Below the pieces are notes generated by a model, which saw nothing but the letters and a program-made list of their open reading frames with translations, was not told where the DNA came from and searched no databases. A program made the translations under genes and the position numbers. Positions 1 through 52,501 of a stretch of DNA of 52,501 bases are shown in pieces (the stretch's first letter is position 1; each line of letters begins with the position of its first letter). The stretch comes from an uncultured marine group I thaumarchaeote (GTDB lineage Archaea; Thermoproteota; Nitrososphaeria; Nitrososphaerales; Nitrosopumilaceae), in contig CABXQD010000004.1 in NCBI GenBank assembly GCA_902514275.1, forward strand, positions 1 through 52,501, written 5' to 3'.

Positions 1-43
1 TTGAAAACAATATTTATTCATCTAGTATCTATAATGTAGTATC

Positions 44-907
44 TTGGAACCTCTACTTCTTTCACCCTCTATTGTTGAAAATTTTATTCCTGCAAGAAAA
101 TCTGCATCTCGAAAAGGTAATAATGGAATTGTACTTGTCATTGGAGGAAGCTACATTTACCATGGGGCTCCTATTTTATCTTCTCTGGCTGCACTACGAT
201 GTGGCACTGATCTAGTTTATACTTCTGTACCAAAAATTAATGTAGCTCCAACTCGTGCAATTTCTCCTAATCTAATTGTAATCCCTTTGGTTGATCAAAA
301 ATTAACTCTCGGTGCTGTAAAGAAACTTGTTGGAGCATTACCACGTAATTTACATTCTGCAACAATTGGAATGGGACTTGCAATACAAGAAAAAAATTCA
401 TTATTGCATCTTGTGGAATCTCTTTTGAATCGTGATGTTAGATTATCTTTGGATGCAAGTGCATTAATTCCTGAGGTTTTGCCTCTCTTAGCCAACAAAA
501 ATGTTGTAGTTACTCCTCATGCTGGAGAATTTAGGAGATTATTTGGAGATGCTCCATCGGATTCTAAAAATGAGCGAATTCAGTTAGTTGAAAAACATGC
601 TCTTGATAATGATGTAACCATTTTGTTAAAAGGTCCAACTGACATTATTTCTAATGGAAATACTACGTATCTTTGTCAAAAAAATACTCCTGCCATGACC
701 GTTGGTGGTACTGGTGATGTGTTATCTGGATTAGTTGCTGGATTATTATCTAATAATAGAAATAGTTTGGAATCTGCTGCTGCAGCTGCTTTTATTTGTG
801 GTCTAACTGGAAAACAAGTTCAAGAAAAATTGGGTCTTCATATGACTTCCATGGATTTAATTGATGCAATTCCAAGTATCATGAAACCTTTTGATAAAAT
901 TATTTGA
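44..907 (+). CDS. nnrD: ADP/ATP-dependent NAD(P)H-hydrate dehydratase
   Basis: Repairs hydrated NADH/NADPH (NADHX/NADPHX) by nucleotide-dependent dehydration in the cytoplasm. The 287-aa protein is the ribokinase-like YjeF C-terminal domain on its own, without the epimerase domain often fused to it. Visible motifs are the early glycine-rich G-G-S-Y segment, T-P-H-A-G-E-F in the middle, and the nucleotide-binding G-G-T-G-D (about residues 221-225) whose Asp is the usual catalytic base. The start is TTG; an in-frame stop lies just upstream, and a TATA-like ATATTTATT near position 10 would give an almost leaderless mRNA. The stop overlaps the next gene by 4 nt, so the two are probably co-transcribed. 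Confidence 0.88.
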   Translation: MEPLLLSPSIVENFIPARKSASRKGNNGIVLVIGGSYIYHGAPILSSLAALRCGTDLVYTSVPKINVAPTRAISPNLIVIPLVDQKLTLGAVKKLVGALPRNLHSATIGMGLAIQEKNSLLHLVESLLNRDVRLSLDASALIPEVLPLLANKNVVVTPHAGEFRRLFGDAPSDSKNERIQLVEKHALDNDVTILLKGPTDIISNGNTTYLCQKNTPAMTVGGTGDVLSGLVAGLLSNNRNSLESAAAAAFICGLTGKQVQEKLGLHMTSMDLIDAIPSIMKPFDKII

Positions 908-2265
908 TTAGAATGAATTCTTTAAAATATGTAGATTCACATATGGGTGATCTTATTTCTGATTTACAAAAATTAATTCAACAACCTAGTGTATCTGCAA
1001 AAAATGAAGGTATTGAAGAATGTGCAAAATTGGTTCAAACATTGTTAAAATCATCTGGTCTTAAATCTGAAATTTTGAGATTAAAAAAGGGTGTGGCTCC
1101 AATTGTATATGCCGAAATTAATTCAAAATCTAATCCTAACAAAACTTTGATGTTTTACAATCATTATGATGTTCAACCCGCAGAACCTTTTGATTTGTGG
1201 GATGATCCTCCGTTTAGTGGAATACGAAAAGGAAACAAGATTTTTGGAAGGGGTTCTACTGATGATAAAGGTGAATTAATTACAAGAATTAAAGCAGTTG
1301 AGGCATGTTTGAAAACTACTGGCGACGTTCCTTGTAATATTAAATTTGTAATTGAGGGTGAAGAAGAAACAGGCAGTGCCCATATTGAAGAATATTTAAA
1401 AAAATACAAAAAGAAATTTTCTAATGATGGTGTAATTTGGGAATTTGGGTACGTTGATGCAAAAAATAGACCTATCATTGGGCTTGGAATGAAAGGATTA
1501 TTGTTTGTTGAATTATCTGTAATAGAATCTATACGAGATGCACATTCTAGTTTAGCTGTATTAATAAAAAATCCTGCATGGAGATTAATTGAAGCTGTAA
1601 AAACATTACGAGATCCTAATGGAAATATTCTCATTGATGATTGGTATAATGAAGTAGTCCCATTATCGAAAAAAGATTTAGAATTAATTGAAAAAGAACC
1701 TTTTGATCAAAATGTATTCAAAAAAGAATTTGGAATTAAATCTTTTGTAGCAAATAAAAAAAATCTTGATGCAAAAAAGGCATTAGTTGGAGATGCAACA
1801 TGTAATATTGCTGGATTTGTTTCTGGTTATACTGGTGATGGAGCTAAGACTGTTCTTCCTGGTAAGGCTTTGGTGAAAATTGATTTTAGATTAGTTCCTA
1901 ACATGGATCCAAAAAAACAAATCATTCGATTGAAAAAACACCTAAAACTTCATGGATTTTCTGATGTTAAAATTAAAATTTTTCATGGAGAAGCTGCTGC
2001 AAGAACTGATTCTTCACATCCTTTTGTATCTCAAGTTAAGAATGCAGCTGACAAAACTTTTGGAAAATCAATTTTGAATGTCTCAAATGCTGGAACTGGT
2101 CCTATGCATCCTTTTGTTGATATTTTAAAATCTCCTTGTATTTCAATAGGCAGCACTTACATGTTTTCAAGAATTCATTCTCCTAATGAATTTGCTAGAG
2201 TTGATTTGTTAAAGAAAACTACAAAGTGTATTTGTTTAATAATGGAAAATTTTGGAAAAAATTAG
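904..2265 (+). CDS. M20 family metallopeptidase (dipeptidase-like)
   Basis: A zinc-dependent M20/ArgE-DapE-CPG2 family hydrolase, closest in appearance to the CNDP-like dipeptidases. Metal-binding and catalytic motifs are clear: N-H-Y-D-V-Q-P (His87, Asp89), G-S-T-D-D-K-G (Asp120), and E-G-E-E-E-T-G (about 151-157) with the catalytic Glu pair. The dimerisation lid lies between about residues 185 and 310, and a late I-H-S-P-N-E-F supplies the last ligand. The 453-aa length is normal. The TTG start overlaps the preceding stop by 4 nt; an ATG three codons later is equally possible. The substrate cannot be read from sequence. It converges with the DoxX gene and overlaps it by 4 nt. Confidence 0.85.
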   Translation: MIRMNSLKYVDSHMGDLISDLQKLIQQPSVSAKNEGIEECAKLVQTLLKSSGLKSEILRLKKGVAPIVYAEINSKSNPNKTLMFYNHYDVQPAEPFDLWDDPPFSGIRKGNKIFGRGSTDDKGELITRIKAVEACLKTTGDVPCNIKFVIEGEEETGSAHIEEYLKKYKKKFSNDGVIWEFGYVDAKNRPIIGLGMKGLLFVELSVIESIRDAHSSLAVLIKNPAWRLIEAVKTLRDPNGNILIDDWYNEVVPLSKKDLELIEKEPFDQNVFKKEFGIKSFVANKKNLDAKKALVGDATCNIAGFVSGYTGDGAKTVLPGKALVKIDFRLVPNMDPKKQIIRLKKHLKLHGFSDVKIKIFHGEAAARTDSSHPFVSQVKNAADKTFGKSILNVSNAGTGPMHPFVDILKSPCISIGSTYMFSRIHSPNEFARVDLLKKTTKCICLIMENFGKN

Positions 2266-2681
2266 TGAAGGCATCTGGGAATTTTTTTGATTATTTGTGC
2301 TAATGATATTCTTCCTGGACCTGCAACAATAATTACTAATGCCACTGCAAGTAGAATTAAATCAAATTCAATTCCTTTGTCCCCTGTAATACTTTGAGCA
2401 CCTTTTACATGAAATATTGCGCCTACCATAATTATTGAAATTACTGATGCTGAAATTCTGTTTAAAACTCCTATGATTAATAGAATTCCTGGAATTACTT
2501 CTGCTAATGCAATAATTATGGCTAATTCTCCTGGAATACCCATTGATGAGATCCAACCCACAAATCCTTCATTACCAAATTTACTATATCCATGAACAAT
2601 GAAAATGACTCCCATTGCTAATCTTAATCCTAAAAAAACTACATCATTTAGGATCTTTTCTTTAATTTCACTAGTAGTCAT
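2262..2681 (-). CDS. DoxX family membrane protein
   Basis: A 139-aa integral membrane protein with four predicted helices and the DoxX hallmark after helix 1 (I-F-I-V-H-G-Y-S-K-F-G). DoxX proteins are quinone- or thiol-linked membrane proteins of mostly unsettled function; the founding member is a subunit of the thiosulfate:quinone oxidoreductase of Acidianus, but most homologues, including this stand-alone copy, have no proven substrate. No partner subunit is adjacent. Confidence 0.8.
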   Translation of the reverse strand: MTTSEIKEKILNDVVFLGLRLAMGVIFIVHGYSKFGNEGFVGWISSMGIPGELAIIIALAEVIPGILLIIGVLNRISASVISIIMVGAIFHVKGAQSITGDKGIEFDLILLAVALVIIVAGPGRISLAQIIKKIPRCLH

Positions 2682-2852
2682 ATTCTAAATTTATTTTTCT
2701 TATTTTTATTAAAAAGATATGGTTTATTTCACGTATGTACTATATTCTGATTTAATTTTATGGCGCCATTGATCTATTGTTTTTAAATTTTAGCCACAAA
2801 TTTGATCTATATTGTAGAAAGCCCTTTATTATGTGACAAAATTATTTTAAAT

Positions 2853-3449
2853 ATGTCAATGTATATGCCGGGAGCAACTGCTGTTGGAATTACTTTTGAT
2901 GGTGGTGTAGTCTTTGCTAGTGAAAAAAGAATTGCATTTGGTAATTTTCTTGTAAGTAAAACTACAAAGAAGACTTTCTCTATAACTGATAAAGTTGGTG
3001 CAACTTGTGCTGGTCTTGTTGCTGATATGCAAATTTTAACTTTACAAATTTCAGCTCTTGCAAAAATTAGAAAAATGGACATCAAGAGAGATGTTCCTCC
3101 TAACACTGTTGCTAAAATGATGTCAAACATGATGTATGAAAGAAGATACTTCCCATTACTTACACAAGTAATTGTTGGTGGAGTAGTCGATAAACCAATT
3201 ATGTATACCCTTGATCCTTTGGGTTCTGTACTTCCTGATGAATATGCTGCAGTTGGTACTGGTGCTGAAATGGCATTGGGTGTTTTAGATCCTCAATTCA
3301 AACCAAACATGACTAAGGATGAAGCCGTAACTTTAGCAAAACACGCAGTTCGTGCAGCAGCACTTAGAGATTCTGCAAGTGGTGATGGATTGGATGTACT
3401 TATCATCACTAAAGATGGTACAGAAGAATTTACTGAAAGTATAAAATAA
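2853..3449 (+). CDS. psmB: Proteasome subunit beta, probably the non-catalytic type
   Basis: Beta subunit of the archaeal 20S proteasome (198 aa from this ATG). Lys33 and Glu17 equivalents are present in F-A-S-E-K-R and S-K-T-T-K-K, and the late R-D-S-A-S-G-D-G block is typical. The N-terminus reads M-P-G-A-T-A-V-G where active subunits have G-T-T-T-V-G, so an ungapped alignment puts Ala at the catalytic Thr1 position. This resembles the PsmB1 type of Crenarchaeota (P-A-T-A-I-G), and an active second beta subunit is expected elsewhere. The reading frame is open to a TTG at 2802, but a TATA-like TTTTTAAAT near 2780 puts the transcription start near 2809, favouring the ATG used here. Confidence 0.85.
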   Translation: MSMYMPGATAVGITFDGGVVFASEKRIAFGNFLVSKTTKKTFSITDKVGATCAGLVADMQILTLQISALAKIRKMDIKRDVPPNTVAKMMSNMMYERRYFPLLTQVIVGGVVDKPIMYTLDPLGSVLPDEYAAVGTGAEMALGVLDPQFKPNMTKDEAVTLAKHAVRAAALRDSASGDGLDVLIITKDGTEEFTESIK

Positions 3450-3457
3450 ATTTCTAA

Positions 3458-3934
3458 TTAATCGTAAATCGTTTTACCTGTTTCCCAGAATTTATCTGAA
3501 ATATAATGTATGTTTTGTATAACTTCTCCTTTTTCCATAGTTTCTAATTCTGAACTTGATACCATTGCTTTCCCAACTGCTAAAAATTTATGATGTGTTT
3601 CTTCAACAATACAGACAAGTTTTTCTTTTTCAAACTCTGTAAATTTTTTAATTCCTGGTCTCATTAGATTTGCACCTTTACACATGAATTTTACTGCACC
3701 CATATCTACTTCGACATTGGGAAATTTCTTTAAAATTTCTGTTTCTGATAAAAATGGTAGATAATTTTCATTTATTTTTAATATTTTTAATCCTTCACCT
3801 GTAATTATTTGAGCATCATTCAAAATTTGATGTACTTTAACATTTTTCATTTTAGGTAATTCTAATCCCCAATCTTCTGACACTTTTTTTAATAATGCTG
3901 ATGTTTCACTTTTTGAAATTAAATTAGATTTCAA
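3458..3934 (-). CDS. PUA domain RNA-binding protein (MCT-1-like)
   Basis: A 158-aa protein with an N-terminal pre-PUA half and a C-terminal PUA fold (about residues 75-150: V-D-M-G-A-V-K-F, G-A-N-L-M-R-P-G-I). This is the archaeal relative of eukaryotic MCT-1/eIF2D, which acts in translation initiation and ribosome recycling; the archaeal role is not well established. Its start overlaps the stop of the upstream homoserine dehydrogenase gene by 4 nt (ATGA), so translation is probably coupled. Confidence 0.75.
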   Translation of the reverse strand: MKSNLISKSETSALLKKVSEDWGLELPKMKNVKVHQILNDAQIITGEGLKILKINENYLPFLSETEILKKFPNVEVDMGAVKFMCKGANLMRPGIKKFTEFEKEKLVCIVEETHHKFLAVGKAMVSSSELETMEKGEVIQNIHYISDKFWETGKTIYD

Positions 3935-4941
3935 TTTTTTGCAATCTCTTGTCTTATATCTAAAAGATCTCTTAGAATGGAACTTGCAGTTTCAGTTCCA
4001 CCTGCACCTTTTCCGATAATTGTTTGAGTTCCAGAATGTTCTGATGTAAATGCAATTGCATTTAATGTGCCATTCACTCCTAATGGATCATCTTTTGGTA
4101 TTTCTTTTGGACTTACCACTAGTTCTTTGTCGCAAGATGCAATTAATTTTAAAACTGAATTATTTTTTTCAGCTTTTTTGATATCTTCAATTGTTACTTT
4201 TCTTATTCCTACACATTTTATATCTGGCATTGTGACTTTCATTCCCATGATCCAGTTTGCAAGAATCACTAGTTTTGCAGCTGCATCTAAACCGTCTAAG
4301 TCTAATGCTTCATCAGCTTCAACATACCCTTTGTCTTTTGCATCCTTTAGTGCTTCCTCAAATGATAAACCAGTGGTCATGTTTGATAAAATGTAATTTG
4401 TTGTACCGTTTAGTATTCCTGCAAAAGATGTAATTTTTTCCCCACTTAAACTATTTTTGGCATAATCTAAGATTGGGGTTCCTCCACCTACTGTGCCACT
4501 AAATTTGAACATAACTTGATTGTATGTTGCTAATTCCATTAGTGATGGAAATGCTAGTGCTAATGGTCCTTTGTTTACTGAAATAACATGCATACCTTTT
4601 TTCATTGCAGTTGTTATGTGTGTCATTCCTGGTTCTGCATCTTTGTAATTACTGGCAGTAGTTTCAATTAAAACATCAGCTTCAACATTTTTTAAAATTT
4701 CAGTACCTGTCATGGCATTATTTTTATCTGAATATTTTTTTACAGTTCCAAATTTTTCTTTTACTTCTATTAGTTTGTCTAATTTTAATCCCGATTGATC
4801 TATTGCACTTCCTTTACTATCAAATACTGCTAATAATCTTGGTTTTAATCCATATTTTGCATAAAGTTCCTCCTCTCTTGATTCAAATAATTTTACTAAA
4901 CTTTGAGCCACAACTCCAAAACCACATAGTATGATCCTCAT
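3931..4941 (-). CDS. hom: Homoserine dehydrogenase
   Basis: Reduces aspartate semialdehyde to homoserine, the branch leading to threonine and methionine. The 336-aa enzyme has the N-terminal Rossmann motif (I-L-C-G-F-G-V-V-A-Q), the A-N/S-V-N-K-G-P-L-A region, the substrate-site block G-T-V-G-G-G-T-P-I and G-I-L-N-G-T-T-N-Y, and a late E-A-D-E-A-L-D-L-D-G-L-D-A-A-A-K-L. No aspartokinase or ACT domain is fused, as is usual in archaea. First gene of a two-gene unit with the PUA protein. Confidence 0.92.
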   Translation of the reverse strand: MRIILCGFGVVAQSLVKLFESREEELYAKYGLKPRLLAVFDSKGSAIDQSGLKLDKLIEVKEKFGTVKKYSDKNNAMTGTEILKNVEADVLIETTASNYKDAEPGMTHITTAMKKGMHVISVNKGPLALAFPSLMELATYNQVMFKFSGTVGGGTPILDYAKNSLSGEKITSFAGILNGTTNYILSNMTTGLSFEEALKDAKDKGYVEADEALDLDGLDAAAKLVILANWIMGMKVTMPDIKCVGIRKVTIEDIKKAEKNNSVLKLIASCDKELVVSPKEIPKDDPLGVNGTLNAIAFTSEHSGTQTIIGKGAGGTETASSILRDLLDIRQEIAKN

Positions 4942-5077
4942 ACTATTTCGTCCTTTTTGATTGCGTGTTTATAGTTCATTTTATTTCTCTTTGATTTCTT
5001 ATCCTTAATTGTGTTTTATTAATAATTTTTCAATTCACAGTTACTGACTAACACACACGTTTCAATTATCCCTGTCA

Positions 5078-5476
5078 TTATTTGTCTTTTTCATGTTTTA
5101 ATGAAACTGAATTAATACAATATCTTTGATTTGTAGGCTTTGGTCCGTCATCAAATACGTGTCCTAGATGTGAGCCACATTTTTTACAATTAACTTCTGT
5201 GCGTACCATTCCGTAATCTGTATCTGATACATATTCTACACTCTCTTCTGATATTGGTTCCCAAAAACTTGGCCAACCTGAACCTGAGTCAAATTTTGAA
5301 TTTGATGAAAAAAGTTCTTCTCCACAGCATATGCATTTGAAAGAACCTTCTAATTTACTGTCATTATATTTGCCTGAAAATGGCGGTTCTGTTCCATGAT
5401 TAATACAAATTTCATATTGTTCTGGCGTTAGTTGTTCCTTCCATTCTTTGGGATCTTTTACAATTTTTTCTGTCAT
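5078..5476 (-). CDS. msrB: Peptide-methionine (R)-S-oxide reductase MsrB
   Basis: Repairs R-methionine sulfoxide in proteins. The 132-aa enzyme has both structural zinc pairs (C-I-C-C-G and C-K-K-C-G-S-H-L-G-H), the S-G-S-G-W-P-S-F block that lines the active site, and the catalytic Cys in R-Y-C-I-N-S. No resolving or MsrA domain is fused. About 130 nt of AT-rich, gene-free sequence lie between this gene and hom. Confidence 0.95.
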   Translation of the reverse strand: MTEKIVKDPKEWKEQLTPEQYEICINHGTEPPFSGKYNDSKLEGSFKCICCGEELFSSNSKFDSGSGWPSFWEPISEESVEYVSDTDYGMVRTEVNCKKCGSHLGHVFDDGPKPTNQRYCINSVSLKHEKDK

Positions 5477-5512
5477 GATTCAACTTGAGTTTATTGTTAT
5501 TAGAATATTGTT

Positions 5513-7132
5513 CTATTTTTTTGTTTTTTTCCTTTTTTCTTCTGTTCTTTTTTCAGATTCAAATCTTTCTAAATCGTATTCTTTTGTATCTACAAATTTC
5601 ATAATTTTACTTAGATTTGGATGTGCTTTGTTAATTTGTTTGTACATTTCTTGTGCGACACGTCTGTAGTCGATATGTCCTTGTGGTATTGTTCTTAATT
5701 CAATCAAGTGACATGCTTCTCTTAAATTTAATTTCATAAAATATGGGTAATTATATGCAAAATTTACAATGTACTGACTTTGTTCTGGAAATTTATTTCT
5801 GATTTTTTCAAAAGTTGTTTTTGTATTGTTCATACATTCTTTGAAATCTTTTTCTAATCCTAATGTTTTAATTTCTTTTGGTAATACATATCCGTGATCT
5901 GTTGTTAGTAATTGTCTTTCTAATGTAAGAGCTCTGTGTCTGTGAAAGTCTCTAAACATCCCAAAATTGTTACACAAATCAAATGTATAGTATGTGTTTT
6001 CAAATGCACGAGATGGTCTATGTCTTCTGTTTGTTCTTATTTTTGTAAATTCATTAATAATCTTAATCTTTCTTTCTGTAGGTATTTTCTTAACTTGTTG
6101 CATAATGTTATGATATGATGTGCTTGGTGATTGTTCATACATAATGGATGTAATAATTGTGTTAAGTGCTTGTTTTTCTGATTCATAATTTGTTAATTTT
6201 GTAATTGTTCCTTTTTTTGGATTTGATTTAATTTCTTTACTTGTAATTGATTTTGATTTATTTTTTACGTCTCTGAGATATTCTTGAAATGCTTTTCCAT
6301 ATTTGTCATCTGCCCTTTTAACAAATGATTTTATTGTCGTCTCAAGCTCTTTTTTGATTTTTGAGGCTAATTTTTGTTCTTCATCTAGTTCAGATGAGCC
6401 TAAAACTGTCAAAAGATATTCAAATGCTCTTCCATTTCCAGTAATGCCTACATTTGTTAAAGTTGAGGCTGGCAATAATCCTCGTAGAATATCTAATGCT
6501 TTTGCTTTAGTTGAACCTTTGTAAATCATATTTGCAGATTTGATATCTGTTTCTTTTTTTAATTTAACAAATAATTTTTCTTTTCCATCTGTTGAATCTT
6601 TGAAACTATATTTTTCAATTGGATATTTTTCTCTAATGTAGTTTACCATTGGTTCAATATTTTTAGAATAAATGTCAAAAGAAAGATTACAACTATCTTC
6701 ATACATGTTTGCAAATTTTGAATTCATAATTTTTTCATCTCTATAAAATCTGTATTTCCCATTTTCTTTTTTATTCCATGTAACATATCTTGAAGATTTT
6801 TCCAAATATGATAATCCTATTCTTCTATCTTCAATTTTTTTTACTGCGATATTTGATAAACCTTCTATTGCAATTTGTGCTTCACCTAATTCTGCAACTG
6901 AGTCATCTCCATATTCTAGTAAAACTCTGTCGTAAAACTCCTCTCCTCTGTTTTTATTTTTTAAAAATTCGTCGAGAAATATTCTTCTCATACTCTTGTC
7001 TGTTCTACTATATCTTGACATCAATGCTCCGCGATCTACTTGTCTTGGAGTAATGATTGCAAACACATTGTCTTCAGTATTTGAAAAATGATCTGATAAA
7101 GTCTTTTTTTCTTTATTTGAAAACTCTGACAA
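5513..7132 (-). CDS. thyX: Double-domain flavin-dependent thymidylate synthase (ThyX-like)
   Basis: A 539-aa protein, about twice the length of ordinary ThyX, made of two ThyX-like halves. The first half (about 70-270) carries [14 protein letters not shown] at 103-116, matching the S-x2-E-x-S-x-R-Y part of the family signature but without R-H-R, followed by L-P-A-S-T-L-T-N and T-G-N-G-R-A. The second half (about 370-525) has the R-H-R (398-400, R-H-R-A-L-T-L-E) but a degenerate tail, then [11 protein letters not shown] and [14 protein letters not shown]. Each half retains what the other lacks. ThyX makes dTMP from dUMP using FAD and methylene-folate; whether both halves form active sites is not known. 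Confidence 0.82.
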
Positions 7133-7163
7133 TATGGATAAATTATTTCACAATTATAATACT

Positions 7164-7457
7164 CTATTTCTTTTTTCCAATTTGAATTAGATCGGGTGTT
7201 TTGTCTTTATTTTTATCATTGCCTTTAGCTTGCCATCTTAGTAAAACTTCTTTAAATCCTGCTGCATCAGCTTCATTCTCTGTATACATTATTGTTGTAA
7301 CCCAAAATCCACCTTTAGCTGTTTTTCCTCCAATTGAGTTCATCCAAAAATCATTTGGTAATCCTTCCATTGCTTTGTTATCTGGCTCTTTTACTGCTGC
7401 ATCCCATCTACTTGCAACAAAACTAAGAATTTGATTAAGTTCTTCTCTTTGAATCAT
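7164..7457 (-). CDS. Conserved hypothetical protein (97 aa)
   Basis: I do not recognise a named family. A soluble small protein with an N-terminal helix (residues 1-20), a central W-V-T-T-I-M-Y-T segment preceded by a Gly/Lys-rich loop, and a Lys-rich C-terminal tail. It starts just 30 nt before the thyX start on the same strand, so it may be the first gene of a unit with thyX or have its own promoter between 7457 and the cdvA promoter. Confidence 0.6.
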   Translation of the reverse strand: MIQREELNQILSFVASRWDAAVKEPDNKAMEGLPNDFWMNSIGGKTAKGGFWVTTIMYTENEADAAGFKEVLLRWQAKGNDKNKDKTPDLIQIGKKK

Positions 7458-7590
7458 GCTTTTGATAAAAAAACTCTAAATTTTAAAATTACTCTTGAGC
7501 CCATGATTGAAACTTTGTGAATTTAATCTTACTAAAACTAAAAACATTTCTTACACTTTGTCGGTTATACAAATCTCATTAGTCATTACC

Positions 7591-8469
7591 ATGACAAACG
7601 ACGATATCGAAATAATCGGTAAAAACGTCAAAGACATGTACGGAACATTCATGGGCAAAGTCGTAGGAACAATCACTGAAATTGACGGTAGTATTCAATC
7701 CGTTGGTATTGACTGCGGTTCTCAAGGATTACAGCAAATCCAATTTGAACAATTAGTAGCTCAAGGTGAAAATGTAATCTTCATTCCAAAATGGAGACTC
7801 GATTCCCAAAGACTCATTCGTGAAAAACAACTAACTCTACGTCGTCTAAAAGCATTGATGGATATTGTTTCAGAAAATGATGATATGAAAGCAGACGCTG
7901 AAATCATTCATGAAAAATACAAATTCAAACTTGCATCTTTAGATGAAATGGAATCTGAAATCAAATCTAAGCTTGAAGGAAGATTAATTGAGTTAGATAC
8001 ACAAATGAAATCTGCAAAAATGTTATCGTTTGATGCCAAAGTACAATTCAAGAGCAACGAAATCTCTGAGGCAACATTTGAAACTGTAAAATCATGTACA
8101 ACTGAGGTAATTGAACATGTAACACACGAACAATCTGAAATTTCAAATGTAAAGAGTAGAATTGCTGATTTAGAATTGGAAGTGCAAGAGATAACTGCCC
8201 CTGCAGAACAAGATATCCAAGAATCTGCCGTTTCATATCTGGAGACACCTGAATCACAACAAGTGATTCAAACAATACTTCCAGAAGCACCAACAGAACC
8301 AATCGTAACACCTTCAGAACCTATTGAAGCTCACGTAACCCCTATACCAGAGCCACCAACTGAATCTGAAGTGACATTTGCATTTCCAGAACCACCACAA
8401 CAGGTGACATCAGAAACATCTAACGACGACAACGATAATGATTGGCTTGCTAGAATGGAAGCACAATAA
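7591..8469 (+). CDS. cdvA: Cell division protein CdvA
   Basis: Membrane-associated scaffold of the ESCRT-III-like Cdv division system. The 292-aa protein has an N-terminal PRC-barrel (about 1-75, G-K-V-V-G-T-I-T-E-I-D), a long helical/coiled-coil middle (about 80-210), and an acidic Pro-rich tail that ends in N-D-W-L-A-R-M-E-A-Q. In Crenarchaeota the CdvA tail recruits CdvB; by analogy this tail may do so. The frame is open from a TTG at 7507, but the ATG used here lies 24-26 nt after TTATAC (7564-7569), fitting a leaderless mRNA. Codons are unusually rich in C-ending forms, suggesting strong expression. No cdvB or cdvC is adjacent, as is usual in this phylum. Confidence 0.85.
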   Translation: MTNDDIEIIGKNVKDMYGTFMGKVVGTITEIDGSIQSVGIDCGSQGLQQIQFEQLVAQGENVIFIPKWRLDSQRLIREKQLTLRRLKALMDIVSENDDMKADAEIIHEKYKFKLASLDEMESEIKSKLEGRLIELDTQMKSAKMLSFDAKVQFKSNEISEATFETVKSCTTEVIEHVTHEQSEISNVKSRIADLELEVQEITAPAEQDIQESAVSYLETPESQQVIQTILPEAPTEPIVTPSEPIEAHVTPIPEPPTESEVTFAFPEPPQQVTSETSNDDNDNDWLARMEAQ

Positions 8470-8494
8470 TTTTTTTAATTTATTTTTTTAACAT
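8466..8494 (+). terminator. T-run terminator after cdvA
   Basis: Two T runs follow the cdvA stop within 25 nt. Archaeal RNA polymerase terminates intrinsically at such runs without needing a hairpin. Confidence 0.4.
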
Positions 8495-8524
8495 TTAGAA
8501 AGATCTAACTTCATACACTTTTTG

Positions 8525-10420
8525 ATGTCTAAAAAATATGATATTGGATTAGGCCACAATGATGTTACTTTACGTAAAAAAGCAGATTCTGATTATGTTT
8601 CTTTTTGGGATGAACAGGCTCAAAATCTGTCTTGGTTTAGTCCTTGGGAGAAGATCCTTGATTGGAATCCTCCTTTTGCTAAATGGTTTGTAGGTGGTAA
8701 AATCAATGCTTCATACAATGCACTTGATATTCATCAGGCAACCAAATCTGACAAACCTGCTATTTTGTGGGAAGGTGAAAATGGTGATTCTAAAACCTAT
8801 ACTTATGGTGATTTATTCATTGAAGTTCAAAAATTTTCTAATGTCTTAAAATCTCTTGGAGTGCAAAAAGGAGATCGAGTTACAATCTATCTTCCGATGG
8901 TTCCTGAATTACTCATTGCAATGCTTGCATGTGCAAGAATTGGTGCTATTCATAATGTTGTGTTCTCTGGATTTAGTGCTGCATCAATCAAAGATAGAAT
9001 TGATGATTCTAAATCTAAAATTGTAATTACCTCTGATGGTGGTTACAGACGAGGAAAAATTGTTAAATTAAAAAAAATAATTGATGATGCCATAAAAGAT
9101 TTTGAATTTGTAAAACATGTAATTGTTTTAGAAAGAACAAAAAATGAAATTACTATTTCATCTAAAGATAAATTTTGGAGTGATTTAATGGCAAATGTTT
9201 CTAGTTCATGTGATGCTGAAAAATTAGATAGTACACATCCTCTTTACATTTTATACACTTCGGGAACTACTGGAAAACCTAAAGGTGTATTACATGAAAC
9301 TGGTGGATACCTTACTCATTTACATTCTACATTTCAGTGGGCATTTGACATTAAGGATTCCGATGTGTTTTTTTGTACTGCAGATATTGGATGGGTAACT
9401 GGTCATAGCTATGTAGTTTATGCACCTTTACTTCATGGCGCAACACAAGTTATGTATGAAGGCGCACCTGATTTTCCTGACATGTCTAGAATGTGGGATA
9501 TTTTACAAAAATACGACGTTTCTATTTTCTATACTACTCCTACTGCACTTCGAATGTTTATGAAATTTGGTGATGATATTCCTAATTCCTTTGATTTGTC
9601 TTCTTTACGTTTACTTGGAACTGTTGGGGAGCCCATTAACCCTGAAGTTTGGAAATGGTATTACAAAATTATTGGAAAAGAAAAATGCCCTATTATTGAT
9701 ACCTGGTGGCAAACAGAAACTGGAGGAATGATGATTTCTCCATTACCTGGGTTGGAAACAATTCCTCTAAAACCTGGTTCTGGAACCTTACCTATCCCTG
9801 GAGTAAAAATTTCTGTAGTGGATGAATTTGGAACTGAAGTTCCTCCTAATATCAAAGGTTATCTCACAATACAAAATCCTTGGCCAGGCATGCTTCAAAC
9901 TTTATGGGAAGATGATGAAAAATACAAGACAGTTTACTGGTCAAAATATCCTAATTGTTACTATGCTGGTGATTATGCGTTAAAGGATGAAGATGGTTAT
10001 TATTGGATATTGGGACGTGCTGATGATGTTTTAAAAATTGCAGGACATAGAATTGGTACTGCGGAGTTAGAAAGTTGTATTGTTGGAGATGATACTGTTG
10101 CAGAATCTGCTGTTTGTGGAATTCCTGATGAAATTAAAGGTGATGTAATAATTGCATTTGTTGTTTTAAAAGATGGGATTGATATCGACAAAATTGTTTT
10201 AGAAAAAAAACTTTTTGAGAAAATTAGAAATGATATTGGAGCGATTGCAACTCCTAAACAAATCTATTTTGTTCCAAAACTTCCAAAAACTAGAAGTGGA
10301 AAAATTATGAGAAGATTGCTAAAATCTATTGGTAGTGGTGAATTAATTGGTGATACTAGTACTCTAGATGATGTTTCTGCAGTAACAGAAATTCAGAATA
10401 TTGTTAAACAACAATCTTGA
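8525..10420 (+). CDS. acs: Acetyl-CoA synthetase (AMP-forming)
   Basis: Activates acetate (or a similar short acid) to the CoA thioester through an acyl-adenylate. The 631-aa length and all ANL-superfamily cores match: [27 protein letters not shown], the hinge [12 protein letters not shown], and the acetylatable Lys in [10 protein letters not shown]. The Trp in W-W-Q-T-E is the residue that restricts the pocket to acetate/propionate. In an autotroph with the 3-hydroxypropionate/4-hydroxybutyrate cycle it could also serve acyl activation there; sequence alone does not decide. A TTG directly precedes the ATG. Confidence 0.9.
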
Positions 10421-10424
10421 ATTT

Positions 10425-10952
10425 TTATTTTAATTGTTTTAACTTGATTTCTGATAACATTTGAAACATTTCTTTTAATCCGTCATACTCTGATTTTGAA
10501 TTTTTGTCAAGTTGATCATATTCATTTTTTTTAATGTCGTCCAATTTTTGATTTGTTTCTTTAAAAAATACTTCATATTTTTCTATATTTTCATCAGTCA
10601 TTTGTGATAAATTAAAAATTACTGTATTACTTCCAATCAAATTTTTATTTTCATCATAAAGACTTGTTGCTTGCAATAATCCTGAAAATGTACTTTTGTT
10701 TTCTCTGATGAATGTAATCTTTCTATCTGTTACTTTGCCTGTTTCAAACCATATTTTTAATGAATCATTCATTGATTCCCATGAATCTTTAGGCACATGC
10801 TCAAAAATTGGCTTGCCTAAAATCTCTGATTTTGCATATCCTAAATTTGATGCATATGTTGAATTACAGTCCAAAATTATGCCTATGGAATTGATTCTTC
10901 TCCACATTATTGGTGCATCTTTCAGTGTTTTTCTTGCTTCAGTTTGAGGCAT
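10425..10952 (-). CDS. PAS domain protein with C-terminal coiled coil
   Basis: One PAS domain (about residues 13-120: I-L-D-C-N-S-T-Y-A, L-G-Y-A-K-S-E-I-L-G-K-P, L-Y-D-E-N-K-N-L-I-G) followed by a charged helical stretch of about 50 residues. There is no kinase or output domain in its 175 aa, so it would act by protein contact or as a stand-alone sensor. The ligand is unknown. It converges with acs, leaving only a few bases between the two stops. Confidence 0.75.
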   Translation of the reverse strand: MPQTEARKTLKDAPIMWRRINSIGIILDCNSTYASNLGYAKSEILGKPIFEHVPKDSWESMNDSLKIWFETGKVTDRKITFIRENKSTFSGLLQATSLYDENKNLIGSNTVIFNLSQMTDENIEKYEVFFKETNQKLDDIKKNEYDQLDKNSKSEYDGLKEMFQMLSEIKLKQLK

Positions 10953-10992
10953 TTCTAAAATTAAACTAACTAGTTATTAAATTGAAATATTT

Positions 10993-12015
10993 CTAAAACC
11001 ATTGATCCAGATTTTGACTTTTTTTCTCAAGTGCCTTTTTTAATCTATTTAGAGTTGATTGTATTCTATCTTCTGAAAAACTTCTTTCTTTGACTAAATA
11101 ATTCAAAATTCCATCATAATCTACTTCTTTGAAAATAATTTCATCAACATCTGCCACTTCTGGATTTAGAAATATTTGTCTAATTTTTTCATATTCTATT
11201 TCTCCTAATTGTTCTTGAATTTGCGGTATGTCTTCTAATCTTTTGTGTTGTTTAATTAGTTTCATTGCAGTTTTTGGACCAATTCTCTCAAAACCATTTG
11301 GATTGAAATCTGTGCCAATTAAAATTCCTGCATCGATTAATTCCTCTCTTGTCATTTGAATTGCATCAAGTGTCTTTTGTGTTTCAATAATTTCTGGAAG
11401 AACATCGATGTATGTATTTCTATTTGGAATTTTTCTTCTTCCACTGCTAGTAAAATTTCTTACTAGCTTTTTTGCACCACATAAAATTGAATCATAATCT
11501 TGACTTGCAGATGCATATGCTTGACCTGTATTTGTTAAATGTGCTGCAGTAGCTTCTCCTTCAGATGGTGCTTCGATATACGGTATTCCAAAATATGTCA
11601 AAAATTCTTTTGATTCTTTTACCATTCCATCTTTCATACTAGTTGTTTGTTGGGCGTATTTTCTTGCATCTTGCATGTTTCCTTCAGAAATTGCTTTTTC
11701 ATATTTTACCGTAGCATCTTTTTTGATTTGTTTTCTACGTTCAATTTCAGCTGTTTTTAGAGATGGTGGCTTACCATCAAAAACATAAACTGGTTTTATT
11801 CCTAATGATAGAAAATTTATGTTTCTGTAAAGTAATCCGCTAAGATGGCTTGTAATTCTTCCTTCCCCATCTGTTAATTGTAATCCATCTGGACCTCTAA
11901 TGCTTGCCAGAAATTGATAAATTGCATTGTATGCATCAATTGCAACTACTTTATTTGAAAATGCTTCTAAAGTTGTTTTCTCTCTAACAACTAATTCTTT
12001 TAGATTTAATCCCAT
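10993..12015 (-). CDS. fen: Flap endonuclease 1
   Basis: Structure-specific nuclease that removes 5' flaps during Okazaki fragment maturation and base-excision repair. The 340-aa protein has the XPG-N region ([11 protein letters not shown]), XPG-I with acidic metal ligands ([20 protein letters not shown]), a helix-hairpin-helix (G-P-K-T-A-M-K-L-I), and a terminal PIP box Q-N-L-D-Q-W-F that binds PCNA. Confidence 0.95.
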
Positions 12016-12122
12016 TAGTTAATTGAATATTTTGTGGTATTTTGTCTTTATCTTTTAAAATCGATCTAATTTTTCTAATACGAGGAAATTAATTTAACGT
12101 CTTTTGATTTTATTTCATTATA

Positions 12123-12389
12123 TTGAAAGTATTTGATATTCCATCTGAGATCGAAGATAAACTTTTTGAAATTAAACACAATTCTGATAAATCTATTTTA
12201 AAAATTATTTCCTATTTTCCTTTATCTGAATTGGAGCGCAAGACTGTAGTTTCTTTGTTAAATCAGGATAATTTTTCAGAATTTTATTCTATTTTTACAG
12301 ATATTATTACTGAAGATGAATGGAATAAAACAAAAAATCAAATTAAAAAGAGATTTCAAAATGAACTTTTTGACATTGATCCAAAATAA
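12123..12389 (+). CDS. Conserved hypothetical protein (88 aa)
   Basis: Not recognised. A helical, Lys/Glu-rich protein starting at TTG, with no ATG in the first half. A TATA-like ATTTAACG lies about 30 nt upstream (near 12091). It stands alone between fen, which is divergent from it, and tRNA-Ser. Confidence 0.5.
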   Translation: MKVFDIPSEIEDKLFEIKHNSDKSILKIISYFPLSELERKTVVSLLNQDNFSEFYSIFTDIITEDEWNKTKNQIKKRFQNELFDIDPK

Positions 12390-12435
12390 TAGTAATTTCC
12401 ATTTGTTTTATTATGAAGATTATTCTAGTTTTATT

Positions 12436-12517
12436 GCCGGGGTAGCCAAGCGGTAAGGCGGCTGTCTCGAAAACAGCTACGTGAAAACGTGCAGGGGTTC
12501 GAATCCCTTTCCCGGCG
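12436..12517 (+). tRNA. tRNA-Ser(CGA)
   Basis: Complete class II tRNA. Acceptor GCCGGGG pairs with TCCCGGC, the D arm contains AAGCGGTAAGG, the anticodon stem GCTGT/ACAGC encloses CTCGAAA with anticodon CGA (reads UCG), a long variable arm follows (TACGTGAAAACGTGCA), and the T arm is AGGGG-TTCGAAT-CCCTT. The discriminator base is G, as expected for serine. CCA is not encoded and there is no intron. Confidence 0.95.
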
Positions 12518-12604
12518 TTTGCTTTTCACTTCTACGTCTTCCCTTCATATTGAATTTCTTTTTTCTAATTTTTAAAATAAATACCCCCTCAATTTTTTAT
12601 CATT

Positions 12605-12730
12605 ATGGATAGAAGGGATATTTTGGTTCTGGGTTCAATTGTGATAGGTGGTAGTATTCCTGTAATATTGATGATTCTAGTTGCAAATGGGATTATCAAA
12701 TTACCGTTAAGTAATTTTGGAACAAACTAG
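12605..12730 (+). CDS. Small single-pass membrane protein (41 aa)
   Basis: An ORF beginning M-D-R-R-D-I-L-V-L-G with one hydrophobic helix (about residues 6-30) after a charged N-terminus. A TATA-like TTTAAAATAAAT lies 25-35 nt upstream of the ATG, consistent with a leaderless mRNA. Function is unknown; support is the promoter position, helix pattern and lack of any competing gene. Confidence 0.5.
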   Translation: MDRRDILVLGSIVIGGSIPVILMILVANGIIKLPLSNFGTN

Positions 12731-12833
12731 TCTAAAAATTATCTGTCTTCAAAATTTAATCACATTTATCAATTAAACAATGGATCAACTAATTTTGATA
12801 CCTTATTGTTATGCCAAGATGTATTGTTGAAAA

Positions 12834-12978
12834 GTGAGATTGAAAGAACTGAAGAGGCCCTCTCAATCTCGTGAAGAATGGAGAGTTCCGTTCTTCACTA
12901 AATTACGTTTGTTAACCCGAATTGGTTAACGCGATTTTTGGAATCAAACGTAACCTTGTACATATTTTGGCATGTATA
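12834..12978. ncRNA. Candidate structured RNA with four consecutive hairpins
   Basis: Within a 270-nt gene-free interval, 145 nt fold almost completely. Stem 1 pairs 12836-12843 with 12863-12870 (8 bp). Stem 2 is a 12-bp hairpin, 12871-12882 with 12887-12898, having a GAGT loop and one T-G wobble. Stem 3 pairs 12903-12911 with 12945-12953 (9 bp) and encloses a 7-bp hairpin 12911-12917/12924-12930. Stem 4 is 12959-12963/12972-12976. GC content is clearly above the flanks, the usual mark of stable RNA in an AT-rich genome. Strand is uncertain. It matches no RNA class I know (not SRP, RNase P or C/D box). Confidence 0.5.
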
Positions 12979-12998
12979 AAATAAACGGATTTAAACAA

Positions 12999-13280
12999 TT
13001 ATTCTACTTTCTTTTCAACGTTCTTTGTTGGTTTACTGCCTTTTTTCCTTCTTGCACCAAAACTAATCAGTACAAGTAAAAATCCTAAACCAAACAAAAT
13101 ACCTGCTAATGTATTGTAATCTTCATTTTCTTGTTCTGCCAACATCAAATCTAGTTTTTCTTCATCAGTCATTCCTGTTTGACCTACTGGTATTGCAGCA
13201 TTGATGTTTATGGTGAGTATTAATCCAACTACTACCATTGCCATTCCTCCTACTAACATTTTTTTATTTACAAGAACCAT
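12999..13280 (-). CDS. Small membrane protein, two helices (93 aa)
   Basis: Two hydrophobic segments (about 10-28 and 58-77) flank an acidic loop with D-E-E-K-L-D-L-M-L-A-E-Q; the C-terminus is strongly basic (A-R-R-K-K-G-S-K) and should lie in the cytoplasm. The first helix could also be a signal anchor. Family not recognised. Confidence 0.6.
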   Translation of the reverse strand: MVLVNKKMLVGGMAMVVVGLILTININAAIPVGQTGMTDEEKLDLMLAEQENEDYNTLAGILFGLGFLLVLISFGARRKKGSKPTKNVEKKVE

Positions 13281-13442
13281 CTTTGAAATTTATTAAATTT
13301 CATCATATATTAGGGAATTCAATTTTTTCATTTTTAATATTAATGATCCTTTTTTTCAATTGATATTTACATGAATTTTAAAATAAAAATTTAATAAAAG
13401 TTACAAAGTTCTGAGTGTTTTTCTCAAAACAATTTGTTTGTA

Positions 13443-13760
13443 TTATCTGTGATTTTGGAAGCATTCTCTGCAATATACAGGTCTGTCTTCCTTTGGCTGG
13501 AATGGTACTTGACAATCATTTCCACAATCTCCGCATTTTGCATCATGCATTTCTCGTGGTCTATCGTCTCTTCTACCAAATCTTCCACCTTGTCTTCCAC
13601 CAAATCTATCTCTATTTCGTGGTTCTGGTTTGTGATTTTGGAAGCATTCTCTGCAATATACGGGTCTATCTTGTTTTGGCTGGAATGGTACTTGACAATC
13701 ATTTCCACAATCTCCGCATTTTGCATCATGCATTTCTCTATCTTCTCTATTGTATGACAT
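13443..13760 (-). CDS. Duplicated CxxC...CxxC zinc-binding protein with RG-rich linker
   Basis: A 105-aa protein with two nearly identical copies of a four-Cys module (K-C-G-D-C-G-N-D-C ... P-V-Y-C-R-E-C-F-Q-N-H) at about 10-42 and 70-104. The family is the short CxxC-x17-CxxC type also seen in some Methanosarcina and Bacteria. The linker is rich in Arg and Gly (R-D-R-F-G-G-R-Q-G-G-R-F-G-R-R), like RNA-binding RGG tracts. An RNA-linked role is possible but not shown. Other frames here are open because of the low-complexity duplication; the Cys spacing identifies the real frame. Confidence 0.75.
   Translation of the reverse strand: MSYNREDREMHDAKCGDCGNDCQVPFQPKQDRPVYCRECFQNHKPEPRNRDRFGGRQGGRFGRRDDRPREMHDAKCGDCGNDCQVPFQPKEDRPVYCRECFQNHR
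13446..13724. repeat. Intragenic direct duplication of a ~90-bp segment
   Basis: The segments 13446-13553 and 13629-13736 are almost the same sequence and encode the two zinc modules of the CxxC protein. High nucleotide identity, beyond what protein selection requires, points to a recent duplication or ongoing gene conversion. Confidence 0.7.
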
Positions 13761-13875
13761 ATTTTCTAAATTTCATCAATTCATGTTGTAATTAAACTGT
13801 TGTAAAATTTTGTCATTTTTTGATCAATTATGTGTTTTTTATTTTTAAAATTCTCTTTTTCTTGCCTTTATTTCA

Positions 13876-14139
13876 TCACATTGGAATTTCTGGGACTGAC
13901 ATTCCGCCATGACCTGAATCAATTGTTTGTTTTGGATTTAGACTTGTATCATGATGACATGGTTTGTTACAAACTGGGCAAAATTTTCTATCTAATACTA
14001 TGCATTGACAAATATGATTTTTTACATATGATTGAGCAGCTTGATTCCACTCTCCTGTTCCATTACAATAAACACAAACATTTGTTGCACTTGAACCTAC
14101 TCCTTTACAAAAATCACATACATCCTCTGTCATGAACAA
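13876..14139 (-). CDS. Zinc-finger protein with DnaJ-type CxxCxGxG motifs
   Basis: 87 aa with C-D-F-C-K-G-V-G and C-V-Y-C-N-G-T-G, the paired motif of the DnaJ cysteine-rich domain, then C-Q-C and F-C-P-V-C-N-K-P-C-H-H. It has no J domain. It may be a small redox or chaperone adaptor; function unknown. The M-F-M start allows an alternative ATG two codons in. Confidence 0.7.
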   Translation of the reverse strand: MFMTEDVCDFCKGVGSSATNVCVYCNGTGEWNQAAQSYVKNHICQCIVLDRKFCPVCNKPCHHDTSLNPKQTIDSGHGGMSVPEIPM

Positions 14140-14306
14140 TATTCTTTCTATCTGTATTATATGATTTTTGGCACCAGTGAATTAATGTAATTTGTCCCTA
14201 TATACTGCCTAAAATCAGTCAGAGTCTGAATCAAAAAAATAAAAAAGGAATAAGGGCTTGGTTTAATCCTACTGGATATGGTATAAGTCGTGTTTCATGG
14301 TTACTT

Positions 14307-14651
14307 ATGCGAATTTCTGGAATCTACTTACTGGTATTTTTTATTGTACATGTAATTCATGCTGCATCCATTCTTGATCGAATGACTTGGGGTCAACTAT
14401 TATTTTTAACATATTCTCCAACAGGGTTTGTTGTTTTATCTGTGATGATTGGTTTAGCTGCTTTTCATTGTCTAAATGGAATTCGTTTAATGCTGCAACA
14501 AGGTGGAATTGGAATTGGAAAACCTACTAGACCTGATTACCCATATCAAATTCAATCGATGGGAAAAAAGAATAGATTGTGCATTTATGTGACCATGGGT
14601 GTTTCTGCATTAGCATTATACTTTGCATTGGATGTGTTTTTCAAATTTTGA
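14307..14651 (+). CDS. sdhC: Succinate dehydrogenase membrane anchor (SdhC-like)
   Basis: A 114-aa protein with three helices and the cytochrome b anchor features of complex II: M-R-I-S-G-I-Y-L at the first helix (the R-x-S/T-G quinone-site pattern), His in I-V-H-V-I-H, and A-F-H-C-L-N-G-I-R. Protein-like sequence continues upstream in frame (K-G-I-R-A-W-F-N-P-T-G-Y-G-I-S-R-V-S-W) with no ATG, GTG or TTG, so the true N-terminus is probably longer. TATA CTATATAC at 14197-14204 would start the mRNA near 14226, at an in-frame CTG. It overlaps the next gene by 4 nt. The catalytic sdhA/sdhB genes are not in this window. Confidence 0.72.
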   Translation: MRISGIYLLVFFIVHVIHAASILDRMTWGQLLFLTYSPTGFVVLSVMIGLAAFHCLNGIRLMLQQGGIGIGKPTRPDYPYQIQSMGKKNRLCIYVTMGVSALALYFALDVFFKF

Positions 14652-15004
14652 GGATTAGAGAAAGTCACATTAGGAAAATTCATTATAGTACAGCTTTAGG
14701 TGCTATAGGATTAGTTGCATTACATATTTCTGTTAGATTTTCTACAGGTCATTTTGCATCATCATTATCTTATGAATTTGTAATTGCTAATTATCAAACT
14801 TTGAGTTATGCAATATTATTGGAATTAATTTTGATTCTAGTATCTGTTCATGGGTTTAATGGTCTTCGAGGTATTTTTCTTGATTACCGAAGCGGATTCA
14901 AATATGAAAAGATGGTGAACTGGGGATGTTTTATTGCCGCAGTATCTTTGATTGCCTATGGCACTGCCACAATTATTCTTGCAAATTTTATTGAACTCTA
15001 TTGA
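14648..15004 (+). CDS. sdhD: Succinate dehydrogenase membrane anchor (SdhD-like)
   Basis: 118 aa with three helices. H-Y-S-T-A-L-G and A-L-H-I-S-V-R early, and S-V-H-G-F-N-G-L-R later, provide candidate haem-ligand histidines; H-G-x-N-G-L-R is the counterpart of H-C-L-N-G-I-R in the gene before. The frame opens at 14579 inside the upstream gene, but the TTG used here overlaps the sdhC stop as TTGA, the usual coupled junction. The two anchors would bind the SdhAB catalytic pair and feed electrons into the quinone pool. Confidence 0.68.
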   Translation: MRIRESHIRKIHYSTALGAIGLVALHISVRFSTGHFASSLSYEFVIANYQTLSYAILLELILILVSVHGFNGLRGIFLDYRSGFKYEKMVNWGCFIAAVSLIAYGTATIILANFIELY

Positions 15005-15149
15005 TTTTTGGCTTCAAAATTCGGCAAAGTATCATCAAATTGAGGAATCAGATAGAACCCGTTGGTATCATCATTAGCCACAGTCTTGTAATTTTTTAAA
15101 CTAAATAATCCTATTCAAATTACATATACTGTATAGTTTTTTAAGATGT

Positions 15150-15473
15150 ATGGAAAAAATTAAGAATGTTTCTGATGATAGTTTAATTTTATCTGATTTA
15201 GTTAATGATTGGATTTTAGAACCTATTGTTGATTCTATAGATAGACAAAATATTGTTTTTACATTGACCAGTAAAGGTAAAGAATATTTTAAAATTTTAA
15301 ACAAAGATCCTGGTTACCCATTTAAAAATAACCCCACTTTGAAAATAATGATAACTAAAAAAATTGTTACTCAGATTATAAAAAAAGAAGGTTTAGTGGG
15401 GTATAATCTAACTTCTCTTGGTGAAAAACATCATATTTTCTTAAAAACAATGATTGAAAAAATGAATAATTAA
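15150..15473 (+). CDS. Hypothetical protein, winged-helix-like (107 aa)
   Basis: Not assigned to a family. The segment V-F-T-L-T-S-K-G-K-E-Y-F resembles the wing and last helix of archaeal winged-helix regulators, and a second, similar L-T-S-L-G-E-K-H-H follows near the C-terminus. A TATA-like TACATATAC lies about 30 nt upstream. Confidence 0.5.
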   Translation: MEKIKNVSDDSLILSDLVNDWILEPIVDSIDRQNIVFTLTSKGKEYFKILNKDPGYPFKNNPTLKIMITKKIVTQIIKKEGLVGYNLTSLGEKHHIFLKTMIEKMNN

Positions 15474-15495
15474 TTTTTATTTTTTTATTGTATTG

Positions 15496-15795
15496 TTACT
15501 CTGGTGGTCTTTGAACAAATACATTGCAAATAAGAGCATCTGTTTTTTTATCTCTATACTGCACCTTACATGTAACGAATTTACCTTTTAATGCTCGTTC
15601 TAAATCTTCTTTAGTTTGTTCTGGACGTTGTCCGTCTTCTGCCTCTTTAATTAGACCCATGATTATTTTTTCTGTTTTTCCATAATCTCCTTTATTGTCT
15701 TTTCTGGTATGACTTACAAGTAATCTAAATGCATTTTCAGTTAAAACTTCTAAAACTGCTCCTCCAATTCCATCTCCATCAAGTTCACTTGACAT
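15496..15795 (-). CDS. Conserved hypothetical protein (99 aa)
   Basis: Not recognised. Gly/Asp-rich start (S-S-E-L-D-G-D-G-I-G-G), a helical centre, and a beta-rich C-terminal third (F-V-T-C-K-V-Q-Y-R-D, I-C-N-V-F-V-Q). It lies 26 nt downstream of mqnD on the same strand and may be co-transcribed with it. Confidence 0.55.
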   Translation of the reverse strand: MSSELDGDGIGGAVLEVLTENAFRLLVSHTRKDNKGDYGKTEKIIMGLIKEAEDGQRPEQTKEDLERALKGKFVTCKVQYRDKKTDALICNVFVQRPPE

Positions 15796-15821
15796 AAAAT
15801 TATTATTTTTTTGTTCTATAA

Positions 15822-16649
15822 TTACTTGGTGGCAATACTGATTTCAAAATCTGGGACTAATCCTTTTTCTTTTGCCATTTCAAATAATTTTCTAATTGAT
15901 TGTTCTCCTGGATCTCCCATGTTTACTGTAACTTGATTAACATACATTTTTACAAATTTTTCAATTAATGTTCTTTCTTTTCCTCTAGAATATTGCATTG
16001 CATATTCTAGTGCATCATCAAAATTCTTTATTCCAAATTCAATTGATGCTTGCAAATATTTATCAAATTTTACAATTGTTTCCATGCCTAAATCTGTCTT
16101 CATTACATTAATTCCTAAAGGTACTGGTAATCCTCCTGTTGTTTTGTCCCACCATTCACCTACATCTAAAATTTTGACATTTCCTTCTTGTTCATATGAT
16201 AGTTGAGTTTCATGAATTACTAATCCTACTTCTACTTCCCCTGATTCAACAGCTTTTGGTATATCGCTGAAATTCATTTCAACATAATCAAATTTTCCAA
16301 TCATTAATTGAAGTAACAAAAATGCTGATGTCATTTTTCCAGGAATTGCTATTTTACATTTTTTTAATTCTTCAATTGTCATTTGTTTTTTAGCTGTAAC
16401 TATTGGCCCATAATTTATTCCAAAACTTCCACCGCTTCTCAAAATTGTATATCCTGGAATGTATGCACATGCATGAACTGATACTGCTGTGACATCTAAT
16501 TCTGGATTTGTTGCTTTTAGATTCAAATTTTCAATATCTTCAATTACGTGATTTACTTTAAAATCTGGTGATGGTACTTTGTCTGTGAACATTCCATAAA
16601 ACATGAATGCATCATCTGAATCAGGAGTGTGTCCTACAGAAATTTCCAT
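15822..16649 (-). CDS. mqnD: MqnD-like menaquinone biosynthesis enzyme (1,4-dihydroxy-6-naphthoate synthase family)
   Basis: 275-aa periplasmic-binding-like fold enzyme of the futalosine pathway. The N-terminal G-H-T-P-D-S-D-D-A-F-M-F-Y-G is the family signature; S-V-H-A-C-A-Y, G-S-F-G-I-N-Y-G-P and V-I-H-E-T-Q-L provide the active-site His and ligand-binding residues. MqnD converts cyclic dehypoxanthine futalosine into 1,4-dihydroxy-6-naphthoate. Menaquinone is known in thaumarchaea, so a quinone role fits; other mqn genes are not nearby. Confidence 0.83.
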   Translation of the reverse strand: MEISVGHTPDSDDAFMFYGMFTDKVPSPDFKVNHVIEDIENLNLKATNPELDVTAVSVHACAYIPGYTILRSGGSFGINYGPIVTAKKQMTIEELKKCKIAIPGKMTSAFLLLQLMIGKFDYVEMNFSDIPKAVESGEVEVGLVIHETQLSYEQEGNVKILDVGEWWDKTTGGLPVPLGINVMKTDLGMETIVKFDKYLQASIEFGIKNFDDALEYAMQYSRGKERTLIEKFVKMYVNQVTVNMGDPGEQSIRKLFEMAKEKGLVPDFEISIATK

Positions 16650-16821
16650 ATTTTATTTTTAAACAGTCGTAATAAAAATGCAAATCATCATCTTGAACCA
16701 ATCCTGTTTTTTGTCGATCATCCATTTTCTCTAAATACTATTTTTGGAATTTAATTTTAAAATCTGTAATTTTGATATTGAAAAAATTTAACAATATAAT
16801 TTCACGACTAAATATCACATA

Positions 16822-16832
16822 CATTATATAAT
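16822..16832 (+). promoter_or_regulatory. TATA box of the EF-2 gene
   Basis: ATTATATAATG is centred about 26 nt upstream of the ATG, so the message should begin at or next to the start codon. Confidence 0.6.
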
Positions 16833-16852
16833 GCTCATCAGGTTTTCGCATT

Positions 16853-19045
16853 ATGGCAAAATTCAAGTCAACTCAAGAAGTTATGAAAATTATCAAGAAT
16901 AAACAGAATATTCGTAACTTTGGTGTAATTGCACACGTTGACCATGGAAAAACAACTATGAGTGATAGTCTTTTGGCATATTCTGGAATTATTGCACCTT
17001 CTGCTGCTGGAAAAGCACTTGCAATGGACTTTGATAAGGAAGAACAAGAAAGAGGAATTACAATTTATCAGGCTAACGTTACTTTACTTTATTCTCAAAA
17101 TGACAATGATTATGTCATCAACATGATTGATACTCCTGGACACGTTGATTTTAGTGGAAGGGTAATTCGAAGTTTAAGAGCAATTGATGGTGCTGTTGTT
17201 GTTTGTGATGCTGTAGAGGGAATTATGACTCAAACTGAAACTGTCACTAGAATGGCACTTGAAGAAAGAGTAAGACCTGTTTTGTTTATCAACAAAGTAG
17301 ATAGATTAATCAAAGAATTGAGATTAACTCCAGAAAAAATGCAAGCACAACTTGCAGAAGTTGTTTCTACTTTTAATCAATTAGTTGATACTTATGCTGA
17401 ACCTGAATACAAGGAAAAATGGAAAGTATCTATTCAGGACGCAAGTGTAACATTTGGTTCTGCTAAAGATAGATGGGCAATTAACACTGATTTAATGAAG
17501 GAACGAGGAATAACATTCAAAGATGTAATTGATGCTTATACTGAAGAAAAACTTCCTGAACTTGTAGAAAAAGCACCATTAGCTGATGCAGTACTTGGAA
17601 TGGTTGTAAAACATCACCCTGCACCAAAGGATGCTATCAAATATAGAATTCCACAAATTTGGAAAGGTGATTTAGAATCTGATGTTGGCAAAGCATTACT
17701 TGCTGGTGAAGATGACGGACCGACAATCATGATGGTTGTAAACATGGTGTTAGATCCTGCAGCAGGTCCTGTTGCAATTGGAAGATTATTTTCTGGAACT
17801 ATCAAAGATGGACAAACACTTCACATTATCGATGAAAAAAGAGATGGCAGAGTTCAATCTGTTAATTTCTTTATGGGTAACCAAAGAGAACAAGTTGGTG
17901 AATTGGGAGCTGGAAATATTCCTGCATTATTGGGGTTAACTGAATGTCGTGCAGGTAATACGTTATCCTCTGTAAAAGATATTCCAATGTTTGAAGGTGT
18001 GAAATATGTTTCAGAACCTGTTGTTCAAATTGCAATTGAACCAAAACATCCTAAAGATTTACCAAAACTTGTAGAAATTTTAAGACAACTAACTATTGAG
18101 GATCCAAATCTGATTGTAAAAATTGATGAAGAAAGTGGTGAAACAATTGTTGCTGGTATGGGTGTACTTCACTTAGATGTTGCAACCCATAGAATTCAAG
18201 ATGCAAAGTGTGAAATTATTACTTCTGAACCTTTGATTAACTATAGAGAAACTGTTAAAGCTGGTTGTGAACCAATTATGGCAAAATCTCCAAATAGACA
18301 CAATAAAATTTTCATGAAAGTAGAACCATTAGAGCCTGAAATTGCTCATATGCTAAGAACTGGTGAAATTAGTGATATGAAAGATAAAAAAGTCGTTGCA
18401 GATTTACTCAAAGGTGCTGGTTGGGATACTGACACCATTAAGAGAGTAATGAAATTTGATTCTCGTGGTAATGTTTTGATTAATGGAACTAAAGGTGTAC
18501 AATTTGTTCAAGAATCTACTGATTCTATAAATTCTGGCTTTGATGAAGTAATGAAAGAAGGTCCTCTTTGTAAAGAACAAATGAGAGATTGTAAATTCAT
18601 TTTTACTCACTTTGTTCCTCACGAAGATACAGCTCACAGAGGTCTATCTCAACTTGGTCCTGCATCTCGTAGAGCATGTATGGGTTCTTTGTTAACTGCA
18701 GGAACTGCAGTTTTAGAACCAACTCTTGCAATTGAAGTTCGTGTACCGACTGATCTAGTTGGAAACGTTGCAACAATTCTTTCTGGTAAACGTGGTAAAG
18801 TTCTTGACATGCAACAAAAAGGTGCATCAAGTATTGTAATTGGCGAATTACCTGCTTCTGAAACATTCACTTTGTCTGAAGCTATGAGAGGTCAAACTGC
18901 AGGACGTGCAACATGGAATACTTCATTTAAAGAATGGACTGAAGTTCCAAAATCAATGTTAGCAACTGCCGTTGCTGATATTAGAAAAAGAAAAGGATTA
19001 GCTCCAGAACCACCTGGTGTAAATGAGTTTATTGACAAAGAATAA
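16853..19045 (+). CDS. fusA: Translation elongation factor EF-2
   Basis: GTPase that moves tRNA and mRNA after peptide bond formation. 730 aa with G1 A-H-V-D-H-G-K-T-T, G3 D-T-P-G-H, G4 N-K-V-D-R in domain I, and domain IV carrying D-T-A-H-R-G near residue 595, where the His is the site expected to become diphthamide. Domain IV reads H-R-G-L-S-Q-L-G-P-A-S-R-R rather than the more common H-R-G-P-A/G-Q. No other ribosomal genes adjoin. Confidence 0.97.
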   Translation: MAKFKSTQEVMKIIKNKQNIRNFGVIAHVDHGKTTMSDSLLAYSGIIAPSAAGKALAMDFDKEEQERGITIYQANVTLLYSQNDNDYVINMIDTPGHVDFSGRVIRSLRAIDGAVVVCDAVEGIMTQTETVTRMALEERVRPVLFINKVDRLIKELRLTPEKMQAQLAEVVSTFNQLVDTYAEPEYKEKWKVSIQDASVTFGSAKDRWAINTDLMKERGITFKDVIDAYTEEKLPELVEKAPLADAVLGMVVKHHPAPKDAIKYRIPQIWKGDLESDVGKALLAGEDDGPTIMMVVNMVLDPAAGPVAIGRLFSGTIKDGQTLHIIDEKRDGRVQSVNFFMGNQREQVGELGAGNIPALLGLTECRAGNTLSSVKDIPMFEGVKYVSEPVVQIAIEPKHPKDLPKLVEILRQLTIEDPNLIVKIDEESGETIVAGMGVLHLDVATHRIQDAKCEIITSEPLINYRETVKAGCEPIMAKSPNRHNKIFMKVEPLEPEIAHMLRTGEISDMKDKKVVADLLKGAGWDTDTIKRVMKFDSRGNVLINGTKGVQFVQESTDSINSGFDEVMKEGPLCKEQMRDCKFIFTHFVPHEDTAHRGLSQLGPASRRACMGSLLTAGTAVLEPTLAIEVRVPTDLVGNVATILSGKRGKVLDMQQKGASSIVIGELPASETFTLSEAMRGQTAGRATWNTSFKEWTEVPKSMLATAVADIRKRKGLAPEPPGVNEFIDKE

Positions 19046-19072
19046 TACTATTTAATTTTCAATACTTTGTAC

Positions 19073-19219
19073 ATGGTTCGAGTTGATAATATTAGATATC
19101 AAGAATTACTTAAAATAAAAAAAGATCTGGAAGATAATCGACCTCATGATATTGATGAAATGAGACGTTGGAAACATTCTATGAGTAAAATTCTTGAAGA
19201 ATTAGAATTATTTCGATAA
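19073..19219 (+). CDS. Small helical protein (48 aa)
   Basis: An ORF from ATG 27 nt after the EF-2 stop, starting M-V-R-V-D-N-I-R-Y. It is highly charged and predicted almost entirely helical (K-I-K-K-D-L-E-D-N-R, I-L-E-E-L-E-L-F-R). No family known. Placement right after EF-2 on the same strand suggests read-through expression. Confidence 0.45.
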   Translation: MVRVDNIRYQELLKIKKDLEDNRPHDIDEMRRWKHSMSKILEELELFR

Positions 19220-19270
19220 TTATTTTTTTAATTGTATACCATACACCTTAATACTTGACTCGTTTATTAT

Positions 19271-19280
19271 AGGTCGACCT
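19271..19280. promoter_or_regulatory. Perfect 10-bp palindrome, candidate operator
   Basis: AGGTCGACCT sits between the TATA-like TTTATTATA (19262-19271) and the ATG at 19285. A dimer bound here would block transcription initiation. The downstream gene encodes a winged-helix protein, so autoregulation is a reasonable guess. Confidence 0.45.
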
Positions 19281-19284
19281 ACAT

Positions 19285-19866
19285 ATGATGAGTCGTAATG
19301 AGCCTAATATGAAAAACTATGAGCGTGAAAGAATAATTTTACAATGTATTCAAAATAATCCTAATTTACATCATAATGGATTGTTAAAAATTATTGTGCC
19401 TGAATATATGGCAAAAACTACTTTTGAAAAAAGTCGTAATTCTTTAGTTGAAAAAGAAATCTTAACTGTTGAAAAAAAGGGTAACATGAAATTTTATGTG
19501 ATTACTCCGAATTATAGGGAAAAATCCCAGCAACGCTTGGAACAAAATACAAACAAAACATATCATGATTTAAAATTAAAAATTAAAAAACTAAATGTTG
19601 ATTTTTCACACAAGGATGTCGACGAAAAGATCATGCTTGGAATGATGATTTTAAAAAATCTGTTACAAACTGATAATGGATTTACAATTCTGGATTCAAT
19701 AAAAAATCCTAAAAAAACACTATATCGAGATGAACATTTAGAAATTCAACAATTAATTTCACAACTTTTTAAAATTATTAAAAATGATGTTGATTACGAG
19801 TTAATTTTTCCAACAATTGTAAGTTACCATCAGACTAATGTCCCTCATTATGTCTCTGAAATTTGA
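19285..19866 (+). CDS. Winged-helix DNA-binding protein (193 aa)
   Basis: The N-terminal 75 residues have a winged-helix pattern: I-L-Q-C-I-Q-N-N-P-N-L-H-H-N-G, T-F-E-K-S-R-N-S-L-V-E-K-E-I-L as recognition helix region, and a wing G-N-M-K-F-Y-V-I-T. The C-terminal 110 residues are helical and unassigned, perhaps for dimerisation or sensing. Two ATG codons in tandem; transcription probably starts within a few nt of them. A perfect palindrome lies directly upstream. Confidence 0.6.
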   Translation: MMSRNEPNMKNYERERIILQCIQNNPNLHHNGLLKIIVPEYMAKTTFEKSRNSLVEKEILTVEKKGNMKFYVITPNYREKSQQRLEQNTNKTYHDLKLKIKKLNVDFSHKDVDEKIMLGMMILKNLLQTDNGFTILDSIKNPKKTLYRDEHLEIQQLISQLFKIIKNDVDYELIFPTIVSYHQTNVPHYVSEI

Positions 19867-19906
19867 TTTTATCTAGTTTTTATTCCGGGTTATTCTATGA
19901 ATAATT

Positions 19907-20134
19907 ATGGGTTTACTATATACTAAATTTTATATGGATTTTGATGAAGAAGAATGGACTTCAATTTCAAATAATCCTATTGTATTTCAAACCAAAAAAG
20001 ACAATGTATCTTTGGAGATAGAAGATACTTCTCATAAATCCTACAAATTGATTTTTAAAAAAGGTGCTAAATTTAACATGTTTAGAGTTACTGGAAAATT
20101 TAGATTAACTTGGGATAATGATGATATTGTTTAA
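19907..20134 (+). CDS. Hypothetical protein (75 aa)
   Basis: Not recognised. Acidic N-terminus (D-F-D-E-E-E-W) and alternating hydrophobic residues afterwards suggest a small beta-rich fold. A second ATG ten codons in (M-D-F-D-E-E-E-W) may be the real start. It appears to form a unit with the next gene, 28 nt away. Confidence 0.45.
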   Translation: MGLLYTKFYMDFDEEEWTSISNNPIVFQTKKDNVSLEIEDTSHKSYKLIFKKGAKFNMFRVTGKFRLTWDNDDIV

Positions 20135-20162
20135 ATTATCTAAATAATTAAAAATCAATATC

Positions 20163-20393
20163 ATGTCCTTGGAAATTAAAATTAAACATATAATGAATAA
20201 TTTTGATGATGTTTCATCTGATGAATTTTTAGAAATTTTAGATCAAATCATGCTTGAATTAAAGAGTAATTTGACTCTTGAATATCTAAAAGGTAAAGTT
20301 CAAAAAATTCTGGAACTTTCTAGCGAGTCTGAAAAAAAGAACCAGTGTAAATTACTTTTACCGTATTATGATTGGTATTTGCAAGGATTATAG
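20163..20393 (+). CDS. Hypothetical helical protein (76 aa)
   Basis: Not recognised. Predicted mostly alpha-helical with heptad-like leucines (E-F-L-E-I-L-D-Q-I-M-L-E-L). Ends 2 nt from the stop of the convergent gene at 20396. Confidence 0.45.
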   Translation: MSLEIKIKHIMNNFDDVSSDEFLEILDQIMLELKSNLTLEYLKGKVQKILELSSESEKKNQCKLLLPYYDWYLQGL

Positions 20394-20395
20394 AA

Positions 20396-20821
20396 TTATT
20401 CTAAATATTCTTTGATTTTTTTTAATGCATTGTTTATTGAGTCTGTGTCTTTTTTAGATTCTTGAATCTCTCCTAATAATTTTACAAAATATTCGTCTGA
20501 TGTATTTTCAGCCTTTTCAATATCTGATTTCCTACACTCTAATGCTTTTTCTAAAATTTCTAAATCTTCTTTTAATAATTCTGATTTTGTTGAATCAAGT
20601 AGGAATATTTCGATTTTCTCTATTGTATTTTCAATCATTGGAATTCTTTTTTTAGCTTGTGATTGTAAAACTGGAGCAAACATTGCAGCTGCTTCTTTTA
20701 ATTCTGGACTTGCATGGATAGTTTGCAATCTTTTTTTATAATGTGTTAATGATTTAAGAATAATCTGATATCCTCCTTCTTCTTTTAGATATATTCCCCC
20801 CATCCATATTTTTTCAGACAT
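20396..20821 (-). CDS. Hypothetical coiled-coil protein (141 aa)
   Basis: Not recognised. A long helical protein with charged heptads from about residue 20 to the end (K-R-I-P-M-I-E-N-T-I-E-K-I-E-I-F, L-E-K-A-L-E-C-R-K-S-D-I-E-K). No membrane segment or signal peptide. Confidence 0.5.
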   Translation of the reverse strand: MSEKIWMGGIYLKEEGGYQIILKSLTHYKKRLQTIHASPELKEAAAMFAPVLQSQAKKRIPMIENTIEKIEIFLLDSTKSELLKEDLEILEKALECRKSDIEKAENTSDEYFVKLLGEIQESKKDTDSINNALKKIKEYLE

Positions 20822-20905
20822 TTATCCAACTTCTTTTTTCTACTATTATAATTTATTTCTAAAAATATTACTTAGTTTTTAAATTTAATTTAAAGTTAAA
20901 TATTG

Positions 20906-21127
20906 TTAGACATCATAATTTTCTTTGATTGGTTGTTCATTCCGACTAATGAGACGTAACACAATTCCAGCTAATGTTACCCCCATTCCACTTAATCCTA
21001 CAAACGTTCCTATGTTTTTGATATTTTCTAAATCTTTATTTCCATTTGGATTGATCACATAAAATAATACTAATCCTAAAATGAACATACTGGTGCCTAT
21101 CAACATCCATGGCATTCCTGTTTTCAT
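20906..21127 (-). CDS. Small membrane protein, two helices (73 aa)
   Basis: Helix 1 at about 6-27 (M-L-I-G-T-S-M-F-I-L-G-L-V-L-F-Y) and helix 2 at about 40-62, separated by an N-P-N-G-N-K-D-L loop. Both termini are predicted on the same side. Function unknown. Confidence 0.55.
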   Translation of the reverse strand: MKTGMPWMLIGTSMFILGLVLFYVINPNGNKDLENIKNIGTFVGLSGMGVTLAGIVLRLISRNEQPIKENYDV

Positions 21128-21223
21128 AACATTTAGTCATATTTCCAATTAATAAATAGCCTATTTTTGTCAAATTATAATTTTTAATAGCTTATATTTG
21201 ACGATATAGATTCTCAGTACAGT

Positions 21224-21604
21224 ATGGTTGCTAAAAAGAAAATTGATCTTCTTGAACTTGTTGAAAATATAGTCAAATTAAATTCTAAAATGAGATTTGC
21301 AGCAATTATTGATGCTAAAGGAAATATTCGTGAAGGTATTATGAAAAAAGGTCAAACCAGTTTGAATTCTCAAAAGGAAGAAGAGCATTTTTGTAAACAA
21401 GTAGCACAAAGACGAGCTATGAGAAAAGAATTTGATCGTTCATTAGGTAAAGTACGATACATTCACGTAGAAAGAGAGAAAGTTTCACAATTGGTAATTT
21501 ACACAAAAAGAAATATTGTGTTTTTCACAATGGAACCTGAAACACCGATGAGTACTAAAATTAAATTAATTACAAAAATAAAGAAAATCACTGCAAATAT
21601 TTAA
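21224..21604 (+). CDS. Thaumarchaeal conserved protein, roadblock-like (126 aa)
   Basis: The F-A-A-I-I-D-A-K-G-N-I-R-E-G segment is typical of sensor-like folds that start with two beta strands and a tight turn (roadblock/LC7-like), followed by L-V-I-Y-T-K-R-N-I-V-F-F-T strands near the C-terminus. I recognise the type as a recurrent thaumarchaeal family without known function. Basic N-terminus V-A-K-K-K. A TATA-like TTATATTTG lies 25-35 nt upstream. Confidence 0.55.
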   Translation: MVAKKKIDLLELVENIVKLNSKMRFAAIIDAKGNIREGIMKKGQTSLNSQKEEEHFCKQVAQRRAMRKEFDRSLGKVRYIHVEREKVSQLVIYTKRNIVFFTMEPETPMSTKIKLITKIKKITANI

Positions 21605-21631
21605 TTCCATTTTATCTATTTCTAAAATCTG

Positions 21632-21985
21632 ATGACTTTTCATAAATATCTCGCAGATTCTAAAATGTTTGAATATGATAAACACTATAGGGAATGTTCG
21701 CAACAAAATAAACCATTTATTAAATCAAAAATTAATCCTGTACACGGAAATTATACAATTAATGTTGATTTGATGCCATGCAATTATGTATTTTCTAAAT
21801 CTGAACAACTTAAAATTGAACAATTGATTCAAGATGAAATAAAATTTGTAAATTCAAATTGTGAAAATTCTTTTAATGATTATACAATTGATGAAGAATT
21901 AATTTGGATTGATGGTGTTTCTTCTGAACATATGGATTATTTTTGTAATTCTGTTTATGATTTAAGTCAAAAATTTCACAATTAG
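21632..21985 (+). CDS. Hypothetical protein (117 aa)
   Basis: Not recognised. Mixed alpha/beta with three scattered cysteines (C-S-Q-Q-N, M-P-C-N-Y, N-C-E-N) and an acidic C-terminal half. It follows the preceding gene by 27 nt in the same direction and overlaps the convergent gene's stop by 4 nt. Confidence 0.5.
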   Translation: MTFHKYLADSKMFEYDKHYRECSQQNKPFIKSKINPVHGNYTINVDLMPCNYVFSKSEQLKIEQLIQDEIKFVNSNCENSFNDYTIDEELIWIDGVSSEHMDYFCNSVYDLSQKFHN

Positions 21986-22188
21986 AATCTAATAACATTT
22001 TTTAAAATTTTATCTATGACTTGAATTTCTTTCTTTCTTTCTTTAATTGTAGTTTCATTCCATTTTTTAAGAAATTCTGATTGTTGATCCATTTTTTCTA
22101 ATTCAGCCACATATTTTATTAGGTGAATTTTGTATTCGTGTAACAAATCTAGGTGTTTATTGTGATTTTTTTCAGTTGGTGTTGTCAT
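21982..22188 (-). CDS. Hypothetical coiled-coil protein (68 aa)
   Basis: Almost wholly helical and charged (V-A-E-L-E-K-M-D-Q-Q-S-E-F-L-K-K-W). Its start overlaps the end of the next upstream gene by 17 nt, so the two small helical proteins are likely translated together and may interact. Confidence 0.45.
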   Translation of the reverse strand: MTTPTEKNHNKHLDLLHEYKIHLIKYVAELEKMDQQSEFLKKWNETTIKERKKEIQVIDKILKNVIRF

Positions 22189-22411
22189 CCCATTCTTCCT
22201 TCTTCGTATTTGGAAACAAATCTCGGATTCTTTTTCTATCTTTTTCTATTGCATCAATTCTACTAGTAAGGTGCTCTTTGACTGCTGGTTCTCCTTCTTG
22301 ATTTATTTCATTTTTCATATTTGTAATTATTTTAGTTAATGATCTATAGTATATCATATGGTTTTTCTTTGATTCTTCTGATTTGTCTTCTTTTTTTTCA
22401 TCCATAACCAA
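22172..22411 (-). CDS. Hypothetical helical protein (79 aa)
   Basis: Lys/Glu-rich, predicted helical, beginning M-V-M-D-E-K-K-E-D-K-S; a start at the second Met is equally likely. Paired with the overlapping downstream gene. No known domain. Confidence 0.45.
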   Translation of the reverse strand: MVMDEKKEDKSEESKKNHMIYYRSLTKIITNMKNEINQEGEPAVKEHLTSRIDAIEKDRKRIRDLFPNTKKEEWDDNTN

Positions 22412-22455
22412 ACTGTGTGTTATAGGAAATAAGTAGTTGATCTTTTATTTTTAGA

Positions 22456-22737
22456 CTAATTATGTCTAATATTCTCTTTTTCTACTAATTTTATTCCTAA
22501 TGGAGTTAATTTTGTAATCCATGGAAACATATTTTCTCCTTCTTCATCAATTCCTCCTCTGACTAAATTTTCATTAATTAAATATTTTACATTTTTTAAA
22601 ATTATCTTATTGTCAATTTCTTTTAATTCTGGAAAATTATACATGTGCATTTCTGGATTTTTAGATTCTCTTTTTGATCTTTTGTAGTATTCAATTAATA
22701 TTATTTTTTTGATTTCTTGATCTGTATATTCTTCCAT
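22456..22737 (-). CDS. Winged-helix-like protein (93 aa)
   Basis: Pattern of a compact winged helix similar to the YjcQ type: helices at 6-25 and 38-57 (I-I-L-K-N-V-K-Y-L-I-N-E-N-L-V), then a two-strand wing (W-I-T-K-L-T-P-L-G-I-K-L-V-E). Probably a DNA-binding protein; no target can be proposed. Confidence 0.5.
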   Translation of the reverse strand: MEEYTDQEIKKIILIEYYKRSKRESKNPEMHMYNFPELKEIDNKIILKNVKYLINENLVRGGIDEEGENMFPWITKLTPLGIKLVEKENIRHN

Positions 22738-22797
22738 ATTATATTTAAGAAAATTTTTCTTTAATTAAAATTTTTAAATTAAATATAAAAAATAAAA

Positions 22798-23031
22798 CTA
22801 GCAGATTTTGTCACATTCACATTGTCTGCTTACAAACAAATTTTTGAATGATTCAAATCGGGATTGAGAAATTTTAGGTTTATTTCGTCCTACAATTCTA
22901 AACAGTGAAATCCCTGTTTCTGAACTAGTTCCTTTTAATGCCCATGATCCATTTTTCATTAAATATGGTTGTGGATTTTTCATGATTACTTTTTTTCTTG
23001 CTTTGATGTCGTATGCTTCTATTCTTGACAT
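22798..23031 (-). CDS. DUF5679-like protein lacking the zinc cysteines (77 aa)
   Basis: The segment A-Y-D-I-K-A-R-K-K-V-I-M-K-N-P followed by M-K-N-G-S-W-A-L-K-G-T-S-S-E-T-G-I matches the DUF5679 zinc-ribbon pattern (Y-C-V-K-C-K-K-K-V ... G-T-C-P-V-C-G) position for position, but all four zinc cysteines are changed (to Asp, Ala, Ser, Thr). A different Cys cluster, C-E-C-D-K-I-C, closes the protein. The fold is probably kept while metal binding is lost or moved. Confidence 0.55.
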   Translation of the reverse strand: MSRIEAYDIKARKKVIMKNPQPYLMKNGSWALKGTSSETGISLFRIVGRNKPKISQSRFESFKNLFVSRQCECDKIC

Positions 23032-23169
23032 TAACTGAAATTAAAAAATTATTATTACAAATAATGTGTAAATTTTTTCAAAGTGTTTAGGTGAAATAAA
23101 ATCTTTTTTGATTATTTTTTTATAAATCGTGCGTATTACACTAATATTATTAATTAATTTCATAATTGT

Positions 23170-23442
23170 ATGAAAATTTTAATTGATGAAATGGACGATG
23201 GCTGGGATGAAAAACTCAAGGAATTGGGATTTGATGCGTATAGTGTAAAAAAATTACGTTCTGAAGGTCATAAACTGCGCACAGATTATTCTGTAATTAA
23301 TTACGCTAAGGAAAATAATATGGTCCTAGTCACTCGTGACACTGAAAGTGGACAAGCTTGCGAAGAAAATAATTTGCCATACATTCTATTGGATAATAGT
23401 GAAATTTTTAAAATTGTTTTGGATAAATTAAAAAATAATTAA
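23170..23442 (+). CDS. PIN-like DUF5615 family protein
   Basis: 90 aa with the DUF5615/Mut7-C-like layout: M-K-I-L-I-D-E-M at the N-terminus, D-Y-S-V-I-N-Y-A-K-E-N-N, then V-L-V-T-R-D-T-E-S-G. Acidic residues at D6, D50-equivalent and D68 correspond to PIN nuclease metal ligands. Such proteins are often toxin-like RNases, but there is no partner antitoxin on the same strand. The gene downstream on the opposite strand is a winged-helix protein. Confidence 0.65.
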   Translation: MKILIDEMDDGWDEKLKELGFDAYSVKKLRSEGHKLRTDYSVINYAKENNMVLVTRDTESGQACEENNLPYILLDNSEIFKIVLDKLKNN

Positions 23443-24005
23443 TTCACATTTTTTGAATCTATTTTTGAAATTCTTAAATTTCCAAGAACTTCATTTAGGA
23501 AATTATCTTCATGTTGATGCGTTATATTATTCATGATTAATTCCCAGCTGTCATCGATTTTTCTTTTTATTTGAGAAAACATTTTATCTTTTCTGAATGC
23601 TGGATAAAATGATAGTACCTTCATTATACTATCTGTGGACTGAACTATGTGTATTAGATGTATTATTGATCTTATTCTTTCATGATATGAAAATTTTTCC
23701 TCTTCACTTGTTTGTTTAAAATTAATTATTTCTTCAAAAATTATGTTGATTTCTTTATGTAAATTTTTTAGTTGTTCATTAACTGACTCAGATAAATTAA
23801 TTAATTCATATTCAATATGTGCTCTACTGTGAACTTTTTTTTCTATTTCTCCTGCTTCTACTAGTTCACTTATTTCTCTATATACTGTTTTTTCATTACC
23901 TACTTTTTCAATTACTCTTTTAGCTAACTCTGTTCCTCGTATTTTCCCATTTTCATTAAGAATTCTTATGATTTCTATTTTTATTATTTCTGAATTTTTA
24001 TCCAT
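23439..24005 (-). CDS. Winged-helix regulator (188 aa)
   Basis: An N-terminal winged helix (about 5-72: I-I-R-I-L-N-E-N-G-K-I-R-G-T-E-L-A, then T-V-Y-R-E-I-S-E-L-V-E-A-G-E-I recognition helix, wing H-I-E-Y-E-L) is followed by about 110 helical residues. The stop overlaps that of the PIN-like gene by 4 nt in convergent orientation. Ligand and targets unknown. Confidence 0.6.
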   Translation of the reverse strand: MDKNSEIIKIEIIRILNENGKIRGTELAKRVIEKVGNEKTVYREISELVEAGEIEKKVHSRAHIEYELINLSESVNEQLKNLHKEINIIFEEIINFKQTSEEEKFSYHERIRSIIHLIHIVQSTDSIMKVLSFYPAFRKDKMFSQIKRKIDDSWELIMNNITHQHEDNFLNEVLGNLRISKIDSKNVN

Positions 24006-24018
24006 TTGAACACCTCAT

Positions 24019-24252
24019 TTATTTTTCATACTTTTTTAAAACTTGTAATTCTCCATTTTTGGAAATTTCTTCAATTATTCCTTCTAAAATTGTAATTCCA
24101 TTTTTGATTGGTTCTTTTTTATTAATTTTATTTTGTAATTTTTGCTTTAGTACCATTCTTTCATTATTGACAAAGCTTAACAAACTAACTTTTTCACCCA
24201 TGTTGAGATTAATGAAAAAATCAATATATTCTTCAGTCGTATTTATTGGCAA
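24019..24252 (-). CDS. Hypothetical protein (77 aa)
   Basis: Not recognised. Helical, with a central Lys/Asn-rich stretch. It ends 14 nt upstream of the winged-helix gene's start on the same strand, so it probably heads a two-gene unit with that regulator. Confidence 0.45.
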   Translation of the reverse strand: MPINTTEEYIDFFINLNMGEKVSLLSFVNNERMVLKQKLQNKINKKEPIKNGITILEGIIEEISKNGELQVLKKYEK

Positions 24253-24331
24253 TTCTTGTTTTTTAATTCCCTAGTATTTGTTTCCAATCCCTACAAACTA
24301 TGTTTATTTACAATTTTTAGATAAATAACTT

Positions 24332-24586
24332 ATGGATAGTTGTGATAGGCGAATTCGTGCTTATAAAAATGGAAAAACAATGGATGAGTCTAAGGTACTT
24401 GCTGAATCATTAAACCCTGGATTCAAAAAACAAATTAATGAAAATGGCAAAATTCTCTGGACTGAAATATTAGATGCAGTTGATCATGATGAACTAATTT
24501 ACAAACTAACTTTGAAATTTCTTCGTAGAGACGGATATGATATTGGAAATTATAAAATTCCTGAAGTAAAAAATTTTAATTCTTAA
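24332..24586 (+). CDS. Hypothetical protein (84 aa)
   Basis: Not recognised. A small basic protein (M-D-S-C-D-R-R-I-R-A-Y) with a conserved-looking F-L-R-R-D-G-Y-D-I-G near the end. It stands alone, with a TATA-like ATTTTTAGATAAATA upstream, and its last codons overlap the convergent membrane protein gene. Confidence 0.45.
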   Translation: MDSCDRRIRAYKNGKTMDESKVLAESLNPGFKKQINENGKILWTEILDAVDHDELIYKLTLKFLRRDGYDIGNYKIPEVKNFNS

Positions 24587-25391
24587 AATTTATTTTACAA
24601 CTTCCATCTGAATTTTGTAATTTTTTTGCCATAACGTATGGTGTGATGATTAGAATTGGAATTGACAATCCAATGAATAATGTTTGTAATTGTGTCAGAA
24701 ATATTGATAATCCAATTCCACTTGCTGTTCCAATAAATATTGAAAGAAATGTTCCTGCACAAGTTGGACATGCAATAAACAATCCAGTTGCTGCTCCTAT
24801 ACTGCTCATACTTCGACCTTTTTTTGATATTGTATATGCATTAATTGCAATTGCTGAATTTATTGCTACTAAATATGAAACAATAATTTGTAAAATTAGG
24901 TTGATGGGAATTATTTGCAATCCTATATGTTCTGTAAGATAAATTATGATTTTTGGCATGTATCCTGGATCATCACAACATGGTGCAATGAATCCTGAAG
25001 GTATTGTTGCTCCGTAATGTGTAACAAAATTAATTTCTGGTTGATACACCAACGTTCCAGATACTAACGAAAAAAATATTCCATACCCAATGAACGAAAT
25101 TACAAAAATTTTACGTGATTTTAAGTTTGAAGTAACAATTGCAATTATTGTTAGTATATCTTTTCCCTGTTTTTCAATTTTATCTTTTTGATATTTGTAT
25201 ATTCCAAATCCAATTCCTCCAATTGCTGTAATCATCGTTATGTAGAATCCTAGGGCTATTCTTTGTATGGGCTCTACTGCACTTGGTGTAAAAACTTCTG
25301 GATTTTGATATCTACTATACAACAGAAATAATGCTATAATTGAGATGACTCCTATAATGATTATTTTTTTACCTTTGTTAATTGATGACAT
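24576..25391 (-). CDS. Polytopic membrane protein with C-C-D-D and C-P-T-C motifs (271 aa)
   Basis: About six to seven hydrophobic helices. Two polar Cys motifs interrupt them: A-P-C-C-D-D-P-G-Y-M-P on a loop after helix 3, and A-C-P-T-C-A-G-T-F inside a late helix. Paired cysteines in such places suggest metal (perhaps copper) or thiol chemistry, which would suit the copper-rich metabolism of ammonia-oxidising archaea, but this is a guess. Similar proteins recur in thaumarchaea without assigned function. Confidence 0.6.
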   Translation of the reverse strand: MSSINKGKKIIIIGVISIIALFLLYSRYQNPEVFTPSAVEPIQRIALGFYITMITAIGGIGFGIYKYQKDKIEKQGKDILTIIAIVTSNLKSRKIFVISFIGYGIFFSLVSGTLVYQPEINFVTHYGATIPSGFIAPCCDDPGYMPKIIIYLTEHIGLQIIPINLILQIIVSYLVAINSAIAINAYTISKKGRSMSSIGAATGLFIACPTCAGTFLSIFIGTASGIGLSIFLTQLQTLFIGLSIPILIITPYVMAKKLQNSDGSCKINFKN

Positions 25392-25440
25392 GACTATTTC
25401 TTGTTGAATTTAATATTTTTTAATTGAATTAAATTCTATC

Positions 25441-27255
25441 TTAACTCAGTTTAGGCACAAAAATATAGATTATGGCAATTATCTCTAGTCGTCCAAAAAT
25501 CATTAAAAATCCTAACACTATCATTGTCGCAGGATCTGTATCTGAATCTATTACTCCTGCTGATAGTCCACCTGTTGTGATTATTCCTGCTGCCTCAAAG
25601 AATGCATCTTGAAAAGACACCTCTTCTATTGCTGAAAGATGAGCTCCTGTAATTGCAGATATTGTTGGAAATAATGCAATAATAATTAGAGTTGAAATAA
25701 TTTCTTTTTTGTTTTGACTTGGTAATTCTGATCTTCTTATCTTGGAAATGAATGCTCTGATATCTCGTAGGTGGAACAATCTGAAAATTTTCAAACCTCC
25801 TGCAGTTGAAAAGCCACATCCTCCTATGAACATTAAAATTATTAGAATTGTATGTGCTCCTCCACTAAGGCCTGCTAAACTTTCTATTTGTAATCCTGCA
25901 GTCGTACTAGCTGAAACTGAATAAAATACACTTTGCATTGGATCCAATCCACTAATTCCTGCAAATAACAAAGTTGCTCCACCTAATATTGCAAAATACG
26001 CTAATACTTCTTTACCGAGTTTAGGTGATAGGAATTTCTTTCTAACAAATGCATAGTGAAATGTAAACGGTAAAGCTCCTAGTATCATTGCACCCATCAA
26101 GACAACGTGTTCTTGCCACAACAAACCTTCTAGAATAGTTGATGTCGGTGTAAACCCTCCTGTCGAAAGAGTACTCATCGCTAGCGAAAAGTTATCTATG
26201 ATATTTCGTTCTCCAAATATGTATAGCAATGATGCAACAATTACGATATAAATTGCAAAAATTACTGTAATTGTAAGAAACAGTTCTTTCATGTGAAGTG
26301 TTTTACCTGATATGAAACCACGCATTGCTTGTAGTTTTGATTCTGGATAGAATGCTGTAATTACTAGATAAATGAAACTCATCCCTCCAACTAATTGTGT
26401 GTAACTTCGGAAAAATGTGAAACTTTGTGATAGTTTTTCTGGTTCATCAAATAATGATATCCCTCCAGTTGTAAATCCTGCAGCACTTGAAAAGAATGCA
26501 TTTGCAAACACTTCAACTACTGTTTCATCACTAGGAAAGACGTACAGATATGGTATGGTGCCAAACAGTGAAAGCAAAAATAAACTAGAAAATACAAGTA
26601 TTGACGCCTGTTGTAAATTCAGACTTGATTTTTCACCGTATGAATTTAAGAAAAATCCTGTAACTAGTAAAAGAACTGTAGTCAAATAAATTCCAGATGC
26701 TGTAACTGTATCTTCTAATAGTGTTGCAACAACAGCTGGAACTAATAGTAATACTCCTGCAAATTGTAATACAAATCCTAAATTTCCTAACACTGCTTTT
26801 ACTGGTGGGCTTAGCAGTCTTGGTGTGGTAGCTGTTGCATCTCTAATTACATTTGCTATGGTTGATTGAAGAATCATCCCAACAACAAATTTTTTTTTTG
26901 ATACAACTGGAAGTTTTCTTACGTTATTATCTCGCATAATATGTAATGCATCTTGTAATGTTGATTTTTCGTTAATTGTAATTAGTGGTTTACTCATAAT
27001 CTCTTCTAATGTTGTTGCTTCTGCATACACAGTTGCATCACTAACTTTGCTGAGGATGTCCTCGTCTGTAACAATTCCTACTGGAAATTTTTCTTTATCA
27101 ATTACAATGATGTCGTCTGTTTCATAATTACGTAACATTGTAGCTGCATCTCTTGTTTGAGTTTTCATACTCAACTTCAACACATCCTTGTTCATGTATT
27201 CTGTAACGTATTTGCTCAGAACATACGAAACTGCTTTTTCTGGATTTGTTGACAT
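25441..27255 (-). CDS. trkH: TrkH-type potassium transporter with N-terminal CBS pair
   Basis: 604 aa. Residues about 15-140 form two CBS domains (I-V-T-D-E-D-I-L ... V-R-K-L-P-V-V-S-K-K-K-F-V-V-G-M). The rest is a TrkH/KtrB pore with four selectivity loops: A-A-G-F-T-T-G-G, S-T-L-S-T-G-G-F-T-P, S-A-S-T-T-A-G-L and A-A-G-I-I-T-T-G-G-L-S, and the closing G-R-L-E-I. CBS pairs bind adenosine nucleotides, so the fusion may gate K+ uptake by energy charge or cyclic dinucleotide in place of a separate TrkA ring. No trkA lies next to it. Confidence 0.88.
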   Translation of the reverse strand: MSTNPEKAVSYVLSKYVTEYMNKDVLKLSMKTQTRDAATMLRNYETDDIIVIDKEKFPVGIVTDEDILSKVSDATVYAEATTLEEIMSKPLITINEKSTLQDALHIMRDNNVRKLPVVSKKKFVVGMILQSTIANVIRDATATTPRLLSPPVKAVLGNLGFVLQFAGVLLLVPAVVATLLEDTVTASGIYLTTVLLLVTGFFLNSYGEKSSLNLQQASILVFSSLFLLSLFGTIPYLYVFPSDETVVEVFANAFFSSAAGFTTGGISLFDEPEKLSQSFTFFRSYTQLVGGMSFIYLVITAFYPESKLQAMRGFISGKTLHMKELFLTITVIFAIYIVIVASLLYIFGERNIIDNFSLAMSTLSTGGFTPTSTILEGLLWQEHVVLMGAMILGALPFTFHYAFVRKKFLSPKLGKEVLAYFAILGGATLLFAGISGLDPMQSVFYSVSASTTAGLQIESLAGLSGGAHTILIILMFIGGCGFSTAGGLKIFRLFHLRDIRAFISKIRRSELPSQNKKEIISTLIIIALFPTISAITGAHLSAIEEVSFQDAFFEAAGIITTGGLSAGVIDSDTDPATMIVLGFLMIFGRLEIIAIIYIFVPKLS

Positions 27256-27383
27256 TAAGCTACCTTATATCGGGATTTTAAATAATTTGGGGTCATGCCA
27301 TATTATTGATCGTTGTTGAAATAATTATTTTTAATTTTGATCTTAAATATTTGCTATATTTATAAGCCATAAATACGAACTTT

Positions 27384-27821
27384 ATGCGTAATACAATGAA
27401 TATCGATCAAGCTCCTGAACCTGATTATGATTCTGTTAAAATTGATTATGTTGGATTTGTGGATCCTTATGCCGTTGAAGGTATGGTTGTTTTAAAGGCT
27501 GATAATGGTAAAGAATTTCATATGCGTGCATTTTCTGGTGAAGTTGCAAAACATATCTCTAGTTTTGATGACACTGATGGTGAAGAATCTCCTTCAATAT
27601 ATCGAATGATTGAAGAAATTTGTGAACAAAATGAATTATCTCTAGTTAAGGTGAAAATCTATGAAAGTGGTGATGTTTTGCGAGCAAATCTCTACTTTAC
27701 AGGTAAAAAGGATCTTGTGTTGCGGAACCATCGTGCATCTGATGCTATGGCTTTAGCTGCTTATTACAAAATTCCATTATTGGTTAGAAAAAAACTACTA
27801 AAAGAGAGAATGGAAGCTTAA
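27384..27821 (+). CDS. DUF151 bifunctional nuclease-like protein
   Basis: 145 aa with the DUF151 core: V-G-F-V-D-P-Y-A-V-E-G-M-V-V-L-K-A, H-M-R-A-F-S-G-E-V-A, S-I-Y-R-M-I-E-E-I, and the late R-A-S-D-A-M-A-L-A-A motif that is the family hallmark. Plant relatives (BBD/BFN) cleave RNA and DNA; archaeal roles are not settled. The start may be the second Met (M5). A TATA-like TATTTATAAG lies about 25 nt upstream. Confidence 0.75.
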   Translation: MRNTMNIDQAPEPDYDSVKIDYVGFVDPYAVEGMVVLKADNGKEFHMRAFSGEVAKHISSFDDTDGEESPSIYRMIEEICEQNELSLVKVKIYESGDVLRANLYFTGKKDLVLRNHRASDAMALAAYYKIPLLVRKKLLKERMEA

Positions 27822-27872
27822 TTTCTAAAATACATTAGAATGGTTTTTTTCCAAGTATGCTGATTGTTAGTT

Positions 27873-28085
27873 ATGAGTGAACAAGAAGAATTGATGGATA
27901 ACATTATGAATGTTGATCTAGAAATTATTGAAACTGTTAGAACACTACAACAAGAAAATTGGAACACTGAAGAACTAAAAAATCAAGTCACTGATTTACT
28001 TAAAATTCATGACGAAATAGTTGGAAAACTAAGGGCTCTTCAAGGTGATGATCATTCTTGTGGTTGTGGCCACGATCATTGTTGA
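27873..28085 (+). CDS. Small protein with C-terminal His/Cys metal-binding tail (70 aa)
   Basis: A helical body ends in H-S-C-G-C-G-H-D-H-C, a dense cluster that should bind Zn, Ni or Cu. This resembles metal-storage or metallochaperone tails. A TTG three codons upstream is in frame, but the ATG is preferred. Follows the DUF151 gene by 51 nt. Confidence 0.55.
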   Translation: MSEQEELMDNIMNVDLEIIETVRTLQQENWNTEELKNQVTDLLKIHDEIVGKLRALQGDDHSCGCGHDHC

Positions 28086-28251
28086 TGTATTTTTTTAAAA
28101 ATGCTTCATAATTCGGCAATGCTCATCATTTTATCAGTATAGCTTAGAGAGTTTGATTAATCATCAGCATCACTTTTTTAATTATTCTATTGTATATTGG
28201 TATTGTATTTTAAATCCGAACCTTTTTCATGTACTGAATTGAATTTCTGCT

Positions 28252-28497
28252 ATGGCAAATTTTGAAAAAATTTATCACCGTGTAGCTTTACAAATTATCA
28301 AAAGATGTCATGGTGCAATCAAAATTACAAAACACGGTAAAGTTGTTGAAGTTTATGATTTGAAGCGTCATATTTGGAGTGATGGACTTGCAGGACTAAT
28401 TATTAAAGAAGAATGTAGGTTGGCTGATTTAAAAGAATGGGAATTTGCTAATGTCAGAAGTTATGTGATAAAGGAATTACTTGCAAAGTCTAAATAA
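28252..28497 (+). CDS. Conserved hypothetical protein (81 aa)
   Basis: Not recognised. Basic, single small domain (A-I-K-I-T-K-H-G-K-V-V-E-V-Y-D-L-K). Its 165-nt upstream region contains no gene; an imperfect inverted repeat (ATGCT ... AGCAT) lies there at about 28120-28172. Confidence 0.5.
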   Translation: MANFEKIYHRVALQIIKRCHGAIKITKHGKVVEVYDLKRHIWSDGLAGLIIKEECRLADLKEWEFANVRSYVIKELLAKSK

Positions 28498-28514
28498 TGA
28501 TTTTTGAAATTATT

Positions 28515-28670
28515 TTAATTCTTTGATATTAATTCAGTTTGTTTTTTCATTTCAGAAAGGATTAAAATCAATATTTCTTTTTCACTTAGTTTTAACAGTG
28601 CTTTTGTTTCATCTTCTGTAAATTGAATATCTTCATTCAATTCATCGTATGTAGTTAGTGAATCTCCCAT
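28515..28670 (-). CDS. Small acidic protein (51 aa)
   Basis: An ORF reading M-G-D-S-L-T-T-Y-D-E-L-N-E-D-I with a helical second half (L-L-K-L-S-E-K-E-I-L-I-L-I-L-S-E-M). It fills an otherwise empty interval, has a plausible ATG and no overlap. Function unknown. Confidence 0.45.
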   Translation of the reverse strand: MGDSLTTYDELNEDIQFTEDETKALLKLSEKEILILILSEMKKQTELISKN

Positions 28671-28735
28671 GAACTAATATGGTGATGCTGAGTTATTATA
28701 TGGTTTTGTTTCTTGTCTAAATCTCAAATGTAACG

Positions 28736-28996
28736 TTAGTATGTCACTTTACGAATCAAATGCGGTTCTTTTAGCATAATTGTATCTCCTTTACTTGATG
28801 ATAATTCTGGCTTTACCAACTTGTTAGTTGTTATTACAATTAGTGCTTCGCATCGTGAACATAGAATTGTTCTACCTCCTGATCTTTCTTCTCTAATCAA
28901 ATCTTTTTCTAACCTGTCTTCTTTTTGACATGTGGGACATAATCTTGGTTCTTTTTCTATGCTTATGATTTCTTTAATGAATATCATTTTACTCAT
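28736..28996 (-). CDS. Zinc-ribbon protein (86 aa)
   Basis: One four-Cys zinc ribbon: C-P-T-C-Q-K near residue 19 and C-S-R-C-E-A near residue 46, separated by a basic loop. The remainder is short beta-rich tail ending M-L-K-E-P-H-L-I-R-K. Likely a nucleic-acid or protein adaptor; family not named. Confidence 0.6.
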   Translation of the reverse strand: MSKMIFIKEIISIEKEPRLCPTCQKEDRLEKDLIREERSGGRTILCSRCEALIVITTNKLVKPELSSSKGDTIMLKEPHLIRKVTY

Positions 28997-29056
28997 ATTT
29001 CTCTCTCATTAATTGTCCAGAATAATGTTTGTAATGTTAATTGGTATCAGCAATCC

Positions 29057-29226
29057 ATTTCAGATGTCAAACCGTTTTAATCATCTGAAATTAGAATGAA
29101 AGGTATTCAACATATTCCCCTATCTAACCAATTAACTAGGGTGAACTCGCCCGTTCTAACATAAGATGTTATCCCTATCATTGATTTTTAATGGTAAAAC
29201 TTGATCTTAAAGCTTTCTCGATAGGC
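29057..29226. ncRNA. Candidate structured RNA or regulatory element
   Basis: The 340-nt gap before the metallopeptidase gene holds three hairpins: 29057-29066 with 29082-29091 (10 bp, perfect), 29139-29143 with 29148-29152 (GGGTG-AACT-CGCCC) extended by AAC/GTT, and 29157-29162 with 29166-29171. A longer pairing CCTATC (29173-29178) with GATAGG (29220-29225) would close a further arm. Weaker than the other two candidates; the strand is undecided. Confidence 0.3.
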
Positions 29227-29333
29227 GTGAATTATGAGTAAATCTTTCTGATAATGAAAATTGCCAAATTTTGAGAATTTTTGTATCACATTGTAATCAT
29301 AATTCTTAAATTTTAAAACTATGAAAACAATCA

Positions 29334-30350
29334 TTGAAATTAGTACTAATTATTACAATGGCCGTTGTTGTACTTGGAATTTCTGTATCTTTTATTTCTG
29401 TACAGGGACAACAAGATTATGATATTCCGCAATGGGTAAAAAATAATGCCGGGTGGTGGGCAGATGATTCCATTGATGATGAATCATTTGTGAATGGAAT
29501 AACATATTTGATTGACTCTGGAATTATGGAAATTAACATAGATTCAACAATTCAAGATCAGGGAGACTTTTACCTTACTTACAAACAAAATCCAAATTCT
29601 CCCTATGTTGGTGATGACACAGCAATTGCTTGGCTAAAAAATGTGGAACTTTTGGAAATGGAAATGGCATTTCTAAATGAAACTTTCCGTTTACCGTATG
29701 ATGTAGAAATTGTAGCTCAAGAATGTAATGAGGTAAATGCATTCTATGATCCTGAGTCTAAACAAATTGTGATGTGTTATGAATTAGTAGATGATGTTTT
29801 TGATATGTATTATTATTTCTATGGTGAAGAACCAAGTTTTGATATGGATGAAATGCAAACTTATTCTTATGATGTATTAAATTTTATATTTTTCCATGAA
29901 GTTGGTCACGCATTAATTGATGTATACCAATTACCTATTACAGGGTTGGAGGAAAATGTTGCAGATCAATTTGCAGCATTAATGTTATCTTATACATACT
30001 ATGAAGAAACTGGAGACTATTCTTTAGGACAAGAAATGTTGTATAATGTTGGAACTTGGTTTTATAATGAACATTACTATTGGAATGAAGTTTATCCTCA
30101 AGAAATGACATCTATGGATAATACCTTTGAATATGATATACCATATTGGGGTAACCATAATTTAGATATGCAAAGATTTTACAATATTTCTTGTTATGCC
30201 TATGGTTCCGATGTAAAATATAGTCAATATTTGATTGATGATGGATGGTTACCTGAAGAGCGAGCACAAAATTGTGAATGGGAGTATTATCAGATGGACC
30301 GTAACTGGAGTATTCTTTTAAAAGACTTTGATTATGGTTTCTTTGATTAA
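29334..30350 (+). CDS. Secreted DUF4344-like metallopeptidase with thaumarchaeal W-V-K-N-N-A-G-W-W module
   Basis: 338 aa. A signal peptide (M-K-L-V-L-I-I-T-M-A-V-V-V-L-G) leads to one W-V-K-N-N-A-G-W-W module (about 37-70), then a DUF4344-type domain with the zinc motif F-F-H-E-V-G-H-A-L and the downstream Glu in E-E-N-V-A-D-Q-F. The H-E-x-x-H site is intact, so it is probably an active extracellular protease. TTG start chosen because it gives Lys2 and a complete signal; an ATG at 29321 is out of frame. The TATA-like TCTTAAATTTT fits a leaderless transcript. Confidence 0.75.
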   Translation: MKLVLIITMAVVVLGISVSFISVQGQQDYDIPQWVKNNAGWWADDSIDDESFVNGITYLIDSGIMEINIDSTIQDQGDFYLTYKQNPNSPYVGDDTAIAWLKNVELLEMEMAFLNETFRLPYDVEIVAQECNEVNAFYDPESKQIVMCYELVDDVFDMYYYFYGEEPSFDMDEMQTYSYDVLNFIFFHEVGHALIDVYQLPITGLEENVADQFAALMLSYTYYEETGDYSLGQEMLYNVGTWFYNEHYYWNEVYPQEMTSMDNTFEYDIPYWGNHNLDMQRFYNISCYAYGSDVKYSQYLIDDGWLPEERAQNCEWEYYQMDRNWSILLKDFDYGFFD

Positions 30351-30385
30351 TGTTTAATTTTCATTATGTGGCTGAAAATAAAAAT

Positions 30386-31507
30386 TTAATTTTCTTCATC
30401 TAGTCTTTTACTTTCTTCTTCAATTTTTCTAATTTTTTCTTCATTGATGGCAATTTGTTTATCTATATCTGTAGATTCTTCTGTAGATTCTTCTGTAGAT
30501 TCTTCTGTAGGTGAGGGTACTGGTGATTTTTTTGAACCCTTTTTTTTAATCATGAATAGAATTGAAATTCCTGTAACCAACATGCCAAAAACTATTCCTA
30601 GTAATATCAAAAAATTGTTTTTTTCTGGGTCAATTACATTAACATCGATGAATTTAGTACACCAATTTTCATTTGCATTACATATTTTAAAATAACTTTG
30701 ACCTGCAAAGTTCTGGGTGATTTCAAGGCTAGTAACAATACCTGTCCATGAACCAGTAGTTTCATGAAATTTATTTTTATTTTGATCATACATCACGACA
30801 TAATATTTGCAAATGTTTCTATCTGGATTGTCCCAAGATATGCTAAACTGTTCCCCTTTTTCTGCGGTCTTATTCCATTTTGGAGGATTTTTTAATGTAC
30901 AGTCAATTGAATTTTTAATTTTTTCATTATCGGGATTTGAATTATTTGGATTCATTTGTGATGTTGTCTCAGCTGATCTTGGTGCCCATCCAGTTCCTGT
31001 GTTAACTCCGCCATTCTCAAATCCACTTTTCCATGGATTGTCAATAAGATCTTCCTTGACAAGTATTGCTCCCTTAAGATTTGCATATTTGATTTTTGCA
31101 TCGTTAAGGTCGGCACCGATAAGATTTGCACCACTAAGGTCGGCATTACTAAGAATTGCACCACTAAGATTTGCACCCCTAAAGTCCTCACCACTAAGGT
31201 CGGCATTACTAAGATTTGCACCACTAAGGTCGGCATTACTAAAATTTACTTCATAAAATGTTGAAAAGCTAAAATCTATGCCACTAAGATTTGCACCACT
31301 AAAATCTACATGGTAAAATCTCATGCCACTAAAGTCATAGTCATAATACTCTGCGAGAACTGAGAGATCCTCCCCTCTACAGTCTTGCATACTCATATAC
31401 GAACGACTAATTTCACAACCCCATGCATCTGTAGTACTGTTGATTATCATTACAACACTGATTGTGAAAATTAATGTAATACACAATGAATATTTAGAAA
31501 TTTTCAT
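30386..31507 (-). CDS. Pentapeptide-repeat, Fn3-like, membrane-anchored protein
   Basis: A signal peptide (1-28) is followed by about 20 pentapeptide repeats (A-N-L-S-G / A-D-L-S-N pattern, about 45-150), an Fn3-like beta domain (about 200-290, I-S-W-D-N-P-D), one transmembrane helix (about 293-317), and a Ser/Glu-rich cytoplasmic tail with three T-E-E-S units and a short coiled coil. The repeat helix would be displayed outside the cell. The ATG overlaps the upstream stop as TGATG; a GTG one codon earlier is possible. It is translationally coupled to the zinc-ribbon/TPR gene. Confidence 0.7.
   Translation of the reverse strand: MKISKYSLCITLIFTISVVMIINSTTDAWGCEISRSYMSMQDCRGEDLSVLAEYYDYDFSGMRFYHVDFSGANLSGIDFSFSTFYEVNFSNADLSGANLSNADLSGEDFRGANLSGAILSNADLSGANLIGADLNDAKIKYANLKGAILVKEDLIDNPWKSGFENGGVNTGTGWAPRSAETTSQMNPNNSNPDNEKIKNSIDCTLKNPPKWNKTAEKGEQFSISWDNPDRNICKYYVVMYDQNKNKFHETTGSWTGIVTSLEITQNFAGQSYFKICNANENWCTKFIDVNVIDPEKNNFLILLGIVFGMLVTGISILFMIKKKGSKKSPVPSPTEESTEESTEESTDIDKQIAINEEKIRKIEEESKRLDEEN
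30467..30514. repeat. 12-bp tandem repeat inside the pentapeptide-repeat gene
   Basis: Near-identical units of TCTGTAGATTCT run in tandem; read on the minus strand they encode the T-E-E-S tail repeats. Confidence 0.6.
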
Positions 31508-33321
31508 CACCTGTTTCTGCTTCTAACCATTATTCCGATATAATTTTTTATTATTTCTCTTTTTTTGTCCAACTCTTCAACTATTTCAGTAATGTCAATC
31601 AAAGGTCTCTGTATAGCTTCTTGATTTACATATCCATTCAAAAAATCATGCCAATCCTTTCTTCGCTCAAATGATTCATTGTCTTCGTTTTCATCTTTGA
31701 CTACTGATGTGCTTTGCCAAAATAAATACAGTCCTAGCTGCAATGTTTCTGGTGGCAATATGTTATGATCAACATTGACAATTGGTGGAGGACCATTAGG
31801 ATACATTTCTTTAACTGCTTCCTCTGTAATCATAAAATTCCAAACATCATATCTTCTTCGTACAAATAACTCTGTTATTGTTTTCTTTGCTGTTTGAAAT
31901 GATTTCCACTCTTCATCGGTGGTATTTGCAAAAACAATGTTGTGTAATTCTTCTCCTGCATCGTCACCGAATTGTTCTATTACGTAATTTGTTGCATTAT
32001 TCAGTTCATGATTGAATAAGAGACATTCATCAATTTTCGACAAATTCATCCTTGATTTATTGGTCTTAACTGCTTCTTTAACTTTTTTAGAATCTCTCTC
32101 TCTCTTCTTTTCCTCTAATTTTCTCTCTTTCTCCTCTGCTTGTCTTTTTAATTCTTCTAATCTTTTCTTTTTTTCTTCAGTTTTCTTTAAAACATCTGTT
32201 TCTTTTTGACGTTCTTCTCTATCTTTTTCAGCTTTTTCTACAGATTTAGTTATCTCATTTACTTTTTTGCTTAATTGAATGTCTAACTCTGTTAGATACT
32301 GTAAATTGTTTTCATCTAATTCTCTATTCTTAATAAGCATCTGTTTAACTTCAATTAAGGTATTGGAATTTCCCAATCCTACCTTTTGCAATGTTTCAAT
32401 TAATTCCAAATATTCTGCTACCTCCTTTTTATCCATTTTTTCTTTGTTTAATTTTTCTTCTAACTGTTCTAAATCTTCAGATTTTATAACATCTTTTTCA
32501 TTTAAAATATTGTCATTATTGGATGTGACTTGTTTGTTGTTAGATGTTTCAGAAAATTCTTTACATAATTCAGTAAGATGATCATCCTTACATCCAATAC
32601 ATGCACGTCCTGCTGAATCCAGTAGGTTTGGATTTACGTCCGTTTGGGACAGATCAATACTATGTAATTTTTTTTCATGATAACAATGAGAGCACATTTC
32701 TTCTGATTGTGTATTTGAATTTCTATCGTCTGGATCATTTTCATTTGTATTATTATTCAATACTGCGGTCACCTCTTGCATATCTGGATCATTGACCCTA
32801 GAAATTACCTCTTTTTTAGGCTCAATTGTATCTAGTTCTGGAGGTAACTCATCTTGTAATTCCTTAATTTCAGGTGCATTTGGAAATTTATCTTCTAAAT
32901 TTTTGATGTAACTTTTTGCTTCACCGTATCTTGCTTGAGAAATCAAACATTTGGACATGGAATACAATGCTTGACCATAATCAGGATCTCTTTTGAGAAC
33001 TTTTTTTAATTTACCTTCAGCCTTTGAATCTTTTCCCTTAGACATTAGTTCATTTGCTTCTCCCACTGCAATTTCGTTATCATATTGTTTTATCAATTCT
33101 TTTGAATCATTTTTAGGAATCTCAGTTTCCGAAAGACAGACATGACATACCAGTGAAATATCTTTTTTTCCAGGACCTACAGATACAACTGAATAATGTT
33201 TTGTTTTTGTAATGTGATATCGAAATGTATGCTGTGTGGTTTTGTTACACTGTTGGCAATGTATTTCCCTTGATTCCATGTCTCTGTATTCTGCCTTTTG
33301 ATTAGACCAATGCACAAACAT
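31507..33321 (-). CDS. Zinc-ribbon, TPR and coiled-coil protein (604 aa)
   Basis: N-terminal zinc ribbon (C-Q-Q-C near 22 and C-H-V-C near 60), a TPR-like stretch (about 88-155: A-E-G-K-L-K-K-V-L-K-R-D-P-D-Y-G-Q-A-L), a second Cys/His pair region (C-S-H-C-Y ... C-I-G-C), then a long coiled coil (about 280-420, K-K-R-L-E-E-L-K-R-Q-A-E-E-K-E). No enzyme domain is visible. It looks like a cytoplasmic scaffold and is coupled to the membrane pentapeptide protein. The true start may be the Met in M-E-S-R-E-I-H-C, 14 codons in. Confidence 0.6.
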   Translation of the reverse strand: MFVHWSNQKAEYRDMESREIHCQQCNKTTQHTFRYHITKTKHYSVVSVGPGKKDISLVCHVCLSETEIPKNDSKELIKQYDNEIAVGEANELMSKGKDSKAEGKLKKVLKRDPDYGQALYSMSKCLISQARYGEAKSYIKNLEDKFPNAPEIKELQDELPPELDTIEPKKEVISRVNDPDMQEVTAVLNNNTNENDPDDRNSNTQSEEMCSHCYHEKKLHSIDLSQTDVNPNLLDSAGRACIGCKDDHLTELCKEFSETSNNKQVTSNNDNILNEKDVIKSEDLEQLEEKLNKEKMDKKEVAEYLELIETLQKVGLGNSNTLIEVKQMLIKNRELDENNLQYLTELDIQLSKKVNEITKSVEKAEKDREERQKETDVLKKTEEKKKRLEELKRQAEEKERKLEEKKRERDSKKVKEAVKTNKSRMNLSKIDECLLFNHELNNATNYVIEQFGDDAGEELHNIVFANTTDEEWKSFQTAKKTITELFVRRRYDVWNFMITEEAVKEMYPNGPPPIVNVDHNILPPETLQLGLYLFWQSTSVVKDENEDNESFERRKDWHDFLNGYVNQEAIQRPLIDITEIVEELDKKREIIKNYIGIMVRSRNR

Positions 33322-33477
33322 GATTCAATATCTACACATTATTCATAATTAAATTTTTTTATTATATTACAATACAATCCAGGCAAAGATCAATATTTGA
33401 CACAGTAATATCCAAGTTATCAAAATATACCTCCAAGTCAAAGACCTTGGAATCCTTGAATCTTAAATACAAATTAT

Positions 33478-33750
33478 CTATAGGGATTTAAGGCTGATAT
33501 TTTTGTATATTTCTGTATTTTCCAAAGCGTCTGTTACCAATTTCATACACATTTGAGCTTCTTCTTTTTTGCCAAGTTTTTTGTAAATATGGCTCTTGGC
33601 TATCCATAAAATATCGTCATCATTGGGATTGTGTTTGGTGTAAAGCATTCTGTTGAAATGGTCATTTGCATCAGAAAAGCGTTCTCTTTGAATTTTGAGA
33701 TACCCTACAACTAGTTGAGATACAAATTCCTCTGACATGGATTTTATCAT
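33478..33750 (-). CDS. TPR-like small protein (90 aa)
   Basis: Two TPR-like helix pairs (L-V-V-G-Y-L-K-I-Q-R-E-R-F-S-D-A-N-D-H-F and I-W-I-A-K-S-H-I-Y-K-K-L-G-K-K-E-E-A). Start at the Met in M-S-E-E-F is also possible. Lies upstream of, and parallel to, the other TPR-bearing gene, with about 155 nt between. Confidence 0.55.
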   Translation of the reverse strand: MIKSMSEEFVSQLVVGYLKIQRERFSDANDHFNRMLYTKHNPNDDDILWIAKSHIYKKLGKKEEAQMCMKLVTDALENTEIYKNISLKSL

Positions 33751-33840
33751 ATCGTATGTTGCAAAATTTGTATTAAAGATTGATCATGTGAGATGTTAAA
33801 TAGAAATTTTGTTAAACATTACGTTGAGAACTAGAACATT

Positions 33841-34122
33841 ATGACAATGAACATATCATACATTATGGGAATTATTGGTCTTGTATTTGGATTATTCATA
33901 GCAACAATGATTTACGCTGAGGTTGACAGTTCAATTCACTGTCCAGATGTAGATATACATCCAGATGTAAATGCTGCATGTACAAAAGCAAAATTTGAAG
34001 CACTGGCAGTAGCTAGTTTGATACCCATCATAATATTTTTTGCAATGTTTAGACTCTTTGGAGGTTCAGTAAGATCTTTAGTAAAAAATTTTACTGGATT
34101 TGTCTTCAATAAAAAAACATGA
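33841..34122 (+). CDS. Small membrane protein, two helices (93 aa)
   Basis: Helices at about 5-25 and 55-75 with a short extracytoplasmic loop containing two Cys (H-C-P-D-V-D-I-H and A-A-C-T-K-A) that could form a disulfide or bind metal. C-terminus basic. A TATA-like GTTAAATAG lies about 40 nt upstream. Confidence 0.55.
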   Translation: MTMNISYIMGIIGLVFGLFIATMIYAEVDSSIHCPDVDIHPDVNAACTKAKFEALAVASLIPIIIFFAMFRLFGGSVRSLVKNFTGFVFNKKT

Positions 34123-34193
34123 ATACAAAAAACTGAAGTGGAAAATGTATCGATGATGTGGAATCTTAAATAGAACTTTTACAAAATATTGCA

Positions 34194-34736
34194 ATGGGAA
34201 TTTTTTCTAGACGTGACAAAGATGGATATGACAAAGATGGATATGACAAAGATGGATATGACAAAGATGGATATGACAAAGAGGGATATGATAAAAGTGC
34301 ACCAGGGTATGATAGAGATGGATACAATAGAAGATGCTTCAATGTGGATGAGATTCACAAAGTAACTGGAACAAAATTTGATGAAGATGGGTATGATAAA
34401 AGAGGATATGATAAAGACGGGTATAACAAGAAAGGAATTAACAAAAAAGGATTTAACAAAAAATTAGGAGATTATATCCTAGGATATGGATATGATGAAG
34501 ATGGCTACAGAGATGGTGTTGACAGGCAAGGGTATGACAAGAATGGATTTGACAGAGATGGGATTCACAAAGTGACTGGAACAATGTTTGATGAACATGG
34601 TAAAGTAAGGGAATTTTATCAATTTGGATTTGATAAAGGGGCAAAATTATGTTCAAAATGTGGTACAATGTTCCCCCGTATGTGGGAGAAATGTTCAAAA
34701 TGTGGAAAAAGTTCTATGCACTCTATTGGTGATTAG
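34194..34736 (+). CDS. D-K-D-G-Y repeat protein with C-terminal zinc ribbon
   Basis: 180 aa. From residue 8 to about 140 it consists of degenerate pentads of the form D-K-D-G-Y / N-K-K-G-F / D-R-D-G-I, interrupted by two copies of I-H-K-V-T-G-T-x-F-D-E. The C-terminus is a zinc ribbon (C-S-K-C-G-T ... C-S-K-C-G-K). No signal peptide is present, so it is cytoplasmic. The Asp/Gly/aromatic pentads suggest calcium-binding-like turns or an extended adhesive rod; function unknown. TATA-like TCTTAAATAG about 30 nt upstream. Confidence 0.65.
   Translation: MGIFSRRDKDGYDKDGYDKDGYDKDGYDKEGYDKSAPGYDRDGYNRRCFNVDEIHKVTGTKFDEDGYDKRGYDKDGYNKKGINKKGFNKKLGDYILGYGYDEDGYRDGVDRQGYDKNGFDRDGIHKVTGTMFDEHGKVREFYQFGFDKGAKLCSKCGTMFPRMWEKCSKCGKSSMHSIGD
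34215..34289 (+). repeat. Five tandem 15-bp repeats in the D-K-D-G-Y gene
   Basis: Four exact copies of GACAAAGATGGATAT and a fifth with one change. Exact DNA identity shows recent slippage-type expansion, so copy number is likely to vary between strains. Confidence 0.85.
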
Positions 34737-34918
34737 AAATTATTTTTTAGAGCGGGGGCAGTACTTTGGCGCAACCAATTAACATTTTACAGTTATTTTA
34801 TGCTGAAAATATGTTTTTCTTTAAATTTATTAATTATAATTTATACAAAATTTAATTATTTATTGTAATAATTATATAATAATCTTAAATACTCAAAAGT
34901 CTTATAATAATTGATGTC

Positions 34919-35060
34919 GTTAGTTACAAAAACTAATGAATAAAGTGCGTAGCCCCGCAGAACGAAAAAGGCAATCAGGCGTTTAACGCTTGACCACAAG
35001 AGGAAATCTCTTAATGTTCTGCAATTTAGAGGGCTTCGCCATTTAATCTCTCTTAAATCA
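34919..35060 (+). ncRNA. Candidate structured RNA with a three-way junction
   Basis: Lies in a 380-nt gene-free interval. A 9-position closing stem (34947-34955 with 35031-35039, one T-T mismatch) and a 7-bp stem (34957-34963 with 35016-35022) enclose two hairpins: 34975-34982/34986-34993 (8 bp, one wobble) and 34998-35002/35008-35012. A further small hairpin (34920-34924/34932-34936) precedes it. GC content is clearly above the flanks. TATA-like CTTATAATA (34901-34909) or TCTTAAATAC (34883-34892) would start a plus-strand RNA at 34917-34930. It could be an independent RNA or a leader of the gene at 35116. Not a class I recognise. Confidence 0.5.
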
Positions 35061-35115
35061 TATTTTCAAAATAACCTACACATATTAGAAAACTCCCAAA
35101 AGAAATTGTAACACT

Positions 35116-35676
35116 TTGACACTAATTCATAATGATTACATTTTATTTTGTACTGATCAATGGTGTGATATTAAAAAAATAATTGAAAAATGTGGTGGAA
35201 TTGAATCCGAAGTAATTGAATCTGTTAGGAGGCTTACAATTATGGGATTTCTTGAATCGCGTTCTTTAAAAAAAACTTTTTTCTATAAGCAATATGAAAA
35301 ACCACAATCTCGTGAACAATTTGTTTCTATGGTGGATGATTTTGTCTCTTATCAAAAATCTGAAATTGAATCTATCAAAACTATTCCTACAATTGTGTCT
35401 GGTGATGGAAGTCAATTTGGATTCAGTAAACAAGGTTTAGAATTATTAGAACACATTCAAGAAGAAATTGATCGAATTATAATGATAATTTCTAGAATTG
35501 ATCATCAGGATAAAATAAGAACTTTACAACATCCAATAGCACGGCAAAGAATTAAGAAATTAGAAAATCATGTAAATAGAATTATGAAAATTATGTTGGA
35601 ATCATACAAAGATGTGCGCTCTAACGTTGCATTACAAGAATATTTTAAAACTCACACTGAAAAATTAAATTTTTAA
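35116..35676 (+). CDS. Hypothetical winged-helix and coiled-coil protein (186 aa)
   Basis: The first 65 residues fit a winged helix (I-K-K-I-I-E-K-C-G-G-I-E-S-E-V-I-E-S-V-R-R-L, F-L-E-S-R-S-L-K-K-T-F-F-Y), the rest is helical with an I-R-T-L-Q-H-P-I-A-R-Q-R stretch. TTG is the only start near the 5' end. A structured-RNA candidate ends about 55 nt upstream. Confidence 0.5.
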   Translation: MTLIHNDYILFCTDQWCDIKKIIEKCGGIESEVIESVRRLTIMGFLESRSLKKTFFYKQYEKPQSREQFVSMVDDFVSYQKSEIESIKTIPTIVSGDGSQFGFSKQGLELLEHIQEEIDRIIMIISRIDHQDKIRTLQHPIARQRIKKLENHVNRIMKIMLESYKDVRSNVALQEYFKTHTEKLNF

Positions 35677-35680
35677 TCTT

Positions 35681-36772
35681 TTATGTTACTATTTCATCTA
35701 AGCGGTCTTCTTCTTGAGCTCTCTTTATCTCCATTGCAATTCTTCGTCCTACTCCGAAAGTTTGACCGTACTGGTATTTTGTATATGGGCTAGTTGTTGC
35801 AACTATTGGGTTTCCTGGAACTCTTAATGAAACATCATAGACAATTAATTCTAAATCTTTTGTAATTACACTTTGAAGTGAAAACGGACCAATTATGCCT
35901 GGTGCGTATTCTTTTTTTACTGCAGCCACAAATTTATCTCCCATTTTAAGGACTTTTTCTAGCAATGATTCTCTAATGCTTGCTGGGGTATGTCCTACTT
36001 CGATATTTTGTAAATCAATATCCATTTCTAATTGTTCTTTAGCTGGCAATGCATTATAGTCATGAATATTTGTTTGAAGTCTTCTTTCAATTCCAATGAA
36101 ATCTACTTGGTTTGAAATAGGTGTGTGAAAGAAATTAAAATTCATGTATGTTCCAATTGCTAATTCTTCTATGCTTGCTTTTTCTAAATCTTTTCTTGCA
36201 ATTACTCCTTGCTTAATTTTTTCTTCAGATTTTTCTTTATAGTCTTTGTATGATGAAACTGTAAAAAATGCTCTTTCTAAAGGTCTCTTTTTTTCTTGAA
36301 CTTTGACAATTGATGGTTTGTTAATTCTTTTAGGATCTTTGAATAATTTTGGATATTTGATTCTGGCTTTTTCTAATAGATAATACTGTCCTTTTTTTGC
36401 AGTTCTTTCTTCAGCTTGAAATAATTTTCTATTTCCAAAAATTGGAACTTTGAATTTATCTTCAATTGTTTTGTATCCTAAATAGACTGTAAGGGATCTG
36501 TGTGGGACTACAATTGTATTTGAATCTCTTAACATTTTTTGGTTTTTTGCTGATGCCATGTCTTTGAATTTATCTAAAACTACTATCTGATCTGCAATTC
36601 TGTTGAATCTTTGATATGGTCCTTCTCTACCTTTTTGACAAAAAACAGTTGTTTCAAAATTTTCGTCCTTTGCACCGTCCATTACCTCTAATGCTGAATG
36701 ACTTCCTAGGACTCCTATTTTCACATCTGAATAATCATTAACTATTTTCTTGATTTCAGATGATTTTATCAT
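35681..36772 (-). CDS. purP: FAICAR synthetase PurP
   Basis: Archaeal ATP- and formate-dependent enzyme that formylates AICAR in purine synthesis, replacing the folate-dependent PurH step. The ATP-grasp protein shows V-L-G-S-H-S-A-L, C-Q-K-G-R-E-G-P-Y, N-T-I-V-V-P-H-R-S, A-P-G-I-I-G-P-F-S and T-S-P-Y-T-K-Y-Q-Y-G, all family landmarks. The start used is M-I-K-S-S-E-I-K; the frame extends seven codons further. Confidence 0.93.
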   Translation of the reverse strand: MIKSSEIKKIVNDYSDVKIGVLGSHSALEVMDGAKDENFETTVFCQKGREGPYQRFNRIADQIVVLDKFKDMASAKNQKMLRDSNTIVVPHRSLTVYLGYKTIEDKFKVPIFGNRKLFQAEERTAKKGQYYLLEKARIKYPKLFKDPKRINKPSIVKVQEKKRPLERAFFTVSSYKDYKEKSEEKIKQGVIARKDLEKASIEELAIGTYMNFNFFHTPISNQVDFIGIERRLQTNIHDYNALPAKEQLEMDIDLQNIEVGHTPASIRESLLEKVLKMGDKFVAAVKKEYAPGIIGPFSLQSVITKDLELIVYDVSLRVPGNPIVATTSPYTKYQYGQTFGVGRRIAMEIKRAQEEDRLDEIVT

Positions 36773-36871
36773 ATTATGCCTAAATATTGGCATCTAATAT
36801 ATGTAAAATTCTGATTTGTTGGATCGGAGTAAACCACAATGTTTTTTTCAAATATCTTGTGTAGTATAATC

Positions 36872-37018
36872 ATGTTTTACTCTGTAGAGTTACAAATGGC
36901 TGGTGTGATTCTACTAACTGCTATGGCTGTAGGTGGTATTTCATTATGGTTGAAGCGAAGAAAACTAGAAAAAGAAACTAGTGAATCTGTTGAAGAAGAT
37001 ATATCTGAAAATCTGTAG
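36872..37018 (+). CDS. Small single-pass membrane protein (48 aa)
   Basis: An ORF beginning M-F-Y-S-V-E-L-Q-M with one helix (about 8-25) then K-R-R-K and an acidic tail. A TATA-like AAATATC lies about 20 nt upstream. Positive-inside rule puts the acidic C-terminus in the cytoplasm. Unknown function. Confidence 0.5.
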   Translation: MFYSVELQMAGVILLTAMAVGGISLWLKRRKLEKETSESVEEDISENL

Positions 37019-37050
37019 TTTTTATCTGAGAAATTTATTTGTGAAATAGA

Positions 37051-37155
37051 CTAGGCTTTTTCTTGTTGACAATTAATACACAACTCTTTTGATAAAATTT
37101 CAAACCAGGCGAAGTTATGGACATATCCTTTTTTGCAACTCATAGAATTAATCAT
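37051..37155 (-). CDS. Tiny zinc-binding protein (34 aa)
   Basis: Reads M-I-N-S-M-S-C-K-K-G-Y-V-H-N, then L-C-I-N-C-Q-Q-E-K-A. One Cys, one His and a C-x-x-C make a minimal zinc site. Start could also be the second Met. Supported only by the metal-site pattern and intergenic position. Confidence 0.35.
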   Translation of the reverse strand: MINSMSCKKGYVHNFAWFEILSKELCINCQQEKA

Positions 37156-37261
37156 TATTAAAAAAATTATTCAAGGTAATAGGTCAAATCTTGTATCGAT
37201 CTAAGCCTAAACTAAAATTAATTTGCTTCAAAATCTTTATTGTATTTTAAAATTTGTGACT

Positions 37262-37393
37262 GTGAAACATACTATTTATCTGATAATTGTTCTACTAATC
37301 TTGAGGAGGTTTAGAAAACTGTTACAAACTAATTTCAAAAATAATGCCCACAGAAAGTCTATTGTAAATAGTACTGTTTTCCAGAATAATTGA
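37262..37393 (+). CDS. Possible small membrane peptide upstream of ubiX (43 aa)
   Basis: A GTG-started frame with one hydrophobic helix (I-Y-L-I-I-V-L-L-I-L) followed by basic residues; its stop overlaps the ubiX ATG as TGATG. Could be translated and coupled, or chance. Low confidence. Confidence 0.25.
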   Translation: MKHTIYLIIVLLILRRFRKLLQTNFKNNAHRKSIVNSTVFQNN

Positions 37394-37950
37394 TGAAATT
37401 AATTATTGGAATCACTGGTAGTACTGGTGTCATTTATGGAATTAGAATGCTTGAGACATTAAAAAAACTAAACATTGAAACTCACTTGGTAATGTCTGAA
37501 TGGGGAGAAAAATGCATTACTATGGAAACTGAATACACTCCAGAATATGTAAAGTCACTTGCCACAAATACTTCGGATGAAAAAAATATGGCTGCAAGTG
37601 TTTCTAGTGGAACTCACAGAATCAATGGTATGATAGTTGCCCCATGCAGTATGAAAACATTGGCTGCAATTGCAAACGGGTATGATGATACTCTTGTTGC
37701 ACGTTCAGCAGGTGTCACAATTAAAGAAGATAGAAAATTAATTTTAATGGTTAGAGAAACTCCGTTATCTGCAATTCATTTAGAAAATATGTTAAAGCTC
37801 TCTAGGTTGGGTGTAATTATTTTGCCTCCTGTAACTGAATTTTATACCAAACCAAAAACAATTGATGATATTGTAAATCATGGAGTTGGAAAATGTCTTG
37901 ATCAATTTGACATTGATCATGATTTATACCCACGTTGGGGTAGTTTCTAA
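37393..37950 (+). CDS. ubiX: Flavin prenyltransferase UbiX
   Basis: Attaches dimethylallyl phosphate to FMN to make prenyl-FMN, the cofactor of UbiD-type decarboxylases. Motifs are complete: G-I-T-G-S-T-G-V-I-Y-G, S-S-G-T-H-R-I-N-G-M-I-V-A-P-C-S-M-K, R-S-A-G-V-T-I-K-E-D-R-K-L-I and R-E-T-P-L-S-A-I-H. 185 aa is normal. A TTG directly before the ATG is in frame. The SRPBCC gene follows 7 nt after the stop. Confidence 0.93.
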   Translation: MKLIIGITGSTGVIYGIRMLETLKKLNIETHLVMSEWGEKCITMETEYTPEYVKSLATNTSDEKNMAASVSSGTHRINGMIVAPCSMKTLAAIANGYDDTLVARSAGVTIKEDRKLILMVRETPLSAIHLENMLKLSRLGVIILPPVTEFYTKPKTIDDIVNHGVGKCLDQFDIDHDLYPRWGSF

Positions 37951-37957
37951 AATACTA

Positions 37958-38392
37958 TTGACTACATTCTCTTTAGAAAAAATAATTCATGCAAAACGAA
38001 AAGATGTTTTTAATATTTTTTCTAACTATGAACAATACGAAAAACTAATTCCAAAATATTTTCCATCTATTCGCATACGTTCAGTTCGAGGTGATATTGC
38101 AGTAGTTGAAGAACATTTGCAATTAGGGGATTTGGAATTAATACTCATGTCCAAACATGTTTCAAAACCATTTGTTCTACATGAAATCTATGTAATTGGT
38201 GGAAAGTCTAAGGGCAGCTACATCCGACAAGAATTTGTTGAAATTACTGAAGGAACAAAAATTTTAGTTGATGTGGATTTGAAATTAACTGGAATGATGA
38301 AAATTCCAAAGTTATTGGATAAATCAAAATTGGTTGAAAATTATTCTAATTTATTGGATGATTTGGCAAAATTATGTGAAAAATCAGTCTGA
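37958..38392 (+). CDS. SRPBCC (START-like) family protein
   Basis: A 144-aa helix-grip protein related to polyketide cyclase/coenzyme Q-binding COQ10-type proteins. N-terminal A-K-R-K-D-V-F-N-I-F-S-N-Y-E-Q-Y-E-K-L-I-P is the standard first helix pair, with the G-K-S-K-G-S-Y-I strand later. Starts at TTG eight bases after ubiX; the longer in-frame extension overlaps ubiX and is unlikely. Probably binds a lipid or quinone and is co-expressed with UbiX. A paralogue lies at 44576. Confidence 0.75.
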   Translation: MTTFSLEKIIHAKRKDVFNIFSNYEQYEKLIPKYFPSIRIRSVRGDIAVVEEHLQLGDLELILMSKHVSKPFVLHEIYVIGGKSKGSYIRQEFVEITEGTKILVDVDLKLTGMMKIPKLLDKSKLVENYSNLLDDLAKLCEKSV

Positions 38393-38590
38393 TTTTGCTT
38401 CTTTATCTTTAGAAATGTTGTCTATTTCGCCTTTGAAATCTTTAAGTTCCTGATCTCCTTGAATTTTTCCTTTTTCAAATTCTCCTTTGGCTTTACCAAA
38501 TGTTTTTGCAAGTTCTGGAATTTTTTTTGCTCCAAAAATTAACACTCCTATTACTACTACCAAAACTATGATTTCGGTACTTCCAAGCAT
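38384..38590 (-). CDS. tatA: Sec-independent translocase subunit TatA
   Basis: 68 aa: one N-terminal membrane helix, F-G-A-K-K-I-P-E-L-A hinge and amphipathic helix, charged tail. Pore-forming component that exports folded proteins with twin-arginine signals. Lies 27 nt downstream of tatC on the same strand. Confidence 0.92.
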   Translation of the reverse strand: MLGSTEIIVLVVVIGVLIFGAKKIPELAKTFGKAKGEFEKGKIQGDQELKDFKGEIDNISKDKEAKSD

Positions 38591-38617
38591 TATACCCCTA
38601 CTTCCCTTATTTCAGAT

Positions 38618-39409
38618 TTAAGTGTTCAACTTTTCACGTTGTTTACGCTCAATGAACAACATGCCTGCAAAATACAACCCTATCATTGGACCTGCAACAA
38701 ACATCATTGTTACTCCTGTTCCATCCGGCGTGATGATTGCACCAAAAATTATTATGATGACAATTGCATATCTAACATTTTTTCTCCAAAAATCTTTGTC
38801 AACCATACCTGACATTGATATTGCATACATGATCAATGGAAGTTGAAACGAAAATCCAAATGCTAGTAAAAATTGTAATACAAAAGTAACAAATTCCATT
38901 ACGTTTAGAAAAGTCACTAACCCTGCTGAATCTCCATATCGATATAAAAATTCTAAAATGTATGGAATTACAAAATTATATGAAAATACACAACCTGCAA
39001 CAAACAACCCTAATGCCGGCAATGAAATATTTCTGCTAACATTAATTTCATTTTGTTTTAAAGCTGGTTTGATAAATCCTACAAATTCTTTTATAATTAT
39101 CGGCATACCTACTACCATTCCTACTAATGCGGAGACATACATCTGAGCAAAGAAAGCTTGTCCTGGAGCTGTTTGAATTAATTGAACATCTCCTGGTACT
39201 AGATTTTCTCTCATATGATTTGTTATCTGTGCTGCAATGTTGTTTTGAGGATCTGGTGATGGATAGTATAATGTGACTTCTCCTACAATAATTGGTTCTG
39301 CATGAAATGTTAAAATCACCACTGTGATTATCCCTATGACTAATACTACTCTCAATAATCTTTTTCTTAATTCTTCAAGATGTTTGTTGATACTTTCTAA
39401 ATCTGACAT
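38618..39409 (-). CDS. tatC: Sec-independent translocase subunit TatC
   Basis: Receptor subunit of the Tat system. 263 aa with about six helices, the N-terminal H-L-E-E-L-R-K-R-L signature that recognises the twin-arginine signal, the F-I-K-P-A-L block after helix 2, and a C-terminal lysine-rich tail. Forms a tatC-tatA unit. Confidence 0.94.
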   Translation of the reverse strand: MSDLESINKHLEELRKRLLRVVLVIGIITVVILTFHAEPIIVGEVTLYYPSPDPQNNIAAQITNHMRENLVPGDVQLIQTAPGQAFFAQMYVSALVGMVVGMPIIIKEFVGFIKPALKQNEINVSRNISLPALGLFVAGCVFSYNFVIPYILEFLYRYGDSAGLVTFLNVMEFVTFVLQFLLAFGFSFQLPLIMYAISMSGMVDKDFWRKNVRYAIVIIIIFGAIITPDGTGVTMMFVAGPMIGLYFAGMLFIERKQREKLNT

Positions 39410-39460
39410 CTAGTAGAATTTTGTCTATGATGTATGAAAATGTATATTTTCTAAAACCAT

Positions 39461-39946
39461 CTATTTTGGAACAGGTAGTAGTTTTGCTTCAGGCATTCCT
39501 GCTTCCTTTAACTCCTCTGCTGAAATATCTTCAAATTCTAAAGATATTATTGCCTTTGTGTTGAACTTGGTCTCCATTTCTTTTGCTAAATCTCCTATGT
39601 CTTTACTTGAATAGATTTCATCTGAATCTTTCAAAAGTATTCTGTCTCCTTTTTCCATTTCTTTACCATTGTATTTTCCTTGTAGGAATTTAGTAATTTC
39701 TGGAAGCTCTTTTCTATCAATATTATTGTAAAAGTAACAAATTCCTTTTACTGATTCATAATCATATGCTGTTCCATTTCTGTACATGAACACACCGATA
39801 AAATGTGCTTCCTCTTCTGGTTCTCTAATACATTTGATCTCCCAATTAAGTAATTTAGTTTCATCATAGCTAAAAGTTAATGCCTCTTCTGCAGTAATTT
39901 TCCAATATCTCATTCTTTCCTTTCTTACCATGTGTATTGAGTTCAA
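39461..39946 (-). CDS. Conserved hypothetical protein (161 aa)
   Basis: Not recognised. An N-terminal half with aromatic-rich strands (R-Y-W-K-I-T-A-E-E-A, L-N-W-E-I-K-C-I-R-E) and a helical C-terminal half ending M-P-E-A-K-L-L-P-V-P-K. Alternative starts at Met6 or Met12 are plausible (M-R-Y-W-K-I-T). Confidence 0.55.
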   Translation of the reverse strand: MNSIHMVRKERMRYWKITAEEALTFSYDETKLLNWEIKCIREPEEEAHFIGVFMYRNGTAYDYESVKGICYFYNNIDRKELPEITKFLQGKYNGKEMEKGDRILLKDSDEIYSSKDIGDLAKEMETKFNTKAIISLEFEDISAEELKEAGMPEAKLLPVPK

Positions 39947-40022
39947 TTTTTCTGGTATAACTATCTAACCCTAAATTTACTGTCTAGAAATCTAAATTAC
40001 TGGTTTGATAAAATAATTTAGA

Positions 40023-41180
40023 ATGACTACAAGAAAATCTATTCGTGAGCAATATCTAAAATTTTTAGATAGAGAACCTGAATTGGATGATTTGGATTTT
40101 TACTGTACTGAGATAGAAAATAATCGGATCCATCTTGATGATCTAATATCTATTCTTAAGAATTCTGATGAATGTATTGCATTACTAAAGAATGAGATTG
40201 GTAAAAAAAATTCTGAAATATCCACTTACAATGATATTAGAATTAATGGAAAAACAATATCTTCTGGATATAGAGACTCTGAAAAACGTTATGACGAAAT
40301 ATTCAAATTTTGCAAAAAATTTAATCGACCCATATCTGTGTTGGATTTAGGTGCTGCTGAAGGCTATTTTACATTTAGATTGTCTGAAGATTTTTCTGGA
40401 GTTTTTATTGCAGTGGAAAGTAATCCTCAACGAAAATTATTAGAATTGTGTGAAAAAAATAACTCCAAAAATATTCTGCTTTTGGATAAACAAATGAATC
40501 TTAAACATTTGAAAAATCTAAAAGAAGTACAACATTTTGATATAATTTTAGCATTAAATGTTATACATCATTTTGATGAACCTTTTCAAGATGTTCTTGA
40601 AACATTGGTATCTATGAGTTCATTTTGTTTTATGGAGCATCCTAATGTACTAGAAAATGATTCTACAAAAAATTATCATCGACTTCAAAGCGAAACATTG
40701 CATCTTGAAAAATTTAAACCTCAATTATTGAATAAAACTCAATCTGGTTTGGGAAATTCTATTAATAAAAAACTTGATAGAACTTTATGGCTATTGGAAA
40801 ACACTCAGCCTAAAACCATTGATCGTGGATGGAGAGGTACTAGTAAGTATGATGAACAGTTTGGTCCTGATTCTGATATTAAAATAAAATCAAATTTTGA
40901 TGAAATTAGTGTAGATTATGGTTTAAGGGATGAAAAAAGAAATTGGATTCCTGGAATTGATTTAAGAACATTTTTGGAAAATAATGGTGTATACCCTACA
41001 AATCATGAAATATTGAAATTGATTGATGATATGGTTCTTGATAATGCTCAGGACCTTGGACCTCATAATTTAATTTTAAATGGTTCATGTTTATTTCCTA
41101 TTGATCAAAATGATAAATTAGATGATGTTAATACTAAAGAAAAGCTAAAAGATTTTTTAAATAAAAGTGGTTTGTTGTAG
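40023..41180 (+). CDS. SAM-dependent methyltransferase with N-terminal DUF4214-like domain
   Basis: 385 aa. Residues about 5-50 (R-E-Q-Y-L-K-F-L-D-R-E-P-E-L-D-D-L-D-F) match the DUF4214 repeat found in surface and glycan-linked proteins. A class I methyltransferase follows: V-L-D-L-G-A-A-E-G-Y-F-T-F-R as SAM motif I, A-V-E-S-N motif II, I-I-L-A-L-N-V-I-H-H-F motif IV. The C-terminal 130 residues are unassigned. A role in modifying glycan or surface molecules is suggested only by the domain pairing. Confidence 0.72.
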   Translation: MTTRKSIREQYLKFLDREPELDDLDFYCTEIENNRIHLDDLISILKNSDECIALLKNEIGKKNSEISTYNDIRINGKTISSGYRDSEKRYDEIFKFCKKFNRPISVLDLGAAEGYFTFRLSEDFSGVFIAVESNPQRKLLELCEKNNSKNILLLDKQMNLKHLKNLKEVQHFDIILALNVIHHFDEPFQDVLETLVSMSSFCFMEHPNVLENDSTKNYHRLQSETLHLEKFKPQLLNKTQSGLGNSINKKLDRTLWLLENTQPKTIDRGWRGTSKYDEQFGPDSDIKIKSNFDEISVDYGLRDEKRNWIPGIDLRTFLENNGVYPTNHEILKLIDDMVLDNAQDLGPHNLILNGSCLFPIDQNDKLDDVNTKEKLKDFLNKSGLL

Positions 41181-41196
41181 TTATTTAAAATAAAAA

Positions 41197-41511
41197 TTAA
41201 GGAGTGACCTTTTCTAATTTTTCATGAATTTTGTTGTAATACCCATTTTTTTCCATTGCTGGAACATAAAATGTGGCAGATATGGTGTCACCCACACTAG
41301 CTTTGCAGTTTTCAACAACAACTGAGTATCCTAAAACTGATTCTCCTATACAACCAATTTCAGTTGTAGCCATAACTTTGACATCTTCAGTAATTGATGT
41401 TGGCATGATGTTCCATGGGGTTATTGTCAACACCAGTATAACTGCTGTAGCAATTGAAATTATGACTAGAAATTTCAATGCTGGGGGTTTTTGTTGTGTT
41501 ATTTGTTGCAT
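41197..41511 (-). CDS. Small membrane-anchored protein (104 aa)
   Basis: One N-terminal helix (about 13-33) anchors an extracytoplasmic beta-rich domain with two Cys (I-G-C-I-G and E-N-C-K-A) and S-V-G-D-T-I-S-A-T-F-Y-V-P. A GTTRGCACTAT-type site in the same orientation and a TATTTTAAATAA box precede it at the regulon spacing. Function unknown. Confidence 0.6.
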   Translation of the reverse strand: MQQITQQKPPALKFLVIISIATAVILVLTITPWNIMPTSITEDVKVMATTEIGCIGESVLGYSVVVENCKASVGDTISATFYVPAMEKNGYYNKIHEKLEKVTP

Positions 41512-41562
41512 TACTACTGTTATTAGACAAATATTTTATTTAAAATAGTGGTAAGAATAGAT

Positions 41563-41573
41563 TATAGTGCTAA
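41563..41573 (-). promoter_or_regulatory. Regulon motif copy upstream of 41511
   Basis: Minus strand reads TTTAGCACTAT (10 of 11 consensus positions), ending about 18 nt before the TATA-like TATTTTAAATAA and 54-62 nt from the start codon. Confidence 0.55.
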
Positions 41574-41707
41574 AAATTTGAACCATGCCAAAATTTTTTA
41601 CAATTGTAGCATTGTTTTTTCCAAACAACTAAACTTCCTTTATTTTTCTCCATTTTTACAGTTCCATAGTTTTTTGAACTACATGTAGGGCATCCATCAT
41701 CATTCAT
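41570..41707 (-). CDS. Small zinc-ribbon protein (45 aa)
   Basis: Reads M-N-D-D-G-C-P-T-C-S-S-K, then C-Y-N-C-K-K-F-W-H near the end: a complete C-x2-C ... C-x2-C ribbon. Begins 4 nt downstream of the PNPOx-like stop on the same strand, so probably co-transcribed with it. Its stop codon lies inside a regulon motif copy serving the next gene. Confidence 0.55.
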   Translation of the reverse strand: MNDDGCPTCSSKNYGTVKMEKNKGSLVVWKKQCYNCKKFWHGSNF

Positions 41708-41711
41708 GATT

Positions 41712-42134
41712 TTAAATTCCCTTCATACGTTTTGAATAATCATAATGAACTATTTTTGTAGGTTTTATTTCAATAGCAATTTCATTTTTGGAATGTTCTT
41801 TTAGAAATTTTGATAATGTTGATTCCTTTTCTCCTAGATATTTTTTGATTAAAACATTTAGTATCTCTGAACCTTTTGATGGTATGATCCTGACAATCCC
41901 TTCTCCGCGTGAACCTTTGTATGGTGGTTGATCTCCTGCAATTTCAAAACCACATATGGGTTGATTTTTTAAATAATGAATGATTTTTGCAGATTTTTGT
42001 GTTGCACAATAAATTTTCCCATCTATGTCGATATACCACAGTGAAATAATTGATGGAGCTCCATTTGGTTTTATGAATCCTATTCTAATTGGTATTTTTG
42101 AATCTGGAGCTAATTCTCTTTCTGTATATTGCAT
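41712..42134 (-). CDS. PNPOx-like flavin-binding protein
   Basis: 140-aa split-barrel protein of the pyridoxamine 5'-phosphate oxidase-like superfamily (I-S-L-W-Y-I-D-I-D-G-K-I-Y-C-A-T, K-I-I-H-Y-L-K-N-Q-P, G-S-R-G-E-G-I-V-R-I). Such proteins bind FMN, F420 or haem; which one cannot be read here. A perfect regulon motif stands upstream. Confidence 0.72.
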   Translation of the reverse strand: MQYTERELAPDSKIPIRIGFIKPNGAPSIISLWYIDIDGKIYCATQKSAKIIHYLKNQPICGFEIAGDQPPYKGSRGEGIVRIIPSKGSEILNVLIKKYLGEKESTLSKFLKEHSKNEIAIEIKPTKIVHYDYSKRMKGI

Positions 42135-42202
42135 CTGATCATCTTTTTTGTAACAACAATTTTTTATTTTTTTTTATATATGAATAAATTACTATTTTTT
42201 TT

Positions 42203-42213
42203 ATAGTGCTAAC
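42203..42213 (-). promoter_or_regulatory. Regulon motif copy between 42134 (-) and 42264 (+)
   Basis: Minus strand reads the perfect GTTAGCACTAT, about 20 nt before TATATAAAA (near 42174-42182) of the PNPOx-like gene. It is also 51-61 nt before the divergent plus-strand gene, about 19 nt from that gene's TCTTAAAATA, so it may serve both. Confidence 0.6.
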
Positions 42214-42263
42214 ATTTTGATTTTAATGTTTTTCTTAAAATACTAATTTTATTACAATGATGT

Positions 42264-42944
42264 ATGAAAAATCTTTTTTTATTGATTTTTGTTTTAACTC
42301 TAATTTCAATATCACCTGCATATGGTCATAAATTAATTAGTCATGATGATTCACACAGAGATTTTGATTCTGCATTAATTATACCAGATCATAAAATTTC
42401 ATGGGCAATTTATGAAAATTTAGGCGTAAATGAATCAAAATTTTACACATTTGATGCTAAAAAAGGAGATTCTTTTTACGCTAGTATTGTCATTCCTAAA
42501 CTTGAGGGTCTTGAAAATTATTCTCCCTCTCTAGTTTTAATGAATGATGATTTGTTTACCGGTAAATCTTATTCATCTAATATTCAATCTAATATACAAA
42601 AATTTCTGTATGAAGGAGATTATCCTGGAGATGAATTTTATGAGCCCTTTGGACAGGTAACTTATTGGGAGAGGCAGGAGGCTAACACAATTATTCCTGA
42701 AGATGGTCAATATTTTATTTTAGTATTAGATGAGAAAAATCAAAGTGGAAAATATAGTTTGGCAATTGGTACTATTGAGGATTTTTCTGGCGCTGATTTT
42801 CTTACAATACTTCCAAAAGCTTGGTTTGATACAAAAATTTTTCTAAATGACTATGTCTCTGTTGTCATTGGAATTTCTATACTTGTTGGTGTTCCTATTT
42901 TATTATCTGTAATTATTCTGAGAAATAAAATTTTTAAAAAATAA
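42264..42944 (+). CDS. Secreted, C-terminally membrane-anchored protein (226 aa)
   Basis: Signal peptide (1-21, ending P-A-Y-G-H), a His/Asp-rich start of the mature part (H-K-L-I-S-H-D-D-S-H-R-D) that could bind metal, a beta-sandwich ectodomain with D-G-Q-Y-F-I-L-V-L-D-E-K typical of pre-peptidase-like folds, and a C-terminal helix (about 196-220) followed by R-N-K-I-F-K-K. Faces outside the cell. Function unknown. Confidence 0.6.
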   Translation: MKNLFLLIFVLTLISISPAYGHKLISHDDSHRDFDSALIIPDHKISWAIYENLGVNESKFYTFDAKKGDSFYASIVIPKLEGLENYSPSLVLMNDDLFTGKSYSSNIQSNIQKFLYEGDYPGDEFYEPFGQVTYWERQEANTIIPEDGQYFILVLDEKNQSGKYSLAIGTIEDFSGADFLTILPKAWFDTKIFLNDYVSVVIGISILVGVPILLSVIILRNKIFKK

Positions 42945-42961
42945 TAAATTAAGAAATATTT

Positions 42962-43144
42962 TTATTTTTTCTTACTTCTTGGCTTAGTTCTTAATACTGC
43001 CTTACAACAAACACATCTTGTATCACAATTCGTCATAAAAATTCCACAAAACGTACATCTCTTTTGTCCAATTTCGTATCTGATTTTATTTGGAACTGCT
43101 TCGGCTTGATATCTTTTACAGATATTTCTACAAGTTCTACCCAA
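42962..43144 (-). CDS. Thaumarchaeal Cys-rich zinc protein (60 aa)
   Basis: R-T-C-R-N-I-C, then Q-K-R-C-T-F-C-G and T-N-C-D-T-R-C-V-C-C near the end, finishing L-R-T-K-P-R. This short family recurs in thaumarchaea. It overlaps the TFB gene by 8 nt and is probably translated from the same mRNA; an adaptor role in transcription is conceivable. Confidence 0.65.
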   Translation of the reverse strand: MGRTCRNICKRYQAEAVPNKIRYEIGQKRCTFCGIFMTNCDTRCVCCKAVLRTKPRSKKK

Positions 43145-44048
43145 TTGTTACATCCCCAATTTTATTTACTATTTCTTTTCTTCTTTCTCTGATTGTTACT
43201 GCACTGATGCCTGAAATTTTTGAAATTTTAAGTTGAGATACTTTCTCCATATTCATTGTGGATGCTAGATGTACTGCTGCTGCAGCCATTGCCATTGGAT
43301 TTTTACTCGTTGAAACTTGTTTTTTTGCACATAAATCCAGTATTTTGAATGCTAGTCTTTGAGTTTTTTCAGATATGGTTAATCCCTTTGCAATTCTGGT
43401 TACAAATTCTGAAGGAGTATAGGCTTCTGGACTGAGGTCCATTTCTTTTGCAAGAAATCTGTATGTTCTTTGCAATACTTTTTTCTTAATGTTTGCTGCA
43501 TCTGAAATGTCTTGTAATGTTCTTGGAGTATCTGTAATTCTACAAGTGGCATAAATTGTTGCTGATAACATTGCTGCTGTAGATCTACCTGCAAGTATTT
43601 TTCTAGCTGCAATTTTTCTAAATAGATATGCACTTTCTTCAATTACTGATTCAGGTAGTCCTAATTTTGAACTAATTGCATCCAATAGTGTGAAAGCTTT
43701 TTGGAATGATTTTGAAGTAACTGCTGAACGACTATTTCTGTCCCACATTCTTAATCTATAGAACATTCTTCTATTTTCAACTGATAGTGATTTTCCTGTT
43801 ACATCTTTATCTTTGGATTCAATTAATGTTGATAATCCCATGTCTATCATTTTCAATGATCTTTTTGCACCAACTCTTGAGTTGTTTTGATAATCACTTG
43901 CATTAAGTCCCGATGATTCCATTCCTAAATCTACAATTGGTTCTAATGACACAATTCCGCAACTGCTACAGGCAATTTCTCCTGTATGTACGTCTGTTAC
44001 CATTTCATTTTTTTTACAATTTCTTTGATGGATTAATTCTGTTAACAT
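43137..44048 (-). CDS. tfb: Transcription initiation factor TFB
   Basis: 303 aa. A zinc ribbon (about 1-35), B-reader/B-linker, and two cyclin-fold repeats (about 105-200 and 205-300) with the C-terminal helix-turn-helix (I-S-A-V-T-I-R-E-R-R-K-E-I) that reads the BRE next to the TATA box. The ribbon is odd: C11, C27 and C30 are present, but the expected first Cys (position 8) is Gln, with His7 beside it. Nitrosopumilus species have several TFBs, so this may be a specialised one. Upstream at 44098-44106 is a degenerate copy of the regulon motif. Confidence 0.92.
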   Translation of the reverse strand: MLTELIHQRNCKKNEMVTDVHTGEIACSSCGIVSLEPIVDLGMESSGLNASDYQNNSRVGAKRSLKMIDMGLSTLIESKDKDVTGKSLSVENRRMFYRLRMWDRNSRSAVTSKSFQKAFTLLDAISSKLGLPESVIEESAYLFRKIAARKILAGRSTAAMLSATIYATCRITDTPRTLQDISDAANIKKKVLQRTYRFLAKEMDLSPEAYTPSEFVTRIAKGLTISEKTQRLAFKILDLCAKKQVSTSKNPMAMAAAAVHLASTMNMEKVSQLKISKISGISAVTIRERRKEIVNKIGDVTIG

Positions 44049-44097
44049 ACCAAATTTCTGCTTTCATTTTATTTAAAAGACAGAATATTTTTGCTCT

Positions 44098-44106
44098 AGT
44101 CGTAAA
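44098..44106 (-). promoter_or_regulatory. Degenerate regulon motif upstream of tfb
   Basis: Minus strand TTACGACTA matches TTAGCACTA at seven of nine positions (GC swapped to CG) and lies at 50-58 nt from the start, about 20 nt before TTTAAATAAAA, the same geometry as the true copies. Confidence 0.3.
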
Positions 44107-44161
44107 GTTAGTATAATTAATGTTAAAATTTGTTCTTTTACCACTAGGATTTTTTAAATAT

Positions 44162-44172
44162 GTTGGCACTAT
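44162..44172 (+). promoter_or_regulatory. Regulon motif copy upstream of 44220
   Basis: GTTGGCACTAT, 48-58 nt before the ATG and about 20 nt before the TATA box TTTATAAA. Confidence 0.6.
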
Positions 44173-44219
44173 TTGCTTTTTTCTTTTTTCTTTTTATAAA
44201 GAAAATTTCTAGATCATAA

Positions 44220-44579
44220 ATGCCTCATATTGTATTGAATAAAACTTTGAATCTATTTGATTTTTCAATTTTGTTCAAACCTATTTTTCAGAAATCTCCT
44301 TTGATAAAAATTCAAGATATGTACGTTGACACGAGAGGAACAAATGCGCTTTTTTCTACTGTTGTGATTGATAATTCTCATCATGAATTTTTTATTCAGA
44401 TAATGACTAGTAAAGACAAAACAACAATTAGGTTGTTGCCTCTCACTGATCCTGAAAAAACTGATTTAGTAAAACAGTCTTTGGTAAATCTTTGTTTAGA
44501 AATTCAGAAATATTATCCAGATATGGATGTAATAAAATCAAATTTATGGGATTATCTTAAGAAAAATATTGTCTCATGA
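44220..44579 (+). CDS. Hypothetical protein (119 aa), first gene of a motif-controlled pair
   Basis: Not recognised. Mixed alpha/beta, with H-E-F-F-I-Q-I-M-T-S-K-D-K-T-T-I-R-L-L and a helical end. ATG overlaps nothing upstream; the mRNA is predicted leaderless from TTTATAAA. Its stop overlaps the SRPBCC start as ATGA. Confidence 0.55.
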   Translation: MPHIVLNKTLNLFDFSILFKPIFQKSPLIKIQDMYVDTRGTNALFSTVVIDNSHHEFFIQIMTSKDKTTIRLLPLTDPEKTDLVKQSLVNLCLEIQKYYPDMDVIKSNLWDYLKKNIVS

Positions 44580-45016
44580 GTAGTCATCATCTTGTTCAAA
44601 AAAGTAATCTTAAACGTGATGTATTGTTTCAAATTAGTACTGATATTGAAAATTTTCATAAAATAATGCCTAAATATTTTAAATCTTTGAAGATAATCAG
44701 TAATTCCTCAAATGAAATAATTGTTTTAGAATCTATTGATTTTTTTGGTAGAAAAATCGAAATCAAAACTAAACATATTGTTGTAAAACCCAACATGCAT
44801 AAAGTATTCATTTTAAGTGGTCCTGCTAGAGGAACATCCTTTATTGAAACTTACAATTCAAATTCTTTTGGAACTGATGTTTCTGTTGTTGTGGATTTAA
44901 AACTATGTGGTATTCTAAAATTAATTCCGTTTCTCAAAATTTTACTTTTGAAAAAAATGAATTCTGTAATGTCTGAATTTATTACATGTGCTGAATCTTA
45001 TTCAAAATCTATTTAA
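44576..45016 (+). CDS. SRPBCC (START-like) family protein
   Basis: 146 aa, paralogue of the protein at 37958: L-F-Q-I-S-T-D-I-E-N-F-H-K-I-M-P-K-Y-F mirrors N-I-F-S-N-Y-E-Q-Y-E-K-L-I-P-K-Y-F, and D-V-S-V-V-V-D-L-K-L-C-G mirrors K-I-L-V-D-V-D-L-K-L-T-G. Hydrophobic-ligand-binding fold. SRPBCC proteins commonly accompany SDR/epimerases and photolyases in bacterial light-induced operons. Coupled (4-nt overlap) to the preceding gene. Confidence 0.72.
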   Translation: MSSHHLVQKSNLKRDVLFQISTDIENFHKIMPKYFKSLKIISNSSNEIIVLESIDFFGRKIEIKTKHIVVKPNMHKVFILSGPARGTSFIETYNSNSFGTDVSVVVDLKLCGILKLIPFLKILLLKKMNSVMSEFITCAESYSKSI

Positions 45017-45024
45017 TTTTCATA

Positions 45025-45035
45025 GTTAGCACTAT
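45025..45035 (+). promoter_or_regulatory. Regulon motif copy upstream of the desaturase-like gene
   Basis: Perfect GTTAGCACTAT, 48-58 nt before the ATG at 45083 and about 18 nt before GTTAAATAG. Confidence 0.65.
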
Positions 45036-45082
45036 GAAATTAAGTTAGCCTCTGTTAAATAGAAAAATCAGGAAAATTACTC

Positions 45083-46429
45083 ATGTCTCTGCCTACTGTA
45101 ATTGTTGGTGCTGGTGTTGGTGGATTGACTACTGGTGCACTGTTGGCAAATAATGGTCATAATGTGATGATTTTAGAAAAATCGGGAAAATTGGGTGGAA
45201 GGACTGTTTCTATGGAATATAAAAATCATATTTTAGATAATGGGTTTCATATAATGCCATTTTACAAAAAATCTGCTATTTTCACAATTTTAAAAAATTT
45301 GGGAATTGAATCTAGATTAAAACTTGCAAAAGTAGATGATATTGCATTTTATGCTGACACTGAATTTCATATTTATCCTAAAGGTATGATGGATTTACTT
45401 AAACTATCTTTAATCCCATTCAAAAGCAGAGTTAAACTTCTAAAATTATTACTTCCTTTGGCCTTTTCCTCAATTGAAAAAACAGAATTATGGGATGAAG
45501 TTCCTTTAACAAAAATTACTAGTAATTTGGATTCTGATACAAATGCTTTTTTTGAAGCAGTATGTATGTTGGCCTTTGCTGACACTGCAGATCATATTTC
45601 CTTAGGTGAGTTTGCTAGAACCATAATTAGAGCTAATCCATTTAAAGGTGGAACCAGTGAATTTGCATACCCTGATGGTGGTGGATATGATTCCATATGC
45701 AATGTTCTTGGTGATTTTATTTTAGAAAAAAAGGGAACTATTCAAACAAACCAATCTGTAAAAAAAATAATTGTTGAGAATTCTAAAGTAACTGGAGTTA
45801 TTGTAAGTGATTCTTCTAATTCTGAAAGATTTGTCCAAACTAATTCAGTTGTAATATCATACCCTGCATACACTGCATTAAATCAATTATTTGAGGAAGA
45901 TGTAATTGATAAAAAATTTGTTCAAAAAATTGATAAATTAAATAAAACAACTTCTGTAGTCGAAGTACATTTTGCTCTAAATTCACAAATTGACACTCGC
46001 CAAGTTGTTTTTCCTGTAGGTGATGATTATGTGACTAAAGGTATCTTTTTCATATCTAACATAACTCCATCTGTTTCTCCTCATGGAGAACATTTGATTA
46101 TTGCTGGAACTCCTGTACTTCCTTCTGAAACTGAGGATTCAGAAAAAATTAAAGAAATTGTTAGCAAAATGAAGCAAGAAATATCCTCTATTTATCCAAA
46201 ATTTAGTTCATCATTGTTATGGGAGCGTCCTATGGCTTGGAAATTAGTGGAATCTGTTGTTAAAGAGCCTGGAAAAGTATGGAAATCTAAAATGCCTCAT
46301 GTGATCCCTGGCATTAATGGTTTATTTTTTGTAGGTGATTCTACGATTAGTTATGGTATTGGAACTGATTCTGCAGCCCATAGCTCCATTTTATGTGCTC
46401 CAAAAATTGAATCTTTTTTAAATTCTTAA
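45083..46429 (+). CDS. Phytoene-desaturase-like FAD oxidoreductase
   Basis: 448-aa amine-oxidase/phytoene-desaturase family protein. Dinucleotide-binding I-V-G-A-G-V-G-G-L-T-T-G followed by I-L-E-K-S-G-K-L-G-G-R is textbook, H-I-L-D-N-G-F-H-I-M-P lines the FAD site, and the C-terminal F-V-G-D-S-T-I-S-Y-G-I-G-T-D-S-A closes it. Substrate is likely an isoprenoid or another polyunsaturated lipid; no phytoene synthase is in the window, so carotenoid synthesis is not demonstrated. It is convergent with the B12 sensor gene, whose stop overlaps it by 4 nt. Confidence 0.8.
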   Translation: MSLPTVIVGAGVGGLTTGALLANNGHNVMILEKSGKLGGRTVSMEYKNHILDNGFHIMPFYKKSAIFTILKNLGIESRLKLAKVDDIAFYADTEFHIYPKGMMDLLKLSLIPFKSRVKLLKLLLPLAFSSIEKTELWDEVPLTKITSNLDSDTNAFFEAVCMLAFADTADHISLGEFARTIIRANPFKGGTSEFAYPDGGGYDSICNVLGDFILEKKGTIQTNQSVKKIIVENSKVTGVIVSDSSNSERFVQTNSVVISYPAYTALNQLFEEDVIDKKFVQKIDKLNKTTSVVEVHFALNSQIDTRQVVFPVGDDYVTKGIFFISNITPSVSPHGEHLIIAGTPVLPSETEDSEKIKEIVSKMKQEISSIYPKFSSSLLWERPMAWKLVESVVKEPGKVWKSKMPHVIPGINGLFFVGDSTISYGIGTDSAAHSSILCAPKIESFLNS

Positions 46430-47280
46430 TTAGTTAATGGAATTTTTCGTATAATTTTTGGAATATCTTCTAAACTTGTATCTCCTATGACATTACCTTC
46501 GAATTTTGGAGGGTTATCAATTTGTATTGCATATCCTCCAATTAGAATTGGAATTTTAGTTTGTTGTTTAATTTTCTTTGCTAATCTTTGTCCTGCTAAT
46601 ATGTTGTCTTGAATTGTAATGGAGATTAGTACTACGTCCGGTTTTTTCATATCAATAAATTCTATTATTGATTCAGTTGGTATGGACGTTCCCATGTTAA
46701 ACACTTTGAATCCCTTAATTGTTAGATATGTTTCTAAAACATCACATCCTATGTGGTGTTCTTCTCCTACAGGCACACATAACATTATTTTTTTCTTATT
46801 TCCAGAACCTGAAATTTGGTCCATGATAATTTTTACTAAAGTTTGTGCAACATTACTTGCAACATGTTCTGTTGCAATTGCTAATTTTCCCTTCTCCCAA
46901 TCTTCACCTATTTTGCTCATTACTGGTCTTAAAATTTTATCAAAAAAGTCTGCTATGTTGAATATTTCCACATAATTTTTATAAATTTTAATACATTCCT
47001 CCAAATTTCCATCTGTTAATTTTTTGAATAACTGTTGTTTTGATTTCTTTGTTGCGTCTTCTCTTTTTTGTATGTCTTCTGGATTGTATGATGCTAAAAC
47101 TGATAAAATTTTGGCATCATTTCTGAATTCAGTTGGAATGTCGTCTTTGATTACTTCAGATGCTTTACCTAGATATTTTATAATTTCTTGTTTTGATGTA
47201 CTTTTTTTAGAATCCCATACACTTTTGACTAAATACAGATATTGATCTGATTTTACTTTTTTAGCCCTGATGTAGACCAT
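46426..47280 (-). CDS. B12-binding sensor protein with CarH/LitR-type W-x9-E-H signature
   Basis: 284 aa. Residues 1-45 (R-A-K-K-V-K-S-D-Q-Y-L-Y-L-V-K-S-V-W-D and K-Q-E-I-I-K-Y-L-G-K) form a small basic module also seen at the start of IS1634-type transposases, a plausible DNA-binding part; it is not MerR. Residues 82-155 form the four-helix cobalamin cap with W128 then nine residues then E138-H139. Residues 164-284 are the Rossmann B12 domain with E173-x-H175-x2-G178 providing the lower cobalt ligand and a G-G-Y-A late motif. In bacterial CarH the residue after the Trp is the His that ligates cobalt after photolysis; here it is Glu129. A regulon motif stands upstream, suggesting autoregulation. 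Confidence 0.8.
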   Translation of the reverse strand: MVYIRAKKVKSDQYLYLVKSVWDSKKSTSKQEIIKYLGKASEVIKDDIPTEFRNDAKILSVLASYNPEDIQKREDATKKSKQQLFKKLTDGNLEECIKIYKNYVEIFNIADFFDKILRPVMSKIGEDWEKGKLAIATEHVASNVAQTLVKIIMDQISGSGNKKKIMLCVPVGEEHHIGCDVLETYLTIKGFKVFNMGTSIPTESIIEFIDMKKPDVVLISITIQDNILAGQRLAKKIKQQTKIPILIGGYAIQIDNPPKFEGNVIGDTSLEDIPKIIRKIPLTN

Positions 47281-47327
47281 TAATTTTGTTCAACTTTTAG
47301 ATATATAACTAATGGTAACCATTCCCA

Positions 47328-47338
47328 CTAGTGCCAAT
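47328..47338 (-). promoter_or_regulatory. Regulon motif copy upstream of the B12 sensor gene
   Basis: Minus strand ATTGGCACTAG, 48-58 nt before the start codon at 47280 and about 18 nt before GTTATATATC. It forms a perfect 9-bp inverted repeat (CTAGTGCCA/TGGCACTAG) with the divergent copy at 47356. Confidence 0.6.
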
Positions 47339-47355
47339 TATTTTAAAATTCTAAA

Positions 47356-47366
47356 GCTGGCACTAG
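47356..47366 (+). promoter_or_regulatory. Regulon motif copy upstream of the 47415 operon
   Basis: GCTGGCACTAG, 49-59 nt before the ATG and about 20 nt before GTTAAATATC. Confidence 0.6.
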
Positions 47367-47414
47367 CAAAACTTTTTCTCGTCCGTTAAATATCATAAAT
47401 CAAAAATCTTCATT

Positions 47415-47609
47415 ATGGCAGGAACAGAAGAACAAGAATGGGCAAACCTTCTTGCAGAAATCTTTGACAAACTTACACAAAAACACGCCGCAATCACTTA
47501 TGATTTTGACAATCTTGAGATGGCAGGTAAGATTATGAAAGATAAGCAAGTTGTCCCAACTGGTACAGTTTCCCTTAGTGGTAAACTAACCATAACAGCA
47601 AAAAAATAG
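47415..47609 (+). CDS. Hypothetical protein (64 aa), first gene of an SCP2/epimerase operon
   Basis: Small soluble protein: helical first half (W-A-N-L-L-A-E-I-F-D-K-L), beta-rich second half (G-T-V-S-L-S-G-K-L-T-I-T). No family recognised. Codons are rich in C-ending forms, unlike neighbours, hinting at high expression. Leaderless promoter preceded by a regulon motif; next gene begins 8 nt after the stop. Confidence 0.55.
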   Translation: MAGTEEQEWANLLAEIFDKLTQKHAAITYDFDNLEMAGKIMKDKQVVPTGTVSLSGKLTITAKK

Positions 47610-47617
47610 AGTGTGGT

Positions 47618-47989
47618 ATGACAATGAAAAACTTTGATCTACCCGCTAATTTTTTATCTTATTTAGATAAAGGCGCACTAAACATCACATGTGATGGTGA
47701 TCCAACAATTAATTTTCATGTTGATGGCAGCACCAAAATTATTGATATAATTGATATTCCAATTGAAATAACAAAAATGCCTGGATTCTTAAAACAACTT
47801 TCTGAAGCCAAAGAATTGGCAAAAGATTTGACACAGAAGAAAACTACTATTGAAGTTAGATTTCGAGGTGAACCTGTTTTGAAACTTGGAGAGAAAGCAA
47901 ATCCTAAACTTGCAAAAATAATCACTTTAAGTAGCAATATTGAAATCACTGATTTAAGAAAATTAAAAAAATTGAGTGATGTGTTTTAA
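47618..47989 (+). CDS. SCP2-like sterol/lipid-binding-type protein
   Basis: 123 aa. Pattern of a small lipid-binding SCP2-like domain (L-N-I-T-C-D-G-D-P-T-I-N-F-H-V-D-G, T-I-E-V-R-F-R-G-E-P-V-L-K-L-G-E-K-A-N-P-K-L) although the match is by eye. Likely binds a hydrophobic molecule together with the epimerase-like enzyme that starts 2 nt after its stop. Confidence 0.5.
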   Translation: MTMKNFDLPANFLSYLDKGALNITCDGDPTINFHVDGSTKIIDIIDIPIEITKMPGFLKQLSEAKELAKDLTQKKTTIEVRFRGEPVLKLGEKANPKLAKIITLSSNIEITDLRKLKKLSDVF

Positions 47990-47991
47990 CG

Positions 47992-49419
47992 ATGTCTGTT
48001 GAATATTCTCAAAAAAAACCATATGATATTTTGGTTACTGGTTCTACTGGGTTTATTGGAAAAAAATTACTTACAAAATTATCTAATTCTGGACTTAAAA
48101 TTAAAGCAATGTCCAGATCAAAATATTCTGATACTGAAAATGTACATTATGTCCAAGCAGATGCATTTAGTGTTGATTCTTTAACATCAGCAACTGAGGG
48201 GGTTGAAACCGCATTTTATTTACTACATTCTATGGAAGGTTCAAAAAAAGAATGGGCAGAATTTGCAAATAGGGAAAAACAGCAAGCACAAAATTTCTTA
48301 AAGGCTGCAACTAAATCTGGAGTTAAAAGAATTGTTTACCTTGGTGGATTAGTAAATGAAAGTCTGGAATTATCTAAGCATATGAGAAGTAGACATGATG
48401 TTGGAAAAATTTTGGCATCTGGAAATATTCCTGTTACTGAATTAAGGGCATCTGTTATTGTTGGTGCGGAAGGTGGTTCTTATGCTATGCTTCGATATCT
48501 TGTAGAACGATTACCTTTGATGGTATGTCCAAAATGGGTTAAATCTCAAACTCAACCTATTGCAGTTGATGATGTTGTTGATTATCTAATTGGTGTAATG
48601 AAAAATCCTGAAACATCTGGAAAAATTTTAGAAATTGGCGGACCTGATGTAATGACTTATGAACAGTTAATGCGATTATACTCTTCCATTTTAAGTAGAA
48701 ATCTTAACATCATACAAATTCCATTTTTAACTCCTCGGTTGTCCTCTTATTGGATAGATCTAGTAACTCCTGTTAAAGCATCGTTGGCAAGACCTCTTGT
48801 TGATAGTTTAGTTCATGATTCAGTTGTTAAGGACAAATCCATTCAACATTTGGTTCCTGTTAATCTCAAACACATGACAGAAGCTATCTCTGTTGCTAGA
48901 GAGGAAGCAAAATCATTTGAGTCTATTAAAAAATCTCCTGAAGAAAAAACATCTTATAAAATGAATCAAAAAATTCTTTTGATCAGTCTTTGTGCAATGG
49001 CATTTATTGGAACGACCTATTATTGGATGGATGATAGAACTGATGTTTGGGAAATTCCTTGGATAATTGGTTCCATTATTTGGTACGCTGCAATTCTTTT
49101 TGCAATATCTTTTGTTAAACAAAAGGCAAGATTGGGATATTTGATAGGTGGGATACTGGCTTGGATTACTTTGGCATTTTGGTTATTTGATAACTTTTAT
49201 GTTGTATTTGAATTATCTTTGGTCGCATCAGAGCCTAGTCTTGATGTAACTATAAGAAATTTCATTGGTGCTGCAATTGCTGGATTGGCAATATTTTCAT
49301 CTCATAATGTATTTCATAAAGTGAGAGTTTATCAGGCTAGAGGTGAACCTGTATCTGAATCTGCATCTGCTGAAGTTCCTAATGGCGCTAGACCTGTTTA
49401 CAACACTAACTTTTCCTAA
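47992..49419 (+). CDS. NAD-dependent epimerase/SDR with C-terminal membrane domain
   Basis: 475 aa. Residues 1-320 are an atypical SDR of the YbjT/NmrA group: G-S-T-G-F-I-G-K-K-L for NAD(P), R-I-V-Y-L-G-G-L, R-A-S-V-I-V-G-A-E-G-G-S, and G-G-P-D-V-M-T-Y-E-Q-L-M-R-L followed by L-T-P-R-L-S-S-Y-W-I-D-L-V-T-P-V. This module is usually joined to DUF2867; here that domain is replaced by three to four membrane helices (about 325-450). Third gene of the 47415 operon. Confidence 0.75.
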   Translation: MSVEYSQKKPYDILVTGSTGFIGKKLLTKLSNSGLKIKAMSRSKYSDTENVHYVQADAFSVDSLTSATEGVETAFYLLHSMEGSKKEWAEFANREKQQAQNFLKAATKSGVKRIVYLGGLVNESLELSKHMRSRHDVGKILASGNIPVTELRASVIVGAEGGSYAMLRYLVERLPLMVCPKWVKSQTQPIAVDDVVDYLIGVMKNPETSGKILEIGGPDVMTYEQLMRLYSSILSRNLNIIQIPFLTPRLSSYWIDLVTPVKASLARPLVDSLVHDSVVKDKSIQHLVPVNLKHMTEAISVAREEAKSFESIKKSPEEKTSYKMNQKILLISLCAMAFIGTTYYWMDDRTDVWEIPWIIGSIIWYAAILFAISFVKQKARLGYLIGGILAWITLAFWLFDNFYVVFELSLVASEPSLDVTIRNFIGAAIAGLAIFSSHNVFHKVRVYQARGEPVSESASAEVPNGARPVYNTNFS

Positions 49420-49428
49420 TTATCTATT

Positions 49429-49470
49429 ATTTTTTTTAACACTATTTTTTTTAAAAAGTAATTTTTTTTA
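49429..49470. terminator. T-rich convergent termination zone
   Basis: Three T runs of 8-9 between the convergent epimerase and YbgA-like genes would terminate the plus-strand operon. Confidence 0.4.
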
Positions 49471-49472
49471 TT

Positions 49473-50069
49473 TTATTTCAATGCTTTGAAAATATCCCCT
49501 TTTTCTGAGTTTGCATATAATAAAAAATATGTTTGCGATGCAAGATATGTTTTATCAAATCTAAATACTATTGGATGTATTTCTGCTAAAATATCTCCAA
49601 TTGTAATTTTTTCATTTTTGTAGTCTTTTAATAATTCAAAAAACTTGTTTTTTTCTAAATCTGAAAAATCTTTGGAAAAAAATCCAAAAATATGCATTAT
49701 TACATTACTGTGTGTTTTGATTGTGGGTTTGTACTGTAAGCATAAATTCAAATTTTTTTCATATTCGTTTAATATTTCTGAAAATTTTATTTTTTTATAA
49801 CTAGCAACAATCCTTCCTAATATTTTCAATTGTTCTTGATTGTGAGCCATAATTAGAAATTTATTCATAGCTTGAAATTCTACTAATTCTCTTACTTTCT
49901 TACTTTTTTTGATATTTTGAAATCTTTCAATAACAAATTGATTAATTTCTTTTTGAGTTAATTCTTTATGATAATTTTGCATTATATCTAACTCCTTCAT
50001 TTTGCTGTATCTGTGCCATACTAGGAGATTCGTTTCTAATTTGCATATAAACAACTCTTGATCAATCAT
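49473..50069 (-). CDS. YbgA-like DUF1722 protein
   Basis: 198 aa. The body (about 30-195) follows DUF1722: V-E-F-Q-A-M-N-K-F-L-I-M-A-H-N, L-G-R-I-V-A-S-Y-K-K, H-S-N-V-I-M-H-I-F-G-F-F-S-K-D-F, and a final Y-L-A-S-Q-T-Y-F. In E. coli ybgA adjoins the photolyase gene phr, and DUF1722 proteins recur in bacterial light-responsive LitR/CarH regulons; their biochemical role is unsettled. The annotated ATG lies only 3 nt from a regulon motif; the ATG at 50000 (M-K-E-L-D-I-M-Q-N), 20-25 nt behind TTTATATGC-type TATA at 50043-50051, fits the regulon geometry better. Confidence 0.75.
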   Translation of the reverse strand: MIDQELFICKLETNLLVWHRYSKMKELDIMQNYHKELTQKEINQFVIERFQNIKKSKKVRELVEFQAMNKFLIMAHNQEQLKILGRIVASYKKIKFSEILNEYEKNLNLCLQYKPTIKTHSNVIMHIFGFFSKDFSDLEKNKFFELLKDYKNEKITIGDILAEIHPIVFRFDKTYLASQTYFLLYANSEKGDIFKALK

Positions 50070-50071
50070 TT

Positions 50072-50082
50072 GTTAGCACTAT
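50072..50082 (+). promoter_or_regulatory. Regulon motif copy between ybgA-like and 50164 genes
   Basis: Perfect GTTAGCACTAT, 33 bp (three helical turns) from the next copy. About 20 nt from the minus-strand TATA at 50043-50051, in inverted orientation to that gene. Confidence 0.55.
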
Positions 50083-50104
50083 GTTTTTCTATTTTTTCAA
50101 AATT

Positions 50105-50115
50105 GTTAGCACTAG
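50105..50115 (+). promoter_or_regulatory. Regulon motif copy upstream of 50164
   Basis: GTTAGCACTAG, 49-59 nt before the ATG and about 17 nt before TTTTAAATAC. Confidence 0.65.
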
Positions 50116-50163
50116 AAACTGATTTGGCACCATTTTAAATACAATTAATCGTTTTTTTCAATA

Positions 50164-50928
50164 ATGAAAACTCTGTTAAGTGCAATTACTACAATTGCTG
50201 CAATCTTAATTGTTAGTTCAAGTATTTCTTCTGTCTATGCAGAAGTTCCTTCTTGGGTGAAAAACAATGCAGGTTGGTGGGCAGAAGGAACAATTGATGA
50301 TGATTCATTTGTTCAAGGAATTCAATTCTTGATCAAAGAAGGAATCATGAGTATTACACAAGTACAAGAATCTAAACAATCTGTATCTAGTACATCTACA
50401 AGCGATGATTCAGTTATTGCTTCACTGGAGGCAGAACTTGAAAAATGTTCAGAAATAGTAAAAGCATACAAGAGACTTGATTGTGAAAAACCAATTAAAC
50501 AAGAAATTCTTGTTCATACATACAAAACTGGTGCTCAATTAATACAAGTAGGACCAATTAATTATTATTGGTTTGGTGTAAATTCTGAGGGCAATACCTT
50601 TGAAATTAGTCCAACTGGACAACCTATTTTGAGTATCCGAATGTTGGCTGATAATACTTCATCAGGAATAGTTAGTTTGAATTGTACTAGCCCCGCAATT
50701 TGTAACTATGATGTTTGGGATGGTTCAAAATCTTTCAAATACTCTGGAATGGATTTCACTAGTGGACAAATTAATCTCAACCCTGGAACTGCTAAAGAAT
50801 TCAATATTTTATTTGGTCCAAATATTGGATATGGTGGAACTGAATTTGAATATGACTCTTCAAAAACATACACTTTCAGAATCAATGAGCCCTTTGGCAG
50901 TTTAGATGTTCATCTAGACTTGGAATAA
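50164..50928 (+). CDS. Secreted W-V-K-N-N-A-G-W-W protein with beta domain (254 aa)
   Basis: Signal peptide (1-26, cleaved near V-Y-A-E-V), one W-V-K-N-N-A-G-W-W module (about 30-65), a linker with coiled coil, and a C-terminal beta domain (about 115-254) containing two conserved Cys pairs (K-C-S ... D-C-E; N-C-T ... I-C-N-Y-D). The following gene has the same C-terminal domain. Likely a cell-surface or extracellular protein; ligand unknown. Confidence 0.65.
   Translation: MKTLLSAITTIAAILIVSSSISSVYAEVPSWVKNNAGWWAEGTIDDDSFVQGIQFLIKEGIMSITQVQESKQSVSSTSTSDDSVIASLEAELEKCSEIVKAYKRLDCEKPIKQEILVHTYKTGAQLIQVGPINYYWFGVNSEGNTFEISPTGQPILSIRMLADNTSSGIVSLNCTSPAICNYDVWDGSKSFKYSGMDFTSGQINLNPGTAKEFNILFGPNIGYGGTEFEYDSSKTYTFRINEPFGSLDVHLDLE
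50812..50866 (+). repeat. 55-bp exact repeat, copy 1
   Basis: Identical to 52187-52241; both encode the G-P-N-I-G-Y-G-G-T-E-F-E-Y-D-S-S-K part of the shared C-terminal domain. Confidence 0.9.
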
Positions 50929-50966
50929 CTTCTTTTTCCCACTTTTATTTATTTTTCCGATTTGTA

Positions 50967-50977
50967 GTTAGCACTAT
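50967..50977 (+). promoter_or_regulatory. Regulon motif copy upstream of 51026
   Basis: Perfect GTTAGCACTAT, 49-59 nt before the ATG and about 18 nt before TTTATATAA. Confidence 0.65.
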
Positions 50978-51025
50978 AGATATCTAGTTCTATTTTTTAT
51001 ATAATTCAAAAAATTTATTTTTTTT

Positions 51026-52303
51026 ATGAACATCCTCATGTTAATTATTCCTTTACTTGTTTTTACTATTCCTGTGGCATTTGCAGACTCTCCCAATATT
51101 GGTACTGTGAATTGGAAACAAGAAATTATTTCCTCAAATTCTTTTGTTGATATTTACGTTCATGATGATGATATGAATAAAAAAGAATATCCAAATTTTG
51201 CGGACAAATTTACTATATCTGTCTGGTCTGATTCTTCTCCAGGTGGTCTTGAAATAGAAGTTGTAGAAACTGGAGTGTACAGCGGAATTTTCAAAGGACG
51301 TGTTTTTATTGCTGATTCTGGAGATACTGTAAAAAATCGTCTAGTTTCACTTCCTGGTGATACTGTATATGCAAAATACGTTGATTTTACCATGCCTGAT
51401 GATTCTACATCTGAAATATTTTCTGCTGCAATTGTTAAAATTTCTGGCCAAAACATGGAATCATTACTTGAAAAAATAGATCCTAAATTCCGTATGTCTA
51501 AATTTGTTGAAAAAGTACCTGTTTGGATCAAAAACAATGCAGGATGGTGGGCAAATGGTGATATTGATGATGATTCTTTCATACAAGGAATTCAATTTTT
51601 GATTAAAGAAAAAATTCTTGAAATAAATGAATCTACATCATCAGAAAAAAGTGATACCATTCCTCCATGGGTAAAGAATAATGCAGGATGGTGGGCTGCA
51701 GGGGATATTACTGAATCTGATTTTCTTAGTGGAATTACTCATCTTGTAAAAACAGGAATTATTTCCGTAAGTGATGATTCTCTTGAATCTATTGCCAAAT
51801 CTGATCCTCTTTTATCCGAATGTCAATCAATTAAATCTACATACAAAAGACTCAACTGTGAAAAAGAAATTAAACAAAATATTGAATTTACTGAATTTAA
51901 AAAATTTTCAGATGGATATAATGTTGGTTCTGTAACTTACTATTATCCTGGAATTGGAAATTTTGGAAATGAATTTGAGATTAGTTCTTCTGGTCAAGCA
52001 ATGCTTCGATTAAGAATTTTAGCTGAAAATACAGGTAATGATGTTGTTTCATTAAAATGCACAGGGCCATCTATTTGCAGTTATGATGTTTGGGATGGTT
52101 CTAAGACATTCAAATATGCTGGTATGGATTTTATATCTGGCCAAATTCCGATAAATCCTGGAACTTCAGTTATTTTCAATATGATGTTTGGTCCAAATAT
52201 TGGATATGGTGGAACTGAATTTGAATATGACTCTTCAAAAAATTATGATTTTAGAGTTAATGAGAGCTTTGGAAGTATAGATATTCCATTAAAAATTGAA
52301 TAA
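51026..52303 (+). CDS. Secreted protein with two W-V-K-N-N-A-G-W-W modules (425 aa)
   Basis: Signal peptide (1-20, ending V-A-F-A-D), an N-terminal beta-sandwich (about 22-145) of the kind found in thaumarchaeal surface proteins, two W-x-K-N-N-A-G-W-W modules (about 165-205 and 210-250), then the same C-terminal beta domain as the gene before (K-S-T-Y-K-R-L-N-C-E-K ... Y-D-V-W-D-G-S-K). It is thus an enlarged paralogue of its upstream neighbour. Confidence 0.65.
   Translation: MNILMLIIPLLVFTIPVAFADSPNIGTVNWKQEIISSNSFVDIYVHDDDMNKKEYPNFADKFTISVWSDSSPGGLEIEVVETGVYSGIFKGRVFIADSGDTVKNRLVSLPGDTVYAKYVDFTMPDDSTSEIFSAAIVKISGQNMESLLEKIDPKFRMSKFVEKVPVWIKNNAGWWANGDIDDDSFIQGIQFLIKEKILEINESTSSEKSDTIPPWVKNNAGWWAAGDITESDFLSGITHLVKTGIISVSDDSLESIAKSDPLLSECQSIKSTYKRLNCEKEIKQNIEFTEFKKFSDGYNVGSVTYYYPGIGNFGNEFEISSSGQAMLRLRILAENTGNDVVSLKCTGPSICSYDVWDGSKTFKYAGMDFISGQIPINPGTSVIFNMMFGPNIGYGGTEFEYDSSKNYDFRVNESFGSIDIPLKIE
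52187..52241 (+). repeat. 55-bp exact repeat, copy 2
   Basis: Identical to 50812-50866 although flanking coding sequence has diverged; third-position identity suggests recent duplication or gene conversion. Confidence 0.9.
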
Positions 52304-52315
52304 ATTATTTTAAAA

Positions 52316-52501
52316 CTAATCGTATACCATCAAGTCTTTTTCTTCTAATAGACTATGAATTTGGTGAACTGAACGATGAATTTCAGTTTCTAATTTAGCT
52401 CCAACACAAACTAGTTTTCCTGATGCAAAGATCAAGATGACTGTTTTTGGGTCAAGCATTCTGTGAATCAAACCTGGGAATTGTTCTGGTTCGTACATGC
52501 T
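52316..52501 (-). CDS. tbp: TATA-box-binding protein TBP, C-terminal part
   Basis: Cut by the window edge; only the last 61 codons are present and the true start lies beyond. Y-E-P-E-Q-F-P-G-L-I-H-R-M and L-I-F-A-S-G-K-L-V-C-V-G-A-K are the second direct repeat of TBP, ending E-K-D-L-M-V-Y-D. It is the partner of TFB in promoter recognition. Confidence 0.93.
   Translation of the reverse strand, partial: SMYEPEQFPGLIHRMLDPKTVILIFASGKLVCVGAKLETEIHRSVHQIHSLLEEKDLMVYD

Follow-up and report, generated by a model that had tools for sequence, protein, structure and literature searches.

Background

The closest described systems are CarH and class I LitR (Thermus, Myxococcus, Bacillus and others), which share with the archaeal protein described here a cobalamin domain with a Wx9EH motif and a lower His, and whose genes also have those for photolyase, SDR and FAD oxidoreductase as neighbours; these kinds of gene are known from bacterial carH/litR regions (PMC9758184). 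The signature of light-responsive cobalamin domains has been given as GxxW, EH, GxxH and GxxxP (PMC11796333), and in CarH the Trp and the Glu-His pair hold the adenosyl group (PMC11796333, PMC9304148). The same four-part signature is found in CtMerR, the photocobilins and other SignatureFinder CBD photoreceptors, in which, as in the archaeal protein, the residue at position 132 of CarH varies (PMC11796333). Their partner domains are MerR-like, diguanylate cyclase or bilin-binding, whereas the archaeal protein has a transposase-like N-terminus; the main text of PMC11796333 names no archaea. Photolyases of sunlit clades of ammonia-oxidising archaea are known, and no B12 regulator is named with them (PMC9239080).

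The protein analysed here is probably a B12-based light-sensing transcription regulator that controls a photoprotection regulon in ammonia-oxidising archaea through the box TTAGCACTAG. This reading is based on a computational analysis of its domains, motifs and conservation, its linkage to photolyase, and a promoter box tied to the presence of the sensor gene.

The sensor gene and its cobalamin domain

The window (the whole stretch of DNA analysed, 52,501 nucleotides) contains the sensor gene and the following neighbours and coding features.

43137..44048, (-): TFB (transcription factor B) paralogue, from Pfam and neighbour clusters; regulon member
from 44220, (+): 119-aa gene, with a box 57 bp ahead
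44576..45016, (+): SRPBCC/polyketide-cyclase-like protein (weak Pfam match), flanked by the 119-aa gene and the FAD oxidoreductase
45083..46429, (+): FAD-dependent oxidoreductase (Amino_oxidase/CrtI-HpnE-like), in convergent orientation to the sensor gene
46426..47280, (-): B12 sensor gene, 284 aa, ATG start, of a Nitrosopumilus-like archaeon
46753..46767, (-): lower-ligand motif G172EEH175H (residues 172-176), from sequence and alignment
46864..46908, (-): light-response motifs G125xxW128 and E138H139 (residues 125-139), from alignment and the PMC11796333 signature
47125..47280, (-): N-terminal module, residues 1-52, from an HMM; putative DNA-binding part
47415..47609, (+): 64-aa conserved protein, opening the divergent unit
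47618..47989, (+): 123-aa conserved protein, same divergent unit as the 64-aa gene
47992..49419, (+): SDR/NmrA protein with a C-terminal membrane part, from Pfam and neighbour clusters
49473..50069, (-): DUF1722 (YbgA-like) protein, from Pfam

The sensor consists of the N-terminal module (1-52), a linker, a four-helix bundle (82-152) and a Rossmann B12-binding domain (165-255). The bundle matches Pfam B12-binding_2 with 44.5 bits (cut-off 23) and the Rossmann part matches B12-binding with 50.3 bits (cut-off 32.1); no significant Pfam match was obtained for residues 1-80. The top NCBIfam profile is CarH (60.3 bits, E 2e-16, residues 79-229), which outranks pyl_corrinoid, MtbC and MetH, the corrinoid profiles reaching 40-55 bits. 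For this CarH equivalog (NF052513) the sensor lies below the cut-off of 400 bits, as does Azoarcus LitR with 116, while TtCarH reaches 510.

W128, E138, H139 and H175 align to W131, E141, H142 and H177 of TtCarH without gaps inside the motifs, and residues 125-139, GEDWEKGKLAIATEH, form a gap-free alignment with GEAWHRGEIGVAEEH of TtCarH. The W-x9-E-H motif and the ExHx2G lower-ligand motif are thus where the first-pass annotation had placed them. All four elements of the light-response signature are present (G125EDW128, E138H139, G172EEH175 and G197TSIP201). The longer pattern D/ExHx2G-x41-SxT-x22-27-GG is also complete, as E173-x-H175-x2-G178, 41 residues, S220-x-T222, 25 residues and G248G249. 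Since W128, E138, H139 and H175 are invariant across 34 sequences, with orthologues 68-92% identical, the motifs represent more than chance; divergent homologues also retain the W/EH residues, with the exception of one derived paralogue group. Additionally, a cobalamin adenosyltransferase is present in 11 of 13 good relative genomes, so that AdoCbl is available in principle.

An AlphaFold model built from the 34 sequences (mean pLDDT 72.6, the first 50 residues low) displays the four-helix bundle and the Rossmann domain. All 50 PDB matches listed by Foldseek for this model are CarH/LitR, photocobilin or CtMerR light-type domains. The best of them are CarH, with E ~1e-10; TM is mostly 0.4-0.58 and rmsd ~6 A for this model of pLDDT 72.6, and an rmsd of <2 A was used for structural likeness to the TtCarH CBD in PMC11796333.

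E129 aligns to H132 of TtCarH, so the His of the bis-His light state is missing. The identity of this residue was correctly read in the first-pass annotation, but the altered or absent photochemistry suggested from it was too cautious and need not follow. Arg, Gln and Tyr occupy this position in the photoresponsive CtMerR, SasPcob and AbDPcob, respectively (PMC11796333), and Trp-Glu is also found by alignment in Azoarcus LitR and in the Ilyobacter and Pontibacillus cobalamin domains. Because proven photoreceptors and bacterial relatives vary here, Glu129 is no argument against light sensing. In CarH H132A, photolysis occurs, yet the protein mostly remains tetrameric (PMC10442372); with His132 absent, the output step of the archaeal sensor must therefore differ.

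Compared to CarH and class I LitR, the archaeal sensor is without a MerR domain, has Glu for His132, would act at an archaeal promoter and scores 60 bits against a cut-off of 400. No MerR domain was found in it by the Pfam and NCBIfam scan, in a library whose MerR profiles do match CarH. Because of the missing MerR domain and His132 and the score below the CarH cut-off, the sensor is not filed as CarH. What stands of the earlier label, a CarH/LitR-like B12 sensor in an archaeon, is the CarH-type cobalamin domain; the best reading is a protein that works like CarH/LitR and is not a member of that family.

The N-terminal module

Residues 1-52 are highly conserved among the sensors. An HMM of these residues matches DDE transposases at their N-termini (E from 7e-10 to 4e-5), which, together with the lack of a MerR match, agrees with the earlier description of a non-MerR N-terminus like that of IS1634 transposases. 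Apart from sensors and transposases, the HMM matches the N-termini of some Fic proteins. IS4/IS1634-like DDE transposases and archaeal Fic proteins therefore have this module in common with the sensor, but their catalytic domains are unrelated. Fic-domain proteins bearing the module are seen at L142-L145 (genomes G040, G064, G106 and G079).

Structure prediction was also run for the module alone, as had been proposed for residues 1-50, and gave a pLDDT of 48.6 and no fold. A profile search returned no PDB relative (best E 1.2, as by chance). The module may have an AP2/integrase-arm-like fold. From its place in the protein and from the transposases, it is putatively the part that binds DNA.

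The promoter box and its reader

The box TTAGCACTAG and its inverse are common to the upstream regions of the 34 sensor orthologues. In the window, the following boxes were found.

44096..44105, (-): TTACGACTAG, 57 bp before the TFB gene
44163..44172, (+): TTGGCACTAT, 57 bp upstream of the 119-aa gene (44220)
45026..45035, (+): TTAGCACTAT, 57 bp upstream of the FAD oxidoreductase
47309..47318, (-): box 2 in the promoter of the sensor, TTACCATTAG, directly adjoining the TATA-like TTATATA (47302-47308)
47328..47337, (-): box 1 in the promoter of the sensor, TTGGCACTAG, 57 bp upstream of the start codon
47357..47366, (+): divergent-promoter box, CTGGCACTAG, 58 bp upstream of the 64-aa gene
50073-50082: second box by the promoter box of the secreted protein at 50164
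50106..50115, (+): TTAGCACTAG, 58 bp upstream of the secreted protein at 50164
50968..50977, (+): TTAGCACTAT, 58 bp upstream of the secreted protein at 51026

Seven window genes thus have a box 57-58 bp ahead of their start. The region 47328-47366 had been singled out earlier as a site to which the sensor might bind, and it is retained as a candidate operator; its apparent palindrome, however, is two opposed boxes, one for each divergent promoter, and the repeat finder did not report these two facing boxes as one inverted pair.

Boxes were counted within 200 bp upstream with at most 1 mismatch. Of 68 sensor loci, 58 have the box upstream. In orthologous upstream regions it precedes DUF1722 (38/38), the secreted proteins (42/44), the FAD oxidoreductase (30/33), the 119-aa gene (32/38), TFB (33/44) and the 64-aa gene (17/17); no box was found in eight unrelated neighbour clusters, and shuffled sequences gave mostly 1-5%. 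Its position is nearly constant, starting 56-59 bp before the start codon in 187 of the 226 promoters scored. A weaker second box is seen 18-19 bp further down in 85 of 172 non-redundant promoters, and in the promoters scored it abuts a TATA-like element at 29-34 bp. Tandem boxes also precede the sensor in families f2 and f3, where the protein is 30-45% identical, and an inverted pair is found in f7. In the 0.88-Mb own genome the exact box occurs 9 times, three of them on the photolyase contig, against 0 for the reversed control. Two further promoters with boxes, those of a MacB-like ABC permease gene and of a 95-aa protein, were seen in the own genome and in G066 as distant regulon members (L109, G000:C1:98549; L110, G000:C2:7886; L172; L190).

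The box also follows the presence of the sensor. Within one genus, genomes with the sensor average 10.5 boxes (control 2.3) and those without it 4.6 (control 1.7; p=1e-5). In complete, sensor-positive G066, 10 of 13 exact boxes lie 50-67 bp before a start codon, whereas ORFs contain 29 of the 30 exact boxes of three sensor-negative genomes, and no box there was seen to serve a promoter. A chance origin of the box was rejected on this coding placement, together with the shuffles and the count in the own genome.

An alternative is that the B12 domain senses light while the box is read by another factor, either the TFB paralogue or an unseen regulator, with the B12 protein acting by protein contact. 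Box 2 coincides in part with the BRE position, the site of TFB binding, and the TFB paralogue is a conserved member of the cluster. Additionally, G111 has boxes, this TFB, SDR and photolyase, with no sensor detected (C89 L237 and C69 L238 of a 120-contig assembly); an assembly gap, a recent loss or another box reader would explain this exception. However, G052 lacks the TFB orthologue and keeps the sensor and boxed promoters. The same is true of G003, G069, G093, G100 and G099, of other genera or families, in which the best TFB match is 40-44% identical and boxes before the sensor are kept (L083, L085, L077, L076 and L081). Moreover, the stronger box 1 is 29 bp from TATA, beyond the usual reach of BRE contacts, and no other DNA-binding gene is equally widely linked. 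The TFB paralogue was therefore rejected as a necessary box reader, and a separate reader of any kind is considered unlikely. At G060:C1:793004-793862, the cluster TFB is in two overlapping pieces in different frames and seems disrupted; the boxes remain.

Gene neighbourhood and linkage to photolyase

The recurrent neighbours of the sensor are the SDR/NmrA membrane protein (48 loci), the TFB paralogue, DUF1722, the FAD oxidoreductase, the SRPBCC-like protein, secreted proteins and photolyase. The two secreted proteins of the window (50164-52303) contain repeated VPxWVKNNAGWWA segments and are conserved regulon members. In the bacterial carH/litR regions examined, photolyase, SDR and FAD oxidoreductase are of the same kinds as in the archaeal cluster, and the window SDR is 34% identical over 270 aa (E 2e-50) to one SDR of the T. 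thermophilus carH region.

Among 200 class genomes, the sensor is present in 29 of 31 photolyase-positive genomes and in 46 of 169 others (Fisher p=1.8e-12). The association holds inside family f1 (p=2.3e-8) and inside a genus (p=7e-4); these counts treat genomes as independent, so the p-values are overstated, and the physical linkage does not depend on that assumption. The sensor gene is 1-10 kb from photolyase in 18 of the 29 genomes carrying both, and in 3 of those 18 (G066, G126 and G172) the copy near photolyase is a paralogue without the W/EH residues. The 46 sensor-positive genomes in which photolyase was not detected indicate that photolyase is not the sole target.

These genomes also bear on the second alternative, in which the protein is a light-independent B12 or redox sensor, with cobalamin loading or oxidation state as the switch and photolyase within a general stress regulon. 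The regulon includes oxidoreductases and secreted proteins that are not specific to light, and His132 is missing. Against this stand the complete light-response signature, with W128, E138 and H139 among its residues, the strong photolyase linkage, and the best fold matches, which are all of the light type among those listed. A sensor of this kind is judged improbable.

Distribution and relationships of the cobalamin domain

Sensor homologues are found in 75 of the 200 class genomes, in several families of one order, and most are full length. When 398 genomes of the phylum were scanned, 46 were positive, every one of them in that same order. The homologue search proposed at first has therefore revealed a family spread across the order, and the protein is not an isolated oddity.

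In a tree of cobalamin domains, the archaeal sequences are grouped together (90/96, not starred), with MetH and corrinoid proteins apart from them in a starred group of their own; long branches make the placement of TtCarH and LitR uncertain. A corrinoid carrier serving a methyltransferase system (MtaC/MtbC/MetH type) shares the Pfam domains and would account for the 40-55 bits of the corrinoid profiles, but it is very improbable and was rejected, since these profiles score below CarH, the motifs and the tree speak against it, no methyltransferase or activator gene was found among the scanned neighbours, and a fused N-terminal module and a promoter box are ill-suited to an enzyme subunit.

Proposed mechanism and significance

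For the light-sensing regulator preferred here, AdoCbl binding and photochemistry, box binding by the N-terminal module and a change of oligomer are the steps that we infer. The C-terminal half would hold AdoCbl base-off between the four-helix bundle and the Rossmann domain, with W128, E138 and H139 surrounding the adenosyl group and H175 as the lower ligand. The N-terminal 52 residues, the module shared with transposases, would bind the box TTAGCACTAG. Oligomers loaded with AdoCbl might, in the dark, occupy a single box or a pair spaced by 18-19 bp, directly upstream of the TATA/BRE region and in contact with it; in light, the Co-C bond would be broken, the assembly would change and so would transcription. 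The likely targets are a dozen or so promoters, belonging to photolyase, the oxidoreductases, SDR, the TFB paralogue, other photoprotection genes and the sensor's own gene. Dark repression is favoured over activation as the probable mode because of the analogy with CarH and because box 2 overlaps the BRE/TATA region; an activator would also be compatible with the constant spacing between box and TATA.

On balance, these features appear to represent a new architecture, in which a transposase-related module couples a CarH-type photosensor to archaeal promoters via a box fixed in position at BRE/TATA, with a light-blind paralogue lacking W/EH beside it. In the open-access literature searched, no earlier report of an archaeal B12 photoreceptor was found, nor of any photoreceptor controlling genes of marine ammonia-oxidising archaea. 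Ammonia oxidation in marine archaea is inhibited by light, a factor that shapes the distribution of nitrification. The analysis provides a concrete candidate sensor, a likely regulon and a DNA box for culturable Nitrosopumilus and Nitrososphaera species. If true, such a light switch would be described for the first time in archaea; it would extend B12 photoreception to them, add a new kind of output domain and illustrate how a switch of this sort operates on an archaeal promoter.

The paralogue without W/EH

The own genome (G000) has a second copy on contig C33 (L069:4102-4902), 36% identical to the sensor. In the group of this paralogue, to which L070-L072 and L087 also belong, W128 and E138/H139 are lost and H175 is kept, and in the tree it is placed inside the archaeal group. 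Its gene on C33 and a MEDS-domain gene are divergently oriented, an HTH_45 winged-helix gene lies nearby, and in some genomes the paralogue adjoins photolyase. It resembles class II LitR and Myxococcus CarA, a B12-independent paralogue of CarH, in the loss of the Trp, which CarA lacks from the motif (PMC9304148). Unlike these, it has also lost EH, has the archaeal N-terminal module and lies opposite a MEDS-domain gene. The tandem box is not present before it in the upstream regions compared; a different conserved element, ACTCATCAAGGTGCGTAAT...GGATTAAATACTA, is seen there.

Proteins of 181-203 aa with boxes in front flank photolyase at L103 (2207-2815 and 4257-4805), L070 and L104-L106. They display a weak similarity to the DICT domain (13-15 bits, below the cut-off) and are possibly more light-linked sensors.
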